A DNA stretch of 64,000 nucleotides from Moorena sp. SIOASIH (GTDB lineage Bacteria; Cyanobacteriota; Cyanobacteriia; Cyanobacteriales; Coleofasciculaceae): contig NZ_JAAHIH010000004.1 of the NCBI RefSeq assembly GCF_010671925.1, positions 859,501 to 923,500 of the forward strand. The letters run 5' to 3'. A program made the position numbers and the translations under genes. Positions 1-64,000 of the stretch are shown here, in pieces. Each line of letters opens with the position of its first letter. Within the stretch, counting starts at the first letter, position 1. The notes under the pieces are model-generated. The model did no database searches. It was not told the origin of the DNA and saw only the letters and a program-made list of their open reading frames with translations.

Positions 1-1259
1 TGATCGAACAACGCCGTGCTGAATTATCAGCATGGGTCTGTCTGGAAGTTGGGAAACCATTACGAGAAGCTGATGCAGAAGTCTCCGAAGCGATTGACTT
101 CTGTTATTACTACGCATCAGAGATGGAACGGCTAACCGATGGATATAACTACGACATTGCTGGAGAAACCAATCGCTATGTCTATCAACCCCGAGGTATT
201 GCCCTAGTAATTTCTCCTTGGAACTTCCCCATCGCCATTACTACAGGAATGACTGTAGCAGCCCTAGTGGCCGGAAATTGTACTCTACTCAAACCCGCAG
301 AAAACTCCTCAGTGATTGCCGCGAAAATAGCTGAAATTTTAGTAGAAGCCGGGATACCCAAAGGAGTATTTCAATTCGTTCCAGGCAAAGGCTCAACCGT
401 CGGTGCCCATATGGTCAAGCATCCCGATGTCCATCTAATTGCCTTTACCGGTTCCCAAGAAGTCGGTTGTCGTATCTACGCTGATGCCGCCATTGTGCAA
501 CCAGGTCAAAAACATCTCAAGCGAGTCATTGCGGAGATGGGAGGTAAAAATGGAATTATCGTAGATGAAAGTGCTGACCTCGACCAAGCTGTAGCTGGAG
601 TCGTCAAATCAGCATTTGGCTACAGTGGTCAAAAGTGTTCCGCTTGCTCCCGAGTAATTGTGTTAGAGCCAGTGTATGATAACTTCCTAAAACGGTTAGT
701 GGAAGCAACGCGATCGCTTAATATTGGAGCAGCAGAAGCACCCAGTACCCAAGTCGGTCCAGTGATAGATGCTACTGCACGCGATCGCATTCGGGAGTAC
801 CTTGAAAAAGGACGTCAGGAAGCCAACGTAGCATTAGAAATGCCAGCACCTGACACCGGATACTTTATTGGTCCAGTTATCTTTAAAGATATCTCCCCCA
901 ACGCCACCATTGCCCAAGAAGAAATCTTTGGTCCAGTAGTAGCCGTAATGGCCGCAAAGAATTTCCAAGAAGCCCTTGATATTGCCAACAGTACCAACTA
1001 TGGGCTCACCGGAGGCTTATATTCTCGTACTCCATCCCATATAGAACAAGCCTCAGCGGAGTTTGAGGTCGGTAATCTATATATCAACCGCAATATTACC
1101 GGCTCCATTGTATCACGGCAACCGTTTGGTGGTTTCAAGATGTCTGGAGTAGGGTCAAAAGCAGGAGGTCCCGATTATCTAGTGCAATTCCTCGAACCCC
1201 GTACTATTACTGAAAATATCCAGCGACAAGGCTTTGCACCCATTGAAGGCATGGAATAG
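1..1259 (+). CDS. putA: L-glutamate gamma-semialdehyde (P5C) dehydrogenase, C-terminal part; 5' end outside window
   Basis: Oxidises glutamate-gamma-semialdehyde to glutamate with NAD+, the second step of proline catabolism, in the cytoplasm. The frame is already open at base 3 and reads upstream of the first internal ATG (123), so the gene is truncated by the window edge. Aldehyde-dehydrogenase landmarks are visible: ISPWNFP, the FTGS cofactor loop, the general-base Glu in AEMGGKN, and the nucleophile Cys in GQKCSACSR (codon 636-638). The tail PRTITENIQRQGFAPIEG is typical of cyanobacterial PutA/P5CDH. Whether a proline dehydrogenase domain is fused upstream cannot be seen. An IS element begins 8 bp after the stop. 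Confidence 0.88.
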   Translation, partial: IEQRRAELSAWVCLEVGKPLREADAEVSEAIDFCYYYASEMERLTDGYNYDIAGETNRYVYQPRGIALVISPWNFPIAITTGMTVAALVAGNCTLLKPAENSSVIAAKIAEILVEAGIPKGVFQFVPGKGSTVGAHMVKHPDVHLIAFTGSQEVGCRIYADAAIVQPGQKHLKRVIAEMGGKNGIIVDESADLDQAVAGVVKSAFGYSGQKCSACSRVIVLEPVYDNFLKRLVEATRSLNIGAAEAPSTQVGPVIDATARDRIREYLEKGRQEANVALEMPAPDTGYFIGPVIFKDISPNATIAQEEIFGPVVAVMAAKNFQEALDIANSTNYGLTGGLYSRTPSHIEQASAEFEVGNLYINRNITGSIVSRQPFGGFKMSGVGSKAGGPDYLVQFLEPRTITENIQRQGFAPIEGME

Positions 1260-1266
1260 TTTCTAG

Positions 1267-1300
1267 TTGACACTCCCCGGTCTAAAGACACGGGGATTCT
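1267..1300 (-). ncRNA. right-end hairpin / 3' part of predicted omegaRNA, family A
   Basis: On the minus strand, directly after tnpB, AATCCCCG and CGGGGAG pair around GTGTCTTTAGAC, and the element ends in TGTCAA. In studied IS200/IS605 elements the RNA from this region is the TnpB guide scaffold, with the guide read from flanking DNA beyond the end. The assignment here is by position and structure only. Confidence 0.55.
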
Positions 1301-2517
1301 TCATTCAACGAGTCAACTTGCTCAATCAGGCCGGAACCAGAAAGAGTAGAGGTCGATTCTCTTGAAGCGTTTGGATCTATGATCCAGGTTCCGGTGTGCC
1401 CCACCGTACCCAAGGCTCTTTTTAGAATATTGATCGCAGCATTGTGGTCACGATCTAGTTCACATCCACATTCACAGACGTGAGTCCTAGTTGATAGCGA
1501 CTTTTTCACAACCTCGCCACATTCGGAGCAGTTTTGACTTGTGTAGGCAGGATTTACCGCAACGGTGACCCTGCCAAACTTTTTACCAAAGTGCTCTAAC
1601 CATTTTCTAAATTGATACCAACCTGCATCGTTAATAGATTTAGCTAGACAATGATTTTTAACCAGATTCTTTACTCTCAAATCTTCATAGGCGACCAGGT
1701 CGTTAGACCGGATTACGCAACGTGCCAGTCTCTTGGCATGTTCTATGCGCTACGCGCAGGCTACGCCAACACGCTGCCTACTTATTTTGAGGTGCTGCCT
1801 ACCTAGTCTATTAACGGCTTTTCTTCGGTTAGATGAGCCTTTCTTTTTTCGGGAAACCCGACGTTGATAAAACTTTAGACGCTTTTCCCCTGCTCTATAA
1901 AAACGGGGATTGGGTTCAGTGTTCCCTCTAGAGTCGGTGTAGAATTCTTTCAACCCTACATCTAACCCCACGGTGGCGTCAGCGGGTTCTAATTGTTCAT
2001 TTACATCAACAGAGATGCAAAACTGAACATAGTAGCCGTCAGCCCTTTTTACAATGCGAACCCGTTTAATTTGCTTTTTGTCAAAGCGCCACAGAACCCA
2101 AGTTCCTTTGATTTTTAGCTTCCCAATCCCTTTCTTGTCGCTGAAGGTGATCGATTTTTTGTCAGAAGAAAGTTTCCATCCTGATTGTTTATATTCAACC
2201 GATCTACAGTGCTTTTTAAATTTTGGGTAGCCTTTCTTTCCTGGTACTTTCTTTTTACAGTTTTCAAAAAAGCGAGAAATCGATGACCACGCCCTTTCAG
2301 CAGCAGCTTGTCGGGCAGTTGAGTTTAATTCATTGGCGAATGGGAACTCTTTGGCCAACACCTTAGAATACTTACTAAGGTCATATTTACCCGTTCCTTC
2401 GTTGTCCATCCATAGACGGATGCAACTATTGCGAATAAATTTGACCGTCCGAATAGCTTCGTCAATGGACTGATACTGATGGTTTTTGCCGTATGCCTTA
2501 AACTCAAGAATTATCAC
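1282..2517 (-). pseudogene. tnpB: tnpB (RNA-guided nuclease of IS200/IS605), family A, interrupted by an in-frame TAG
   Basis: Start GTG at 2517. The N-terminal part covers the wedge/REC region and the first RuvC motif (VGLDVGLKEF). The C-terminal part has the zinc ribbon (CSECGE, CECGCE) and the last RuvC Asp (DRDHNAA). The two parts are in the same frame: after KISRQR the frame reads VGVACA, a TAG at 1750-1752, then RIEHAKRLARCVIRSNDLVAYEDL (RuvC-II Glu) and onward to 1282. The TAG lies in a copy of the dispersed palindrome GCGTAGCCTGCGCGTAGCGC, so a repeat insertion broke the gene. Without readthrough both halves are inactive. Confidence 0.85.
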
Positions 2518-2544
2518 CGAATCTCGACCTCACTCGATATATTA

Positions 2545-2567
2545 TTACGCTAACACGATTAGCGTAA
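2545..2567. promoter_or_regulatory. perfect 9-bp inverted repeat upstream of tnpB A
   Basis: TTACGCTAA, a 5-nt gap, then TTAGCGTAA, located 28-50 bp upstream of the tnpB start. It may be an operator or part of the left-end structure. No protein can be assigned. Confidence 0.4.
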
Positions 2568-2627
2568 CTTGTCAACTCACAATCAAATCTTTTTCACGGC
2601 GACTAAAGTCGCTATGAGCTTTCATCC

Positions 2628-2729
2628 CGGAGACGAAACCTTAAAACAAGGCAGCCTTAATCATAAAGTTTTAACCCTTTTCAGCCAAGCCTCCCAACCA
2701 TAAAGGCTGCCTTGTTTTTGCGGTAACTT
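2628..2729 (-). repeat. palindromic insert, copy 1 (in left end of IS A)
   Basis: 16-bp perfect inverted arms AAAACAAGGCAGCCTT (2643-2658 and 2703-2718) enclose a 44-nt loop. The outer flanks read, on the minus strand, AAGTTACCG before and AAGGTTTCGTCTCCG after. Two further copies lie at 10361-10465 and 32341-32444. Confidence 0.75.
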
Positions 2730-2773
2730 CTGACCCGGTTTGAAAACACGGGGCTTTCAGCTTTGGGAGTTAC

Positions 2774-2981
<208 letters not shown>

Positions 2982-3749
2982 TTAGTAGGAAATTCCTCGA
3001 TATCGCTTTTTAGACTTTTTTCGAACAAACCCTTTATCATCCGTCTGTAACTGGGATTCCGGTAACTGGATTAAGATAGCTTCCACTTCATAGACAATCC
3101 CTCGATATTTTTTTTTAAACACCCGTGTACCAGATTGCTTAGTAATTTGCTGACCACTAGGATTCAGGTCGCCCTCAGCTTTTGGTGTATTGTTCTGGTC
3201 ACTGACTGCTGTCTCAGAAACCACTTTCTCCTGATCGAGATTACCAGTAGGTACTTTTGGATTTTCGGGGGAATCAGATTCTGTCGAATTGTACCAGTAT
3301 CCGGGGTTTTGAGTTACTATCGAAGCTTCGGAAGCTGAAACATCTTCCGGGAGTGAATCAGGTAAAACTGGCGTAGGAAACTGGTTATGATTTCTGGATT
3401 CTTCACTATCAAGATGTCTAGGAGTTTCCGCTTCAGATATAGCTGTTCTTAGTGATAAAACATCAGTGAATTTAGGTTGATCACTATTTATTGGTGAACT
3501 AAAAACTTTGTTGGTTAAACTTCTTTCTTTTTGCTCAATCCAAATTGTCAGATAATGGGGATATTCTAAAACTAAATACAGAGGCCGAAATTCCTGAGAG
3601 ATTTCGCAACTACAAAACTTTAAGGATTTTTTATAAGCATTTGGGGAAAGATCAAAACCTCTAGTGAATATTTTATTTTGGAAAATAATTGTAGATTCAT
3701 CCAGCCACTGAATCTCTTGATTAATCTTTTCTGGATCAATTATTAACAT
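2982..3749 (-). CDS. unknown protein with C-terminal DUF4278-like motif, paralogue 1 of 3
   Basis: 255 residues. The N-terminal ~85 residues are shared with the copies at 4979 and 6133 (QWLDESTIIFQN, FTRG.D..PN, PHYLTIWIEQK). The middle is acidic, Ser/Thr-rich and probably disordered. The C-terminus carries two KKxYRGI(V/S)Y motifs resembling the YRGxxY signature of cyanobacterial DUF4278 proteins. No signal peptide or membrane segment is seen. This is the only one of the three copies whose C-terminus looks complete. Function unknown; the DUF4278 link is by motif only. Confidence 0.6.
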   Translation of the reverse strand: MLIIDPEKINQEIQWLDESTIIFQNKIFTRGFDLSPNAYKKSLKFCSCEISQEFRPLYLVLEYPHYLTIWIEQKERSLTNKVFSSPINSDQPKFTDVLSLRTAISEAETPRHLDSEESRNHNQFPTPVLPDSLPEDVSASEASIVTQNPGYWYNSTESDSPENPKVPTGNLDQEKVVSETAVSDQNNTPKAEGDLNPSGQQITKQSGTRVFKKKYRGIVYEVEAILIQLPESQLQTDDKGFVRKKSKKRYRGISY

Positions 3750-4130
3750 TTGGGTAGTTTACCCCCTACTTGATCTATTTTTGGAAATAGCTGGTGAGAT
3801 TGTGGCAATTTTGCTCTGGAAGTGTCAACGGAAGAATGTAGTCAATTGCGTCGTAGATTTGGCTACATCCTTGACCCAATCTATTGATAATTTATTTCAT
3901 TAACCCTGGGATTTTGGGCATCGAGCTGGAGTCTTGCCCAGTCAATTAACGGTTTCACGCCTATGTGGGTAAAGACAAATTATTTAGGATGGAGTAAATA
4001 ACGTTAATAATATTATCACAACTAAAGTGATTTGTCAATCATAAAATGTAGCTAGTTTGACAATTAACCCAAGCTTGATTGTGTCCCCTGTCTTGATGCA
4101 ATAGCGAGTGGGGAGGGGCTGCGTGTTAAG
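3750..4130. repeat. spacer duplicated at 5549-5925
   Basis: The upstream flank of paralogue 1 (from 'atttgggtagtttac' to 'gcgagtggggaggggctgcgtg') recurs nearly unchanged upstream of paralogue 2 at 5549-5925. The duplicated unit was therefore gene plus upstream DNA. It ends in the dispersed CTTGATGCAATAGCGAGTGG repeat. Confidence 0.75.
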
Positions 4131-4316
4131 ACAGAACCTTGGACAGGGGAGCCTTATTTCATGTAACTTAAAATTATTACGCCGCTTATAAAGACTCCCC
4201 TCTCCTTACGGTAATTCAAAGGGAACCTGCGTCCGCACCGCTGTTTGCTCCGTGGAACGCCAGTTGCTGGGGGAACGGCAGTCGCTGGGGGAACGGCAGT
4301 CGCTCATGGGGGAGAC

Positions 4317-4392
4317 CCCCAAGACCGCGCTGCCTCCCCAAGACCGCGCTGCCTCCCCAAGACCGCACTGGCTCCCCAAGACCGCACTGCCT
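4317..4392. repeat. 19-bp tandem repeat, four copies
   Basis: Four head-to-tail copies of CCCCAAGACCGCGCTGCCT with few substitutions. The unit is a piece of the dispersed repeat also present at 17185-17285, 42035-42092 and 55138-55192. Small open frames across this stretch are not credible genes. Confidence 0.8.
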
Positions 4393-4534
4393 CCCCTCAT
4401 GAAGGCGCTGCATCGCTTTCAGAAATCGCTAGATTTCTGTCTTGGTAATTGGGTATCTGATTATGATCTACTCCATTCAAATAATTAGTTAATCAAGTAC
4501 ACAAAACTTTTCCCTCTTCTGACTTCTCACTTGG

Positions 4535-4745
4535 GACTTCCCTACTCCCTACTCCCTACTCCCTACTCCCGCGCAACCCAGGGCGTAATATCAAGTCTGG
4601 TTGAATACCCATAATTAAGGAGAGGGTGGGGAAGGTGGGAGGTGTGGGGAGGGTGGGAGGTGTGGGGAGGGTGGGAGGTGTGGGGAGATGGGGAGATCGG
4701 GAGATTTTATTTTTATTAAGGGTAATTATCCTGACATGATATAGC
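4535..4745. repeat. heptamer array (CTCCCTA) and purine-rich GGTGGGAGG-type tract
   Basis: Tandem CTCCCTA units at 4541-4570, then GGTGGGAGGTGTGGGGA units at 4622-4690. Noncoding. Confidence 0.6.
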
Positions 4746-4978
4746 ACTACGCATTAAGATGTTTAACATTCCTAAACTCGGAAACTTAGTCATAGCTTAC
4801 TTCTGACTTCTGAGTTCTAACTTCTGACGCTAAGCGTAGCGCTATATAAGTCTCTCACGGAAAGGAACCCCTCGATAGGTTTTTTAGACCGTTTTTGATC
4901 CAATGCCTAATTGGGAGATAACTGTGATTTCGGTAGCTGGCTCAAGACATCTTGCTCTTGGTAAGAAATCCCTCGATA

Positions 4979-5548
4979 TTACTTGTTAGACAGCCGTTTA
5001 AGAGATTGCTCCGTAATTTGCTGACACCTAGGATGCACGTGGAATTCAGATTCCGGAATCTCTTGCTCCTGATTGAGATTACCAGTAGGTACTTTTGGAG
5101 TTGCCAGAGACTCAGATTCTGTCGGATTGTACCAGTATCGGGGGTTTTGAGTGATGATTGGAGTTTCTGAACATGTTTCAGATTTTGACAGTGAATCAGC
5201 TAAACCTGATACAGGCAGTTGGTTATGATTTGTGGTTGGTTCACCATCAAGAGTGTCAGGAAATCTCGCTTCCGGTTGGGGGCTATTGATTGGTGAAGCT
5301 TCTGCTTCATCGGTTAAACTCACCCCTTGTTGCTCAATCCAAACCGTCAAATAATGGGGATTTTTCAAAATTAAACACAGAGGCTGAGATTGTTCAGATA
5401 GTTTAGAAAAACAAAAATTGAACGCTTTTTGGTAAGCATTTGGGGCAATATCTAAACCTCGAGTGAATTGTTTATTTTGGAAAATAATTGTACATTCATC
5501 CAACCACTGAATCTCTTGATTACTCTTTTCTTGATCAATTATTAACAT
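4979..5548 (-). pseudogene. paralogue 2 of the DUF4278-like family, truncated by a nonsense codon
   Basis: Clear copy of the gene at 6133: the N-terminus is the same and the run ESEFHVHPRCQQITEQSLKR matches. The lysine codon AAA of copy 3 (KKKYRGISY) is TAA here, ending the protein at LSNK. The homology continues to about 4860 with a second stop (AAT TAG) and a single-base deletion before the last YRG motif. The C-terminal motif is therefore lost. Confidence 0.7.
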
Positions 5549-6030
5549 TTGGGTAGTTTACTCCCGACTTGATCTATCTTTGGAAATAGCTGGTGAGATT
5601 GTGGCAATTTTGCTCTGGAAGTGTCAATAGAAAAATGTAGTCAATTGCGTCGCAGATTTGGCTACATCCTTGACCCAATCTACTGAAAATTTATGTCATT
5701 AATCATGGGATTTTGGGCATCAAGCTGCAGTCTTGCCCAATCAATTAACGGTTTCACGCCTATGTGGGTCAAGACAAAGTATTTAGGATGCATTCAATCA
5801 ATTTATAATCATAACACAAATAAAGTTAATTGTAAACCAAAAAATGTAGCTAATTTGACAATTAACCCAACCTTCCTTGTCTCCCCTGTCTTGATGCAAT
5901 AGCGAGTGGGGAGGGGCTGCGTGGGTCACCGCGTCCGCACCTTGAAAGGCCCGTGGAAACCCCTTGGTCATTGGGTATGTGATCATAATATTCTCCATTC
6001 AAATAATTAGTTAATCAGGTAAACAGGATT
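5549..6030. repeat. second copy of the 3750-4130 spacer
   Basis: Near-identical to the flank of paralogue 1, including the closing CTTGATGCAATAGCGAGTGG repeat and the following 'ctccattcaaataattagttaatca'-type segment. It shows the extent of the tandem duplication. Confidence 0.7.
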
Positions 6031-6132
6031 TTTTACCACTTCCGACTTCCCACTTCTGACTTCCCTACTCCCTACTCCCGCGCAACCCAGGGCGTAAGTC
6101 CCTCACGGAAAGGAACCCCTCGATAGGTTTTT

Positions 6133-6834
6133 TTAGACCGTTTTTGATCCAATGCCTGAGGGAGATAACTGTGATTTCGGTAGCTGGCTCAAGACATCTT
6201 GCTCCTGGTAAGAAATCCCTCGATATTTCTTTTTAGACAGCCGTTTAAGAGATTGCTTAGTAATTTCCTGAAACCTAGGATGCAGGTGGAACTCAGATTC
6301 CGGAATCTCTTGCTCCTGATTGAGATTACCAGTAGCTAATTTTGGAGTTGCCGGGGAATCAGATTCTGTCGGATTGTACCAGTATCCGGAGTTTTGAGTT
6401 ACTATCGAAGCTTCGGAAACTGAAACATCTTCCGGGAGTGAATCAGTTAAAACTGGCCTAGGTAACTGGTTATGATTTCTGGATTGTTCACCATCAAGAT
6501 GTCTAGGAGTTTCCGCTTCAGATCTAGCTGCTCTTAGTGATAAATAATCAGTGGAGTTAAGTTGAGAACTATTTATTGATAAACTATAACCTTCCTCCGC
6601 TAAAGTTACCTCTTTTTGCTCAATCCACATTGTCAGATAATGCGGATGTTCTAAAACCAAATACAGAGGCGGAGATTCCTCAGAGATTTGGTAACAACAA
6701 AACTTGAAGGCTTTTTGAAAATAATTTGGGGAAATATCAAAAGCTCTAGTGAATAGTTGATTTTGGAAAATAATTGTAGATTTATCCAGCCACTCAATCT
6801 GTTGAGTGGCTGCTTCTTGATAAAGAATAAACAT
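6133..6834 (-). pseudogene. paralogue 3 of the DUF4278-like family, C-terminus frameshifted
   Basis: 233 residues. It shares the N-terminal WLDxxTIIFQN and HYLTMWIEQK blocks and keeps the first KKKYRGISY motif. Compared with paralogue 2, bases near 6165 ('ctccctcaggcattgg' against 'ctcccaattaggcattgg') are missing. The frame shifts and stops at GIGSKTV, just before a KKTYRG segment still readable in another frame. The protein may still be made with one motif instead of two. Confidence 0.6.
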
Positions 6835-6871
6835 AACATTTTTAAATTTCTTTACTTGAGTAAACCTGATC

Positions 6872-6990
6872 TATAGCGTTTCCTAGTAAGCGTGAGGTAA
6901 ATCTAAATTTTATTTCTTGCTCCCTGCTCCCTGCTCCCTGCTCCCTAAAACTAAGGAAGAAAGTACCTCACCCGATGGAGAACTGCTATA
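6872..6990. mobile_element. 119-bp MITE-like element with TATAGC ends
   Basis: Left end TATAGCGTTTCCTAG then GTGAGGTA; right end, read inverted, TATAGCAGTTCTCCATC then GGTGAGGTAC. The ends are imperfect ~27-bp inverted repeats around a CTCCCTG heptamer run. Relatives lie at 8297, 36550, 41421 and 48778. The TA at each end fits a TA-target element (IS630/mariner style), by inference. Confidence 0.6.
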
Positions 6991-7539
6991 GCGTTTCTAA
7001 ATGATTCGTGAACGCCAAACTAGCTTAAACTCTTATTTCAAGAGGGTCTTTTGTTCACAAATCAAATGAAAAGGTTCTAGTTAATCATAAATCATCATTG
7101 CATTAATCATACTATTTTTAAGACAAATTACTGATAAATACGCGAATTATTTTAAGAAAATATTCTGATAACCGCAAGTATATATTGATACAAGCAATCA
7201 TTTTTATTAATTTTATATTCATTAATTTTTAATGAAAAATATAACAAGTTTACGTATAATTACGGTAGTGATATTCCCTTTAATATAAGTAGTCGTAGGC
7301 AATTAATTTTGAATATGTAAATTCTAAAATATAGAACTGGAAACTTTGAACAGCAAGGAATTGAGGGACTTTAACAAAGTTAACACAGTTAATATAATTT
7401 ATGTCCAGGTACTTAGTCACTTACTCCTGAACACTAATTTCAATCCACTGATAGAGCCGTTAATTTTGGAAAAACGATCACAAATTTCCGTAGAATTACG
7501 GTAGTGACTTAGCAAGCCTTTAATGTAGATACCCTACCT
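6991..7539. promoter_or_regulatory. AT-rich gene-free stretch with a repeated AATTACGGTAGTGA motif
   Basis: No gene seen. AATTACGGTAGTGA occurs at about 7257-7270 and 7494-7507, each time followed by a similar 'CCTTTAAT' or 'CCCTTTAAT' string. The second copy lies about 35 bp before the methyltransferase start, with CCGTA and TACGG forming a small palindrome. A duplicated regulatory segment is possible. Confidence 0.3.
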
Positions 7540-8211
7540 ATGAAAAGCAAGCACTTCATCAATCTCCACAAAGCACTTACCGCTCCAGTAGTGCTGGGAT
7601 TAATGGTTTTCTACCAGAATTTCACCCTTGGTCCATGGGTTTACCTAGCCCTCCATGGGACCTATGGGGTGATGTGGCTACTCAAAGACCGTATCTATCC
7701 AGACAAGCAGTGGGAGGAAGAAATACCGATTGGCATGGGAATTCTTACCTTCGGAATACTAATACTCTACTGGGTTGCGCCCTTTATTCTGATCAGCAGT
7801 GGTTCTCAGCCTCCCTTACCCCTGGTAGCTGCTGCCATTTCCATTAATGTCATAGGAGTCTTTCGACCCTATGCCAGTGATGCCCAGAAATACTATACTC
7901 TCAAGTATCGTTCTGGATTAATCAAAGAAGGATTCTTTGCTCGCTGTCGAAACACAAACTACTTGGGAGAAATCCTGATCTACTCTGCTTTTGCCATGCT
8001 AGCTCAGCACTGGCTACCCTTTGTGATTTTGGCAGGTTTTATGGGAGGTATATGGATTCCCAATATGCTCAAAAAAGATAAGTCTCTCTCCCGCTATCCA
8101 GAGTTTGCTGACTACAAAGCTAATTCTGGACTACTACTACCACAGCTATTTTTAGCTACTACTTCCAATCCAAACGATCCAGATTTGGCACAAAAAACCA
8201 AGTATTCATAA
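7540..8211 (+). CDS. integral-membrane methyltransferase-like protein (ICMT / DUF1295 type)
   Basis: 223 residues with about five hydrophobic segments. The region EGFFARCRNTNYLGEILIYSAF and the end motif SLSRYPEFADYKANSGLLLP match the C-terminal domain shared by isoprenylcysteine carboxyl methyltransferases and DUF1295/steroid-reductase-like proteins, where the RN.(N/P)Y.GE and the Y..Y motifs surround the cofactor. It is a membrane enzyme of unknown substrate. Start ATG 7540 fits the family N-terminus. It stands alone between repeat-filled spacers. Confidence 0.7.
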   Translation: MKSKHFINLHKALTAPVVLGLMVFYQNFTLGPWVYLALHGTYGVMWLLKDRIYPDKQWEEEIPIGMGILTFGILILYWVAPFILISSGSQPPLPLVAAAISINVIGVFRPYASDAQKYYTLKYRSGLIKEGFFARCRNTNYLGEILIYSAFAMLAQHWLPFVILAGFMGGIWIPNMLKKDKSLSRYPEFADYKANSGLLLPQLFLATTSNPNDPDLAQKTKYS

Positions 8212-8296
8212 ATTAATACTTCGTACTTTTTACGATTAGACTTTAGGGATTAATTACAAAAACCATTAACCATTAGTCATTAACCTAACACCTGTC

Positions 8297-8424
8297 TATA
8301 GCGTTTACTAGTAAGTGTGAGATACATCTAAATTTTATTTTTTGCTCCCTGCTCCCTGCTCCCTGTTCCCTGCTCCCTAAAACCAAGAATGAAAGTAGAT
8401 CACTCCCTTGCAAAGTGCAATATC
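8297..8424. mobile_element. TATAGC-type MITE-like repeat, degenerate right end
   Basis: The left half matches 6872-6930 closely (TATAGCGTTTACTAGTAAG and the following TCTAAATTTTATT), then a CTCCCTG heptamer run. The right inverted end is eroded. Confidence 0.5.
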
Positions 8425-8465
8425 TACAATACTGGTGAATGGAATCCCAAGCACCAATTTAAGAT

Positions 8466-10085
8466 ATGACCAAACCATCTAAGCAGTGTTTTTCCCTAAG
8501 ATGGCGATTTTTAATTATCGTCCTTTTACTGCTAGGAATCTTATTCCGCTGCTTCAATCTAAACCATAAAATATACTGGCACGATGAGGTTTATACTTCA
8601 ATTCGGAGTTCTGGCTATACGGGATATGAAGTAATTAAGGAAGTTTTTGATGGTAGGGTGATTGGTGTTGAAGACTTACAAAAGTACCAACATCCCAATC
8701 CAGAAAAAGACTTAGGGGATACTATTAATGCCTTAGCTAAAAACCCAGAACATCCACCCCTCTATTATTTAATGGCGCGGTTTTGGCGGCAGCTATTTGG
8801 TGCTGCTGTCAATAACCCTAGGGGTTTATCTGTTCTGTTTAGCCTGCTGGTTTTTCCAGCTATCTATTGGCTGTGCTTAGAATTATTTGAATCCCCTCTA
8901 GTGGGATGGGTAGCTGTGGCACTTTTGGCGGTATCTCCCTTTCATGTGCTCTACGCTCAAGAAGCACGGGAATATAGTCTATGGACATTGACTATTATGC
9001 TATCTTGTGCGTCTCTGTTGCGAGCTATCCGGAAAACTAAGGATAGTAGAAAAGTAACAGACTATGTCTGGTCATGGGTAATCTATGCTGTCACTTTGGC
9101 ACTTAGTCTTTACACCTTTCTCTTTTCTATATTTGTTGCCATTGGACATGGAATTTATGTCTTTATTGTAGAACGGTTTCGCTTTAATAAAACTATTTTT
9201 GCTTATTTGATAGCATCTGGCACAGGGTTTCTAGCCTTTTCCCCTTGGTTAGTTGTGGTGGTTACTAACTTAGCTGTCATTCAGCATAAAACCCATTGGA
9301 CAACCATTCAAGTCCCTTTATCATTTTTGGTAAAAATCTGGGGGATAAACCTCAGTTTGATATTTTTTGATATTGGAATACCACTGGAGCATCCATTTAC
9401 CTATATAATCCCACCAATTTTAGTTAGTTTTGTCGGATATGCAATTTATTTTATCTGTCGTTATACTACCCAGGGAGTTTGGTTACTGGTTTTAACGTTA
9501 ATCGTTATTACTGCATTAGGCTTAATTTTACCGGACTTAATTTGGGGAGGACGACGTTCAGTAAGTAGTCGGTATTTTATACCTTGCTATATCGGAGTGC
9601 AGCTGGCTGTTACTTATCTAATTAGTATGTCTGTCACTGGGTCTCTATCCAGGGCTAATTTAATAAAGGCTAATTTAAGAACACAGAAGGTCTGGAAAGG
9701 AATAGTAGCTGTGCTGCTTACAGGGGGAGTTATCTCTTGTGCTATTAGTTCCCAAACAGAAATCTGGTGGAACAAGCAAGTTGGGGGTAACAATCCTACC
9801 ATCGCTAGAATAATTAATCAAGCTGAGCGACCTCTGGTAATTAGCAATGTTTCTTCAGTGAATCCTGGGGATGTGATTTCTCTTAGTTATTTATTAAATC
9901 CTCAAGTAAAATTTCAGTTAGTCATTCCCCCTAATATTCCCGATATTCCTCAAGGTTTTAGTGATGTATTTCTCTTTTATCCCTCTGATCATTTGCAACA
10001 GGGACTTGAGGACAAGTATAGTACTAAGATAGAGTGGTTTGATGAGTCGAAAGTAAAGCCCCTCGGAAAGTTAAGACTTGAATGA
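8466..10085 (+). CDS. GT39-type (ArnT/PMT-like) membrane glycosyltransferase
   Basis: 539 residues. An N-terminal transmembrane helix is followed by the loop WHDEVYTSIR, whose Asp-Glu is the expected catalytic/metal site of GT-C enzymes. PEHPPLYYLMARFW is the second family signature. Eight or more further hydrophobic helices follow, then a short extracytoplasmic C-terminal domain. It probably transfers a sugar from a polyprenyl-phosphate donor on the outer face of the cytoplasmic membrane; the acceptor is unknown. Length is normal for the family. A second, larger GT-C gene lies at 12987. Confidence 0.75.
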   Translation: MTKPSKQCFSLRWRFLIIVLLLLGILFRCFNLNHKIYWHDEVYTSIRSSGYTGYEVIKEVFDGRVIGVEDLQKYQHPNPEKDLGDTINALAKNPEHPPLYYLMARFWRQLFGAAVNNPRGLSVLFSLLVFPAIYWLCLELFESPLVGWVAVALLAVSPFHVLYAQEAREYSLWTLTIMLSCASLLRAIRKTKDSRKVTDYVWSWVIYAVTLALSLYTFLFSIFVAIGHGIYVFIVERFRFNKTIFAYLIASGTGFLAFSPWLVVVVTNLAVIQHKTHWTTIQVPLSFLVKIWGINLSLIFFDIGIPLEHPFTYIIPPILVSFVGYAIYFICRYTTQGVWLLVLTLIVITALGLILPDLIWGGRRSVSSRYFIPCYIGVQLAVTYLISMSVTGSLSRANLIKANLRTQKVWKGIVAVLLTGGVISCAISSQTEIWWNKQVGGNNPTIARIINQAERPLVISNVSSVNPGDVISLSYLLNPQVKFQLVIPPNIPDIPQGFSDVFLFYPSDHLQQGLEDKYSTKIEWFDESKVKPLGKLRLE

Positions 10086-10120
10086 TTAAATGGTTAGCAG
10101 TTAATAATTGGAATAGGTAA

Positions 10121-10282
10121 ATGGATGAGTTAACTATTAAAGTTGTTGGATATACTGAACGATTATCAGAAATTAAGTTAATCATGGTGCAGGTTTTTCA
10201 GTTTGAACAAGGGGTAGCAGCGGATTTAGAGTTTGATGGTAAGGATGAAATAGCGAAGCATTTATCAATAGGGGAGTTTGTT
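10121..10282 (+). pseudogene. GNAT acetyltransferase, N-terminal fragment
   Basis: Reads MDELTIKVVGYTERLSEIK then VFQFEQGVAADLEFDGKDE and AKHL, typical of the ElaA-like GNAT N-terminus. After about 54 residues it runs into TTCGCGTAGCGTGGCC repeats and stops. The C-terminal end of the same gene resumes at 12126 behind the IS. The middle ~65 residues (acetyl-CoA loop) are missing, so the gene is dead. Confidence 0.7.
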
Positions 10283-10360
10283 CGCGTAGCGTGGCCATTC
10301 GCGTAGCGTGGCCTTTTGGCCAAGGCCAGGGGAAAGAATACCCCATCCCTCTTTCAGGGT

Positions 10361-10465
10361 TTAAAGTTACCGTAAGAATAGTGGAGCCTTAATAATAAAG
10401 TTTTAACCCTTTTCCTCATAGCCGACCAACCATAAAGGCTCCACTATTCTAAGGTTTCGTCTCCG
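10361..10465 (+). repeat. palindromic insert, copy 2 (loop inverted relative to copies 1 and 3)
   Basis: 16-bp perfect arms AGAATAGTGGAGCCTT (10375-10390) and its complement (10435-10450). The flanks TTTAAAGTTACCG and AAGGTTTCGTCTCCG match copy 3, but the 44-nt loop is its reverse complement. Confidence 0.75.
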
Positions 10466-10480
10466 GGGATGAATTTCCTC

Positions 10481-10663
10481 TCAATTAGGCAAAGTCCCAG
10501 TCCTCCCTAGGAACTCTAAGTATTCAGAAAGGCTTAATCCCGAACAAGCGGCTAAAAGCTTCAATCCCTGCCAACCAGTTTCAGTGGCCTTGATACTGTA
10601 ACTTTTCTTAGCTTCCTCGTGTAATCTGGGTCTTCCTACTTTTCTTTTAATTTGTTCAGACAT
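10481..10663 (-). CDS. small ribbon-helix-helix-like protein encoded divergently from tnpB D
   Basis: 60 residues: GRPRLHEEAKKSYSIKATE then GLKLLAACSGLSLSEYLEFLGR. A basic GRPR start, a short beta strand (SYSIKAT) and two helices fit the RHH/CopG-Arc fold. It is transcribed away from tnpB, 61 bp apart, sharing the promoter region. A comparable small gene stands beside tnpB B at 24413. It probably binds element DNA and may autoregulate the divergent promoters; this is inference. Confidence 0.6.
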   Translation of the reverse strand: MSEQIKRKVGRPRLHEEAKKSYSIKATETGWQGLKLLAACSGLSLSEYLEFLGRTGTLPN

Positions 10664-10667
10664 TTAC

Positions 10668-10696
10668 TTGACACTTTAATTTTGGGGGTCTATAAT
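10668..10696 (+). promoter_or_regulatory. sigma70-type promoter for tnpB D
   Basis: TTGACA (10668-10673), 17-nt spacer, TATAAT (10691-10696), 28 bp before the tnpB ATG. Both boxes match the consensus exactly. Confidence 0.8.
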
Positions 10697-10724
10697 TAGA
10701 TTATCACTGAAAGAGGTCGAACAG

Positions 10725-12077
10725 ATGCAAGTAGGATACTCTTACAAACTCAAGCCCAATCAACAACAAAAAGCCACGATGAATCGGTGGTTGGACATGT
10801 TGAGAGCGCAGTACAATTATCTGCTTAGAGACAGAAATGATTCTTACGATCAAGCAAAGGCTCCCAGGTTAGGTAATTACTGTGATTTAAAAAGTGGTAG
10901 AGAAGCGTGTCCGTTGACCTGTTCAGTGAGTAAAAATTACTCTGTAGGCTACCCTTGGAAGAAAAGTCAAAAAAATCCAAGACGAAGTGCCTACGAAGCC
11001 CAAAGTTCCAGTCTTCCCATACTCAAGAAAGAAAGACCTTGGTATAAATCGATCCATTCAACTGTTTTACAACAAACTCTAAGACAGTTAGATGTTGCAT
11101 TTGCCAAATTCTTCAAAGGAGAGACTGGATACCCAAAACCAAAAAGAAGGTCACGATTTAGGAGCTTCAAATATGCTCCTGGTCAGGTAAAGCTTAATGG
11201 AAACAAGATATACCTCCCAGGAATTGGATGGATGGGTTTTTACAACTCCCGCCCTATACCTGAGGGTTTTATTCTGAAATCCGTCACTGTTCGCAGAAAA
11301 GCTCGTGGGTGGTTTGCAAGTCTTCAAATCGAAGATAAATCGGTTCCACCTACTCCAGTAAAAGATAATACCGAAATTAATCCTCTGAAAGTCAAGGGCT
11401 GCGATCTAGGCATTAATAAGTTAGTAAGCCTTTCTAATGGAAAGACAATAGCTAATCCGGCTAAACAAAAATATTTTAGACGTAAATAAAGACGTTTGAA
11501 CTTGAGACATAAAGCTGCTATTCGGAAGAAAAAAGGATCCAAAAATAGAGGAAAGTCTTACGAAGCGGTTGCTTCGCTTCATGAGCGAATAACAAATAGC
11601 CGCAGTGCCTACCATTGGGATGTTGCCAATCAATTAGTTGAAGAAACAGATGCTTTAGTCTTTGAAGACCTCAATATTAAAGCAATGAAATCTCGGTGCA
11701 AACCTAGACCAAACGAAAATGGTGGCTATGTCCGCAATGGACAGTCAGCAAAAAGAGGTTTAAATAGGTCAATATCTAATGCAGCTTGGGGAGAACTGGT
11801 CAAAAAGATAGAGGTCGTGGCTGCGAAGTCAGGCATACCAGTAGTCAAAATAAATCCCAAGCACACGTCTCAAAAATGCCCAAAATGCCATCACGTCAGT
11901 AAAAGTAACAGAAAGAAAGAAAAGTTTGTCTGTACCAACTGTGGTCACTATGACGATGCTGATATCAATGGGGCAATAAACATAAAACTAAGGGGTCTCA
12001 AAAAACTGGGTATTGACCCCATCCAGCTACCTCCGGTGCGGGGGAAAGTCACGCCCACGGAGATAACAGCAACATAG
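10725..12077 (+). pseudogene. tnpB: tnpB, family D, with a single in-frame TAA
   Basis: The N-terminal part runs to YFRRK, then TAA at 11487-11489, and the same frame continues RRLNLRHKAAIRKKKGSKNRG to 12077. One CAA-to-TAA change would explain it. RuvC-I Asp (KGCDLGINKLVSL), RuvC-II Glu (LVFEDLNIKAM), the zinc ribbon (CPKCHH, CTNCGH) and RuvC-III Asp (DADINGAI) are all present. About 450 residues if read through. The intact promoter and ends suggest recent inactivation. Confidence 0.85.
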
Positions 12078-12084
12078 TTGTTGT

Positions 12085-12125
12085 GCCTGGGAATCCCCAC
12101 CCTCTTTCAGGGTGGGGAGGTTCAA
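12085..12125 (+). ncRNA. right-end hairpin / 3' part of predicted omegaRNA, family D
   Basis: CCCCACCC TCTTTCA GGGTGGGG hairpin after tnpB, ending GGTTCAA. The guide would be read from 12126 onward, that is, from the C-terminal codons of the broken GNAT gene. Confidence 0.5.
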
Positions 12126-12218
12126 GAAAAGTTAGGTTTTGAAGTAGTGGGAGATTCCTTTGAGGAGGCTGGTATTGTTCATGTGAAGATGATCAAAGAG
12201 TTAATAGGATTGATCTAA
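12126..12218 (+). pseudogene. GNAT acetyltransferase, C-terminal fragment
   Basis: From 12126 the frame reads EKLGFEVVGDSFEEAGIVHV then KMIKELIGLI and TAA at 12216. This is the conserved end of ElaA/GNAT proteins (usually YEKLGFEVVG.EF.EAGIPHVKM). It is the other end of the gene begun at 10121. Confidence 0.7.
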
Positions 12219-12235
12219 AAAGGTAACAATAAATA

Positions 12236-12313
12236 GGTAATAGCGATGCATCGTTACTCCCTACTCCCTAAAACCCTAGACTAAATTACCTCATCCAATT
12301 GATAACTGCTATA
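12236..12313. repeat. degenerate TATAGC-type repeat with CTCCCTA heptamers
   Basis: Right end TTACCTCATCCAATTGATAA then CTGCTATA matches the family consensus. The left end is eroded. Confidence 0.4.
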
Positions 12314-12325
12314 TTTGTAAATGGT

Positions 12326-12634
12326 CTATTCAATCAGATTTGCGGTAGGGATAAACGCGATCGCTACCCGGTGATTGAGAGCGCGAGAGATTTTTTGCAA
12401 CATAGAAAGGGAGTGTCCTTCATAATCAGCATCTTCGAGTCGTGCAATCACAGGCTGCTTTGTCCCCACAAGTTCTGCAAGCTGTTTCTGGGTTAACCCT
12501 GCTTTTGTTCTGGCTTCATAAATCAACTGTGCCACCTCTGCATTAAGAGAAGCTTCTGCTATCATTTCCTCCATCTCGGGGTCGGTACGAGTCTTCTTGT
12601 TAAGAATTTTAATCGCATCAGAAGTCTTAGTCAT
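12326..12634 (-). CDS. HigA/XRE-type antitoxin-like HTH protein
   Basis: 102 residues. The C-terminal two thirds are a helix-turn-helix of the Cro/CI type (GLTQKQLAELVGTKQPVIARLE, then LQKISRALNHRVAIAF), as in HigA antitoxins, whose N-terminal part contacts the toxin. It would repress its own operon. The only upstream partner is a short open tail (12627-12712), so the toxin appears lost and the antitoxin is an orphan. An RBS-like GAGGAGGAAGA precedes the ATG. Confidence 0.7.
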   Translation of the reverse strand: MTKTSDAIKILNKKTRTDPEMEEMIAEASLNAEVAQLIYEARTKAGLTQKQLAELVGTKQPVIARLEDADYEGHSLSMLQKISRALNHRVAIAFIPTANLIE

Positions 12635-12712
12635 TTTCTTCCTCCTCTACATAGGTATGAACATCTGGGTTTTGTTCAAATAAACGCTTTCTCAAGATTG
12701 CCCGTTCAATAT
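12627..12712 (-). pseudogene. remnant of the gene upstream of the HigA-like antitoxin
   Basis: Open tail IDIERAILRKRLFEQNPDVH then TYVEEEEND, whose TAA overlaps the antitoxin start (ATGACTAA). That arrangement implies translational coupling in the former operon. It is cut off by a TAA and dispersed repeats. Toxin identity is inferred from position only. Confidence 0.35.
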
Positions 12713-12754
12713 CAATTTACTCAATAACTATAGCTAGCATTGTTGGTAATCATT

Positions 12755-12945
12755 CAGCTAATGCGCTACGCGCACGCTACTTGAGGTGCTATCAGCTTAT
12801 GCGCTACACCGAACAGCTTATGGGCTACGCGCACGCTACACCGAACAGCCATTGGCCGTAGGCCAGGGTAAGGGAACAGCTTTTGAATAAAATAAGCTGA
12901 CCACTGACGGCTGACGGCTGACGGCTGACGGCTGAATGCTTACGA
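12755..12945. repeat. dispersed palindromes GCGCTACGCGCACGCTAC and CTGACGG heptamers
   Basis: Three degenerate copies of the GCGCTACGCGCACGCTAC repeat, a GGCCGTAGGCC palindrome and a tandem GGCTGAC run, directly before the glycosyltransferase gene. No gene seen. Confidence 0.65.
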
Positions 12946-12986
12946 TTGTTGTAGCTAATTGATCTGAACACTCAGCACTCACCACT

Positions 12987-15905
12987 ATGAAAAGACGCTT
13001 TATAGATCCAGTAATTTTAGGACTAATTTGGCTAGGGAGTGGATTTTGCGATCGCATTTGGTTTGCCCTAGATCACTCTGTCCCAGCTTGGGACCAGGCG
13101 GATTATTTGACCGGTTCCTTGAATTACTGGCAGGCGTTGCAGCATCCTGAGTGGTTCTCTGGGGAGTGGTGGAGCAGTTTTTGGGCAATTTCGTCAAAAG
13201 TCCCGCCATTGACTTATATTATTGCGGCAATTGTTCAGCAACTGTTTGGAACAGGAGCAGAACTAGCTACGATAGCGCTAGTTTTATGTAGTGGAGTGTT
13301 AATTGCTTCAGTTTATGGATTAGGGCTGGTATTATTTAACCGCCAGGTAGGGTTATGGGCTGCTGGTTTAGTCGTGTTGTTACCAGGACTATATCGCTAC
13401 CGTTTAGAATTTTTGCTGGATTATCCATTAACCACAGTAGTCAGTTTGTGTTTTTGGTCTCTGACAGTGTGGTGGAGTTTGGGAAGGGCAAAGACACCCT
13501 TATCGCGAACCACAGTAAGACAAGGATGGTTGTGGGGGTTGGGGTTTGGGGTTTGTTTAGGATTAGCGTTGCTAGTTAAGCAAACAGCCTTATTTTTTCT
13601 ATTCGTGCCAATCGCTTGGGCTGGGATAAGGGTTCTGTGGCAGAGGCAATGGCAAAGGTTAGCTCAGTTAATCGGGGGTTTGCTGGTATCAGTTTTGCTA
13701 TTTGGTCCATGGTACCGGATTAATTGGTTGTTGATATTAACCTCTGGGAAGCGAGCAACCATTGATTCCGCGATCGCAGAAGGAGACCCAGCCCTCAATA
13801 CCCTTGACGCCTGGGTTTACTACTGGAAAATCTTACCTTACCTGATCTCTTGGCCGCTGTTGTTAATACCGATAGTAGGACTATTAATTTATGGGCTCAA
13901 GTATGGGCTCAAGCAATCCGCGATCGCAAAACCGAACAATCTCCCATCCCCCCATCCCCCCATCTGGTCACTAACCTGGCTAGGGGTCTTCATAGTGGGT
14001 GGTTATCTATTGTGTTCATTGAATATTAATAAAGATGCTCGCTATATCTTGCCATTAGTTCCAGTGCTATCACTGTTTCTGGCTTATGGCTTAACCTGCT
14101 GGACTAATCGTTGGGGTAAACCGATGCGTTGGAGCACGGTAGGGCTAGCAACTCTACTGATGATGTTGAATCTATTTCCATTAGGAGGTAGGGGATTGAC
14201 TCAATTACTTAGTCCCCGTGTAGAACATTTTCCCTACTTAGGACAGCCATGGCCTCATCGAAAGGTAATTGCTGAAATCATCAAGACTCAACCTTACTTG
14301 CGCTCTAACTTAGGAGTATTACCGTCAACCCCAGACATTAACCAACACAACTTCAATTACTATGGTGCATTAGCCAATTTCCAAGTATACGGGCGTCAAG
14401 TGGGAACCCAAGCCAAACAAGTGAAACAGGATATGCGATCGCTTTCTTGGTTCCTCACTAAAACTGGTGCCCAAGGGTCAATCCCAGAATCCCAAGCAGC
14501 TATTGTTCAGGAAGTTGAGCAAGGGTCAGAGTTTGAGCTACACCAGACTTGGGACTTACCCGATGCTAGCCAACTGAAACTCTATCACAAGCAGCAGCCA
14601 CCAATAGCCGTAAAACCATTATCGATAAAGCCTGTGGGTGAGCAATCATCCATCAAACCCACTAATTTCTACAGCAATACTTCCCTTAGCACTACTCTCA
14701 CTTCAAGTCCCAGAGTTAAATTAGACCAAGTCACCGTACCAGAAACATCTCCTGCTGGAGTACCTGTACCAGTAACTTATCAGTGGACTGGTTCTTGGCA
14801 GCAATTACAATCTGGCATCGTTATCCTAACCTGGCAACCGGTAGAGTTGAAGGTTGGCCAGTTGAAGGTTGGCCAGTTGAAGGTTAACAAGTTGAAGGTT
14901 GACCAGTTGTTGAAGGTTGACCAGTTGAAGGTTGTTCGCGTAGCGTGGCCTTTTGGCCAAGGTTCAAACGAAACTAACCTGCAACTAAACAATCTGCAAC
15001 CTACCCTACGGCAACACCAAAGGCGAACAACCCAAACTAACCTTCAACCTTCAACCCAAACTAACCTTCAACCTTCAACCCAAACTAACCTTCAACCTTC
15101 AACCGATACTAACCTTCAACCAAACAACCTTCAACCTTCAACCGATACTAACCTTCAACCTTCAACCCAAACTAACCTTCAACCTTCAACCCACGGATGG
15201 TTACACGACCATGGTATTGGCATGGGAGAACTACACTCTTCCCAATTACCAAGTGCCAATTCCCAATTTCAAGTCATTGAACGGATGGCGATGTTTCCCC
15301 CAGCAGATATCCCAGCTGGAAGCTACACCCTCAAAGCAACTTACCTGAATCGGCAAACTGGCGAAACCTATCCGATACAAGTACCAACGGTTACCTTGAC
15401 CATCGATCCAGCAGCTACCCCCATAGCTGCACCAGAACTAGATTTAATCACCCAAATGCGGATATTATCCACTAATTTACCTAAAGGACTCAATGGCCTA
15501 GAACCGGTGTTTGAAGAAACTGCCCGCATTAACCAGTACGATCCGATTCAGGACTACTTAGAACAAGCAGATTTAGCCTTAAGCTATCGGCTGCAATCGG
15601 AACCGAATAACCTAGACTGGGCCTATGCTCTGGCTTTGAGTAGGGTATTGCAGCAAGATGTAGAAGGTGCGATCGCAGCATTAAAGCGAGTCACCCAACT
15701 TGACCCCCAAAATCCCTATGCTCACGCTTATCTTGCCTTTGTTTATCTCTATGATTGGGATGGAAAAGATGGGGAAAATGCCCTGAACCCTGCCCTTAAA
15801 ATCAATCCGACTATTCCCGAACTACAAGCCCTATCTGCTATAGCTGCCTTGATGCAAGGTAATGTGTTCAAAGCTTGGAGTGTTATTCAGGGATTAGAAC
15901 TTTAA
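12987..15905 (+). CDS. GT-C (GT39-like) glycosyltransferase with in-frame repeat block and C-terminal TPR region
   Basis: 972 residues. Residues 1-460 form a multi-helix GT-C membrane domain with the N-terminal loop PAWDQADYL in place of the usual DE and the pair KVPPLTYI. A periplasmic beta-rich region follows. Residues ~620-735 are a repeat-encoded insert (LKVGQ and NLQPST units). The protein then resumes at HGWLHDHGIGMGEL and ends in two TPR-like units (LDWAYALALSRVLQQDVEGA, PQNPYAHAYLAFVYLYDW). The insert stays in frame without a stop, so a full-length product is possible. Donor is presumably polyprenyl-linked; acceptor unknown. Confidence 0.7.
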   Translation: MKRRFIDPVILGLIWLGSGFCDRIWFALDHSVPAWDQADYLTGSLNYWQALQHPEWFSGEWWSSFWAISSKVPPLTYIIAAIVQQLFGTGAELATIALVLCSGVLIASVYGLGLVLFNRQVGLWAAGLVVLLPGLYRYRLEFLLDYPLTTVVSLCFWSLTVWWSLGRAKTPLSRTTVRQGWLWGLGFGVCLGLALLVKQTALFFLFVPIAWAGIRVLWQRQWQRLAQLIGGLLVSVLLFGPWYRINWLLILTSGKRATIDSAIAEGDPALNTLDAWVYYWKILPYLISWPLLLIPIVGLLIYGLKYGLKQSAIAKPNNLPSPHPPIWSLTWLGVFIVGGYLLCSLNINKDARYILPLVPVLSLFLAYGLTCWTNRWGKPMRWSTVGLATLLMMLNLFPLGGRGLTQLLSPRVEHFPYLGQPWPHRKVIAEIIKTQPYLRSNLGVLPSTPDINQHNFNYYGALANFQVYGRQVGTQAKQVKQDMRSLSWFLTKTGAQGSIPESQAAIVQEVEQGSEFELHQTWDLPDASQLKLYHKQQPPIAVKPLSIKPVGEQSSIKPTNFYSNTSLSTTLTSSPRVKLDQVTVPETSPAGVPVPVTYQWTGSWQQLQSGIVILTWQPVELKVGQLKVGQLKVNKLKVDQLLKVDQLKVVRVAWPFGQGSNETNLQLNNLQPTLRQHQRRTTQTNLQPSTQTNLQPSTQTNLQPSTDTNLQPNNLQPSTDTNLQPSTQTNLQPSTHGWLHDHGIGMGELHSSQLPSANSQFQVIERMAMFPPADIPAGSYTLKATYLNRQTGETYPIQVPTVTLTIDPAATPIAAPELDLITQMRILSTNLPKGLNGLEPVFEETARINQYDPIQDYLEQADLALSYRLQSEPNNLDWAYALALSRVLQQDVEGAIAALKRVTQLDPQNPYAHAYLAFVYLYDWDGKDGENALNPALKINPTIPELQALSAIAALMQGNVFKAWSVIQGLEL
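14846..15192. repeat. GGTTGAA/AACCTTC repeat block inside a coding sequence
   Basis: Left arm of (GTTGAAGGTTGGCCA)n, a central GCGTAGCGTGGCC TTTTGGCC palindrome, then a right arm of AACCTTCAACC units. This has the same composition and inverted layout as the intergenic arrays at 49.9-50.85 kb and 53 kb. About 345 nt, in frame. Confidence 0.8.
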
Positions 15906-16215
15906 AGCGATGGCCTTTCGGCCACGCTACGGGAACGCTAATATTATTTCATTGTGAATAAATTGTGAATATATGTCTCAATAAGACTATTTTTTTTTAG
16001 TCTTCGTGTTCTTTGCGTATTTGCGCTTACTCATACCAATTTACAATCCCGATAGCTTAATATTTCGAAATCAAAATTTCTAGATTTATTTTTATAGTTT
16101 CAGTATTTTTATTGAGGTAATTTAATTCAATTGCCTCAAAAATTTAAGTAAAGTTTATTTTTTAAACTAGGTTAGTTGATGTTGAACAAACTAACCGGCA
16201 ACTAAATTTTAATGT
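15906..16215. other. gene-free spacer
   Basis: Starts with a GGCCTTTCGGCC palindrome repeat, then AT-rich DNA with no recognisable gene. Presumably it held the promoter of the metalloprotease gene. Confidence 0.4.
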
Positions 16216-16993
16216 GTGAAAACAAACAATTTTATGAAAGCAAAATTCAAAAATAAACAACCTCTTGATTTACTCAAACTGACACAAAACCTATCAGTAG
16301 CCATCCTAGGGTCTGTTTTGAGTTTCACCGCCATTGAAGTTGCTAACCCAGCACGCTCTGACGCTTTTGTAATTTTTAACCGGTCTGGTAGCACACTCGG
16401 AGGCGGCTCCCGATGGGATGCAGCTCCAAGGACTATCCAAGGACAAGATCGTTCCTTGGACGGCGGATTGGGATACTCACTACAGGGCGGTTCCTATCAA
16501 GCTTTCCGCGATTTATTCACCTGGGATATTCTTCCTAGTGTCAATGAGTTTGAACGCACCCCACCCAAATCGAAGATTATGGGTGGGGATTCGTGCGCTT
16601 AAAAGTAGCTAGACTCCTAAGCGTCCCCAGGACAATCGGCGTTCTCGATGTGCCGTTAGAACTTTTGCTATCGAACACCCTAGAGAAATGCCTATCTCTC
16701 ACCTCTGGAACGGAAAATTACACAGGTTCAAGGGCCATTATCGGAGCAGATATCACCTTCAACAATAATGCCGGAACAGTATATACCCTCGAGTTTTTCA
16801 GGCGATTGTTGACCCACGAGATCGGACATGCCATTGGATTAGGGGATATCGAGGGAGACATAAGTCCTAATAGATTTATCGACGACAACTATGATGGCAT
16901 TACTAGCGCCACAGCTCTAGCCACATTGAGCAACCCGATCGCCCAACTAATCGATCCCCTCAATCCAGCCGCTTCACCATTTTCATTATTTAC

Positions 16994-17487
16994 CAAAAAA
17001 ATTGGGTTTAAAGCCCCGTCCTTCGTTCGACGGCAATTCTAAGAGACAATGGGATTGAAAGTTGGCACCTTGTGTGCTACTATAAAAGTATAATCAATAA
17101 ACTTTTGTAGTAGCTAGATACTATCTAAACATAAGTAGGCAACGTAAAAAATATGTAGAGCGTACATATTGCGTAATTGGGTCTAGCGATGCAGCGCGGT
17201 CTTGGGGAGCCAGTGCGGTCTTGGGGGTTCCCCCCATGAGCAACTGGCGTGGTTTCCCCCACTCGCTATTGCATCAAGACAACGACTTAAATGTTTATGA
17301 AAGATTTAGATAAAAAAGTATCTAGTTAAATAGATTTTGAAAAGGTACGGTGGGGCACACCGGAACCCTGGTATTAAACCAAAACGCTTTGGGAGATCTG
17401 TCCTCTACTCTTCCTGGTTCCGGCTGGCCCACGCAAGTCGGGTCGTTGAACAAAGAATCCCCGCGTCTTTAGACCGGGGAGTGTCAA
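16994..17487 (+). mobile_element. tnpB-less IS200/IS605 mini-element, family A
   Basis: The right 150 bp (17341-17487) align with the 3' end of tnpB A and its right-end hairpin (GGTACGGTGGGGCACACCGG, CTCTTCCTGGTTCCGG, the AATCCCCGCGTCTTTAGACC hairpin, GTGTCAA). The left end has the family motif TTTAAAGCCCCGTC, preceded by the TTAC target (16990-16993). Excision rebuilds TCA TTA TTT ACA GTT CCA GAT, restoring the host gene frame. It also contains the dispersed repeat at 17185-17285. Confidence 0.8.
17185..17285. repeat. dispersed inverted repeat GCGATGCAGCGCGGTCTTGG ... CACTCGCTATTGCATCAAG
   Basis: Full-length copy of the family seen in part at 4091, 5889, 42035 and 55138. The two ends are diverged inverted arms around GGTTCCCCCCATGAG. 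Confidence 0.6.
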
Positions 17488-17827
17488 AGTTCCAGATCAG
17501 GATCCGGGTGTTGACACCCCAGGCGTAGATATTATCATGGAATCCCGGGGACTAGGCATAGCTCCAGGCAACCCAGTCACCAACCTCAGCCCATTGGTTA
17601 ACGATGACTACGCTGGTCGCCAGTTCTTGTATCCAGTGTTCTCTGAGGCTAGTGTTAATGAACCTACTGCTACATTAGGTTTACTAGCCCTTGGTATTAT
17701 AGGAGCACGTTTGAGTACTCAAGGGAAAAAAGCAAGCAACAGAGAGTGACAGACATTCGACACAGGTAGTGGTGCTGAAGTCCTACCTTTTCCCAAAAAA
17801 ATCTAGACTTCAAGTCTTTCTTTGGGA

Positions 17828-17833
17828 TATAAT
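17828..17833 (+). promoter_or_regulatory. -10 element for rplS
   Basis: TATAAT in the context GGGATATAATCAG, 28 bp before the rplS ATG. No convincing -35 box. Confidence 0.5.
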
Positions 17834-17861
17834 CAGAAACTGGTGCTTTTAGGCAAAAACC

Positions 17862-18224
17862 ATGAATGCTCAAGAAATCATTCGTTCCCTTGAAGCGGAA
17901 CAACTAAAGGAAAACGTCCCTACCATCTATGTCGGTGACACCGTGCGGGTGGGGGTACGGATTAAAGAAGGTAATAAGGAACGGATTCAACCCTATGAAG
18001 GCACTGTGATTGCCATGCGCAATGGTGGCATAAATGAAACGATTACAGTACGCCGGATTTTCCAAGGGATTGGTGTGGAACGGGTTTTTCTACTCCATTC
18101 TCCAAAAATTGCTAATATAAAAGTAATCCGTCGAGGCAAGGTGCGTCGAGCCAAGCTATACTACTTACGCGATCGCGTTGGTAAGGCTACTCGCATCAAA
18201 CAACGCTTTGACCGTAGTTTATAA
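17862..18224 (+). CDS. rplS: 50S ribosomal protein L19
   Basis: 120 residues. Full family match: [99 protein letters not shown]19 sits at the 30S/50S interface. It is followed at 95 bp by tRNA-Trp and the secE cluster, the usual cyanobacterial order. Confidence 0.97.
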
Positions 18225-18318
18225 CCTTTTTTTGGTTTAGCATCAGGTTGGTGTAAATGCCAAAATTAGGGTAAACTAAATAAAGCGAGAGGTTAACCTC
18301 TACCTCTCTACTCCATCT

Positions 18319-18391
18319 GCGTCCTTAGTTCAGTTGGTAGAACGCAGGTCTCCAAAACCTGATGTCGGGGGTTCGAGTCCTCCAGGGCGCG
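18319..18391 (+). tRNA. trnW: tRNA-Trp (anticodon CCA)
   Basis: 73 nt. Acceptor stem GCGTCCT / AGGGCGC with discriminator G; D arm TTCAGTTGGTAGAA; anticodon loop CTCCAAA; T loop GGTTCGAGTCC. No CCA encoded. Confidence 0.95.
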
Positions 18392-18419
18392 CTCAAAATT
18401 GGTAGAATACCAAAACATC

Positions 18420-18805
18420 CGCTCCTCATGATAGCCCCTTATTTCTAAGGAGGGGTGTAAGAGCGGCGCGACGGATTTTAACCCGACGTGTCTATAATAT
18501 AAAGAAGGAGAATCGTACACCTATTGCCTCTTAAAACATGGTGAAAAACCCAAAAAACAACAACGGTAAAGGTGTTGCTGATATTTCCCACAAAAGTAGC
18601 CACACAGTTAGGCAATGATCTAACCAAGGTGGGTAGGGGAGCTTTGACACTCCCGCACCGGTACGTTCCCGTAGCGTGGCCTACGGCCAATCTGTTTAAA
18701 TCTCTAAGTAGATCGGATCGGACAAGGTTGCTACGTGGCAAGGTTCAAACCTGCCACGTAGCAACCTTGTAGAATCCCCCGCATTTTAATCGGGGGAGAT
18801 GTCAA
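18420..18805 (+). mobile_element. tnpB-less IS200/IS605 mini-element, family C
   Basis: The right end (about 18605-18805) matches the tnpB C tail and right hairpin at 47205-47378: AAGGTGGGTAGGGGAGCTTT, GACACTCCC, then CTTGTAGAATCCCCCG / CGGGGGAGATGTCAA. Small tnpB pieces such as GGTGAAAAACCCA are also recognisable. The left hairpin GCCCCTTATTTCTAAGGAGG GGTG follows AACATCC, the same string that precedes IS C. It carries an extra GCCACGTAGCAACC hairpin. It separates tRNA-Trp from secE. Confidence 0.75.
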
Positions 18806-18813
18806 TTGTGTCA

Positions 18814-18819
18814 TATAAT
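18814..18819 (+). promoter_or_regulatory. -10 element of the secE-nusG operon
   Basis: TATAAT, with no -35 match at the right distance. The mini-element ends only 8 bp upstream, so any upstream promoter element is now element DNA. A GGGGGAAAGGAG ribosome-binding region precedes the GTG start of secE. Confidence 0.5.
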
Positions 18820-18914
18820 CCCTGGCTGGATTAACTCAGCAAGATGCGCACATAGCACTAAGCACCGACCATGGTAGACCGATATTAATGCGTTGATGGG
18901 GGAAAGGAGAAGTT

Positions 18915-19142
18915 GTGGCAAAGAAAACAAAAGCTGAACCAGAAACTAAAGAAACTGAATCTGGGTTTAACCTAGGTCAGTTCTTCAACGAAACTAAAGA
19001 AGAACTCGCTAAAGTCGTTTGGCCTTCTCGGCAACAGTTAATTAGCGAATCAGCAGCGGTATTGTTGATGGTCATTCTGTCTGCCACCATAATTTATTTG
19101 GTAGATGGTTTATTTTCCTGGGCATCAGGACAAGTATTTTGA
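18915..19142 (+). CDS. secE: preprotein translocase subunit SecE
   Basis: 75 residues, GTG start with a strong GGAAAGGAGAAG Shine-Dalgarno. Charged N-terminus, the conserved amphipathic FNETKEELAKVVWPSRQQL, then one transmembrane helix (AAVLLMVILSATIIYLVDGLF). It stabilises the SecYEG channel. The stop overlaps the nusG start (TGATG). Confidence 0.95.
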   Translation: MAKKTKAEPETKETESGFNLGQFFNETKEELAKVVWPSRQQLISESAAVLLMVILSATIIYLVDGLFSWASGQVF

Positions 19143-19759
19143 TGAGTTTTGCTGCAGACGAATCCCAAGATTTCGGGGAACAGGTATCAAAACCTGCAAG
19201 TCCACGTTGGTACGCAGTCCAGGTTGCTTCTGGCTGTGAAAAACGGGTTAAAACGAACTTGGAACAGCGCATCCAAACCATGGATGTAGCGGACCGGATT
19301 TTGAAAGTGCAGATTCCCCAAACACCTACGGTTAAAATCCGTAAAGATGGTTCTCGGCAACACGGCGAAGAAAAAGTTTTCCCCGGCTATGTGTTAGTTC
19401 AGATGGTGATGGATGATGAAGCTTGGCAAGTTGTCAAAAACACACCAAATGTGATTAATTTTGTTGGGGCAGAACAAAAACGCCGCTACGGGCGTGGACG
19501 GGGACATGTTAAACCCGTACCCCTCAGCTATGGTGAAGTGGAGCGGATCTTCAAGCAAACCGAAGATCAAGAGCCGATTGTCAAAGTAGATACGGCAGTA
19601 GGGGACAAAATCATGGTGTTATCTGGTCCGTTTAAAGAATTTGAAGGGGAAGTGATTGAAGTTAGCCCCGAAAGGAGCAAACTCAAAGCGTTACTCTCGA
19701 TCTTTGGGCGGGATACACCAGTAGAATTGGAGTTCAATCAGATTGAAAAAACAAGCTAG
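19142..19759 (+). CDS. nusG: transcription termination/antitermination factor NusG
   Basis: 205 residues from ATG 19142. NGN domain (WYAVQVASGCEKRVKTNLEQ, VFPGYVLVQMVMDDEAWQVV) and C-terminal KOW domain (VGDKIMVLSGPFKEFEGEVI). Binds RNA polymerase and couples it to ribosomes or Rho. Translationally coupled to secE and 10 bp from rplK. Confidence 0.95.
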   Translation: MSFAADESQDFGEQVSKPASPRWYAVQVASGCEKRVKTNLEQRIQTMDVADRILKVQIPQTPTVKIRKDGSRQHGEEKVFPGYVLVQMVMDDEAWQVVKNTPNVINFVGAEQKRRYGRGRGHVKPVPLSYGEVERIFKQTEDQEPIVKVDTAVGDKIMVLSGPFKEFEGEVIEVSPERSKLKALLSIFGRDTPVELEFNQIEKTS

Positions 19760-19769
19760 ACCTTAGATA

Positions 19770-20195
19770 ATGGCTAAAAAAGTTGTTGCATTGATTAAGT
19801 TAGCGCTCCCAGCTGGGAAAGCTAACCCAGCTCCCCCCGTCGGACCAGCACTCGGTCAGCACGGGGTAAATATTATGGCATTCTGTAAAGAGTACAATGC
19901 CAAAACTGCTGATCAAGCTGGTATGGTGATACCAGTAGAAATTTCAGTGTTTGAGGATCGAAGCTTTACCTTTATCCTCAAAACTCCACCAGCATCTGTA
20001 CTGATTAAGAAAGCTGCTGGCATTGAGAAAGGTTCAGCACAACCCAACCGCACTAGAGTTGGCAGCCTTACTCGCTCCCAGCTGCAAGAAATCGCCCAAA
20101 CTAAAATGCCTGACCTCAATGCTAATGATATAGAAGCGGCAATGAAAATTGTGGAAGGCACAGCTAGAAACATGGGTGTAGCCATAACCGATTAG
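19770..20195 (+). CDS. rplK: 50S ribosomal protein L11
   Basis: 141 residues: [55 protein letters not shown] and the C-terminal rRNA-binding [17 protein letters not shown]. Part of the GTPase-associated centre. Follows nusG by 10 bp. Confidence 0.97.
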
Positions 20196-20290
20196 AAGGA
20201 TGAAGGATGAAGGCTCAAGGATGAAAGATGAATTAAGGCTGTAACCTGACAACTTTCAACTTTAAACTTTCAACTTTAAACTTTAAACTT
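20196..20290. repeat. heptamer arrays in the rplK-rplA spacer
   Basis: AAGGATG units followed by AACTTTC/AACTTTA heptamers. Such repeats inside a ribosomal operon are unusual; the downstream RBS (CCAGGAGATACAG) is intact. Confidence 0.6.
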
Positions 20291-20363
20291 TCAACTCCAA
20301 TGTATTAACGTAAACCATAGAGGGGGAGGAGTTTTACTTCGCTAAGTACCCCAGGAGATACAG

Positions 20364-21080
20364 ATGCCCAAGAAACCATCGCGTCGATTACAAGAACTAA
20401 AAAAGAAGGTTGAAGAGCGACCTTATGAACCCATAGAAGCTCTCAAACTCCTCAAAGAAACAGCCACGGCCAAATTTCCGGAATCGGCTGAAGCCCATAT
20501 TCGCTTAGGAATTGACCCAAAGTATACTGACCAGCAACTGCGCACTACAGTGGCTTTACCGAAGGGAACAGGTCAGACGATACGAGTAGCAGTGATTGCT
20601 CGGGGTGAAAAAGTCTCGGAAGCTACTAATGCAGGGGCAGACATTGCCGGTTCTGAGGAGTTAATTGCAGAAATTCAAAACGGGATGATGGATTTTGACC
20701 GGCTAATTGCTACGCCGGACATGATGCCCAAAGTAGCCAGATTAGGTCGCCTCCTCGGACCACGGGGCTTGATGCCTTCTCCTAAAGGTGGTACAGTTAC
20801 TAATGACATAGCTCAGGCAATTCAAGAATTCAAAGCTGGTAAACTAGAATTTAGGGCTGACCGTACTGGCATTGTTCATGTTATGTTTGGTAAGGTATCC
20901 TTTAGCCCCGAAGACTTACTGGTGAATCTGAAGGCTTTGCAGGAAACTATCGACCGCAATCGTCCATCTGGCGCGAAAGGTCGCTATTGGCGCACTTTAT
21001 ATGTGTCTGCTAGCATGGGTCCATCGATTGAAGTGGATGTCCCTATCCTGCGCGAACTCAAGCTTGAGGATGCTGCTTGA
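20364..21080 (+). CDS. rplA: 50S ribosomal protein L1
   Basis: 238 residues with family blocks [52 protein letters not shown], and [19 protein letters not shown]. Binds 23S rRNA at the L1 stalk. Good Shine-Dalgarno (AGGAGAT). Confidence 0.97.
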
Positions 21081-21112
21081 AACGGAGATTAAAAATTACC
21101 CGAAAATTCAAC

Positions 21113-21159
21113 AGGTGCGACCCGTGGCGAATTTAATTCTTAATGGGTCAAGCGTACCT
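21113..21159. repeat. 47-bp dispersed palindrome AGGTGCG ... CGTACCT
   Basis: AGGTGCGACCCGTGGCGAAT then TTAATTCTTAATGGGTCAAG. Near-identical at 31384-31430 and a more palindromic form at 47468-47513. Confidence 0.7.
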
Positions 21160-21194
21160 AAAGACAAACTAGACAATTGAAGAAGGCTTGCGCT

Positions 21195-21356
21195 GAAGAC
21201 AGCAGGAGTAAGTAGCTTAATATCCTGCCGAGGTTAAAGTACTATGTATCATCTGCCCAGGCACTGATCCTACAGTGAGTGCGATTGTGCTACGCACACG
21301 CTACGCGAACGCGGTAATGATACAACCCTTAACCCCGGCTAAGTCTCCGGGGTTTT
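21195..21356 (+). ncRNA. ribosomal protein L10 leader of rplJL, carrying a repeat insert
   Basis: Contains the conserved core GAAGACAGCAGGAGTAAG and ATATCCTGCCGAGGTT, where AGCAGGA and TCCTGC pair, as in the L10(L12)4 autoregulatory leader. It ends in a rho-independent terminator. A dispersed GTGCTACGCACACGCTACGC repeat (21287-21312) lies between core and terminator. Excess L10/L12 is expected to bind and promote termination; family knowledge, not shown here. Confidence 0.75.
21333..21356 (+). terminator. attenuator hairpin upstream of rplJ
   Basis: AACCCCGG, 8-nt loop, CCGGGGTT followed by T-rich DNA, 135 bp before rplJ. Confidence 0.75.
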
Positions 21357-21491
21357 AGTTTGGTTATTTGTTATCAGTCAGATCATCGACGGTTGAATAC
21401 TTATCATTCTTGGTTGAGAGTCAATTGAAAATAAATATTATTTATTTTTATTTATGAACAATTAACAATTAACCAAATAACACTGAACAAA

Positions 21492-22058
21492 ATGGGTAGA
21501 ACACTTGACGAGAAAAAGACAATTGTGGCGGAGCTCAAGCAAACCTTGAGCGAGTCTCAACTGGCTGTAGTTATTGATTACCAGGGGCTGTCGGTTGCTG
21601 AAATTACCGATTTACGGAATCGTCTGCGTCCCACTGGCACCATTTGCAAGGTGACCAAAAACACCTTCATGCGGCTTGCGGTGCAAGAAGACGAAAACTG
21701 GCAGCCGATGACAGAATTCCTGAGTGGTACTTCAGCCTTTCTCCTGGTCAAAGACGATGTTGGTAGTGCCATCAGAGCCTACCAGGAGTTTAAGAAAGCC
21801 GCCAAGAAAACTGAATTTCGCGGCGGCGTGATGCAAGGTCAAGCCTTGAATGAAGAGCAAGTTAAGGCAATTGCCGACTTGCCTTCTAAGGAGGAACTGA
21901 TCGCGCAAGTTGCTGGAGCCATTAATTCTATTGCTAGCAAACTTGCTGTCGGGATTAATGAGGTACCAGCCTCCTTGGGTCGTAGTATTAACGAGGTGCC
22001 AGCTTCTTTGGGTCGATGCATCCAAGGGATTGCTGCCAAGGAAGAAGGCAACAGCTAG
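21492..22058 (+). CDS. rplJ: 50S ribosomal protein L10, with C-terminal 13-residue duplication
   Basis: 188 residues. N-terminal globular domain (VIDYQGLSVAEITDLRNRLR, VTKNTFMRLAV) and C-terminal helix that binds L7/L12 dimers. Near the end the segment INEVPASLGRS/C occurs twice in tandem (about residues 156-181), from a 39-nt duplication. Most cyanobacterial L10 proteins have one copy. The extra copy would lengthen the stalk helix region. Confidence 0.95.
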   Translation: MGRTLDEKKTIVAELKQTLSESQLAVVIDYQGLSVAEITDLRNRLRPTGTICKVTKNTFMRLAVQEDENWQPMTEFLSGTSAFLLVKDDVGSAIRAYQEFKKAAKKTEFRGGVMQGQALNEEQVKAIADLPSKEELIAQVAGAINSIASKLAVGINEVPASLGRSINEVPASLGRCIQGIAAKEEGNS

Positions 22059-22147
22059 TACTCGGTTTTCCCCCTTTCGGAGATTTGTACAACACTCAAG
22101 TACAACACTCAATACATTAAACAATTCACCTAAAAGGAGTTATATCA

Positions 22148-22549
22148 ATGTCTGCTACAACTGATGAAATTCTCGAAAAATTAAAATCACTGACCCTGCT
22201 AGAAGCTTCTGAGCTAGTTAAGCAGATCGAAGAGGCTTTTGGTGTCAGCGCTGCTGCTCCTGCTGGCGGTATGATGATGATGCCTGGTGCTATGCCTGGT
22301 GCTCCAGCTGCTGAGGCTGAGCCAGAGGAAGAGAAAACTGAATTTGATGTAGTTCTAGAAGAGTTCCCCTCTGATAAGAAGATTGCTGTACTTAAGGTGG
22401 TGCGTACCATCACTGGTTTGGGTCTCAAAGAAGCCAAAGAGTTGGTGGAATCCGCTCCTAAACCGATTAAAGAGGCCATTGCTAAAGATGCGGCTGAGGA
22501 TATTAAGAAGCAACTGGAAGAGACTGGTGCTAAAGTTACCGTCAAGTAA
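22148..22549 (+). CDS. rplL: 50S ribosomal protein L7/L12
   Basis: 133 residues: N-terminal dimer domain ([20 protein letters not shown]), Ala/Gly/Met-rich hinge and the C-terminal factor-binding domain ([20 protein letters not shown]). RBS AAAAGGAG. Last gene of the operon; the terminator follows after a repeat-filled spacer. Confidence 0.97.
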
Positions 22550-22575
22550 TATCTACTATCATGTCCGGTTGACGA

Positions 22576-22712
22576 TAAGCATATGCGCTACGCGCACGCT
22601 ACGCGAACAGCAGTCAGCCGTCAGCCGTCAGCCCTGAGCCATTCGCGTAGCGTGGCCACAGGCCTTTGGCTGATAGCTGATATCTGATAGCTGATAGCTG
22701 ATAGCTGACGAT
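22576..22712. repeat. dispersed palindrome plus GTCAGCC / TAGCTGA heptamers
   Basis: GCGCTACGCGCACGCTACGC, GTCAGCC units, TTCGCGTAGCGTGGCC and TAGCTGA units, between rplL and its terminator. Confidence 0.7.
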
Positions 22713-22775
22713 TAGTGACTATTTGGTAAGTGATTAACCAGACTTGAGCTCAGTTGAATCAACCTCAATTTTTGG

Positions 22776-22804
22776 GGAGCCGACGCAATCGGCTCCTTTT
22801 TTTT
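22776..22804 (+). terminator. rho-independent terminator of the ribosomal operon
   Basis: GGAGCCGA, loop CGCAA, TCGGCTCC, then eight T residues. Confidence 0.9.
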
Positions 22805-22905
22805 GTGGAACCGGCATCTTGTGTGGAACGGGCATCTTGCCCGTTTCATTTTCTGGAATGATTTAAATAGTTTTGTGGAACGAGCATCTTGCCCGTTTCA
22901 TTTTC
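22805..22905. repeat. GGAACGGGCATCTTGCCCG repeats
   Basis: Three tandem-spaced copies of a small hairpin repeat (GGGCATCTTGCCC). Related units lie at 55236-55292 and 57464-57505. Confidence 0.65.
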
Positions 22906-23101
22906 CGTTGAGGGGGTGACAAGTCAGCTCAACTGTTGGTGATGCGATCGCATACCATTCCCTTCAGAGGAATCCCGCCTAGGGCTTTAGAATACGCTGA
23001 TTTCAATAACTCCATCCAGTCACCGAATCGAGTCAGTGAATCCAGTCACCGAATACAGTAATTAACTTCACTGGTTGATGTGATTGATATCACACCTTTA
23101 T

Positions 23102-23142
23102 GTGACATACTCCCACACGCTCATCAAAGATTACAGTGTGGG
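23102..23142 (-). ncRNA. right-end hairpin / 3' part of predicted omegaRNA, family B
   Basis: Overlaps the tnpB end: CCCACACTG ... CGTGTGGGAGTATGTCAC. The guide would come from bases just below 23102. Confidence 0.5.
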
Positions 23143-24345
23143 CTTCTTACCAACTCCACCCAACGGTTCGGATACCCGGTAAGCTTTATTTCCGACGGGA
23201 TGCCCCACCGCCAACTTCAATATATTTTTCGCCGCATTCACATCACGATCTTCGATGTACCCACAAGAAGGACAAGAATGGATACGGTCTTTTAATTTTT
23301 TAGGTACCTTTGTTCCACAATTGGAACAATTTTGGCTGGTGTTTCGGGGGTTTACCGCAACTGTGACCAAACCAGCATTCTCGGCTTTGTTTGATAATAT
23401 TGACAGAAATTGACCCCAACCAGCGTCCAATACAGATTTAGCTAATTTAGTCCTAGCCAAACCCTTAATGTTTAGTTTTTCATGAGCAACTAGATCGTAG
23501 GTATCTAGCAAGCTTTTTGTTGTCTTAAAGTGAAAATCTTTTCGGGTGTCAGCTACCTTTTTGTGAGCCTTCCCTAGTTTGTTTACAGCTTTTTTTCTGT
23601 TCTTACTACCTTTCCTTGATCTACTGACAGCTTTCTGGATTTTATTGAGTCGTTTTTGAGCTTTTCTGTAATACTGAGGAATTGGTATCTCAGTACCGTC
23701 AGACCTGATCAAGAACGATTTAAGACCCATGTCTATCCCGATGGGATTTTCAACACTGTCTACTGGGATAATATTCGGGACTGTATCATCTTGGATTGAC
23801 AGCGTGACGTAATAGCCATCAGCCTTTCGGGTTATAGTCGCTGTCTTGATTTTAAACCCTTCTGGAATAGGTCGATGATAAATCATTTTAACCTTTCCAA
23901 ATTTTGGAAGAGTCAAAATATTTCCATTTATTGGATTTTTAGACAGAGACGGGAAAGTAAATGACTTATATCTATTTTTCCCTTTAAATCGAGGTCTTCC
24001 ACTCTTTTTCCCATTACCGTCTCCTTTAAGAAACCTCTTAAAAGCAAGGTCAACTCTTTTTACGCAATCCTGGAGTACTTGAGATTGAACTACCTTGTAC
24101 CAGGGTCTATCCTTCTTTAGTTGAGGAAGAGTTTTCTTTTGGGAAAAATAATCAGGATTTTTCCTTAGGTCTGGCAAGTGACAAATCAAAGGACAGGAGT
24201 TAATGGAGCAGCGATTTTGCTCATACCAATTAAACCTATCTGCAAGCAAATAGTTGTATTGGCAACGGAGTAGATCCAGCCATTTCTCGATTTCAGATTC
24301 CTGGGCTTTGGTTAACCTTAGTCGATATTGATAGGCTGCTCTCAT
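23131..24345 (-). CDS. tnpB: TnpB, RNA-guided DNA endonuclease, family B (intact)
   Basis: 404 residues, unbroken. RuvC-I Asp in [13 protein letters not shown], RuvC-II Glu in [13 protein letters not shown], zinc ribbon CSNCGT / CPSCGY, RuvC-III Asp in [12 protein letters not shown]. The N-terminal wedge/REC region reads [20 protein letters not shown]. TnpB proteins cut DNA guided by RNA from the element right end and help the element persist after excision. RBS AGGAGAT precedes the ATG. This is one of two unbroken TnpB proteins in the window; it could use RNA from the mini-element at 32295. Confidence 0.92.
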
Positions 24346-24377
24346 TGTTGCTATCTCCTGTTTTTCGACCTACTATT

Positions 24378-24406
24378 AGTATAGCATACAGCTAGTCAAA
24401 TGGCAA
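24378..24406 (-). promoter_or_regulatory. promoter of tnpB B
   Basis: On the minus strand TTGCCA, 17-nt spacer, TATACT, ending 33 bp upstream of the tnpB start, inside the region shared with the divergent small gene. Confidence 0.6.
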
Positions 24407-24412
24407 GTCAGA

Positions 24413-24580
24413 ATGAAAACTATAAAAATGACGATACGGTTGACCGAGTATGAAAAGAAAAAACTAGAGCAAGAAGCAACCAAAAGGGGGATGAACCAAT
24501 CAGAGGTACTTAGAAGTTTGATAGCTCGTTTCCCCGTTCGCGTAGCGTCGGCTTTGCCGAATCCCAAAGACTCCGTGTAA
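24413..24580 (+). CDS. 55-residue ribbon-helix-helix protein, divergent from tnpB B
   Basis: ATG 24413 to TAA 24578. Reads MTIRLTEYEKKKLEQEATKR GMNQSEVLRSLIARF after MKTIK, a textbook RHH fold: beta strand, helix A, GMNQSE turn, helix B. The last 15 residues come from an inserted TTCGCGTAGCGTCGGC repeat. It parallels the gene at 10481 and probably binds the shared promoter region. Shorter than usual ORF cut-offs, so easily missed. Confidence 0.7.
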   Translation: MKTIKMTIRLTEYEKKKLEQEATKRGMNQSEVLRSLIARFPVRVASALPNPKDSV

Positions 24581-24634
24581 AATTCATCCCACGCCGACTT
24601 TCAGTTCGGACGTGGGGCTTCTTTTACCGGTCAG

Positions 24635-25219
24635 CTAACTAAATCGATAATAATGATTATTAGTAAAAATTATAAGATTAGTCAGCCAAGTCTTTTAATT
24701 TATCATCTCAGGGCAAAGCATCTGATTATATGCTCACGATTATAAGCTCAGGGTAGCACATCTCTGGGTTATTAAATATATCAGTCAATAAATATAATAT
24801 CATCTCTGATTGACTAATTATCAGATCCGAAATCAGGTAATTTGGAATTGGTAATTTAGAATTGGTGATTTTAAATTGGTAATTGGTAGTTTAGGATTAC
24901 CCATTACCGATTACGCTTAACCAAAAATCTAGAGACTATTTTGTAAGTGATTAACCGAACTTGAAATAAATATCACTTCATATCAATTCAGTAAAGCTGT
25001 ATCGGTGTCTTCAGCTAAACGTGAGATGCTCTAAATTGTGCCGTGTATTTCACGTTTAACTAGATTTTACGTGCATTTCTGCTCAAACAATTCGAGCAGA
25101 GGTCGCTGTCATCAGTAACCTAGAAGCAATTCTTTGCAAACGTGAATATGAACTCGTTTGCCTATAAGCCTTAGGGTTGCCTCGCGAGTAAACTGTGAAC
25201 CTCTGTATCCTAATTTAGC
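24635..25219. other. gene-free spacer
   Basis: AT-rich. Holds short GGTAATTTAGAATTGGT-like heptad runs near 24837-24900. No gene or strong promoter recognised. Confidence 0.4.
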
Positions 25220-25969
25220 ATGTCCAAAATCCAATCGACACCGCTTATCCCACAAGAGGAAAATAAGCAAAATAAATTTCCAGACTGTCTGACGATGGAG
25301 CTTAAAGTTGAGCCAGTCTCGACAGGGATTTTTTCATCTCGCCAGATAGAGCAATTGAAGCTATACCTGACTATACAATTTAATGAACAGTGGGTGCAGA
25401 TGCCATTCGGTCGAGTTAGGTTCGGACTCAAAGGTGGAGAACTCAGGCTAACGCTGAAAAATGCCAAGATACCTTTGGAAGCTCGTAACTTCAGTGGCTC
25501 ATTTGAGCCTGCTGTTGAGAAAGAGAGGAAGCAGCAAGAGAGTAAGGAAAATCACAGTAAAGTCGAGGCTTGTTGGGATAAGAATAAACCTGGAGTTAAA
25601 GCTAACCATGGTCAAAAAAATACAGGAGGCACAACCGATGAGTTTCAGTTCATTGACTATCAGATCACAACGAAGGGGTCAGAGGAAACTCCGGCTTGGG
25701 TTTTTGAGGTAAAAACGGGTCAACCCGTGTTTAAAGGATTACTCAAGGAAGTCGAGCTGGGAACAATAGATGTAATGGCAAAGCCGTGCTACATAGAAGC
25801 TACCTTTGAAGTTTTTAAGCCAGATGTTCATCTGACTGGAGCTGAAGGGTTGTGGTCTTCCGAAATTAGTCGGGAAAAAGATGTAGTCTTAGATAGAAAG
25901 ATTGCCTTACTGCTTCTAAAGCACCAATTAAAACCTTATTTAAGTAAAGTGGTACTCAAGTATGACTAA
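25220..25969 (+). CDS. unknown protein, first gene of a two-gene operon
   Basis: 249 residues, soluble, charged, no signal peptide. Two beta-rich parts (residues ~25-95 and ~140-215: MELKVEPVSTGIFSSRQIEQ, PAWVFEVKTGQPVFKG) flank a Lys/Asn-rich linker (~100-135). Not recognised as a known family. It overlaps the next gene by 8 nt (ATGACTAA), so the two are translationally coupled and probably act together. Confidence 0.6.
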   Translation: MSKIQSTPLIPQEENKQNKFPDCLTMELKVEPVSTGIFSSRQIEQLKLYLTIQFNEQWVQMPFGRVRFGLKGGELRLTLKNAKIPLEARNFSGSFEPAVEKERKQQESKENHSKVEACWDKNKPGVKANHGQKNTGGTTDEFQFIDYQITTKGSEETPAWVFEVKTGQPVFKGLLKEVELGTIDVMAKPCYIEATFEVFKPDVHLTGAEGLWSSEISREKDVVLDRKIALLLLKHQLKPYLSKVVLKYD

Positions 25970-26942
25970 CGAACAATTAAAACCGGTAAATAACGAACAA
26001 TTTAACCAAGAGTTGGAAGAATTAATCAAAAGTGTTGAAGCCGCTAACACTACTAATTTTTCTAAACTGTCGGAGATAGCTGACCTAAATCTTTCTGAGG
26101 ACTTGGCTAGAGTTGACTTAAGCGGGGTTAACTTAGAAAACGTGAATCTAAGGAATGCCGATTTAAGGGGAACGATTTTTAGGAATGCCAATCTGAGCGG
26201 TGCTGATCTTAGAAATGCTAATCTAACCGGTGCTGACTTTAGTAATGCTATTTTAGACAACGCTAAATTTGGTAATAATTTAGGGCTTACTGAGGATATT
26301 ATATCTGCTCTCAAGGCTCAAGGGGCAATAATTTTTGATGATTCTGAGGAATTCTTGCTTCCTACAGAAAAATTACATAATGTAGAAGCTCTCTGGAAGC
26401 AGGGTATCAAAAAAACACTTTTGATGATAGAGGAATTGAGTGATAGGGATGTGGAATGGATGATTGCTACAGGAAGCAAGAAAGAAATTATTGCCGATAC
26501 TACGCTTATAGAAGAAGGGAAAGAGATTGATGCACTTTATATAGTGTTGGATGGACAGTTTACAGTTTCAGTTGAGGGCAGAGATATTGCTGAATTATCG
26601 GGAGGTGAAGTAGTGGGGGAAATGTCTTTTCTAACACGAAGTTTACCTGCCGCTACTGTTACCGCTGTAAATGACTCAGTAGTTTGGTCAATTTGTCGGC
26701 AGCAATTGCAGGAAAAGCTACAGCAAAATACAGATTTTGCTTCCCGTTTCTATAAAGCTATTTCTATTATTTTAGCTGATAGGTTACTCGGCCAATCTTA
26801 TCAAAATCAAGCTTACCAAATTAAGCCATTACTTGACTACTATGGCAGCAATAAAAATATTAATGATCCGGCTTATTTGAATCGTTATGCTGCACAACAA
26901 AAGTTAGATTCTCTAATCAAAGGATGTAGTGCAAGTGCTTGA
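25962..26942 (+). CDS. pentapeptide-repeat protein with cyclic-nucleotide-binding domain
   Basis: 326 residues. Residues ~45-105 are A(D/N)LxxA pentapeptides (VNLRNADLRGTIFRNANLSG ADLRNANL). Residues ~150-280 form a cNMP-binding (CAP-type) domain: IIADTTLIEEGKEIDALYIV LDGQ, AELSGGEVVGEMSFLT, then LPAATVTAVNDSVVW. There is no HTH, so it is a sensor or scaffold rather than a Crp regulator. Coupled to the unknown gene upstream. Confidence 0.75.
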   Translation: MTNEQLKPVNNEQFNQELEELIKSVEAANTTNFSKLSEIADLNLSEDLARVDLSGVNLENVNLRNADLRGTIFRNANLSGADLRNANLTGADFSNAILDNAKFGNNLGLTEDIISALKAQGAIIFDDSEEFLLPTEKLHNVEALWKQGIKKTLLMIEELSDRDVEWMIATGSKKEIIADTTLIEEGKEIDALYIVLDGQFTVSVEGRDIAELSGGEVVGEMSFLTRSLPAATVTAVNDSVVWSICRQQLQEKLQQNTDFASRFYKAISIILADRLLGQSYQNQAYQIKPLLDYYGSNKNINDPAYLNRYAAQQKLDSLIKGCSASA

Positions 26943-27212
26943 GTTAAACCAAACTACTTACCACTAATAGCATTTCTCAATTCGGTGAGGTACTTTTGTC
27001 CTAGGTTAAGCACGAGTAGGGAGTAGGGAGTAGGGAGTAGGGAGTAGGGAGTAGCGATGGAGCCCTGCCCATTAATTCTGGATTCTTATGATGACTTCAG
27101 CAATTCTGTCTAGCCTGTCTAGTGATAAAATCCTAAAAAGGGTATTGTACAATCCTAGCATTAGAGAATGGGATTCAGCGTCGGCTGTGGCCGACGCTAC
27201 GCGATCGCATGA
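26943..27212. repeat. repeat-filled spacer
   Basis: A half TATAGC-type end (AATAGCATTTCTCAATTCGG TGAGGTAC), then a GGGAGTA heptamer run (27015-27058), and HIP1-rich GGCCGACGC DNA before the next gene. No gene. Confidence 0.5.
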
Positions 27213-27701
27213 TTAATTGATTTCTCTTTTATTGCCGCTAAATGTTTTGAAAAGTCTATCATGGCACCTAAAGGAATATTCATCATCACGTAAATAGTAG
27301 TCTTTAATCCAGGTTTGTAGAAATTCAAAATTTGCGTCTTGTTCTTTGGGAGTCTTATACTTATGAGGCTCCCATGGTCTAAGTCGATTGTTTTCTAGGC
27401 ATTTTTCAACTCCAGGATTCAAAAATATCATCTCTGATGAATATTTGGCGGCTGTTTCAATTAAACTCCCGTAGCATCCTTCAATTATCCATTCAGGATT
27501 TTTTTGAATAAAGTCGATTAATAATGTCTCGCTTTCAGCATATTCTCTTCTTACTCCTGGTAGATCGGGTATCCAAGTAATAGTATCTAGATCTAGTATG
27601 GGTAAGTTGAACTCAACCTGCAATTTTAAGGCTAAGGTAGTTTTTCCCGCTCCAGAGTTGCCGAATATTAGTATCTTTCTCATGTTATCTGAAATAGACA
27701 A
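27213..27701 (-). CDS. P-loop nucleotide kinase-like / AAA family protein
   Basis: 162 residues; the better start is probably Met7 (27683), which places the Walker A near residue 10. ILIFGNSGAGKTTLALKL is the Walker A, followed by PILDLDTITW and WIIEGCYGSLIETA, a layout shared with shikimate-kinase-like topology-modulation proteins. Substrate unknown. Stands alone. Confidence 0.65.
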   Translation of the reverse strand: MSISDNMRKILIFGNSGAGKTTLALKLQVEFNLPILDLDTITWIPDLPGVRREYAESETLLIDFIQKNPEWIIEGCYGSLIETAAKYSSEMIFLNPGVEKCLENNRLRPWEPHKYKTPKEQDANFEFLQTWIKDYYLRDDEYSFRCHDRLFKTFSGNKREIN

Positions 27702-27811
27702 AAGGTAAGCATATGCGCTACGCGCACGCTAAGGGAACAGCCCTTAGCTATCAGCTATCAGGCGGGGAGCCTTGAGCACTAGAGTCTTGCTCAGGGAATT
27801 AGGATTGCTTT

Positions 27812-29932
27812 TTACTTTAAATCGGCTTCCCAAACACCAATGTAAATGCGATCGCTACCGTCTCGTTGAATCACACCCTCCAAGCGGTTATTATTACCAC
27901 TGGAAAAGTCATATCTCTTAGACTCGCCCTGATATACATCTTTGAGTCCCTGTTTAATGTCAGTGGAGATGTTGTTACTGAGCAGCTTGTTTAAGGTCTC
28001 TGACATGATTTCTAGGTCAACGGATTGCGAAAAAGTAACTTCCGTTTGGCGCAGACGCCCAGATCTTCGATCAAACAAATATCCTAGGTCTACATGATTG
28101 GGGACATAGTTTTTATAAAGGAAAGCGCGAGTCTTCCACATGCCGTTTGATTGTTTTGTGGGCTTGCCTAAAGCATATTCCACTGCTCTTCGCTGAGTTC
28201 CTGGGGGAAATTTGGGAATAGCGTTGAGCTGAGCAAGATTTGGGTTATTGGTATTGTTTTCTACGATGGGTGAAGGTTCGGTGATAGGTTTCCGTGTCGT
28301 TACTGGAACTGGTTTTACAGTAGTTTCTGGTGTTGATGGGGATGTTGGTGTGACCGGATCAGTTACGGTAGTTTCTGGTTGTGATGGGGATGATGGTGTG
28401 ACCGGATCAGTTACGGTAGTTTCTGGTTGTGATGGGGATGATGGTGTGACCGGATCAGTTACGGTAGTCTCTGGTTGTGATGGGGATGATGGTGTGACCG
28501 GATCAGTTACGGTAGTCTCTGGTTGTGATGGGGATGTTGGTGTGACCGGATCAGTTACGGTAGTCTCTGGTTGTGATGGGGATGTTGGTGTGACCGGATC
28601 AGTTACGGTAGTCTCTGGTGTAGTTACTGGTGATGGATTATTGGTCTGGGACTTTGATCCGGATGAAATCCTTTCTGGTGTAGTTACTGGTGATTTGTCC
28701 TTGGTCTGGGACTGTGATGAAGATGAAATAGTGTCTGGTGAGGGGTCTTTTGATGGTACTTTTTTATCTTGCGATTCTTCAGAACTTGGCTTGTCTGGGT
28801 ATGATGTTGATGTAGATTGATCATAGGATGGGACGGTCGTAGAGGGATTCAAGAATTTGTTGAATCCCGAACCAAATGCCACCACAATCAGTAATATACC
28901 GCCTCCGATTAAACCTCCCTTTAAAACTGCCTTGTAACTATCGTTTTGTTTTACAGTGACTGGATAAGGGCCTTTAATAGTGGACACTGAACCGTTGTTG
29001 GCTGGTGGCTCACCGGGAGAAATGGGGACTGTGGCTACCGTACCGTTGTTGGCTGTTGATGGGGCACCAGGAGAAATGGGGACTGTGGCTTCCGTAGGTG
29101 ATGCAGGGTCAGATTGGAGAGCATCAAGCATTTGTCTGACACTAACAAAGCGATCGCGTGGATGGAATCGAATCGCTTTGTCGAGCACTATTCCTAGGTT
29201 TGAATAAAAGGGTGGTGCATCTTGACGCCATAAAATTTCACCAGTCCTCTCATCTGTGTGGAATAGCTGTGGTATTTTACCCGTGAGCAAAAAAATTGCT
29301 GTCAGCCCCAAACTGTAGAGATCACTGCTATAGGTTGGGTGTCCTGCTGACTGTTCCGAAGACATATAGCCAGGAGTGCCAATTATAATTGATGCTGGGT
29401 GGGGGGTGCCAGAGTTGGTGACTACGGTACTCATTGCTTCTTTGACTGCACCAAAATCAATCAGAACTGGTACTCCATCTCGTTGGCGGATAATGATGTT
29501 ATCTGGCTTAATGTCCCGATGAATGATACGGCGAGAGTGGACATACTCTAGAACCCTTAACAAACTAATTAGGAGTTCCGTAACTTCAATCTCAGTAAAT
29601 TTTTTTCCCTGTCTAACCTGTGTTGTAAAGGTATTTCCTCGAATCCACTCTTGAACCAGGTAAAACTTTTCGGCTTCAGAGAAATAGGCATAAAGTCGGG
29701 GAATCTGCTCATGTCCTTCCCCTAAGGCTTCTAAAACAGCTGCTTCTCGTTGGAATCGCTCTTGGACGAGCTTGTAAGCTTTGGGATTATGGGCCAATGC
29801 CTTAAGTTGCTTAATCACACACCGCCGTCTTGAGGGCATATGGATATCTTCGGCGAGAAAGGTGTCACCGAACCCACCCGAACCTAGAGTCTCAAGGACA
29901 CGGTAGCGATTGTTTAAGAGTTTTGGATTCAT
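27812..29932 (-). CDS. membrane Ser/Thr protein kinase (Hanks type)
   Basis: 706 residues. Kinase domain ~10-270: glycine loop LGSGGFGDTFLAED, Lys in CVIKQLKA, catalytic HRDIKPDNIII, LIDFGAVKEA (DFG) and GTPGYMSSEQ. Pro/Ser/Thr linker, one transmembrane helix (GGILLIVVAFGSGF, ~340), then a periplasmic stalk with six 16-residue repeats and a C-terminal ~130-residue domain (FPPGTQRRAVEYALGKPTKQ) found on other cyanobacterial kinases. It likely senses an envelope signal and phosphorylates cytoplasmic targets. Confidence 0.88.
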   Translation of the reverse strand: MNPKLLNNRYRVLETLGSGGFGDTFLAEDIHMPSRRRCVIKQLKALAHNPKAYKLVQERFQREAAVLEALGEGHEQIPRLYAYFSEAEKFYLVQEWIRGNTFTTQVRQGKKFTEIEVTELLISLLRVLEYVHSRRIIHRDIKPDNIIIRQRDGVPVLIDFGAVKEAMSTVVTNSGTPHPASIIIGTPGYMSSEQSAGHPTYSSDLYSLGLTAIFLLTGKIPQLFHTDERTGEILWRQDAPPFYSNLGIVLDKAIRFHPRDRFVSVRQMLDALQSDPASPTEATVPISPGAPSTANNGTVATVPISPGEPPANNGSVSTIKGPYPVTVKQNDSYKAVLKGGLIGGGILLIVVAFGSGFNKFLNPSTTVPSYDQSTSTSYPDKPSSEESQDKKVPSKDPSPDTISSSSQSQTKDKSPVTTPERISSGSKSQTNNPSPVTTPETTVTDPVTPTSPSQPETTVTDPVTPTSPSQPETTVTDPVTPSSPSQPETTVTDPVTPSSPSQPETTVTDPVTPSSPSQPETTVTDPVTPTSPSTPETTVKPVPVTTRKPITEPSPIVENNTNNPNLAQLNAIPKFPPGTQRRAVEYALGKPTKQSNGMWKTRAFLYKNYVPNHVDLGYLFDRRSGRLRQTEVTFSQSVDLEIMSETLNKLLSNNISTDIKQGLKDVYQGESKRYDFSSGNNNRLEGVIQRDGSDRIYIGVWEADLK
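28325..28615. repeat. 48-bp tandem repeat, six copies, in the kinase stalk
   Basis: Encodes PETTVTDPVTP(T/S)SPSQ. Copies differ by a few bases, so copy number is likely unstable. Confidence 0.85.
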
Positions 29933-30198
29933 GACGGATTCAGGGACAATTGGGTTCGAAGTGTGCTCTTCATTCTAATGTTAAGCTGCTGTCCGATTCA
30001 ATTGGATGGTTGAGCAATGAGTTATTGGTAATTATTCATTGGTCATTGGTGCATAACAGGAGACTGTGCTTCCTCAAAACCGACTCAGGACTGAAAACAG
30101 GTATTTGGCATTTTAGGGGTTAATGGTATTAAACTATGCCTAAAAGTCAATGGCTATGATGAAGGGAGTAATAATTCTTAATATTAACTGAACTCAAC

Positions 30199-30522
30199 GT
30201 GGAAACAGATTTTACTCAACACAGTGCCAAAACCGAAAAGCCTTGTGTTTTAGTCTGCCAATATAAGTCTTGTTTAGCAGCCGGTTCAGCTGAGGTGCTG
30301 GCTGCCTTCGAGCAAGCTGATCTTTCTGACTTTAGCGTGATTGGTACAACTTGCCAGGGACAGTGTAGTTCTGGTCCAACGGTGCGGATTGTTCCGGAGG
30401 AGACTTGGTATTGCCGAGTCAAACCGCAAGATGTACCGGTAATTGTGGAACAACATCTGCAAGGGGGTAAGTTAGTAAGGGCAAAACTGCATCCCCGCAT
30501 CCATATGAGTTTTGGCTATTAG
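30199..30522 (+). CDS. thioredoxin-like [2Fe-2S] ferredoxin domain protein
   Basis: 107 residues, GTG start. The four cluster cysteines are CQYKSC (C-x4-C) and TCQGQC (C-x3-C), followed by SSGPTVRIVPEETWYCRV, as in the thioredoxin-fold ferredoxins and NuoE C-terminus. A soluble electron carrier or sensor. Stand-alone gene. Confidence 0.8.
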   Translation: METDFTQHSAKTEKPCVLVCQYKSCLAAGSAEVLAAFEQADLSDFSVIGTTCQGQCSSGPTVRIVPEETWYCRVKPQDVPVIVEQHLQGGKLVRAKLHPRIHMSFGY

Positions 30523-30583
30523 GTATAGGGAACAGGGAACAGGGAACAGGGAACAGGGAACAGGGAACAGGGAACAGATCTAT
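30523..30583. repeat. GAACAGG heptamer array
   Basis: About seven tandem units directly after the ferredoxin gene. Confidence 0.8.
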
Positions 30584-30681
30584 TTACCTGATTACTATGA
30601 GAATCGCTATAGTCATTGGTTTAACAATACGGATTCATGAGTCGGGGTGGACTAATGCACTCTGGACTGACGCACTCAGGA

Positions 30682-31356
30682 CTAATCTCGCAATACGTAG
30701 CCAACACCGCGCACGGTTTGGACTAGACGGTTTTCGTTGTTGGCTTCTAGCTTCAGGCGCAAGTAGCGAATGTAAACTTCTATGATATTGGAGTCACCCA
30801 TAAAGTCATAACCCCAGACTCTTTCCAGGATTTGCTCTCGGGTGAGGACTTGTCGGGGATGGGCTAGGAGATATTCGAGTAGATCAAATTCTTTGACAGT
30901 CAGTTCAATTAATCGCTGACCTCGATAGACTTCACGGGTGCTATGGTTTAAACTTAAGTCAGCAAATTGCAGGATGTTGGGGTCTTCGGTTTGATTACGT
31001 CGCAGATGAGCTCGGACTCTGGCTAATAATTCCTCTACGCTGAAGGGTTTGACTACGTAGTCATCAGCACCAGCATCTAAACCAGTAACGCGATCGCTTA
31101 CTTCATCTTTAGCGGTTAATAAGATAATCGGCACTTGATTACCAGTACTGCGCAGGCGTCGGCAAATTTCTGGTCCTGATATGCCCGGTAGCATCCAGTC
31201 GAGTATTACTAAATCTGGATTAGATTCCCGCGCTGCTCCCAAACCAGCTAACCCATCCGAGGCAACACTAACCTGATAACCTTCGTACTTCAGTTCCAGT
31301 TCAATGAACTGGGCTAGTTTGGTTTCATCTTCGACAACTAAAATATGGTGGGTCAT
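30682..31356 (-). CDS. OmpR/PhoB-family response regulator
   Basis: 224 residues. Receiver domain: acidic EDE pair near residue 10, phospho-Asp in [10 protein letters not shown], Thr in ILLTAKDE, Lys in VVKPFS. C-terminal winged helix: [33 protein letters not shown] ... [11 protein letters not shown]. Resembles the cyanobacterial NblR/RppA group, but I would not fix a name. No histidine kinase adjacent. Confidence 0.88.
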
Positions 31357-31383
31357 AGCTTGATGGTGTCTAGGCCAAACAAC

Positions 31384-31430
31384 AGGTGCGACCCGTGGCG
31401 AATTTAATTCTTAATGGGTCAAGCGCACCT
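31384..31430. repeat. 47-bp dispersed palindrome AGGTGCG ... CGCACCT
   Basis: Near-identical to 21113-21159, with only the end pair changed (CGCACCT instead of CGTACCT). Confidence 0.7.
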
Positions 31431-32294
31431 ATGTAAGTTTTCAGGACTAATACAGATTGGTCAATTTAGGGTAATACTTGATTAAATGATAGCTCTAATC
31501 ATAACGGTTCTAATCATTAATCATATCTTCTAGAACAATAGTCTTATAGTATTTTGCTATGGATGAATTTGGGAGATAATCGGTGCGTAGACTAATCGTT
31601 CGTTTAGGAATTGCATTCATAGTCGGCTTGTTTGGGTTAATCAGCTACTTTACCACTGTCTCTGAAAACCCAGTAACTGGGGAAAAGCAGCGCATCCAAC
31701 TTTCCCCCCGTCAGGAAGTGGTGATTGGGTTACAAGCACGGAAATGGCCGCTCAACACGGTGGTCTTTACCAAGATAAAGCCCTTCAAGGATATATTTCT
31801 CAAGTGGGAGAGCAGATTGTCAAAAAGTCGGCAGCCTCTGGTTCACCTTATCCCTTTGAGTTCTATTTGTTGAGTGACCCCCGCACTGTGAATGCCTTTG
31901 CTCTACCAGGGGGACAAATTTTTCTGACTCTAGCCATGCTGAGGCGACTCAATTCAGAAGCGCAGCTGGCCGGGGTGTTGGGCCATGAGATTGGTCATGT
32001 GGTGGGACGACATGGTGCAGAACATCTGGCCAAGCAGAAACTTGGGGTAGCATTGGTTAATGCTGTTGGTATTGCTGCCAGTGATGATGCTCAGAGTGGC
32101 AGGCAAGCAGCACTACTTGCCCAAGCGATTAATCAAATGGTTAGCCTTAAGTATGGACGTGAGGATGAATTAGAAAGCGATCGCCTTGGTTTTCGGTTTA
32201 TGACACAAGCGGGCTATAACCCTAGGGGAATCGTTGAACTGATGCAAGTCCTTAACTCAATTCGACAGGGTGGGCAACCACCGGAGTTTTTTAG

Positions 32295-32686
32295 CTTCCT
32301 CCGCTCTTATGCCCCACAACGAACATGCGCAGCATGAGTGTTTAAAGTTACCGTAAGGATAGTGGAGCCTTTATGGTTAGTCGGTTATGCGTTTTGGGTT
32401 AAAACTTTTTGATTAAGGCTCCACTATCCTAAGGTTTCGTCTCCAGGGATGAATCGCGGAGCTGGAACTCTGATAAACAGGCTGAAAAACGTTATACTAA
32501 AAATAGTAGGGAAAACAAATTAAGAGCTAACCGCCACCTACTAATTAAAAATAGAACTTATTGTATTGTTCCGGCGCGGAGGGGCATCCCGTGTCGTTAA
32601 TAAAGCTTACCGAGTATCCTAAGCGATGGCTGGAGTTGGTAAGAAGCCCACACTGTAATCTTCGATTCAGTGTGGGAGTATGTCAC
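32295..32686 (+). mobile_element. tnpB-less IS200/IS605 mini-element, family B
   Basis: The right ~110 bp match the tnpB B tail and right end: GGGGCATCCCGTGTCGTTAA TAAAGCTTACCG, GGAGTTGGTAAGAAGCCCAC and ACTGTAATCTTCGATTCAGT GTGGGAGTATGTCAC. Left end GCCCCACAACG with TTAG just outside, as in IS B. It contains palindromic insert copy 3. The predicted guide would be the M48 codons after 32686. Confidence 0.8.
32341..32444 (+). repeat. palindromic insert, copy 3 (inside the mini-element)
   Basis: Arms AGGATAGTGGAGCCTT (32356-32371) and AAGGCTCCACTATCCT (32415-32430). Flanks TTTAAAGTTACCG and AAGGTTTCGTCTCC. Loop in the same orientation as copy 1. Confidence 0.75.
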
Positions 32687-32896
32687 TACTCACCCTAACC
32701 CTAGTAATCGAGTTGAACAACTCCAGAGTCTGATTGGTAAAACTTACCCTAATGGTATTCCTGCTAATCTCCAAGAGGGCCGGGAGCGGTTTGCTCGGTA
32801 TGTTAAACGGCAACGATAAGGAGTGTGGTGCTAGATTAAGCACCCTCAAGCTATACTGCGTTAGCAGTCGGTTTGACATCTCCAGGAATTATACCT

Positions 32897-33052
32897 GTGG
32901 CAGTTAATCAAGATACACTTTCGGACCGTTTCTTATCCCCGATCATCGGTAGCTTGATTGATCTTGAAAAGCTGCTGCAGTTTTACGAAACTATGGATTG
33001 GGAAGCTGAGTGCGATCGCTTCCGTAAGCATGATTTAAGCAGTGCGCACTAA
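32897..33052 (+). pseudogene. N-terminal remnant of a cyanobacterial SAM-dependent methyltransferase
   Basis: GTG start: AVNQDTLSDRFLSPIIGSLI DLEKLLQFYETMDWEAECDR F, then stop. This is the opening segment I recall from a family of cyanobacterial class I methyltransferases; the SAM-binding part is absent. The following ~140 bp hold an unrelated open tail (KEWWWLHQITQGIKPLPVG) I cannot place. Confidence 0.45.
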
Positions 33053-33467
33053 GGAATGGTGGTGGCTGCATCAAATAACTCAGGGTATAAAACCTTTGCC
33101 AGTAGGGAAATCAGCTGTTTGGGAATCTCAATCTCAGGAGAGTTTTCCAGATGATATTGCGTCACAAGGGGTGCCGGTTCCAGTGGCATAGGGCAATTCT
33201 CAAGTAATCACTTGGACACAATTAACGTTGACTGTTAAGATTAGTAAAGTTGACTGTTATAGCGCTACGCGCAATGGCATTGGCAAGAGGCATGCATGCT
33301 AAAGTTGACTACAAGAGCTTTTCAGCTTGTATCAATGTCCTAACCTTAATGCGTACTGCTATAAATTCAGGGAATAGCCAACGGGTAACGGGTAAAAAAA
33401 AGCGTTTATTAACGTTATTTTATTTAGGTTTATCAAAAATATAAACAGAATTTATCTTTAGGTACTT
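33053..33467. other. gene-free stretch with remnants
   Basis: Open tail to 33191 of unknown origin, one GCGCTACGCGC repeat near 33262, then AT-rich DNA upstream of the HAD gene. No intact gene. Confidence 0.4.
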
Positions 33468-34193
33468 ATGAGTTTGAAAGCAGTTCTGTTTGATTTTAAC
33501 GGAGTAATAATCAATGATGAGCCGATTCACGAAAAACTAATTGAGGAAATTATTATTGGGGAAAATTTGCGTCCGGATTCCGAAGAGTTTCGACAGGTTT
33601 GTACAGGTAGAGGCGATCGCTCTTGTCTGCGAGAGTTACTTAAGCGTCGCGGTCGGGTGGTTACGGAGGATTACTTAAACCAGCTGATCAGGCGCAAAGC
33701 TGCTGCCTATCAACGTCAGCTAGAAAGTATGGAAACTTTGCCCATTTATCCTGGTGTGGAGGATTTAATGGTTCAGATCCAGGGTGCTCAGATACCGATG
33801 GCTCTGGTGACTGGAGCACTGCGAAATGAAGTAGAAGTGGTGCTCGATCGCGCTGGTTTAGCTCACTATTTTAGTTTGATTGTTGCTGGTGATGATATTA
33901 CTACTAGTAAACCAGAACCCGATGGCTATCTGCTAGCGGTAGAGCGGCTCAATCAAGTCTATGGTAACCTCAACTTGAAACCTGGGGAATGTCTAGTAAT
34001 AGAAGATTCTTTGGCTGGCATTGAGGCGGCGAAGAGAGCTGGCATGCCAGTAGTAGGGGTGGCCAGTACTTATCCCCTTCATATGCTACAGCGTCACGCT
34101 AACTGGACTGTGGATTATTTGAATCAGCTGGAATTAGAACGGGTGCAGCAGGTCTATTCTGGGGTATCACCTGAGCCAGTAGGAGAAATCTAG
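33468..34193 (+). CDS. HAD-superfamily hydrolase (phosphoglycolate phosphatase / beta-phosphoglucomutase type)
   Basis: 241 residues. Motif I is FDFNGVIIND: the nucleophile Asp is kept but the usual second Asp (general acid) is Asn. Motif II MALVTGA, motif III Lys in TTSKPEPDGYLLA, motif IV VIEDSLAGIEAAKRAGM. Helical cap domain between I and II. Small-phosphate hydrolase or mutase of unknown substrate; the Asp-to-Asn change may be normal for this cyanobacterial subgroup. Confidence 0.8.
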   Translation: MSLKAVLFDFNGVIINDEPIHEKLIEEIIIGENLRPDSEEFRQVCTGRGDRSCLRELLKRRGRVVTEDYLNQLIRRKAAAYQRQLESMETLPIYPGVEDLMVQIQGAQIPMALVTGALRNEVEVVLDRAGLAHYFSLIVAGDDITTSKPEPDGYLLAVERLNQVYGNLNLKPGECLVIEDSLAGIEAAKRAGMPVVGVASTYPLHMLQRHANWTVDYLNQLELERVQQVYSGVSPEPVGEI

Positions 34194-34269
34194 ACCATAC
34201 AAGGGCACAGGGATATTAGTCCCGGTGCTAGAATAAACATATAAATAAAAGTAATAAACCAAAGTACTA

Positions 34270-34342
34270 GGGGAATTGGCTCAGTTGGTAGAGCGCTGCG
34301 ATCGCACCGCAGAGGTCAGGGGTTCGAATCCCCTATTCTCCA
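34270..34342 (+). tRNA. tRNA-Ala (anticodon CGC)
   Basis: 73 nt. Acceptor GGGGAAT / ATTCTCC, discriminator A. Anticodon arm CTGCG ATCGCAC CGCAG puts CGC in the loop; T arm GGGGTTCGAATCCCC. A HIP1-like GCGATCGC lies in the anticodon arm. Confidence 0.93.
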
Positions 34343-34644
34343 TAGATAGCAGTTTTCAATTGGGTGAGGGACTTACGCCCTTGGGGTTTTCGGGAGTAGG
34401 GAGTAGGGAGTAGGGAGTAGGGAGTAGGGAGTAGGGGTAAGACAGCTGTGTGCCATGGCTTGGGGGAGCACCTTGAAAGCCCTTTGGAAACCATGGCAGT
34501 AGCGAATCTGATCTCATCTGAGGATAATTACCCTTAATAAAAATCTCCCCATCTCCCCATCTCCCCATCTCCCCGCGCCCCCGCCCCACCCTCCCTACAC
34601 TCCCCACCCTCCCGTTAATTATGGGTATTCAACCAGACTTGATA
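34343..34644. repeat. repeat-filled spacer
   Basis: A TATAGC-type end, a GGGAGTA heptamer run (34391-34438), an ATCTCCCC run, and a copy of the 'gggtattcaaccagacttgatatta' segment also at 4583-4612. No gene. Confidence 0.5.
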
Positions 34645-35661
34645 TTACCTATCCCTGAACTGGTTCAACCAATTGGTCAAATCCACCTCGGTTTCAAAAT
34701 CTAACAACGCTTCCCCTAAATCCTCCAACTGAGAAAAGGATAATTGCTCAATTTGATGCTGTAATTGGGGATTGAGCTGACCTAGGCGACGGTTAAGTAG
34801 ACGGATAATTAAATTAAGCTCATTGCGCTTTCCTTGTTCTAATCCTTGTTCTAATCCTTGTTCTAATCCTTGTTCTAATCCTTGTTCTAATCCTTGTTCT
34901 AATCCTTGTCCTAATCCTTGTTCTAATCCTTGTTCTAATCCTTGTTTTAATCCTTGTTTTAATCCTTGTTCTAATCCTTGTTCTAATCCTTGTTTTAATC
35001 CTTGTTCTAATCCTTGTTCTAATCCTTGACGAATAATGCGTTGATAAACCACCGACTCTTGCATCATATCCTCCCGAAAATAAGCTTGAATTAACTGCTC
35101 ATCAAATTTCACCCCAGCCAAGAGTTGCACGCAAGCAGATAGGTTACGCTGCTGTTGTGTATCTTCAATCATATCGATTTTGGCTGCTACCTGGGAGAGT
35201 AATGTTTCTGGGACTTCAGCTTGTGCTAATACTGCCAAGGGTAGTAACCCTGGAGTTGTCAGTAACGGTTGTGGATCACATTCCCAAATCCGAATCACTC
35301 GGTAGTGGAAGGATAGGTTCGGCTCGGTAAATTGATTCACAAATACTCCCGCTAATCGGGTTGGTTTCAGAAAAATTATTACCTGGTTAATCTTACAGCG
35401 ATACTGGCGATACAACCTCACCCAATAATCCAGCATCCGCAGGGGTAAAGGAGGTTCAGACTGGGGTAGGGTTTGAAATTCCAGATGCAAAATAGCATCA
35501 GCAACCCGCACAAAAAACAAAGCATCTGCCCGAATTGGTTCTGTACTTAATTCGGTGTTGAGAATTTCTATATCTTCTGGTGGTTCCTGGTTCCACAACC
35601 AACGGGTAAAGGCTTGGGGATATTGTTCAACTAAATATTTAAGGGTACTGTCGTAAGTCAT
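34645..35661 (-). CDS. Rpn-family recombination-promoting nuclease / DUF4351 protein with (GLEQ)n linker
   Basis: 338 residues. N-terminal PD-(D/E)xK nuclease-like region (TYDSTLKYLVEQYPQAFTRW, IRADALFFVRVADAILHLEF QT). A ~17-unit GLEQ/GLKQ tract spans residues ~211-278. C-terminal DUF4351-like segment ends in EDLGEALLDFETEVDLTNWL. Paralogous to the genes at 55383 and 56428. Related proteins promote RecA-independent recombination and are often phase-variable through such repeats. Confidence 0.78.
   Translation of the reverse strand: MTYDSTLKYLVEQYPQAFTRWLWNQEPPEDIEILNTELSTEPIRADALFFVRVADAILHLEFQTLPQSEPPLPLRMLDYWVRLYRQYRCKINQVIIFLKPTRLAGVFVNQFTEPNLSFHYRVIRIWECDPQPLLTTPGLLPLAVLAQAEVPETLLSQVAAKIDMIEDTQQQRNLSACVQLLAGVKFDEQLIQAYFREDMMQESVVYQRIIRQGLEQGLEQGLKQGLEQGLEQGLKQGLKQGLEQGLEQGLGQGLEQGLEQGLEQGLEQGLEQGLEQGKRNELNLIIRLLNRRLGQLNPQLQHQIEQLSFSQLEDLGEALLDFETEVDLTNWLNQFRDR
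34833..35030. repeat. 12-bp tandem repeat (TCTAATCCTTGT) in the Rpn gene
   Basis: About 17 units encoding GLEQ on the minus strand. A multiple of three, so unit changes keep the frame. Confidence 0.85.
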
Positions 35662-35674
35662 AACACATATAGTA

Positions 35675-35830
35675 AAGGGAGCAGGGAGTAGGGAGTAGGG
35701 AGTAGGGAGTAGGGAGTAGGGAGCGGTGCGACCCCGCGCTTTTTCAAAGCTAAGCGTGAACGCGCACTCCCTGGGAATATGGCATCAAAAATTATCACAA
35801 TTCCTACACGGATTGCTATTAATTATTGTA
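35675..35830. repeat. GGGAGTA heptamers and a shared ATGGCATCAAAAATT segment
   Basis: Heptamer run 35677-35722, then 'ggaatatggcatcaaaaatt', also found after the heptamer run at 43777. Confidence 0.6.
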
Positions 35831-35853
35831 ATCTGCTGGTTACCCCTTCAGAA

Positions 35854-36480
35854 CTAGATGTCTATTTGACTCAATTTTTTAATAATCCGAAGCACCTGAT
35901 ACAAATCATTTCCGGGATTGCGCAGTGAAAATTCAGCAGATGTCCCATATCTGGGCTTTTCACTGTTAACTAGTTTGATGAAAATGAAGGTACCACCAGT
36001 GGTAATCATGCCATAGCTTGGTTGATCTGGGTTGGGATTAGCTAACATGTAGGCCAGAATTTGGGGTAGTCCAGCTTCTATGGAGAAGCTAGCCTGTTTG
36101 GATTCGATAATCGTCATCCAAAATTCGTTATGTAAGACTAGGGTATCAATGCTTCCTTTGACAATAATGCCGTGGTCGTCAACAGAAATATCTACGGTTT
36201 TTTCGGCTTTGATGTGAAAGGGTTCTAGATAAAATTTTCCGATAAATAGCAGGGGGGATAGGATGGCGAGATTAACGGTTTTTTCTAGTAAGGGTGGGTA
36301 ATAGAGTAAATTAAAATAACCAGCTTTAACGTCATCTAGTAATTGCTGTTGTAATTCGCTGATTTCTGGTAAGTTTTCTTGCCACTCGTGAAAGAATTGG
36401 TTATCGTTAACTAGCTGAAGATTGACTAGGGTTTTTAATTGCTTGAGGGTGATGTCTTTAGCTTGGATTGTTTCTACCAT
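35854..36480 (-). CDS. stand-alone restriction-endonuclease-like protein (HsdR N-terminal type)
   Basis: 208 residues. Nuclease core: GSIDTLVLHNEFWMTIIESK QA gives the D...E-x-K of PD-(D/E)xK enzymes. The family is common in cyanobacteria as a short protein annotated 'restriction endonuclease subunit R' without helicase or methylase. No partner here, so a real restriction role is doubtful. Confidence 0.65.
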   Translation of the reverse strand: MVETIQAKDITLKQLKTLVNLQLVNDNQFFHEWQENLPEISELQQQLLDDVKAGYFNLLYYPPLLEKTVNLAILSPLLFIGKFYLEPFHIKAEKTVDISVDDHGIIVKGSIDTLVLHNEFWMTIIESKQASFSIEAGLPQILAYMLANPNPDQPSYGMITTGGTFIFIKLVNSEKPRYGTSAEFSLRNPGNDLYQVLRIIKKLSQIDI

Positions 36481-36549
36481 TGTTGTTAAGTTGTTGGTGG
36501 TGATCAGGGAATAAAAACGGGAAGTTACACGTTACAGGTTAGTTCAGAC

Positions 36550-36660
36550 TTAAATTGATAGAGCAGGGAGCAGGGGCAGGGAGCAGGGAGCAGGGATTAG
36601 GCAAGAGCCGAGAGTGAAACAATCCTGTGTACCTCATGAGTCCTAGAAACGCTATAACTG
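36550..36660. mobile_element. TATAGC-type MITE-like element with GGGAGCA heptamers
   Basis: Right end TGTGTACCTCATGAGTCC TAGAAACGCTATA is well preserved; the left end (TTGATAGAGC) is eroded. Confidence 0.5.
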
Positions 36661-36683
36661 TTTAATTGGGTATACTAAAATAC

Positions 36684-37739
36684 TTATCCAACAGTCCGCC
36701 GGAACTCGGCAGGGGTGTGCCCGGTCCAACGCTTGAAGGCTCTGCGGAATGCACGATCTTCTGAGTAACCTAGCAAACAAGATATGGCTTCGATACTGAG
36801 TCTGGGGTCGCTCAGGAATTGTTGTGCGTTTGCTTGACGAGTTTGGTCTAACAGTTGCCGAACGGTGATACCATGGTCTTGGGTCAAGCGTTGCAAAGCA
36901 CGAAGACTCATGTTCATCTGTCGTGCTAGTGCCTCTGCACCATATTCAGAACGTTCAGCATTGTGAGCGATCGCATCACGAACTCTAGATAGTTCCGGAG
37001 AATCACTAGAACCTGCTAACCGTTCTCGCACCAGGTCTAGATGCCCCTGGATATAACGAAACAGATCCGGATCAGGCTGTTTGGTGGGTAGGTCTAGGGC
37101 TCCTTGACGAAATACAAGGGCATTGTGGGATTGTTGAAAGCATACTGGGCTACCAAAGAACTCCTCATAAACCTGGATTGGTCCGAAGGGCAGGTGAGTG
37201 AAGTCCACGCGCAGAAGGATATCATCGGCTCCCAGAATTTCCCGCATATAGCGCAACCCCAAAGCTAGTCCCACTTCAGCAGCGCAACCCCCATCCTCGG
37301 CATCCATGGGATGATGCATTTGCAAAATCCCCTCTGAGGAGGACTCAATCAGGGCGATGTGCAGTTGATCCGATAACACAGACCGATAGCGCACTAAGTT
37401 CTGCAACGCTTCTCTGAGATTTTCAGCATATCTAGCTCCATAGGCTAGTGTTCCAAAGTATGAGAAGGGAGTAGCACTGGCCATGTGGAGTGCGATCGCT
37501 TCCCCTGGGTAAGCCTTGGTCAGTAAGCGCCATACCGTTGGTACCAGGTGTTGAGACAGGTGGGCATCGGGATCGAGCAGATCGGTACGGGTTAGTCCTG
37601 TGGCGGCAGTGATCTGTTCCATGTCTACTCCCCGTGCCACTGCATAAGCTACGGTACTCGCCACTACGCTAGCTAGCATTTCGGGTTTGTGCAATCTGTC
37701 GTGAAATGTCCGATTTGGTGCGCCCATTGTCCTTATCAC
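36684..37739 (-). CDS. AraC-family transcriptional regulator
   Basis: 351 residues. N-terminal ligand domain of the 'arabinose-binding' PF12625 type (HMASATPFSYFGTLAYGARY AENLREALQNLVRYR). C-terminal double HTH: SEYGAEALARQMNMSLRALQ R, LSIEAISCLLGYSEDRAFRR AFKRWTGHTPAEFR. Divergent from the cupin gene at 38159, which is the likely target. Confidence 0.85.
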   Translation of the reverse strand: MIRTMGAPNRTFHDRLHKPEMLASVVASTVAYAVARGVDMEQITAATGLTRTDLLDPDAHLSQHLVPTVWRLLTKAYPGEAIALHMASATPFSYFGTLAYGARYAENLREALQNLVRYRSVLSDQLHIALIESSSEGILQMHHPMDAEDGGCAAEVGLALGLRYMREILGADDILLRVDFTHLPFGPIQVYEEFFGSPVCFQQSHNALVFRQGALDLPTKQPDPDLFRYIQGHLDLVRERLAGSSDSPELSRVRDAIAHNAERSEYGAEALARQMNMSLRALQRLTQDHGITVRQLLDQTRQANAQQFLSDPRLSIEAISCLLGYSEDRAFRRAFKRWTGHTPAEFRRTVG

Positions 37740-37759
37740 ACCTCTGCTAAAGATGGCAA

Positions 37760-38035
37760 TTTGGTTATAGAAAGCTCGTCAGCTATCAGCTCTCAGCTCT
37801 CAGCCGTCAGCTTAAAACAAGCTATTCGGCTGACAAGTTCAACGGACTCAAAGCCAAAGACTATGAATTCCTCCCTCGGGCGTTCGCGTAGCGTGGCCGT
37901 TCGCGTAGCGTGGCCAAAAGGCCAAAAGGCCAGGGAACTGAGATGCAACGAATGCTTACCTCTTTCATTCAAAAGCTGTTCGCGCAGCGTGCGCATTAGC
38001 TGATAGCTGATAGCTGATAGCTGATAGCTTCAACA
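37760..38035. repeat. heptamers and GGCC palindromes between araC-like and cupin genes
   Basis: CAGCTCT/TAGCTGA heptamers and two tandem TTCGCGTAGCGTGGCC units with GGCCAAAAGGCC. They lie in the probable shared regulatory region. Confidence 0.65.
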
Positions 38036-38158
38036 CCATTATACTGCGCCATGAGCTGCATTATTGGTTTGCCATTTTTAAGGCATTTGATGACAGGGTT
38101 GCACCTTTAAATTTACTCAAGGAATTTTTCAGCAAAGCAAGATTAAAGGAGTAGAACA

Positions 38159-38743
38159 ATGAGTGAATATAATGTAAACGATCGATTTGATACCAAGGAT
38201 CTCCTCAAGAAACCTGGTGAAGGAGAAAGGACAGCCACGGACATGATTATCATGGCTCGATCCAGAGACATGGGTGGTGATTTCTCAGTGATGCAGGGTG
38301 TTATCAATCCCGGTCACTTGCTGTCACCCCACAGCCACAAGTTTTGCGATCAACTGGTCTACGTGATCTCCAGTGAACTTGTCTTCGAGATTGGGGGTGC
38401 AGATGGACTAAGGTTCACAGCTCCCGCCGGAAGCTATGTCCAAAAACCACGGGGCATTGTCCATGCTTTCTGGAACTCCACGGATACACCAGCTCATTAC
38501 ATCGAGCTTTCAGGTCAGGAAACCTTTGAGGGATTCGTTGACTCCTTGAAGGGGGGCGATCGCAAGGGTGTCGCGAACGCAGAGCGGGACTGGGGCATGG
38601 TTTTTGCTCTCGACGAAATTCCACGGCTGATCAAGGATAACAACCTCACTGGCCTGGCCATGTCCGAGACTCCCGACTTACCCAATCTACCTAATCTTCC
38701 GGAACCAGTGGCAAAGCTGTTTAGCAATATGAAGTTGCGGTAG
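38159..38743 (+). CDS. cupin-domain protein
   Basis: 194 residues. Cupin motif 1: INPGHLLSPHSHKFCDQLVY VISSELVFEIG (metal His-x-His and Gln). Motif 2: PAGSYVQKPRGIVHAFWN. Small metal-dependent enzyme or binding protein. AGGAG RBS six bases before the ATG. Divergent from the AraC-type regulator, suggesting a substrate-induced pair. Confidence 0.75.
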   Translation: MSEYNVNDRFDTKDLLKKPGEGERTATDMIIMARSRDMGGDFSVMQGVINPGHLLSPHSHKFCDQLVYVISSELVFEIGGADGLRFTAPAGSYVQKPRGIVHAFWNSTDTPAHYIELSGQETFEGFVDSLKGGDRKGVANAERDWGMVFALDEIPRLIKDNNLTGLAMSETPDLPNLPNLPEPVAKLFSNMKLR

Positions 38744-38761
38744 AAAAGTTTGTAAAAGCTT

Positions 38762-38825
38762 GTAGGGTGGGCAAAAACTGTTTGGTTCTTTTCAGTTTTG
38801 TAGATAAAAGAACTTTGCCCACCCT
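38762..38825. terminator. long inverted repeat after the cupin gene
   Basis: GTAGGGTGGGCAAA and TTTGCCCACCCTAC enclose a ~36-nt loop. It may end the cupin transcript, though without a clean T tract; the GTAGGGTGGGC unit is also a common cyanobacterial dispersed repeat. Confidence 0.5.
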
Positions 38826-38872
38826 ACTTTAATTGGTATTTTTTTTCCTTGTAGGAATGGGGAGATGGAGAG

Positions 38873-39754
38873 ATGGGTAGGTTGTTGAGAATTCTAGGAA
38901 TAGCGATCGCATCGGCTTATTTTGCTTCGATGTTAGCACTTAGCAGTGCCACAGCAACCATCCCTACACCCCCATCTCTCTCCCTTCCAACGGATTTTAC
39001 TGGACAAACAGCGATAATCTCAGCCCAAGCTATGGAATCATCGAGCAATCAAATTGCCATACCGGTCAAGGCTGAGATTGATGCTAAAACTCAGGTGTTG
39101 TTTGAGCAACTTTTTGAGGGATTTGGGGTATTAAATATCCTGATTATCTTTTTACTTACCGTCGGTCCGCTCAAGCTAATTGTACCCTTTGTGAAGCTGA
39201 CAGCTAATGCGGATCCGGCCTTGCGTCGCCAGCTTGCCTTACGGGGGTTTGGCATATCCACCTTAGTTATTTTTGCGGTAGCACTACTTTGCCAAAATGT
39301 CCTGAAAGCCTGGCAAATTGACCTCTCAGCAATGCTAATCGCAACAGGTATTATCCTTTTTTTAGTGGCTCTGCGAACAGTATTATCCCAGTATAATCCC
39401 CCCACAACTAAGGATGCTTCCCCTGTAAGTCCTTCTCTGAATTTAACGATTAATCCTTTAGTTTTTCCCAGTATTTTAACTCCCTATGGCATTGCTGTTG
39501 TGGTGACTATGAGCGCCATGTTCGGACGGATGGCAATTGCTCCGGGTTCTATGTTTTTGCTATTATTTCTGGTGATGGTACTCAACTTAGGAGTGATGTT
39601 GGTCGCCCATCCCCTTTTGAATCTCATCAAACCCGTGACTCTAAGAGTGCTTGGTTTTGTGTTTGGGGTGATGCAGGTGGCTTTGGGACTGGATATGATT
39701 TTGACGGGAGTGAAACTGGAAGCGATCGCACTGAAATTTATACTAGGGTTGTAA
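38873..39754 (+). CDS. MarC-family integral membrane protein
   Basis: 293 residues. An N-terminal signal-like segment and ~60-residue extension are followed by six membrane helices. Family markers: LTVGPLKLIVPFVKLTANAD, PLVFPSILTPYGIAVVVTMS A, GLDMILTGVK. Function unknown despite the MarC name. Confidence 0.8.
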   Translation: MGRLLRILGIAIASAYFASMLALSSATATIPTPPSLSLPTDFTGQTAIISAQAMESSSNQIAIPVKAEIDAKTQVLFEQLFEGFGVLNILIIFLLTVGPLKLIVPFVKLTANADPALRRQLALRGFGISTLVIFAVALLCQNVLKAWQIDLSAMLIATGIILFLVALRTVLSQYNPPTTKDASPVSPSLNLTINPLVFPSILTPYGIAVVVTMSAMFGRMAIAPGSMFLLLFLVMVLNLGVMLVAHPLLNLIKPVTLRVLGFVFGVMQVALGLDMILTGVKLEAIALKFILGL

Positions 39755-39866
39755 CATTATTTCCCGATAATTACTCTTAATAAAAATCTGCCCCATAAGC
39801 CCATATCTCCACAATATTACCACACCTCCTATCTCTTTACCTGCTCCCTAAAACCATAGCAATTTT

Positions 39867-40262
39867 TTAAATAAGAGCCAGAGCAATCATCCCCAATAAA
39901 GCCAAAGCTGATACAATTGTAGAAACGCCTTTCTTATCCTCAGATAAATCCTCTTGTTCTTCAATGGGTTCCTTAATGGTTTCCCAGCACGCCTCTCTAA
40001 TCGTCGCACTCCACTCACTGCCCATTTCTGAAAACCAAAACAGATTAGGATCACCTATAAATGGTTGACGGTTAATGGTTTGCTCTTCACGGTTGACGGA
40101 GATTGGGTGACGGTTAATGGTTGAAGCTTGACGATTGGTTAATGGCTGACGGTTAATGGTTGGCCTGTGACGGTTATCGGAGTATTGGGACTGATATCGG
40201 TAAGTCTCACAAATAATTTGTTTGGGCTGATCACCAGTAACGGTATCCTTTTTCTGTGACAT
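39867..40262 (-). CDS. hypothetical tail-anchored protein with NRQP repeats
   Basis: 131 residues. The middle has repeats such as TINRQPLTNRQASTINRHPI from GACGGTTAATGGTT units, two heptamers long. C-terminus is one hydrophobic helix (TIVSALALLGMIALALI) preceded by an acidic stretch. Not recognised. The repeat part may be a heptamer array captured as coding sequence. Confidence 0.4.
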   Translation of the reverse strand: MSQKKDTVTGDQPKQIICETYRYQSQYSDNRHRPTINRQPLTNRQASTINRHPISVNREEQTINRQPFIGDPNLFWFSEMGSEWSATIREACWETIKEPIEEQEDLSEDKKGVSTIVSALALLGMIALALI

Positions 40263-40414
40263 CGATTAACACCCGATTCTAAAGGTTGACAAGGTAAGCA
40301 TTCAGCAGCTATGGCACTAGCTGCTGAATGCTGAGTGCTAATAGCTGATTTCTAAGTATCTATAGACTTATCGGGGTAATCACCAATAGTTATGCAGAAA
40401 ATTTTCAATACCAG

Positions 40415-40615
40415 TAAGCGGTCAGTGGTCAGTGGTCAGTGGTCAGTGGTCAGCGGTCAGCATTCAGCGGTCAGTGGTCAGTGGTCAGTGGTCAGCTTAT
40501 TTTATTCAAAAGCACCTCAAAGTGGCACAGGCTTCCAGCCTGTGACCTAACCCATAAGCTAATAACTAATAGCTAATAACTGATAACTGATAGCTGACAG
40601 CTGATCGCTGATCGC
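40415..40615. repeat. GTCAGTG / TAGCTGA heptamer arrays with a CACAGGCTTCCAGCCTGTG hairpin
   Basis: Long heptamer runs flank the perfect hairpin repeat CACAGGCTTCCAGCCTGTG at ~40527. Two more copies of that hairpin occur at ~41663 and ~41706. Noncoding. Confidence 0.75.
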
Positions 40616-40621
40616 TTAAAT

Positions 40622-41428
40622 CTAGATAGCATAAGCCTCAACCTCCAAGCGAACCATTTTGACATGAGTTAATCCTTGACTATCTATTGGATAACGCTCG
40701 ATGTACCTATCCACAACAGTATTCAAAAATGTTTCTCTTAATTCCTGAGGAAGTCTATTGGTATAGGGAAACCAGGTTGTTCTTAACCACCCTTTCAATC
40801 CCTCCTTGCCTTGATGCTGCATATCTTTAGGAATTAACTGCACACCTTCAGCCTTAAACCCATTTTCTGGTAACCATCTTTGATACTCTTCAATGCCATA
40901 AAATGAATAAGGAAAGTTAAAGTCTATAAAATACTCTTTCCAGTCTGGAGCAGTGATAATTTCATCTATGATCAGTAGTAATTCCCTAGCATTACCTTTA
41001 CCTCCCATCTGAAACAGTAATTTTCCGTGAGGTTTAAGGTGATTACGAACGCCTTTTAAAACTGAACTATGGTCATTGATCCAATGTAATACAGCATTGG
41101 AAAAGACAACATCGAAGCTATGGTTGAGGTTAATCGCTGTAGCATCCATAAGTTGAAACTCTAAATTAGGATACTCTACTGGGGGAAATTTATTCCGAGC
41201 TAACTCAACCATGGTCTTGGATGAATCAATTCCTAAAACACTACCGTTGTTAAGAATACTGGCAAATTTAGCAGTAATCTTTCCGTCTCCACAACCAATA
41301 TCCAGGAGTGTTTCGTTCCCCATTAGTGATAGCTTTTCAATTAGTTCCTTTGCCCAATTGAGCTGTGCTGAGGAATTCTTAGCATAATCATCAGGATTCC
41401 ATTGATTGTGATTAGTCATATATATCAA
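40622..41428 (-). CDS. class I SAM-dependent methyltransferase (trans-aconitate methyltransferase-like)
   Basis: 268 residues; the natural start may be Met4 (41419). Motif I TLLDIGCGDGKITAKFA, motif II VLGIDSSKTMVELAR, FQLMDATAI, and SFDVVFSNAVLHWINDH. C-terminal part WLRTTWFPYTNRLPQELRE resembles Tam-type enzymes acting on small acids. Soluble, stand-alone. Confidence 0.8.
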   Translation of the reverse strand: MIYMTNHNQWNPDDYAKNSSAQLNWAKELIEKLSLMGNETLLDIGCGDGKITAKFASILNNGSVLGIDSSKTMVELARNKFPPVEYPNLEFQLMDATAINLNHSFDVVFSNAVLHWINDHSSVLKGVRNHLKPHGKLLFQMGGKGNARELLLIIDEIITAPDWKEYFIDFNFPYSFYGIEEYQRWLPENGFKAEGVQLIPKDMQHQGKEGLKGWLRTTWFPYTNRLPQELRETFLNTVVDRYIERYPIDSQGLTHVKMVRLEVEAYAI

Positions 41429-41564
41429 TTCTAGGACTTGTGAGGTACAAATATCTAGGTTTTAGGGAGCAGGGAGCAGGGAGCAGGGAGCAGGTAAAAG
41501 AGAAGAGGCAAGAGCCAATAGTCAAACAATTATGTGTACCTCATGAGTCCTAAAAACGTTATAG
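41421..41564. mobile_element. TATAGC-type MITE-like element overlapping the methyltransferase start region
   Basis: Left CTAGGACTTGTGAGGTACA, GGGAGCA heptamer core, right TGTGTACCTCATGAGTCCTA then AACGTTATAG. It covers the promoter side of the minus-strand methyltransferase. Confidence 0.5.
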
Positions 41565-41821
41565 CGAAAGCGGTCAGTGGTCAGTATTCAGCACTCAGCA
41601 GTCAGCAGTCAGTGCTCAGGGGTCAGCTTATTTTATTCAAAAGCACCTCAAGTATGGTGGCACAGGCTTCCAGCCTGTGACCTAACGACTGCATCAAGAC
41701 AGGGTGGCACAGGCTTCCAGCCTGTGACCTAACCCATAAGCTAATCGCTGATCGCTAATAACTGACAGCTGATAGCTGATAGCTGACAGCTGACAGCTGA
41801 TAGCTGAATGCTTACCTAAAC
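41565..41821. repeat. heptamer and hairpin repeat field
   Basis: CAGTCAG/TAGCTGA heptamers and two CACAGGCTTCCAGCCTGTG hairpins. No gene. Confidence 0.7.
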
Positions 41822-42109
41822 TTATCGCCTCAAATTAATATGGCGAGTCAAAATCCGGATGATCTCACCCTCGACAGGAGAAGGAATCGGCGGAGTCCAC
41901 GCAATCACTTCCGCAAAGCGAAGCACGTGCAATTGGTTAATCACACTCTCGACACCTTTGGGTACACCACAGGCGAGGAGGCGGACTGGGGTTTTGCCGT
42001 GAGGCACATCATAGATTGGAGCTTTGATTAGCTCTGGAAGCGATGCAGCGCGGTCTTCGGGGTTTCCCCCATGAGCGACTGCATCAAGACAAGAACGTGG
42101 GTTTACCAT
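41822..42109 (-). CDS. small conserved-looking protein with repeat-derived N-terminus
   Basis: 95 residues. The body ELIKAPIYDVPHGKTPVRLL ACGVPKGVESVINQLHVLRF AEVIAWT has non-repeat composition and reads like a real cyanobacterial small protein; family not recognised. The first ~24 residues (MVNPRSCLDAVAHGGNPEDR) are encoded by the dispersed CTTGATGCA...GCGATGCAGC repeat, which has probably replaced the original start. Confidence 0.45.
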   Translation of the reverse strand: MVNPRSCLDAVAHGGNPEDRAASLPELIKAPIYDVPHGKTPVRLLACGVPKGVESVINQLHVLRFAEVIAWTPPIPSPVEGEIIRILTRHINLRR

Positions 42110-42142
42110 GTAAATATCACCTTATTTTCTTGGTGGTGGAAT

Positions 42143-42185
42143 AGCGATCGCACATCTCGGCCTGTACAACCTATGTGCGATCGCT
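42143..42185. promoter_or_regulatory. 13-bp perfect inverted repeat containing HIP1 sites
   Basis: AGCGATCGCACAT, 17-nt gap, ATGTGCGATCGCT. It lies between the divergent genes 41822 (-) and 42374 (+) and could be an operator or transcript hairpin. Confidence 0.5.
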
Positions 42186-42373
42186 TTGTGCTGGCGAGGG
42201 AATTGCCAATCACTGTAACTGCGTACTTTTATACTATATCCTATCTTCTGCAGTTTGTCAACACTTTAAGTTTAAAAAAAAATTATAGAAGTATTATTTT
42301 CAACAATTCATGCTGCGACAGGTTACAATCAAACGTAACGAGCGTTTATTATGGTAAGAGGTTAAACACTAAA

Positions 42374-42595
42374 GTGGTGATTCACTGGAAATTGGCAGTA
42401 GTAATGGCTGAGCGCAACATCAGCAATAAAGAGCTAGCTGAGATGATTGGAAAGCATCCTAACTCCGTTTCCAGGCTAAAACGGCATCGTCGTCTACCTA
42501 GAATTGACGAAGACAAACTCAACTCCCTGTGCAAAGCACTCAAGTGCCAACCAGGGGACTTGATAGTCTATCAAGAGGATGAACAAGATCCCTAA
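42374..42595 (+). CDS. small XRE-family HTH regulator
   Basis: 73 residues from GTG 42374. VVIHWKLAVVMAERNISNKE LAEMIGKHPNSVSRLKRHRR LPRIDEDKLNSLCKALKCQP GDLIVY is a complete Cro/CI HTH of the short YozG/DUF-type group. A longer in-frame upstream reading exists but has no protein-like composition, so it was not used. Confidence 0.75.
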   Translation: MVIHWKLAVVMAERNISNKELAEMIGKHPNSVSRLKRHRRLPRIDEDKLNSLCKALKCQPGDLIVYQEDEQDP

Positions 42596-42602
42596 AGCGG
42601 TA

Positions 42603-42656
42603 AATTTACCGGTAATCGGTAATCGGTAATTGGTAATCGGTAACCGGTAATCGGTA
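42603..42656. repeat. TAATCGG heptamer array
   Basis: About seven units after the HTH gene. Confidence 0.75.
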
Positions 42657-42677
42657 ATTTTCCCTGAGCCTTAGCCA

Positions 42678-43640
42678 TCAGGGCTTCATGGATGAGCCCA
42701 AAATATAGGAGCCTTGAGCTGTCTGGTGAATCGTCTCTGCAATTTTTTTAGCCACCTTCTCGCTAGTCCAGTAGCTGTCGTGAGCACTGCCACCATTGAT
42801 TAATGCTAAAAATGTCGATTGCACGGGTTTAGCAACATTTTCTAATAATCCAGAACCGTAGGTAAGTACATCTTCAAGTTTGATAACTGTGTCATACTCA
42901 TCTACTAATTTTGGCAACACTCCTTCTAGGGGCCAAGCAATCGGATCCCCCGGATGTACAAAGTTTTGCCAGGGTAACGCCACTCCTTGTTGAGTCAGAA
43001 TTGCCAGTAACTCCTTTAGTTTGTAACTAATATCATGGGTACTCCCCTCTCTGGTTTTGCCAACAATATGGATCAGAGTAAATAGGGCAATCGGTGAACC
43101 CATGGTATGAACACTAGCCAGAGGAATGGCGCTGTCTTGCTCAGATTCGATTCCCAAAATGCTTTTGCGAATCTCCTGAATACTCTCATGACCAGGTATA
43201 CTTGGGTCATCCCATCGACTAGCAAACAACACATCAAATAGGATAATCGTTCCCCAACTGTGAGTAACTAGGTGCAAACGGTCATCATCTTGGTATCCCT
43301 CCAATCCCTGATAAGCTTGTGTACTCATCTGCTCAATAGCCAGAGAACCAACATGTCTGCTGAGGTAGAGGGCCCCGTCTCCAACGAATTGTAAGATTTG
43401 CTTTTCACGGAAGTCTCTGAACCAGAACTCATTCCACACCTTCGATGCATTCAATACTCCTTGGAGTTCCTTCTCCTGCTCAATCACCACATTCCCCCAG
43501 TACAGAGGGATCTTTTTGAGTTGAATGGATGACTCAACATTACTTTGAATCAGATCGAAAAGCTTGTCAGCGTATTGGGGTGTTTCTCGATCTTGGCGAG
43601 TATTGACACCATGTATAAACAAAATGTAGTCAGTAGCCAC
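42678..43640 (-). CDS. alpha/beta-hydrolase (lipase-like)
   Basis: 320 residues. Oxyanion region YILFIHGVNTR; nucleophile elbow HLVTHSWGTIILF (Ser in HSWG); Asp candidate in VHPGDPIAWP; His in GGSAHDSYW near the C-terminus. No signal peptide, so cytoplasmic. Substrate unknown. Confidence 0.7.
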   Translation of the reverse strand: MATDYILFIHGVNTRQDRETPQYADKLFDLIQSNVESSIQLKKIPLYWGNVVIEQEKELQGVLNASKVWNEFWFRDFREKQILQFVGDGALYLSRHVGSLAIEQMSTQAYQGLEGYQDDDRLHLVTHSWGTIILFDVLFASRWDDPSIPGHESIQEIRKSILGIESEQDSAIPLASVHTMGSPIALFTLIHIVGKTREGSTHDISYKLKELLAILTQQGVALPWQNFVHPGDPIAWPLEGVLPKLVDEYDTVIKLEDVLTYGSGLLENVAKPVQSTFLALINGGSAHDSYWTSEKVAKKIAETIHQTAQGSYILGSSMKP

Positions 43641-43729
43641 GGATCACCCTCTCTTTTATGGAATTTTATAGATGATTCCATTAGTTTATGCGATCGCGTA
43701 CCCTACGGGACGGTTATCATCGATTCCTG

Positions 43730-43850
43730 GTAGGGAGTAGGGAGTAGGGAGTAGGGAGTAGGGAATAGGGAGTAGGGAATATGGCATCAAAAATTCTCAC
43801 AATTCGTAAGAATTCAGCTATCAGCATATGCGCGTAGCGCATATGCTTAC
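43730..43850. repeat. GGGAGTA heptamers, ATGGCATCAAAAATT segment and GCATATGCGC palindrome
   Basis: Spacer repeats as at 35677-35800; CATATGCGCGTAGCGCATATG is a near-perfect palindrome at ~43829-43850. No gene up to 44000. Confidence 0.65.
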
Positions 43851-43999
43851 CATCAAACTTTTACTATAATTATTTATTTAGGCTGTGCTTATCTAAATGG
43901 AATTCTTGATCGATGATGTTTTTACAAATATGAGATGCAGCCGATCTAATTTATGTCTTCTGTCTCAGATAAAAAAACAGCCAATTTATTAGACTAAGA

Positions 44000-45133
44000 T
44001 TAATCCCTAATCAGGTAGTCTGGTAAAATAGTTTCGCTATCTATCTGTGCCAATTCAATCTGCTTTTGGGTCAGATTTTTAGCTCCTTGGAGGTTAGCCC
44101 CTCTTAAATCTGTACCCTGGAGATTAGCTCCCTCTAAATTTGCCTCTTGCAAGTTAGCTTGAATCAACGATGCCCCCTGTAAATTAGCATTCCAGAGGAT
44201 TGCCTTTTCTAGCTTAGCGCTCCTGAGAAATGCCCCTTCTAGGTTAGCATCAGATAAGCAAGCGTCTGTCAAGTTAGCTTTTATCAAGTATGCTCCTTGG
44301 AGGTTAGCTTGATTACAGTCTGCCCCTTCTAGATTGGCTCCGATCACATATGCTCCTTTTAGATTAGCCTGATTAAGACAAGCTCCTTGTAGTTTGGAGC
44401 CACTAAGGTATGCTTCTTGCAGGTTTGCTTCTGTTAGGTTTGCCCCGATCAGTGTGGCGTGACGTAAATCAATTTTCTCATCTTCGAGCTCTTTTGAGCT
44501 GTCGCGCCTGCCAATAACCGTCAGGGCACCTTGAATATCAATGGGAAGTTTTTGGTTTTGTGTAATTTGAACAGGACTGGATAACTCATCTATTTGCTTT
44601 TGCTGCTCTACATTAATCTTCCAAGGGGACTGATATCGCACAAAAGTCGATAAAATTTCCATAATTTTCCAGTGGTCTTCGCCAGAAACCTTAGCAATTC
44701 GTTCTAGGGCATAAATTGCCCCTAGCCGCAGGGCAATCTGATCAGAACTCAGCCACTCCAGGGCATTATTCAAGCATTGAATTATTTGCTTGTCTTCTGT
44801 ACTGATAGTATTCTTGACAGTTATACCAGTTTTTGATAGGTTATATAAACCTTTGTTTAAGTAGTAAATTTTAATCAAAATTACTAGTCCAATAGCCATT
44901 ATTACAACAGCTATAAAAAACAAAATTTGGTCTTTTTGCTCTACTTGATTTACAAAAAAAAATAGTTTATTGAGTTGGGATTTTTCAAGAAACCCCTCAA
45001 TAAAATTTATGGGAAATACCACAAACCAATATAACGAAGCAATCCCTAAGTAGACTAAGCCACTATAAATCAAAAAAACAACCATTTTGAACTGTAAAGG
45101 ATGATTTTTTTCCTGGTTTACCTTGAGCTTCAT
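44000..45133 (-). CDS. membrane-anchored pentapeptide-repeat protein
   Basis: 377 residues. Two transmembrane helices near the N-terminus (FLIYSGLVYLGIASLYWFVV, FFIAVVIMAIGLVILIKI). A linker (~105-210) with HEAT-like text (ALRLGAIYALERIAKVSGED) follows. Then ~25 A(N/D)LxxA pentapeptides (residues ~225-360). The quadrilateral beta helix would be cytoplasmic. Function unknown. Confidence 0.78.
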   Translation of the reverse strand: MKLKVNQEKNHPLQFKMVVFLIYSGLVYLGIASLYWFVVFPINFIEGFLEKSQLNKLFFFVNQVEQKDQILFFIAVVIMAIGLVILIKIYYLNKGLYNLSKTGITVKNTISTEDKQIIQCLNNALEWLSSDQIALRLGAIYALERIAKVSGEDHWKIMEILSTFVRYQSPWKINVEQQKQIDELSSPVQITQNQKLPIDIQGALTVIGRRDSSKELEDEKIDLRHATLIGANLTEANLQEAYLSGSKLQGACLNQANLKGAYVIGANLEGADCNQANLQGAYLIKANLTDACLSDANLEGAFLRSAKLEKAILWNANLQGASLIQANLQEANLEGANLQGTDLRGANLQGAKNLTQKQIELAQIDSETILPDYLIRD

Positions 45134-45288
45134 GCCTTGTATTATCCTGACTGACTCAACTGGTAGACCTAATTAAATCACCGTCTTGTGAATATAATGT
45201 GAATAAATTAAAAAATATAACTAACGAGCTATCGAAACATCCTGAAATTTGAGAACCCCGCGTCTAATGACCGGGGATGAAAAAGAGA

Positions 45289-45456
45289 GACGGGGTGGGT
45301 GCATCTCATATTTGTAAAAAATATCGCAAGTGTGGGGAGTGTGGGGCCCGGGCGCGGGGAGTGTGGGGCCCGGGCGCGGGGAGTGTGGGGCCCGGGCGCG
45401 GGAATTTTCGCCCGAATTTTTGTCTAATTTCAAAACTGAGATGCACTCGACGGGGT
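45289..45456. mobile_element. GC-rich MITE with 12-bp inverted ends and 8-bp target duplication
   Basis: Element 45297-45448. Ends GGGTGCATCTCA and TGAGATGCACTC (one mismatch). Flanked by GACGGGGT on both sides (45289-45296, 45449-45456). The centre has three tandem GTGTGGGGCCCGGGCGCGGG units. A second copy is at 53142-53271. Confidence 0.82.
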
Positions 45457-45478
45457 TAACCCCCTTAAAGTATCCTGG

Positions 45479-45892
45479 CTATTTCCCTTTTTGATTCTCT
45501 ATATACTTTTTGACCACTTCTGTGCTAACTTGACCTGTTGACGCCACAAAATAGGTCGGGGTCCATAGTGAGGGTAATTTTTTAAGATTAGGAAATTCTT
45601 TCCGCAAGTGATGTGAAGCTCGACCTTTTACCCATCGAGCTATTTCAGCAGGAGATTCATGAGTTGGTGCGTTCAAGAACATGTGGACGTGGTCTGGCAT
45701 TATTTCTAGCGCAATCAATTTCCATCCATGTTCGGAAACCAGATCAAAGATTATTTCAAGAAGTCGTCGAGCCACGTGTTCTACTAATACAGGCTTTCGA
45801 CGCTTTGGGACAAAAACAAAGTGATAATTTATTGAAGACACCGACCCCTCTGTACGGCGGTACTCATAATCTTTACTAGATAATTTTGCCAT
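45479..45892 (-). CDS. tnpA: TnpA, Y1 HUH transposase of IS200/IS605
   Basis: 137 residues from ATG 45892 (MAKLSSKDYEYRR). HUH motif in IMPDHVHMFLNAP; catalytic Tyr in STEVVKKYIENQ; INYHFVFVPKRRKPVL is the usual start of the fold. Cuts and joins single strands at the element ends. A longer upstream in-frame reading would overlap tnpB and is not needed. Confidence 0.9.
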   Translation of the reverse strand: MAKLSSKDYEYRRTEGSVSSINYHFVFVPKRRKPVLVEHVARRLLEIIFDLVSEHGWKLIALEIMPDHVHMFLNAPTHESPAEIARWVKGRASHHLRKEFPNLKKLPSLWTPTYFVASTGQVSTEVVKKYIENQKGK

Positions 45893-45960
45893 TTTTTCCG
45901 GGATTATGTTGACTGTAGCTGTAGTAGCAAGTATACTAGTAGACAAGGAGGTGATGCAAC

Positions 45961-47334
45961 TTGTACAAGACAATACCAGTCAAGGCTGTATTTTCAGAAG
46001 AAGAAAGAGCATTTTGGGAATTTCAGTGTCAGCAAGCCAATAGTCTGTTTAATTGTGCAATCTACTATGCTAAACAAAAGCATTACAATTGGCTAAAGGA
46101 ACAAGAGGCTTACACCACTTACTGGAGTGGTGATGACTTAAGAGTTGGTTGGAAAACTTATAAGTGTACTACCAAATATCCAGAGCTTGATATTGCCTTA
46201 AAGATGTCACCTCATTACAAAGGGATGGCGGCTCAATCTGCTCAGCAAACCCTTAAAACTGTTGGGGAAGCGATCACTAGTTTTAATAAATTAGTTGGGT
46301 TGTACTATCAGGGGAAAGTAGATAGACCTAGGTTTCCTCGTTATAGGAAGTCTGGAGGGTTTGCTGCGGTAACTTTCCCTCGGCAAGCTCTCAAGTATAG
46401 AGAAGGGTTGTTTGATCCTTCTGTCAGCAAAGAAAGCAAGCCTGAATTACTAACTCAAATAACACTTTCACCACCAGATTTTATTGACCCTGATTGGGTG
46501 AAAGAGGTCACTGTCCGCCCTTGCTACGGACAGTTGTGGATAGATTGGGTTATTGATGACAGAAAGCAGCCGATAACTGATAACCCAAAACTAGACTATT
46601 TTCAGGCCATTGGGATAGACCACGGTGGTGATAACTGGTTGACCTGCGTTTCAACGTTGGGAAAAAGCTTTATTATCGACGGTCGAAAGCTCAAATCAAT
46701 GAATCAGGGGTACTGTCGCCTTGTAGCTAAATACAAATCTGGGAAACCGGAAAAGTATTGGGATTCCCATCTAGACAAAATCCAACTTAAGCGGAACAAT
46801 CAGATGCGGGATGCCATAAACAAGACGGCTCGGTTTCTTGTAAATCGTTGCTTGAACAATGGGATAGGAAATCTGGTATTTGGCTGGAACGAAGGACAAA
46901 AAAATTGTTCCAGTATGGGGAAGAAAGGAAATCAAAATTTTGTACCTATTCCCACTAAGCGGCTAATTGAAAGATTAAAACAACTTTGTCCTGAATATGG
47001 GATAAAGCTAATTATCACTGAGGAATCTTACACTAGCAAAGCGTCTTTCTTGGACGGTGATTCATTACCAAAATATGGTGAAAAACCCAGCGGATGGATC
47101 CCTTCTGGCAAAAGAGTCAGACGTGGCTTGTACAAAACTGCCTCTGGAAAGTTGATCAACGCCGATTCTAACGGCGCTGCCAACATTCTCAGAAAAGTAT
47201 CCACACAGTCATTCGACCTGACTAAGGTGGTTAGGGGAGCTTTGACACTCCCACATCGATATAATTTGTTCACTGATCTGTCTAAATTATATCGATATAA
47301 GGGTGAAGCGGTACGGGTTTACCCTACCGCGTAA
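45961..47334 (+). CDS. tnpB: TnpB-family RNA-guided nuclease lacking the zinc ribbon, family C
   Basis: 457 residues from TTG 45961 with RBS AAGGAGGTG. RuvC-I Asp in QAIGIDHGGDNWLTCV; RuvC-II Glu in LVFGWNEGQKN; RuvC-III Asp in INADSNGAANIL. The C-x2-C pairs found in the other three TnpB proteins are absent: the region reads SYTSKASFLDGDSLPKYGEK, then GKRVRRGLYKTASG. Forms a divergent pair with tnpA. This subgroup is known in cyanobacteria. Confidence 0.88.
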   Translation: MYKTIPVKAVFSEEERAFWEFQCQQANSLFNCAIYYAKQKHYNWLKEQEAYTTYWSGDDLRVGWKTYKCTTKYPELDIALKMSPHYKGMAAQSAQQTLKTVGEAITSFNKLVGLYYQGKVDRPRFPRYRKSGGFAAVTFPRQALKYREGLFDPSVSKESKPELLTQITLSPPDFIDPDWVKEVTVRPCYGQLWIDWVIDDRKQPITDNPKLDYFQAIGIDHGGDNWLTCVSTLGKSFIIDGRKLKSMNQGYCRLVAKYKSGKPEKYWDSHLDKIQLKRNNQMRDAINKTARFLVNRCLNNGIGNLVFGWNEGQKNCSSMGKKGNQNFVPIPTKRLIERLKQLCPEYGIKLIITEESYTSKASFLDGDSLPKYGEKPSGWIPSGKRVRRGLYKTASGKLINADSNGAANILRKVSTQSFDLTKVVRGALTLPHRYNLFTDLSKLYRYKGEAVRVYPTA

Positions 47335-47339
47335 CATCC

Positions 47340-47378
47340 TTGTAGAATCCCCCGTGCTTTAGCCGGGGGAGATGTCAA
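47340..47378 (+). ncRNA. right-end hairpin / 3' part of predicted omegaRNA, family C
   Basis: TGTAGAATCCCCCGTGCTTT AGCCGGGGGAGATGTCAA after tnpB; near-identical at 18769-18805. Confidence 0.5.
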
Positions 47379-47392
47379 ATCTATATAGCAAA

Positions 47393-47797
47393 GGGAACAG
47401 GGAACAGGGAACAGGGAGTCGGGAATCGGGAGTCGGGAATCGGGAGTCGTCAGAAGCAGGAAATGGTAGGTGCGCTTTCCGTTGGCGAATTAAATTCGCC
47501 ACGGGTCGCACCTGAAGAATTTTCCCGGAAATACTTGTGTATTTTGATACATATGGGTAGATTTTTTTCGGAAATACTTATGTATTTTGATACATATTTT
47601 AATGAATTTATACGTAATAAACGTACCTCCTTTTTAAAAAACCTACCCTTGTAAGCATCTCCCCATCTATCCATCTCCCCATCTCCCCATCTCCCCACCC
47701 TCCCCACACTTCCCACACTTCCCTCTCTTTCCCAACTCCCGACTCCCGACTCCCGACTCCCGACTCCCGACTCCCGACTCCCTTTACCAAGGACTAA
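47393..47797. repeat. repeat field between IS C and the ABC permease
   Basis: GAACAGG and GGGAATC heptamers (47393-47450); the AGGTGCG palindrome (47468-47513); a 29-bp direct repeat CGGAAATACTTGTGTATTTT GATACATAT at 47526-47554 and 47569-47597; CTCCCCA and CGACTCC heptamers (47640-47785). No gene. Confidence 0.7.
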
Positions 47798-48589
47798 TTA
47801 ACGGAATAAAAGAGGATAAATCTGACGCCAAGCTAGGATATAAAACACAGCAGTCCATACCAACAACCAGATTAATTCTAAAAACCAGAACTCTGGTAAC
47901 CCTAACGGCCAACGTAACAAATCAACGATAGATGATAGGGGTAAAACAGCAGCGACATAACCCAGTCCAGTGGGTAATGTATCCCTAGGAAAATAAGTAC
48001 CACAGAGAGTAAACATTGGTATCATGAACAAGAAAATCGGCACATTAATCTGATCAATAGTACGCACCGTTCCAGCTGTAAATAGCCCAATAGCAGCAAA
48101 CAGCATACTCCCTAAAATAATTACAGGCAAAGATACCAGCAATTGCCAGCCAGAGTAAAGTCCCCAGATAACTGCTACTAAACCTGTGATGGTACCAGCT
48201 AGAGCTCCCTTTGTAGTTGCCCATAGCCAATCTCCAATAAATACTTCCATGAAACTCAAGGGTGCTGTCAGCAGTGCATGCCAAGTTTTTTGAAAACTCA
48301 AGCGCAAATAACTCCCATATGCTCCTTCAGAAAAAGACTGAAACAGAACCCCAATTCCTATCATTCCAGGAGCTATAAAGTTCAAATAAGAGGTGGTTTG
48401 ACCATGGTAATAAACATCTCCCACTAGGGGAGTTAAACCATAGCCAAAGGCAATCAGATAGATTATAGGTTCAGAAATTGGAAGTAAACTATTGACTAGC
48501 CAAGTTTTTTGATACACTTTGGCATGACGATGCCAGACAGAGTAAATGCCCCAAAATGTTACAGAAATTCCTTTCATACCGAGTTGCAT
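47798..48589 (-). CDS. ABC-2 type exporter permease
   Basis: 263 residues, six predicted helices, NodJ-like. ISVTFWGIYSVWHRHAKVYQ K at the N-terminus, SFQKTWHALLTAPLSFMEVF, GTYFPRDTLP in the last large loop. Partner of the ATPase at 48902, upstream on the same strand, but 312 bp and a MITE-like repeat separate them. Confidence 0.85.
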   Translation of the reverse strand: MQLGMKGISVTFWGIYSVWHRHAKVYQKTWLVNSLLPISEPIIYLIAFGYGLTPLVGDVYYHGQTTSYLNFIAPGMIGIGVLFQSFSEGAYGSYLRLSFQKTWHALLTAPLSFMEVFIGDWLWATTKGALAGTITGLVAVIWGLYSGWQLLVSLPVIILGSMLFAAIGLFTAGTVRTIDQINVPIFLFMIPMFTLCGTYFPRDTLPTGLGYVAAVLPLSSIVDLLRWPLGLPEFWFLELIWLLVWTAVFYILAWRQIYPLLFR

Positions 48590-48777
48590 TCCAAGATAGT
48601 AGATTGGTTGGATAGGGGGATAGGGAGATGGGGAGATGGGGAGATTGGGGTAAGAGAAAGTTGTAGGTTTTACCGCAACTTGGTATCATTTATTTTTTAA
48701 TATTTTACCCAATCACATCTCCCAATATAGGAGATGACAATTATTCAACCGGATGTTGATAGTAAACCTGTCTAACT

Positions 48778-48900
48778 TACAGCGTTTTTCATAACTATGA
48801 GGTACACAGGATTTTTTCCCTGTTCTCTGTTCTCTGCTCCCTGCTCCCTGCTCCCTAAAACCTATAACGAAAGTACCTCACAGAATTGAAAACTGCTGTA
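48778..48900. mobile_element. TATAGC-type MITE-like element between ABC genes
   Basis: Left TACAGCGTTTTTCATAACTA then TGAGGTACACAGG; CTCCCTG heptamers; right AAGTACCTCACAGAATTGAA then AACTGCTGTA. Both ends are preserved, with a matching change at the tips (TACAGC and GCTGTA). Confidence 0.65.
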
Positions 48901-48901
48901 A

Positions 48902-49846
48902 TCAATCCAATGATGTTCCGGTCAGTCGTAAAAATACATCTTCCAAGTTGGTGCGGCGGCGGCTTAGACTAACAGATGGAATCGTATTTAGCTCTTTCCA
49001 GAGAGGTTGGGAATTGTCCATAGGTAATGCCATCAGGTAGTTACTGCCAAAGGTGCGATACCAAGTTCCGTACTGAGTCGCTAATTGTTGCAGGATATCT
49101 TCCGAGATACCGTCAATCTCCACTAGCTCTTTACCAACAGTGCGCTCAATCAGGTCATTGGGGGTACCTTCGTCAATCACCTTACCCTGCTGAAGTAAGA
49201 TTAAGCGATCACATAATCGTTGTGCTTCATCCATATAGTGAGTAGTCAACAACACCCCACACCCTTGATTTTTCAGGTGAATCACCAGCTTCCAAAAATC
49301 CTGCCGTGCATCCGGGTCAAGTCCTGTGGTAGGTTCATCTAAAAACACGACTTGGGGATGATTAATCAAGGCTCGTGCCAATACCAAACGCCGCTTCAAT
49401 CCACCAGACAGCTCATCAATCCGCCGCTGAGCATAATCCTGTAGCCCCACCAGCCCCAGTAACTCCCCTGCCCGTTTCCGAGCTGACTTACCGGTAATCC
49501 GGTAGTGGTGGGCAAAGATAACCAAATTTTCAAATACGGTGAAGTCCGGGTCAAGATTATCCTCTTGAGTAACAATCCCCATCGAAAAACGAACCTGTCG
49601 CCCTTGAGAATGTACCTGATATTGACCCAACTGCACAAAGCCACGACTAGGAACAACTGCGCCGTAGAGCATTCCCACCGTAGTGGTTTTACCCGCACCA
49701 TTCGGTCCAAGTAAACCCAAAATTTCCCCAGGATTCAGGGTAAAACTAACTCCACTAACGACAGTGCGATTGCCATAAGATTTCCACAAATCGTAAGCCG
49801 TCAGTGCTACTCGTTCCGTATCGATTTCAGATGTTGTAAGATACAT
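48902..49846 (-). CDS. ABC-2 type exporter ATPase
   Basis: 314 residues from ATG 49846. Walker A GLLGPNGAGKTTTVG, signature DELSGGLKRRLVLARAL, Walker B VVFLDEPTTGLDPD, switch His in LLTTHYMDEA. NodI/DrrA-type. The frame stays open ~390 nt further upstream, but only as NLQPT repeats from the GGTTGAA array, so the later ATG was chosen. Works with the permease at 47798. Confidence 0.88.
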   Translation of the reverse strand: MYLTTSEIDTERVALTAYDLWKSYGNRTVVSGVSFTLNPGEILGLLGPNGAGKTTTVGMLYGAVVPSRGFVQLGQYQVHSQGRQVRFSMGIVTQEDNLDPDFTVFENLVIFAHHYRITGKSARKRAGELLGLVGLQDYAQRRIDELSGGLKRRLVLARALINHPQVVFLDEPTTGLDPDARQDFWKLVIHLKNQGCGVLLTTHYMDEAQRLCDRLILLQQGKVIDEGTPNDLIERTVGKELVEIDGISEDILQQLATQYGTWYRTFGSNYLMALPMDNSQPLWKELNTIPSVSLSRRRTNLEDVFLRLTGTSLD

Positions 49847-49869
49847 AGCTAAGACAACACATGGGTTGC

Positions 49870-50215
49870 TCAATTTTGTTCGCGTTCGCCTTTGGCGTGG
49901 CCTACGGCCAAGCGTGGCCCATAGGCCAAGGTTAGCTGGTTGAAGGTTGTTCGCGAAGCGTGGCCAAAGGCCAAGGTTAGCTGGTTGAAGGTTAGTCGGT
50001 TGAAGGTTAGCTGGTTGAAGGTTAGCTGGTTGAAGGTTAGCTGGTTGAAGGTTAGTGGGTTGAAGGTTAGCTGGTTGAAGGTTAGTCGGTTGAAGGTTAG
50101 TGGGTTGAAGGTTAGTCGGTTGAAGGTTAGTCGGTTGAAGGTTAGTCGGTTGAAGGTTAGTCGGTTGAAGGTTAGTCGGTTGAAGGTTAGTCGGTTGAAG
50201 GTTAGCTGGGTAATG
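49870..50215. repeat. GGTTGAAGGTTAG(T/C) array, ~17 units, with GGCC palindromes
   Basis: 15-bp units in one orientation, beginning with GCGTGGCC palindromes. An oppositely oriented array lies at 50640-50853, making a large inverted repeat upstream of the ATPase gene. Confidence 0.85.
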
Positions 50216-50500
50216 CCTCACGGACCACTGACCCAAGGTTAATTGAGTCTACTTGAATCAATATTATGACTTGGGTAAATTCATTAGCTTCACAAAGCCA
50301 AAGGAAAAGCCTTGCTTTCACTTGTACTACAAAAGTAGTATAACGATATGTTTTAATACTGTCAAAATTAATAAAGACACTAAAGATGGATGAAGCGATA
50401 GAAATCAGGCATTAGCCCCAGGAAAACAGGTACTTATCACGTCTTATCTGTATGTATCGTTAATTTCAAACCTAACCAGTTAACCTATAAGCATTCAGCT
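50216..50500. other. gene-free spacer between the inverted arrays
   Basis: Non-repetitive, AT-rich; includes CTTGTACTACAAAAGTAGTA (inverted pair TACTAC/GTAGTA). It probably holds the original promoter of the ATPase gene. Confidence 0.35.
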
Positions 50501-50504
50501 ATCA

Positions 50505-50853
50505 GCCTTGGCCAAAAGCCACGCTACGCGAACAGCTATCAGCCTTGGCCAAAAGCCACGCTACGCGAACAGCTATCATCCATCAGCACACTAACCTTGG
50601 CCAATAGGCCACGCGATCGCGTTCAACCAGTTAACCTTGGCCAATAGGCCACGCGATCGCGTTCAACCAGTTAACCTTCAACCTTCAACCTTCAACCTTC
50701 AACCGACTAACCTTCAACCTTCAACCGACTAACCTTCAACCGACTAACCTTCAACCTTCAACCGACTAACCTTCAACCTTCAACCGACTAACCTTCAACC
50801 TTCAACCGACTAACCTTCAACCTTCAACCGACTAACCTTCAACCCCCTAACCT
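50505..50853. repeat. GCCACGCTACGCGAACAGC and (AACCTTCAACCGACT)n array
   Basis: Dispersed palindromes, then AACCTTC-type units ending exactly at the subtilase stop codon, whose TGA lies within GCTTGAAGG. Confidence 0.85.
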
Positions 50854-52971
50854 TCAAGCAACTCCTAAAATCAATTCCCAACTATTCAACCTTCCCGTAT
50901 CCATCGCTACATCATCCACCACCTGTAATTGCCATACCCCTGATGCTGGTTTATTTAAAACCAACTTCAAAGCGGGAGTAGTTTCCACGGAATAGGTTTG
51001 TTTTAATACTCTCCTCGCTCCCAAGGTGCGACTTTGTAACAACACTATCTCACCTGTAGGGGATTTCAAACTTATCTCAATATCCCCTAAAAATTCATGC
51101 TCAATATCCACCTTTACCTGAATCTCTCTGACCGATGCTGATTGAGTTAACCGAATCCTACTAGTAATCCCCCGAGGATTATTGTCAGGAATGTTGACGC
51201 TGCGGTCATTAATTCCTTCAATCACCTTTTTGGAAGCAGATGACCTTTCCTGGGATTTCTCCTGAGCCGCTTTAACAGCCTTAAAGGCGTTAACTTTACC
51301 ATAGCCAAACCACTGAGAGTGACCATTGGTATCATAGGTTCCCAGTCGTCTGTTTAACTGAGGGTCTGGATTAGGGTCTACGATTTTATCAGCACTCTGT
51401 TCCAAAATCTGCTTCACCTCCCCAGCAGTTAGGTCAGGATTGACCGAAAGCACTAACGCGGCAACTCCTGCTACTACCGGACAAGCACTAGATGTTCCGC
51501 CAAAATTGCCCACAAAATCCCCAGTCTCATAGCCAGCTGACCCCACTTGGTCAGCACTGAATACCCCTAATCCCTTGATTCCTCCTGTCACTATAGGTGC
51601 CGTATAAACATAGCCTTTGTTGGGAAACCACATCCCTGGGGGAGCATTATTACTGGGAGCGCACACGGAAACATTTTCCCCCCAATTGCTATAAGCCGAC
51701 TTTTTACCCAGGCTATTACAAGCAGAAACTGTAATCACATCGGGATGAACCGCAAATCCACTCAACCATTCCGTTGACCCTTTCAACAAATTATTTGGCC
51801 ACCCCCGCTCATAGATAGTGCCGCTAACTGGACGATTGGCATTCCCCGCCGCAAAAACAATCACACAGCCTTTCCCTTGACGTCCTTTAGTAGCAGCACG
51901 GGTAATCGCTGCTCGTTGTCGCAGGGATAGGGGAAAATAAGCTGATGCAGCACCCCAACTGCAAGAAATTACACTCGCGCCATGGTCAACTGCCCAATCA
52001 AACAGTGCTTCAATGCTGCGGTCATCGAGAAAACCACTGGTGCGCATTGGCATCAAAGCACACTTAGGCGCTACTCCCACAATTCCCTGACCATTTTCCT
52101 CTGCCACCGCTATCCCTGCGCAAGCGGTGCCATGACTCTCACCAGAATTAGTAGGTATGGGCAAAAAGTCTTGGTCTTTAAAGTCCCTAGGGGCAACAAT
52201 TTTGCCAGGACCGGAAAAATCGGGATGGTTGATGTCAATCGCATCATCAGTCACAGCCACCACTACCGACCGGTCTCCTCGGGTAATATCCCACGCTTGC
52301 TCGACATGAATATGGGAAGCAATTGACAACATCGCACCGCCGTTATGGTTCAGATACCACTGCTTGGGATATAAGGTGTCTTGGGGACGGTAAAACGGTT
52401 CTTGGGGTATGACAATATTCGGTTCAGCTGTTAATACCTCGGGCAATCCCGTCAAGCGATTAGCAATTTTAATCGGATTCTCTCTAGCGCTAGCGGTAAC
52501 TTCACACACAAAGGTGTTGGGGATGCCTTCTACAGGTTGTACTATTTGTAAACCAAAGGAGTCAGTAACCGATGCGATCGCATTTTGATCCGCTTCTGGA
52601 ATAAATTGAATCGTTAGTTCATCGGTCAGATAAATCAACGAATCTGGATTATCCTTAATCTGGTAGACATGACTGGCAAATGCCACCGCTTCATTTTCCC
52701 GTGCTGCCTGCATTGCTGGATCCCGTTCCGACCCAGGCACAGTGAATTCCTGTAATAGGGTACTTTGGATTTGCCCATGGTGTTCGAGTCGAATGCTTTG
52801 GGCTAATTCATCAGTAACTGTTGAATTCTTGGGGTATATGGTAAAGCGATCGCTTACCTTCTCCAGGGAAAGTTCATCACCTCCCCGCTGTAACACTATA
52901 CCGACACTGGTTTCTGGAACACCTTGGCTGGTACTAGACTCGTCTGGGGTATGGGAGCTACTACGGGTCAT
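50854..52971 (-). CDS. subtilisin-family serine protease with C-terminal P domain
   Basis: 705 residues from ATG 52971 (MTRSSSHTP). N-terminal propeptide-like part (~1-190). S8 catalytic triad: Asp in VVAVTDDAIDINHPDF, His in SGESHGTACAGIA, Ser in GGTSSACPVVAGVAALV. C-terminal ~100 residues are a proprotein-convertase P domain (VKVDIEHEFLGDIEISLKSP TGEIVLL ... GVWQLQVVD). Similar in layout to cyanobacterial calcium-dependent proteases (PrcA). No Sec signal from this start. An open extension upstream consists only of repeat and MITE codons. Confidence 0.85.
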   Translation of the reverse strand: MTRSSSHTPDESSTSQGVPETSVGIVLQRGGDELSLEKVSDRFTIYPKNSTVTDELAQSIRLEHHGQIQSTLLQEFTVPGSERDPAMQAARENEAVAFASHVYQIKDNPDSLIYLTDELTIQFIPEADQNAIASVTDSFGLQIVQPVEGIPNTFVCEVTASARENPIKIANRLTGLPEVLTAEPNIVIPQEPFYRPQDTLYPKQWYLNHNGGAMLSIASHIHVEQAWDITRGDRSVVVAVTDDAIDINHPDFSGPGKIVAPRDFKDQDFLPIPTNSGESHGTACAGIAVAEENGQGIVGVAPKCALMPMRTSGFLDDRSIEALFDWAVDHGASVISCSWGAASAYFPLSLRQRAAITRAATKGRQGKGCVIVFAAGNANRPVSGTIYERGWPNNLLKGSTEWLSGFAVHPDVITVSACNSLGKKSAYSNWGENVSVCAPSNNAPPGMWFPNKGYVYTAPIVTGGIKGLGVFSADQVGSAGYETGDFVGNFGGTSSACPVVAGVAALVLSVNPDLTAGEVKQILEQSADKIVDPNPDPQLNRRLGTYDTNGHSQWFGYGKVNAFKAVKAAQEKSQERSSASKKVIEGINDRSVNIPDNNPRGITSRIRLTQSASVREIQVKVDIEHEFLGDIEISLKSPTGEIVLLQSRTLGARRVLKQTYSVETTPALKLVLNKPASGVWQLQVVDDVAMDTGRLNSWELILGVA

Positions 52972-52974
52972 AAG

Positions 52975-53130
52975 TATGAAGGTTGAAGGTTGAAGGTTGA
53001 AGGTTGAAGGTTGTTTGGTTGTTTGGTTGAAGGTTGAAGGTTGAAGGTTGTTTGGTTGTTTGGTTGAAGGTTGAAGGTTGAAGGTTGTTTGGTTGAAGGT
53101 TGTTTGGTTGAAGGTTGTTTGGTTGAAGGT
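52975..53130. repeat. GGTTGAA heptamer array upstream of the subtilase
   Basis: GGTTGAA with GGTTGTTT variants, adjoining the start codon. With the array at 50640-50853 it brackets the gene. Confidence 0.8.
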
Positions 53131-53141
53131 TGAAGGTTTTT

Positions 53142-53271
53142 GGGTGCATCTCAGTTGTGCAATTAGGCAAAAATTCGGGCTAAAATTCCCACACTCCTCA
53201 CACTCCCCGCGCCCGGGCCCCGCGCCCGGGCCCCACACTTCCGATCTTTTTTACAAATATGAGATGCACCC
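53142..53271. mobile_element. GC-rich MITE, copy 2, inserted in the heptamer array
   Basis: Ends GGGTGCATCTCA and TGAGATGCACCC (perfect). Core with two CCGCGCCCGGGCCCC units. Flanks AGGTTTTT / AGGTTGTT look like an 8-bp target duplication with one change. Opposite orientation to the copy at 45297. Confidence 0.8.
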
Positions 53272-53279
53272 AGGTTGTT

Positions 53280-53717
53280 CGCCTTAGGGGTTACCGTAGG
53301 GTAGGATTAAGAATTAAGTATGAAAGATTAAGTAAGCTGTAATCGATTCAAAATTTAAATGGGTGAGAGCTGATCAACACTGGCGGAGTAGCCATAAGCT
53401 AAAACGCATCTAAATTTAATCTGTTTATGTTACATCACCCCATCACCCCATCAGTCTCAACCCAAAAATAAAGTGCGTGACAGCTTATCTTTGAGGGGGC
53501 AAGAGTTGACTTGGAGGCAGTCTATAGCCCTTTTCAATAGGCATGGGGGATGAATAGGGAACATTTGAGGACTATTTTCAGTCTGAACCTTAAATCCTAC
53601 AACTCTGGTACCTGCTTTACCTTTCCAATAAGCCCTTGATCCAGTTTGGTAATGGTACTATACCAATAGTTTGGATTTACTCTATCATTTTAGGTAACCA
53701 ATTCCCAAAGCTATAGT
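53280..53717. other. gene-free spacer
   Basis: Mostly unique sequence with a short CATCACCCCAT run. Likely holds the promoter for the exported protein at 53718; no strong box seen. Confidence 0.35.
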
Positions 53718-54329
53718 ATGGTTTATTCTGGCACTCTTAATCCGGTCAGGCTCGCCTGTTTCGTTGCTTTTCCCGTTATGGCAGCTTTGGTAGTACTGCC
53801 ACCAGCACAGGCGCAAGGTGCTGATATCCAAGTAGAATCAGACATCACTGACCCCAACAATACCGGGCCGTTGACTCAAGAAGACAGCCTATTGAGTATG
53901 CCGGGGGGAGAGCGGATGATGCAAGAGGCGACTAACGCTATTGATTCAGGGAACTATAGCGTAGCTGCCAAAAAACTCCAAGAGGCACGTCAGATATTCA
54001 ACCAGTTGTCTAACTTTTACCAACAGCTGGCTTCAAGTTTTTCCGGCATTGACAACCGAGTCTACGAGGCTCAACGGCAAAAAGCCCTGGAAACTGCTGA
54101 AAAGCGAGATGAAGCTACCTATCGGCTAGCCCTAGTCCATCGAGCCAATGACCAGCCAGAATTAGCTGTCCCCTTGTTAATTCAAATTATTCGGTCTCAA
54201 AATCCAACCAGGGAATTGGGAAAAAAATCCTACCAACAGCTGTTTGAGCTAGGATTCGTCGATTCTCCCTTTCCTAGAAATGGCAATAGCCAGCCCACCT
54301 CGTCCGCTGGTTCTAATAAAGGCAGTTAA
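53718..54329 (+). CDS. exported helical protein of unknown function
   Basis: 203 residues. Signal peptide (VRLACFVAFPVMAALVVLPP AQAQG). The body is helical and TPR-like: MMQEATNAIDSGNYSVAAKK LQEARQIFNQLSNFYQQLAS and TYRLALVHRANDQPELAVPL LIQIIR. Ser/Asn-rich tail. It precedes bolA and grxD and may be co-transcribed (46-bp gap). Confidence 0.65.
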   Translation: MVYSGTLNPVRLACFVAFPVMAALVVLPPAQAQGADIQVESDITDPNNTGPLTQEDSLLSMPGGERMMQEATNAIDSGNYSVAAKKLQEARQIFNQLSNFYQQLASSFSGIDNRVYEAQRQKALETAEKRDEATYRLALVHRANDQPELAVPLLIQIIRSQNPTRELGKKSYQQLFELGFVDSPFPRNGNSQPTSSAGSNKGS

Positions 54330-54375
54330 ATTTTAGTGTATTTTAGAAATTCCACTAGAAACTGGAACAAAAAGA

Positions 54376-54630
54376 ATGGAGCCGATTAGTACACAGCAAG
54401 TTGAAGAAAAGATTAAAGCATCGATACCGGATGCTCAGGTAAAAGTAGAAGATTTAGGGGGTGGTAACCATCTGCAAGCCATTGTTGTATCCTCAGAGTT
54501 TGAAGGTAAATCCCTGGTGAAACAACATCAGCTGGTTTATGGTGCCCTAAGCCAAGAGTTGGCAACAGAGGCCATTCACGCCCTAGCCCTAAAAACCTAT
54601 ACCCCCGAAGCCTGGGCTGGCAAGCAGTAA
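54376..54630 (+). CDS. BolA-family protein
   Basis: 84 residues: [65 protein letters not shown]. The invariant His is in KQHQLVY. BolA proteins pair with monothiol glutaredoxins around a shared [2Fe-2S] cluster; the next gene encodes such a glutaredoxin, which supports the call. Confidence 0.92.
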
Positions 54631-54739
54631 ACTGGCGTAAGTCATAATTAGAAGAGTCTAGGATTTTGCGATCGCACTCACTAATATAATATCGACTATC
54701 AAAATAACTATCTAAATATTCCAGGAGTTTAAGAAAACG

Positions 54740-55063
54740 ATGACACCAGAACTGAAAGAGAGAATAGATAAATTAACACAAGAGCACAAAATTTTGGTAT
54801 TCATGAAGGGCAGCAAACTAATGCCCCAGTGTGGCTTCTCCAATAACGTTGTCCAAATTCTGAATCACTTAGGAGTTCCCTACGAAACTGTAGACGTACT
54901 AGAAGATTTCGACATCCGTCAGGGAATCAAAGAATATTCCAACTGGCCAACGATTCCTCAAGTGTACATTAACGGAGAGTTTATCGGTGGCTCCGATGTG
55001 ATGATTGAAATGTATCAAAATGGTGAATTGCAGCAGACCGTGGAAGTCGCCCTGGCATCCTAA
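54740..55063 (+). CDS. grxD: monothiol glutaredoxin (Grx4/GrxD type)
   Basis: 107 residues. Active site [14 protein letters not shown] (CGFS), plus [28 protein letters not shown] for glutathione binding. Carries and transfers [2Fe-2S] clusters with BolA. RBS AGGAG. 109 bp after bolA. Confidence 0.95.
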
Positions 55064-55137
55064 TCCTTGACTGCACCAAACTATTGACAAAACTGAAGAA
55101 CCGCAGAAAGCGATCGGATTAGGAAATGCGATCGCTT

Positions 55138-55192
55138 TCTTGATGCAATAGCGAGTGGGGTAAACCCCCAAGACCGCGCTGCATCGCTTTTT
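55138..55192. repeat. CTTGATGCAATAGCGAGTGG / ACCGCGCTGCATCGCT repeat
   Basis: Short complete copy of the dispersed family of 17185-17285. Confidence 0.6.
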
Positions 55193-55196
55193 TTAG

Positions 55197-55358
55197 GGCG
55201 TTGCTTAATAATGGAATGATTTTAAGAGTTTTCTGGAATGGGCATCTTGCGTGGAATGGGCATCTTGCGTGGAACTGGCATCTTGCCAGTTTCATGCTTA
55301 TTTTCGAGCGGGCAGGATGCCCACTCTACTCCTATTCATTCCTAAATTCAGCAACGCC
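55197..55358. mobile_element. MITE-like element with GGCGTTGCT... inverted ends, copy 1
   Basis: Left GGCGTTGCTTAATAATGGAA TGA, right (inverted) GGCGTTGCTGAATTTAGGAA TGA. The interior holds GGAATGGGCATCTTGC repeats. Copy 2 at 60050-60200. Confidence 0.65.
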
Positions 55359-55382
55359 GAATTTTTTCCTATTCCCTATTCC

Positions 55383-56220
55383 CTAGTGATCCAACCAAAC
55401 CGCTAAATCCGTTGCGGTCTCAAAATTCAACAACGCTTCACTCAATTCCTCCAATCGAGTAATCGATAATCCTTCAATCCGCTGTTGGAGCACAGGGTCA
55501 AGTAAACCTAACCTCAGGGTTAGCAAACGCATCACAACTAATAGGGCTCCCTCCTGCTTGCCGCGCTGGAGTCCCTTTTGGACTCCCTTTTGGATAATAT
55601 CTTGATAGGTGACTGATTCTTCCATAACTTCCTCCCTCAACAATCGACAGACTAAATTTTTGTCAAACCGCAAACCAGCCAGTACATCTACACAGGCCGC
55701 TAGGTTTCCCCGTAATGGCTTTTCTTCAATTCTATCCACTTGGGCAACGACTTGCTCCAACAATAGATTAGGCCGATTACTCCTGGCTAAAGTGGCCAAG
55801 GGTAACAAAGCTCGATTGGCCAATAGTGGTAATGGGTCTTGCTCCCACAGACGAATTACTCGATAACGGTGCCAGGTATTAATATCCCTAAACTCGTTAT
55901 TGAATACCAGATCTGAGGTCGTAGACTTGAGAAAAATTACCACCTGCGTGTGGGGGACATCGGTACTTGCGATGTAATCTGACCCAATAGTCCAACATCC
56001 GAAATGGTAATGGTGGCATAGATTGGGGCAGGGTTTGAAATTCTAGGTGCAGAATTTGGTTAGTACTTTGGAGTAGAGTCAAAGCATCAGCTTGAATTGG
56101 TTCAGCACTTAATTCAGTTTTAAGTACCTGAATATCCTGAGGTTCCTCACCCAATATCCACTGAAAAAACTCCGATGGGTATTCTTCTGCTAAGTATTTA
56201 CAAATATTATCGTAGGCCAA
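55383..56220 (-). pseudogene. Rpn-family nuclease, frameshifted copy
   Basis: N-terminal part 55897-56220 (MAYDNICKYLAEEYPSEFFQ W ... DYWVRLHRKYRCP) and C-terminal part 55383-55943 are in different frames. Against the intact neighbour 56428-57279, 'gcgtgtggggg' replaces 'gtcaatcgg' near 55950, changing the frame. Otherwise nearly identical, including the QKGLQRGKQEG linker and the LLNFETATDLAVWL end. Recent tandem duplicate. Confidence 0.8.
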
Positions 56221-56348
56221 GGCAAATTGTTTAAAGTTAACACTATTTCAGATAGTGTAGTGAATCTGAGCTCAAAAATTGATCGCACCTGGATCTTGTT
56301 TATTGATTCAAGTTATGATACACCAGCACTAATGATTTAGATAAGATC

Positions 56349-56378
56349 TAAAAAAGACCTGATTAGATCAGGTCTTTT
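56349..56378 (-). terminator. terminator between the Rpn copies
   Basis: AAAAGACCTGAT, loop TAG, ATCAGGTCTTTT; symmetrical and able to act in both directions. It lies 50 bp after the minus-strand gene 56428. Confidence 0.8.
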
Positions 56379-56427
56379 AAAAATCATGTCCCCACCAAAA
56401 ATCTTGGTGAACACTAACAGTTCAATC

Positions 56428-57279
56428 TCAGCCGTGCTCCAACCAAACCGCTAAATCCGTTACTGTCTTAAAATCCAACAACGCTTCACTCAATTCCTCC
56501 AATCGAGTAATGGATAATCCCTCAATCTGCTGTTGGAGCACAGGGTCAATTAAACCTAACCTCAGGGTTAGCAAACGCATCACAACTAATAGGACTCCCT
56601 CCTGCTTGCCGCGCTGAAGTCCCTGCTGGAGTCCCTTTTGGATTCCCTTTTGGATAATATCTTGATAGGTGACTGATTCTTCCATAATTTCCTCCCTCAA
56701 CAATCGACGGACTAAATCTTTGTCAAACCGCAAACCAGCCAGCACATCCACACAGGCCGCTAGGTTTCCCCGTAATGGCTTTTCTTCAATTTTATCCACT
56801 TCAGCAACGACTTGCTCTAACAATAGATTAGGGCTATTACTCCTGGCTAAAGTGGCCAAGGGTAACAAAGCTCGATTGGCCAATAGTGGTAATGGGTCTT
56901 GCTCCCACAGACGAATTACTCTATAACGATGCCAGGTATTAATATCCCTAAACTCGTTCGTAAATACCATCTGTGATGTCGTAGACTTTAGGAAAATCAC
57001 CACCTGGTCAATCGGACATCGGTACTTGCGGTGTAGTCTGACCCAGTAGTCCAACATCCGAAATGGTAATGGTGGCTCTGATTGGGGCAGGGTTTGAAAT
57101 TCTAGGTGCAGAATTTGGTTAGTACTTTGCAGTAGAGTTAGAGCATCAGCTTGAATTGGTTCAGCACTCAATTCCGTTTTAAGTACCTGAATATCCCGAG
57201 GTTCTTTACCCAATACCCACTGAAAAAACTCCGATGGGTATTCTTCTGCTAAGTATTTGCAGATATTATCGTAGGCCAA
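56428..57279 (-). CDS. Rpn-family recombination-promoting nuclease / DUF4351 protein
   Basis: 283 residues, complete. N-terminal nuclease-like region: IQADALTLLQSTNQILHLEF QTLPQSEPPLP; VVIFLKSTTSQMVFTNEFRD. Short Q-G linker (QKGIQKGLQQGLQRGKQEG) where the 34645 paralogue has a long repeat. C-terminal LDFKTVTDLAVWLEHG. Intact member of the tandem pair. Confidence 0.8.
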   Translation of the reverse strand: MAYDNICKYLAEEYPSEFFQWVLGKEPRDIQVLKTELSAEPIQADALTLLQSTNQILHLEFQTLPQSEPPLPFRMLDYWVRLHRKYRCPIDQVVIFLKSTTSQMVFTNEFRDINTWHRYRVIRLWEQDPLPLLANRALLPLATLARSNSPNLLLEQVVAEVDKIEEKPLRGNLAACVDVLAGLRFDKDLVRRLLREEIMEESVTYQDIIQKGIQKGLQQGLQRGKQEGVLLVVMRLLTLRLGLIDPVLQQQIEGLSITRLEELSEALLDFKTVTDLAVWLEHG

Positions 57280-57439
57280 GGCAAATTGTTCAAACTTAAT
57301 ACTATCTCAGACAGTGTAGTGAATCTGAACCAGAAAATTGATCGCACCTGGATCTTGTTTATTGATACAAGTTATGATACCGGAGCACTTCTGATTTACA
57401 GAATATGTTTAGATAAGATCTAAATCAGAAGGGTGCATC

Positions 57440-57545
57440 TGATTAAAGGTATTTGACCTGGTGGCTGGAACAGGCAAGATGCCTGTTCCAGCAAGATGCC
57501 TGCTCCCTGCTCCCTACTCCCTACTCCCTATTCCCTATTCCCTTT
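57440..57545. repeat. GGCAAGATGCC hairpin repeats and CTCCCTA/ATTCCCT heptamers
   Basis: CTGGAACAGGCAAGATGCCT GTTCCAG is a perfect palindrome repeat, followed by heptamers up to the TPR gene. Confidence 0.65.
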
Positions 57546-57557
57546 GCTATTAGCTGA

Positions 57558-58859
57558 ATGAGCATCCTAGAGTTAGAGTCTACTCTCAATCGTTATGAAG
57601 CTGCCCTGACCGCCCTTGAAAAAACTGACAATAAACCATCTCCTGAAGCCATTCTCCGTGTCCTGATTGCTCGCAATGTTGTTCACGAAAAATTTGCTGA
57701 TATTACCCACATTTCTAAAGATAAACTGATTAAACTGATTGAGTTAGATAGCAGATTGAAAAAGCAGGCTGGTTTGATTACTCAGACTGTTCAATTAGCT
57801 GATTTGCGGACTAGCTTTCATCCCCCAAAAGAGTACTGGTGGTGGTTTCTACAAGCACCTACTCATCGCTTAGACTATTTAGACTGGCTTTGGAATGCAC
57901 TGACAGTTACCTCTTTAACAGCATCGGTGAGTCTAGTGGTAGATATATCCTCCCGTTTTTTGAGTACTAGTCCGGGTTTTATAGGTTCTTTTGCTGTGAT
58001 TTCCCAGAGTACATTGACCTTGTTGACAGCTGGGGGAATTTTAACCAAAGCTGGTCGTAGAGGGATTGAAGATATTTTATCACGATTAGGGATTAAAAAA
58101 TATCTTTGGGAAGAAGTTAAATTGGGACTATCGGGAGTACTTTTACTTTCCTTAATTGGCTTTCGAGGGTCTTTGCCCCTGATTTCGGACTGCTTTAATA
58201 AATGGGGTTTCGACAAATATAATAAAGGGGACTGGTCAAGTGCTCAGTCTGATTATGAACGAGCATTGAGTCTTAATCCAGATAATGCAGAAGCTCACTA
58301 CAATTTGGGTCATCTTTATGAAGCTTTACAGGAGTTGGATAAGGCGCGAACTCAGTATAGGTTAGCGGTACAGGGGGGCTTAGATGCTGCTTATAATGAA
58401 TTGGGGCGGTTGTATATTCAAGACAAAAAATATTCCCAAGCGGTATCGTTACTTTTGACAGGATTAGATAATCTGGAAGAAAATGATCTTCAAAATAAAC
58501 TACTTAAAACAGAGGATATTAAAACTAAAAATGAAACTCAATATGCCTTATTTAAAAACTTGGGCTGGGCTAGGTTGAAGCAAGGACGCTATGCCGATGC
58601 TGAAACCCACCTCAGAGATGCTATTGAACTAGACAAAACCTTTAAGAAAACTCCGGCGGCAGCTCACTGTTTATTAGCGCAAGTCATTGAAAACAAACCA
58701 GAAAAAGATCCAGATAATGCCTTGGCAGAATGGAAAGTTTGTTTACGCTATCATACTGATATCGGTAACCCTGATGAAGATATCTGGGTTGGGATGGCTC
58801 GTGAACGTATAGATGCTCAAGTAGGTGTTAAAGATAAGACTAGTGAATCGACTAAGTAA
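57558..58859 (+). CDS. membrane protein with TPR domain
   Basis: 433 residues. Residues ~1-90 helical (SRLKKQAGLITQTVQLADLR). Hydrophobic segments at ~115-160 and ~190-215. TPR units from ~225 (NKGDWSSAQSDYERALSLNP DNAEAHYNLGHLYEALQELD KARTQYRLAVQGG) to the end. Scaffold for protein contacts. It overlaps the next gene, which also has TPR units, and lies near a TPR-CHAT gene; a functional unit is likely. Confidence 0.72.
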   Translation: MSILELESTLNRYEAALTALEKTDNKPSPEAILRVLIARNVVHEKFADITHISKDKLIKLIELDSRLKKQAGLITQTVQLADLRTSFHPPKEYWWWFLQAPTHRLDYLDWLWNALTVTSLTASVSLVVDISSRFLSTSPGFIGSFAVISQSTLTLLTAGGILTKAGRRGIEDILSRLGIKKYLWEEVKLGLSGVLLLSLIGFRGSLPLISDCFNKWGFDKYNKGDWSSAQSDYERALSLNPDNAEAHYNLGHLYEALQELDKARTQYRLAVQGGLDAAYNELGRLYIQDKKYSQAVSLLLTGLDNLEENDLQNKLLKTEDIKTKNETQYALFKNLGWARLKQGRYADAETHLRDAIELDKTFKKTPAAAHCLLAQVIENKPEKDPDNALAEWKVCLRYHTDIGNPDEDIWVGMARERIDAQVGVKDKTSESTK

Positions 58860-59928
58860 GCTGATTTGCTCTGCCCCGATCTTGACCATAGTTATGATTA
58901 TGTTGGGAAGCCTGGTGAGTAAGCCAGTACTGGCAGGGCATTGGATTTTTAAAACCACAGGTAGAGTTGAGCTAGAACGGGAGGGATGGTCACGTTTCCA
59001 TCCAGTGCCTAACTATACCACTATAAATCCAGGGGATCTGGTCAGACCAGCATCGGGGGTTAGGGTTAAGGTATTTTGTGATCATGGTAAAATTCGCTCT
59101 GTAACTGCTGGGGTAACAACAGGCATCAATGCCATATGTCCACCACCGCGAAGAAAAAGCTCTGGGAGAATTGTCACACCACGTCCGCCAGAGTCCTATA
59201 TTCCCTACATTATCAGCCCACGGGCAACCCTTATACTTACTGACAAGCCCACGCTACGCTGGCATGATGCCACCGATGCTAACAGTTTCACCGTTAAGGT
59301 GAGAGGGCGAGGATTGGATTGGACTGAGGAATTTAGTCGAGACAAGGTTTGTCAAAAGGGTATTTGTCAGGTTGTTTATCCAGGGAATAAGCCCCTAAAA
59401 CCTGGAGTTAGTTATAAGTTGGTCGTTAAGGCTGATACCAATCGCACCTCTGAAGAGGATAAGACTGGAGGACTGGGATTTAAGCTGATTGAGTCGGATC
59501 AAGCTAAAAAAATTCAGGTGATTGATGGACTGATTAAGGGACAGAATCTACCAAAGGAGTTCAAGCCCTTAGCTCTAGCTGATATTTATGGTGACTACGA
59601 TTTAACGGCTGAGGCCATTGAAATCCTGGAAGGACTAGAAAACGATCAAAAAATAGTACCGATTTATCGCTTACTGGGTGATTTGTATCTACGGATAGGA
59701 TTAGTTTTGGAAGCAGAGATTCCTTATTCAAAGGCAGTCGAACTGGCAACAGCAACTGACCATTGGGAAGAACTGGCAGCAGCAAAAGCTGGATTAGGGG
59801 AGGTTAAGTATGCTCGTGGGAATCGGCAAGAAGGAGTGAGTTTGTTAGAACAAGCGAAGGCAATCTATGAACAGTTTGGCGATCGCAAACGGGTAGGGGA
59901 AATAGAAAAGCGACTGGCAGAGTTATAG
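58843..59928 (+). CDS. exported protein with TPR units
   Basis: GTG 58843 chosen (GTG 58825 also possible; both overlap the upstream gene). Signal peptide LICSAPILTIVMIMLGSLVS. An SH3/FecR-like segment (GRVELEREGWSRFHPVPNYT TINPGDLVR) is followed by a fibronectin-like part (IISPRATLILTDKPTLRWHD) and C-terminal TPR (IYRLLGDLYLRIGLVLEAEI PYSKAVELA). Related genes commonly precede CHAT-domain genes in cyanobacteria. Confidence 0.65.
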   Translation: MNRLSKLICSAPILTIVMIMLGSLVSKPVLAGHWIFKTTGRVELEREGWSRFHPVPNYTTINPGDLVRPASGVRVKVFCDHGKIRSVTAGVTTGINAICPPPRRKSSGRIVTPRPPESYIPYIISPRATLILTDKPTLRWHDATDANSFTVKVRGRGLDWTEEFSRDKVCQKGICQVVYPGNKPLKPGVSYKLVVKADTNRTSEEDKTGGLGFKLIESDQAKKIQVIDGLIKGQNLPKEFKPLALADIYGDYDLTAEAIEILEGLENDQKIVPIYRLLGDLYLRIGLVLEAEIPYSKAVELATATDHWEELAAAKAGLGEVKYARGNRQEGVSLLEQAKAIYEQFGDRKRVGEIEKRLAEL

Positions 59929-59936
59929 CGCTACGG

Positions 59937-60036
59937 GCAAGGCAAGAGGCAAGAGGCAAGAGGCAAGAGGCAAAAGGCAAGAGGCAAGAGGCAAGAGGCA
60001 AAAGGCAAGAGGCAAGAGGCAAAAGGCAAGAGGCAA
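59937..60036. repeat. GAGGCAA heptamer array
   Basis: About 13 tandem units with AAGGCAA variants. Confidence 0.85.
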
Positions 60037-60049
60037 CAGTTGACTACAA

Positions 60050-60200
60050 CGGCGTTGCTGAATTAAGGAATGAATGCGCGATTATCTGGTTTTATTAAAG
60101 CCCCCGTGGGTCCCCCAACTTTGGGGGACTTTAAGAGTTTTGTTCCCCCCAGAATTGGGGGGCTAGGGGGGCGAAACCATACCCAGAATCAGCAACGCCG
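60050..60200. mobile_element. MITE-like element with CGGCGTTGCTGA inverted ends, copy 2
   Basis: Left CGGCGTTGCTGA (60050-60061), right TCAGCAACGCCG (60189-60200), a perfect 12-bp inverted pair. The interior has GGTCCCCCAACTTTGGGGGA and CCCCCCAGAATTGGGGGG hairpins. It ends 2 bp before the GTAC array. Confidence 0.7.
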
Positions 60201-60202
60201 AG

Positions 60203-60512
60203 AAACTAGTACTCGTTAAGAACAAACAGGTGCTGGTTTTTGATACATAAGTACTAGTTGATTAGCAACAAGTACTAGTTAATGAAAAACCAGTACTGGT
60301 ATGTGAGAAACTAGTACTCGTTAGGGACAAACTGGTACTAGTTAACGAGAAACGGGTACCCGTTTGTTATACACCAGTACTGGTTAACCATAAATTAGTA
60401 CTAATATATGAGATATTATTACCCATTTGTTATACATAGGTACCCGTTTGTTATACACCAGTACTAGTTAGGGGTAAATGGGTACTCCTGTGTAAGAAGT
60501 CATTACCTGGTC
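60203..60512. repeat. array of 15 GTAC-centred palindromes at exact 21-bp spacing
   Basis: Centres fall at 60210.5, 60231.5 and every 21 bp to 60504.5. Each unit is a 16-bp imperfect palindrome close to AAACNRGTACYNGTTW plus a 5-bp linker. Examples: AAACGGGTACCCGTTT (60350-60365, perfect), AAACCAGTACTGGTAT, AAATTAGTACTAATAT, AAACTAGTACTCGTTA (units 1 and 6 identical). Units 11 and 15 have TTAC instead of GTAC. Stops occur in all frames. Located 212 bp upstream of the TPR-CHAT start. Confidence 0.9.
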
Positions 60513-60723
60513 TGGTTTGTTGTTGACCGTGCCAGAGGTAAAAAATCCTGTGTACCTCATAGCTATCAGAAACGCTATATAACCGAGATACAAACGCTAT
60601 CTTAAAATTAAATTACTGTCTCATAATTCCTCTTCTAGGTAGTGATAAATATATAGTGGTTTGGCTACGGTCTGGTCAAGGTAACGGGAGCTAAAATCAC
60701 TAGTTGTTTACCAGTCAAAGCCA
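60513..60723. promoter_or_regulatory. leader region of the TPR-CHAT gene
   Basis: Contains a half TATAGC-type end (TGTGTACCTCATAGCTATCA then GAAACGCTATATA, 60551-60585) and AT-rich DNA. The start codon lacks a strong Shine-Dalgarno. No clear promoter boxes. Confidence 0.35.
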
Positions 60724-63700
60724 GTGCCGCTTAAGTCTGTAATTTTTGCCATAGCAACTCTGCTAGGAGTGGGGAGTTTGCCAGGGTTGGCAGCCGAGAC
60801 TAACCCCAGGTTTTGGGAAATTCCAGCACAATCTCTAACTGCTCCAGAGACTATACCCTTAATGAAGTCCTCTGGTCAAAGGATTGCTTTAAAGAGTACC
60901 ACAGTTCGCGATCGCCTTAATAGTAACAGCGAGACTCTGAAAGACAACAGGTACTACTACAATCCCCATACCTTTGAGGGGAAAGCAGGGGAGCAGATTA
61001 CCATAGAACTAACCAGCGATGAGTTTGACCCTTACCTGATTCTATTTGACCTAGAAGGTAACCTAATTGCTCACGATAACGACAGTGGTGAGGGAAAAAA
61101 TGCCCGGATTACGGTTACTCTACCGACTACGGGGACTTATGTCATTTTGGCTAACTCCTACAATGAGCGAGAAACTGGTAACTATACCCTGAGTTGGAGA
61201 GCAGCCACCCCCTCAGACTTACTTCAGGCTAAAGCTGACCAAGTGTTTCAGCAAGGAATCGAACAATATGATACTAGTCAATATCAAGCTGCGCTCAAGT
61301 CCTGGCAAGAAGCCCTAGGCATTTATCGACAACTGGAAGACCGTCAGGGGGAAGCCTACTCCCTGGGCAATCTCGGGAATGCTTATCTTAGCCTAGGGCA
61401 ATACCGCAAAGCGATTGAGTTTAATCAGCAGTCTTTATCCCTATCTCGGGAACTCGAAGACCGCCAGGGGGAAGCGGCCTCCCTCAACAATCTCGGGAAT
61501 GCTTATAGTAGCCTAGGGCAATACCGCAAAGCCATTGAGTTTCATCAGCAGTCTTTATCCCTATCTCGGGAACTGAAAGACCGTCAGGGGGAAGCCAGGT
61601 CCCTCAACAATCTCGGCCTTGCTTACGATAGCCTAGGACAATACCGTAAAGCGATTGAGTTTAATCAGCAGTCTTTATCCCTATCTCGGGAACTGAAAGA
61701 CCGTCAGGGGGAAGCCAGGTCCCTCAACAATCTCGGCATTGCTTACCATAGCCTAGGTCAATACCGCAAAGCGATTGAGTTTAATCAGCAGTCTTTATCC
61801 CTATCTCGGGAACTGAAAGACCGTCAGGGGGAAGCCAACTCCCTCAACAATCTCGGAAATGCTTACTATCGCCTAGGGCAATACCGTAAAGCGATTGAGT
61901 TTCATCAGCAGTCTTTATCCATTAAGCGGAAACTGGAAGACCGTCAGGGGGAAGCCAACTCCCTCAACAATCTCGGCCTTGCTTACGATAGCCTAGGGCA
62001 ATACCGTAAAGCGATTGAGTTTTATCAGCAGTCTTTATCCCTGGCAAAGGAACTGGAAGACCGTCAGGGGGAAGCCAACTCCCTGGGCAATCTCGGGGTT
62101 GCTTACGATAGCCTAGGGCAATACCGCAAAGCGATTGAGTTTCATCAGCAGTCTTTATCCATTAAGCGGAAACTGGAAGACCGTCAGGGGGAAGCGGCCT
62201 CCCTCAACAATCTCGGGAATGCTTACGATAACCTAGGGCAATACCGCAAAGCCATTGAGTTTCATCAGCAGTCTTTATCCCTGGCAAAGGAACTGGAAGA
62301 CCGTCAGGGGGAAGCCAACTCCCTGGGCAATCTCGGCCTTGCTTACAATCGCCTAGGGCAATACCGCAAAGCGATTGAGTTTCATCAGCAGTCTTTATCC
62401 CTATCTCGGGAACTGGAAGACCGTCAGGGGCAAGCCAAGTCCCTGGGCAATCTCGGGATTGCTTACGATAACCTAGGGCAATACCGAAAAGCCATTGAGT
62501 TTCATCAGCAGTCTTTATCCATTAAGCGGGAACTGGAAGACCGCCAGGGGGAAGCCAACTCCCTGGGCAATCTCGGGAATGTTTACCATAGCCTAGGGCA
62601 ATACCGCCAAGCGATTGAGTTTCATCAGCAGTCTTTAACCCTGGCGCGGGAACTGGAAGACCGTCAGGGGGAAGCCTACTCCCTCAACAATCTCGGCCTT
62701 GCTTACTATCGCCTAGGGCAATACCGCAAAGGGATTGAGTTTAATCAGCAGTCTTTATCCCTGGCAAAGGAACTGGAAGACCGTCAGGGGGAAGCCAACT
62801 CCCTGGGCAATCTCGGCCTTGCTTACGATAACCTAGGGCAATACCGCAAAGCGATTAAGTTTCATCAGCAGTCTTTATCCCTGGCAAAGGAACTGGAAGA
62901 CCGTCAGGGGGAAGCCAACTCCCTGGGCAATCTCGGGAATGCTTATCGTAAGCTAGGACAATACCGCAAAGGGATTGAGTTTAATCAGCAGTCTTTATCC
63001 CGATTTCGGGAACTGGAAGACCGTCAGGGGGAAGCCAAATCCCTGAGCAATCTCGGCCTTGCTTACGATAGCCTAGGGGAATACCGCAAAGCGATTGAGT
63101 TTCATCAGCAGTCTTTATCCATTAAGCGGAAACTGGAAGACCGGCAGGGGGAAGCGGCCTCCCTCAACAATCTCGGGAATGCTTACTATCGCCTAGGGCA
63201 ATACCGCAAAGCCATTGAGTTTCATCAGCAGTCCTTAACCCTGGCGCGGGAACTGGAAGACCGTCAGGGGGAAGCCAACTCCCTCAACAATCTCGGGTTT
63301 GCTTACCTTATACTAGGGCAATACCGAAAAGCGATTGAGTTTCATCAGCAGTCTTTATCCCTATTTCGGGAACTGGAAGACCGTCAGGGGGAAGCGGCCT
63401 CCCTCAACAATCTCGGGAATGGTTACTTTAGCCTAGGGCAATATCGAAAAGCGATTGAGTTTCATCAGCAGTCTTTATCCCTATCTCGGAAACTGGAAGA
63501 CCGTCAGGGGGAAGCGGCCTCCCTCAACAATCTCGGGAGTGCTTACTTTAGCCTAGAGCAATACCGCAAAGTCATTGAGTTTAATCAGCAGTCTTTATCC
63601 CGATTTCGGGAACTGGAACACCGTCAGGGGGAAGCCAACTCCCTCAACAATCTCGGCCTTGCTTATCGTAGACTAGGGCAATACCGCAAAGCCATTGAGT

Positions 63701-64000
63701 TTTACAAGCAAGCCATCAAGGTTACAGAATCTATCCAAGGTGACATCAAAGTAGAAGAATTGATCACCTCTTATGCCAGTCAACAGGTAGACCTTTATGA
63801 AGGTATCATCAATCTACTGTGGAACCAAAAAGACTTTGAAACTGCCTTCAACTATGTCGAACGGGCAAGAGCCAAAGCCTTCCTCGACCAACTGGCTAAT
63901 GAGAAGATAGACTTTCGTGCTGGGGCTGACTCCAAACTCCTGGAACAGGAACAAGACCTGAAAGCTCAAATCAATGCCCTCAGCCAGCAATTAATTACCC
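60724..64000 (+). CDS. exported TPR-CHAT protein, 3' end outside window
   Basis: GTG 60724 gives PLKSVIFAIATLLGVGSLPG LAAE, a signal peptide; upstream the frame closes at a TAA. Residues ~50-155 resemble a pre-peptidase C-terminal (PPC) domain (FDPYLILFDLEGNLIAHDND SGEGKNARITVTLP). Twenty 40-residue TPR units follow (LEDRQGEANSLNNLGNAYYR LGQYRKAIEFHQQSLS). The last visible part, AFNYVERARAKAFLDQLANE KIDFRAGADSKLLEQEQDLK, normally precedes the CHAT caspase-like domain, expected beyond 64000. The frame is open for all 1,092 codons seen. Confidence 0.82.
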   Translation, partial: MPLKSVIFAIATLLGVGSLPGLAAETNPRFWEIPAQSLTAPETIPLMKSSGQRIALKSTTVRDRLNSNSETLKDNRYYYNPHTFEGKAGEQITIELTSDEFDPYLILFDLEGNLIAHDNDSGEGKNARITVTLPTTGTYVILANSYNERETGNYTLSWRAATPSDLLQAKADQVFQQGIEQYDTSQYQAALKSWQEALGIYRQLEDRQGEAYSLGNLGNAYLSLGQYRKAIEFNQQSLSLSRELEDRQGEAASLNNLGNAYSSLGQYRKAIEFHQQSLSLSRELKDRQGEARSLNNLGLAYDSLGQYRKAIEFNQQSLSLSRELKDRQGEARSLNNLGIAYHSLGQYRKAIEFNQQSLSLSRELKDRQGEANSLNNLGNAYYRLGQYRKAIEFHQQSLSIKRKLEDRQGEANSLNNLGLAYDSLGQYRKAIEFYQQSLSLAKELEDRQGEANSLGNLGVAYDSLGQYRKAIEFHQQSLSIKRKLEDRQGEAASLNNLGNAYDNLGQYRKAIEFHQQSLSLAKELEDRQGEANSLGNLGLAYNRLGQYRKAIEFHQQSLSLSRELEDRQGQAKSLGNLGIAYDNLGQYRKAIEFHQQSLSIKRELEDRQGEANSLGNLGNVYHSLGQYRQAIEFHQQSLTLARELEDRQGEAYSLNNLGLAYYRLGQYRKGIEFNQQSLSLAKELEDRQGEANSLGNLGLAYDNLGQYRKAIKFHQQSLSLAKELEDRQGEANSLGNLGNAYRKLGQYRKGIEFNQQSLSRFRELEDRQGEAKSLSNLGLAYDSLGEYRKAIEFHQQSLSIKRKLEDRQGEAASLNNLGNAYYRLGQYRKAIEFHQQSLTLARELEDRQGEANSLNNLGFAYLILGQYRKAIEFHQQSLSLFRELEDRQGEAASLNNLGNGYFSLGQYRKAIEFHQQSLSLSRKLEDRQGEAASLNNLGSAYFSLEQYRKVIEFNQQSLSRFRELEHRQGEANSLNNLGLAYRRLGQYRKAIEFYKQAIKVTESIQGDIKVEELITSYASQQVDLYEGIINLLWNQKDFETAFNYVERARAKAFLDQLANEKIDFRAGADSKLLEQEQDLKAQINALSQQLIT
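61321..63720. repeat. twenty 120-bp tandem repeats in the TPR-CHAT gene
   Basis: Every unit is exactly 120 bp with high nucleotide identity (GAACTGGAAGACCGTCAGGG and CTAGGGCAATACCGCAAAGC in most). Variation is concentrated at a few TPR surface positions. Copy number is probably unstable. Confidence 0.92.

Follow-up and report, generated by a model that had tools for sequence, protein, structure and literature searches.

How can the arms of a palindrome differ from one copy to the next and yet stay matched to each other, and how does the loop between them come to lie in opposite orientations in copies that share the same outer flanks? These questions are raised by three palindromes in a 64,000-nucleotide stretch of the genome of the marine cyanobacterium Moorena sp. 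SIOASIH, referred to below as the window. A preliminary description of the locus had reported that each arm is perfectly matched by its own partner, and this is the case at 16 of 16 positions in each of copies 1, 2 and 3. It had placed copy 2 at 10361–10465; the element is real but its exact span is 10360–10464.

Copy 2 (TTTAAAGTTACCG...GGTTTCGTCTCC, forward strand) comprises a left arm, AGAATAGTGGAGCCTT, at 10375–10390, a loop at 10391–10434 that is inverted (R) relative to the flanks, and a right arm at 10435–10450 that is the perfect complement of the left, the whole being bordered by GG on both sides (10358–10359 and 10465–10466). Copy 3 (32341–32444, forward strand) has the left arm AGGATAGTGGAGCCTT at 32356–32371, a loop in forward (F) orientation at 32372–32414 and a right arm at 32415–32430. 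Copy 1, a member of the TCAGAAGTTACCGC... subfamily, lies on the reverse strand at 2629–2733; its hairpin (2643–2718) consists of arms at 2643–2658 and 2703–2718 (AAAACAAGGCAGCCTT) and a loop at 2659–2702 that is forward relative to its own flanks, as in copy 3. A fourth, degenerate copy is found at 4129–4214 on the reverse strand (model match 37.7 bits). Both outer flanks are common to copies 2 and 3 and run in the same direction. As had been claimed, the loop of copy 2 matches the reverse complement of the copy 3 loop (score +23, versus –11 in the same orientation and –1 for the best of 2000 shuffles). With equal base frequencies, we estimate that a perfect 16-bp inverted repeat with a spacer of less than 60 nt should occur by chance about 0.001 times per 64 kb, and three flank-sharing palindromes are thus not a chance occurrence.

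The hairpin element and its insertion sites

All three palindromes are copies of a dispersed element of ~105 nt with the structure TTTGAAGTTACCGTAAG-arm-loop-arm'-CTAAGGTTTCGTCTCC. Its consensus reads T(T/C)(T/A)GAAGTTACCG(T/C)AAG, followed by an arm of ~16 bp, a loop of ~44 nt, the partner arm and CTAAGGTTTCGTCTCC; beyond these conserved ends, the flanking sequence differs from copy to copy. A sequence-only model gave 151 matches in the 9.94-Mb Moorena genome, with some places counted twice. The element is present in all five Moorena species searched and absent from 54 other relatives and from another sample of 290 genomes of the class, which shares some members with the first set. It has no genes of its own, and inspection of single-ended model matches brought to light no long, gene-carrying version that might be an autonomous parent. 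The hairpin element is a genus-specific, non-autonomous mobile element of Moorena. A literature search returned no description of it, although this does not prove that none exists; the element and its multi-copy record of arm and loop change appear to be new, whilst the proposed mutational mechanism is already known from yeast and from rRNA genes.

Evidence for mobility comes from comparison of filled and empty sites. Insertion is clean, usually with GG at both junctions where the empty site has a single GG, so that the dinucleotide is duplicated around TTTGAAG...GTCTCC. At one site, for example, the filled version reads ACTGG, then the element (TTAGAAG...GTCTCC), then GGCAAG, against ACTGGCAAG when empty. 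Junctions were analysed in clean cases only; part of the automatic comparison gave negative overlaps where host repeats had diverged. Among clean comparisons with an overlap of 1–4 bp, the overlap was 2 bp in nine (GG in eight of these), G in three, CGG in two, and GGT and GGGG in one each; at three further sites it was zero. Insertions are also seen within a tnpB gene (L351), within further copies of the element itself (L179, L265) and, in the case of L077, within a gene that, read by eye, resembles a group II intron maturase.

Many copies are located near the ends of host insertion elements, 60–290 bp upstream of a tnpB gene. Copy 2 is situated in the region upstream of the broken tnpB (IS605 OrfB-type; 10725–12077, forward strand) of its host insertion element, and in two genus mates the match to this place is confined to sequence to the left of the host insertion. 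A broken tnpB is likewise found downstream of copy 1 (1282–2517, reverse strand). The element might accordingly be taken for a part of tnpB or for its guide RNA, and 37 of the 45 copies near a tnpB gene do lie upstream of it, but for 115 copies no tnpB relative was detected within reach. We reject this reading on that ground and because the empty sites show the element to be an insertion in such hosts.

Several further observations concern insertion. Element-free versions of two hairpin-carrying host insertion-element ends are present in the window itself (32475–32688 and 24474–24638). The peptidase M48 gene at 31744–32337 is apparently truncated: its frame enters the copy 3 host repeat and stops just before the element. 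In L265, L261, L105, L300 and L179, the element has inserted into other element copies, either in an arm or at the GG of the loop. In L109 and L004 (G000 C4:1218801 and C3:919420) the same kind of host site (GGGAATAAATTCC...GGGCTAACCCC) is occupied, but the whole element points in opposite directions, indicating that insertion can go either way. A favourite target is another dispersed repeat, GCAGTCGCTCATGGGGGAAACCCCCAAGACCGCGCTGC, which is entered at its GG run at many host loci (L251, L252, L257 and L299, for example).

Which enzyme might move the element? IS607-family elements, which encode the serine transposase TnpA, insert at GG without further duplication (PMC6188088), and the hairpin element resembles them in inserting at GG, in having GG at both junctions and in causing no larger duplication. 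Moorena has many IS607 copies, and those aligned have GG at both borders. Unlike these, the hairpin element is free of genes, and its end pair was matched by none of the 20 IS607 loci examined in the genome. The shared GG borders suggest mobilisation in trans by an IS607-type serine transposase.

Loop orientation

To follow loop and arms beyond the window, element copies were extracted from five genomes by their outer-end anchors, with no requirement for matched arms. In the resulting 186 copies, the loop is forward relative to the fixed outer flanks in 102 and inverted in 84, a ratio that is not a population estimate since the choice of copies in the other species relied mainly on an inverted-loop query. 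The preliminary description had named two independent, non-flipping lineages as the outcome that would speak against its reading; no such division is seen, both orientations occurring within every common arm type. Parsimony places between 22 (whole-element tree) and 27 (loop tree) orientation changes among the 173 clearly scored copies; if branches supported below 95 are disregarded, the figures are at least five and at least two, respectively.

Particular copies make the same point. L276 (R) and L030 (F) have identical canonical loops in opposite orientations. A loop ending in CTTTATTATTAA is limited to five of 184 copies, all at one kind of host site, and is forward in L008 but inverted in L001, L002, L185 and L186. 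Likewise, rare AAAGAAGCC arms accompanied by a private loop are found with that loop forward in L074 and inverted in L274 and L275. Together with the multiple switches and the presence of both orientations in every common arm type, these shared private loops and arms argue against two fixed lineages.

On the tree of canonicalised whole elements, orientation is nevertheless clustered, with 22 changes against a mean of about 50 for shuffled labels, and copies with homologous flanks agree in orientation in 66 of 73 pairs (and in all three pairs with flank identity of 90% or more), suggesting that flips are rare and inherited. As judged from trees and flanks, then, loop orientation is inherited yet has been switched repeatedly in evolution. 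Where copies at one kind of host site disagree in orientation, most such pairs also have different arms or loops, and some of these may be separate insertions or ectopic replacements, not in-place flips.

Inverted repeats around a short segment that is found in both orientations have the geometry of a bacterial phase-variable element, in which the arms would serve a site-specific recombinase as recombination sites for inverting the loop. Such a switch should keep its recombination sites constant, whereas the arms of this element exist as about ten matched core alleles; the agreement of flank-similar copies speaks against fast switching, and a loop of ~44 nt is too short for a gene. Because the arms are not conserved, we regard a recombinase-driven switch as very improbable.

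Arm matching and its intermediates

Arms differ between copies but are mostly complementary within them. Across 67 distinct arm pairs, 88.5% of the 13 inner positions are paired, compared with 67% (maximum 72%) when right arms are shuffled, and 37 of the 67 are perfect, against a mean of one in shuffles. Taking all copies together, the inner arms are perfect in 149 of 184. The differences between copies take the form of multi-base alleles (GTGGAG, GGGTCG, GGGCAG, AGGCAG, AAGAAG and others).

How does a new allele come to occupy both arms? In three host families the states expected of a stepwise change (matched for one allele, mixed, and matched for the other or matched with overshoot) are all present, with loops and flanks nearly unchanged; each series is unrooted. 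In one tnpB-host family, L001 and L002 have GTGGAG in both arms, L185 has GGGTCG and GTGGAG, and L186 has GGGTCG in both. The same three states are seen in a second family in L201, L247/L197 and L286. In the third, L006 and L281 are mismatched, L203 is matched, and L293 is matched with an overshoot: here the right flank has changed from CTAAGG to CTTACGG. This sequence complements the left flank CCGTAAG exactly and lengthens the stem to 20 bp. We read this tract as the footprint of templated copying past the end of the arm. The preliminary description had the arms changing together; the larger set also includes copies in which a single arm has changed, and the account needs amending to one in which the arms change on one side first and are then matched, and in which flips are probably rare evolutionary events and not frequent switching. 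Its suggestion of a flip or of hairpin-templated repair is supported, the one-arm intermediates and the tract running past the arm into the flank favouring templated repair.

Strong retention of complementarity is also what selection for a functional DNA or RNA hairpin would produce if it purged mismatched copies and allowed ordinary compensatory mutation, with F and R loops representing two old lineages, and the clustering of orientation on the trees relative to shuffled labels would agree with this. The arms, however, change as multi-base blocks, first one arm and then the other, within host families whose flanks are still ~80–90% identical, and each common arm type occurs in both orientations. 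Nor would a conserved RNA loop be expected to tolerate inversion, and an Rfam search of the element returned no family at gathering score; on both counts we rejected the element as a candidate structured RNA. Selection on the hairpin is therefore an improbable explanation.

Another alternative is that dispersed copies exchange sequence by ectopic homologous recombination or gene conversion and that this alone is sufficient, the palindromic arms allowing a donor to pair either way and so to bring in both an inverted loop and new arm blocks. In 23 of the 35 imperfect copies, each arm (inner 9 nt) is identical to an allele seen in perfect copies. Such copies pair two alleles that are also present elsewhere, which is what the arrival of blocks from other copies would produce. 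The orthologues L256 and L288 have flanks that are 97–99% identical over 400 bp on each side and yet differ in the right arm by a whole block, indicating that arm blocks can change faster than flanks; the block in L288 has its match in another copy, L241, and the partner arm within L288 does not match it, indicating that ectopic conversion acts as well. Conversion yields mismatched chimeras, however, and by itself offers no account of perfect inner arms in 149 of 184 copies or of the tract in L293 that is complementary to the left flank of that same copy, nor does it predict private loop markers and arms common to F and R relatives. Ectopic conversion probably supplies new arm alleles, but as the sole process we consider it unlikely.

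At the right outer arm, the recurrent words AACAATCAGG, TTAATCAGG and AATAAACAGG replace CTAAGG without matching the left arm (L052, L072, L224, L230, L260, L282, L288, L290 and L300).

Probable template switching and comparable systems

From this pattern of variants, it is likely that template switching between the arms during replication homogenises them and occasionally inverts the spacer, with new arm alleles coming from other copies. A new allele would reach one of the arms either by mutation or through short-patch ectopic conversion, with another copy as donor. At the replication fork, DNA polymerase would then switch template between the inverted-repeat arms and copy one onto the other, restoring the palindrome, whilst an intermolecular switch spanning the loop would re-copy the loop in inverted orientation. 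On this view a single process would yield both flips and arm corrections. Both would be rare relative to the divergence of species and probably neutral for the element, as its spread depends only on the outer ends. Replication as the moment of change, intermolecular switching as the route to inversion and other copies as the source of new arm blocks are the steps that we infer.

Template switching of this kind has precedents. Between short inverted repeats it results in arm homogenisation and spacer inversion, the latter via intermolecular switching (PMC8604942), and it also gives rise to RNA hairpins and preserves them, the loop being inverted now and then (PMC8794818). The Moorena element shares several features with these quasipalindrome-type mutations (PMC8604942, PMC8794818): its arms are homogenised, multi-base changes are clustered, the stem can extend into the flank and the spacer is inverted. 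Arms become identical with flanks nearly unchanged in the unrooted series L001/L185/L186, L201/L247/L286 and L281/L203/L293, a multi-base tract past the end of the stem is the exact reverse complement of its partner in L293, and the spacer is inverted with arms intact in L276/L030, L074/L274 and L008/L001. The Moorena case differs in involving a multi-copy mobile element with a spacer of ~44 nt, in the recurrence of both outcomes and in having intermediates spread across copies and five species. In the yeast genes with inverted spacers, 2–5 bp were changed (PMC8604942); a 44-nt spacer is long beside this, which counts against the template-switch explanation.

The usual evidence for template switching between inverted repeats is a single changed site. 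The Moorena family instead offers well over a hundred parallel copies within one genome, with many more from four related species, and these include matched, half-changed and re-matched arms as well as both loop orientations. Small inversions of hairpin loops are also found in chloroplast genomes, where loops flip between related genomes. The loop flips at a hairpin in both cases, but the chloroplast examples are single loci, whereas the Moorena element is a dispersed repeat in which the arms also change sequence yet stay matched.

The interest of the family lies in its number of parallel copies and captured intermediates, the principle itself not being new. It should make it possible to estimate, for bacteria, the rates of arm correction, overshoot and spacer inversion relative to one another, and to distinguish compensatory evolution through templated copying from selection on structure. 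The family carries a warning too, namely that perfect covariation in a stem need not imply a selected RNA structure. A more speculative idea, to which we attach a fairly low probability, is that the palindrome is in effect sequence-free: spread would need only complementary arms of any sequence and fixed outer ends, self-templating would keep the arms matched, and alleles and orientation would drift. If this were true, the essential part of a mobile element would be a shape that is continually rewritten by replication and not a conserved sequence.

As a dispersed short palindrome in a bacterial chromosome that is apparently mobile and has no gene of its own, the element also invites comparison with REP elements. 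Those of the GTAG and CGTC classes have stems of 5–13 or 8–9 bp, loops of 2–20 or 4–5 nt and a tag at one end (PMC3733652). The Moorena element, by contrast, has arms of ~16 bp, a loop of ~44 nt, longer conserved ends and insertion at GG; its arm and loop sizes fall outside these classes, and although CGTC occurs in its right end, it does so away from the stem. We do not assign it to either class.

Two other features of the window deserve mention. At 61209–63788 a 120-nt unit is repeated in tandem about 20 times; its length is a multiple of three, and this is possibly a protein repeat region. At 21175–21367 there is a ribosomal protein L10 leader RNA (Rfam RF00557), with a score just above gathering.
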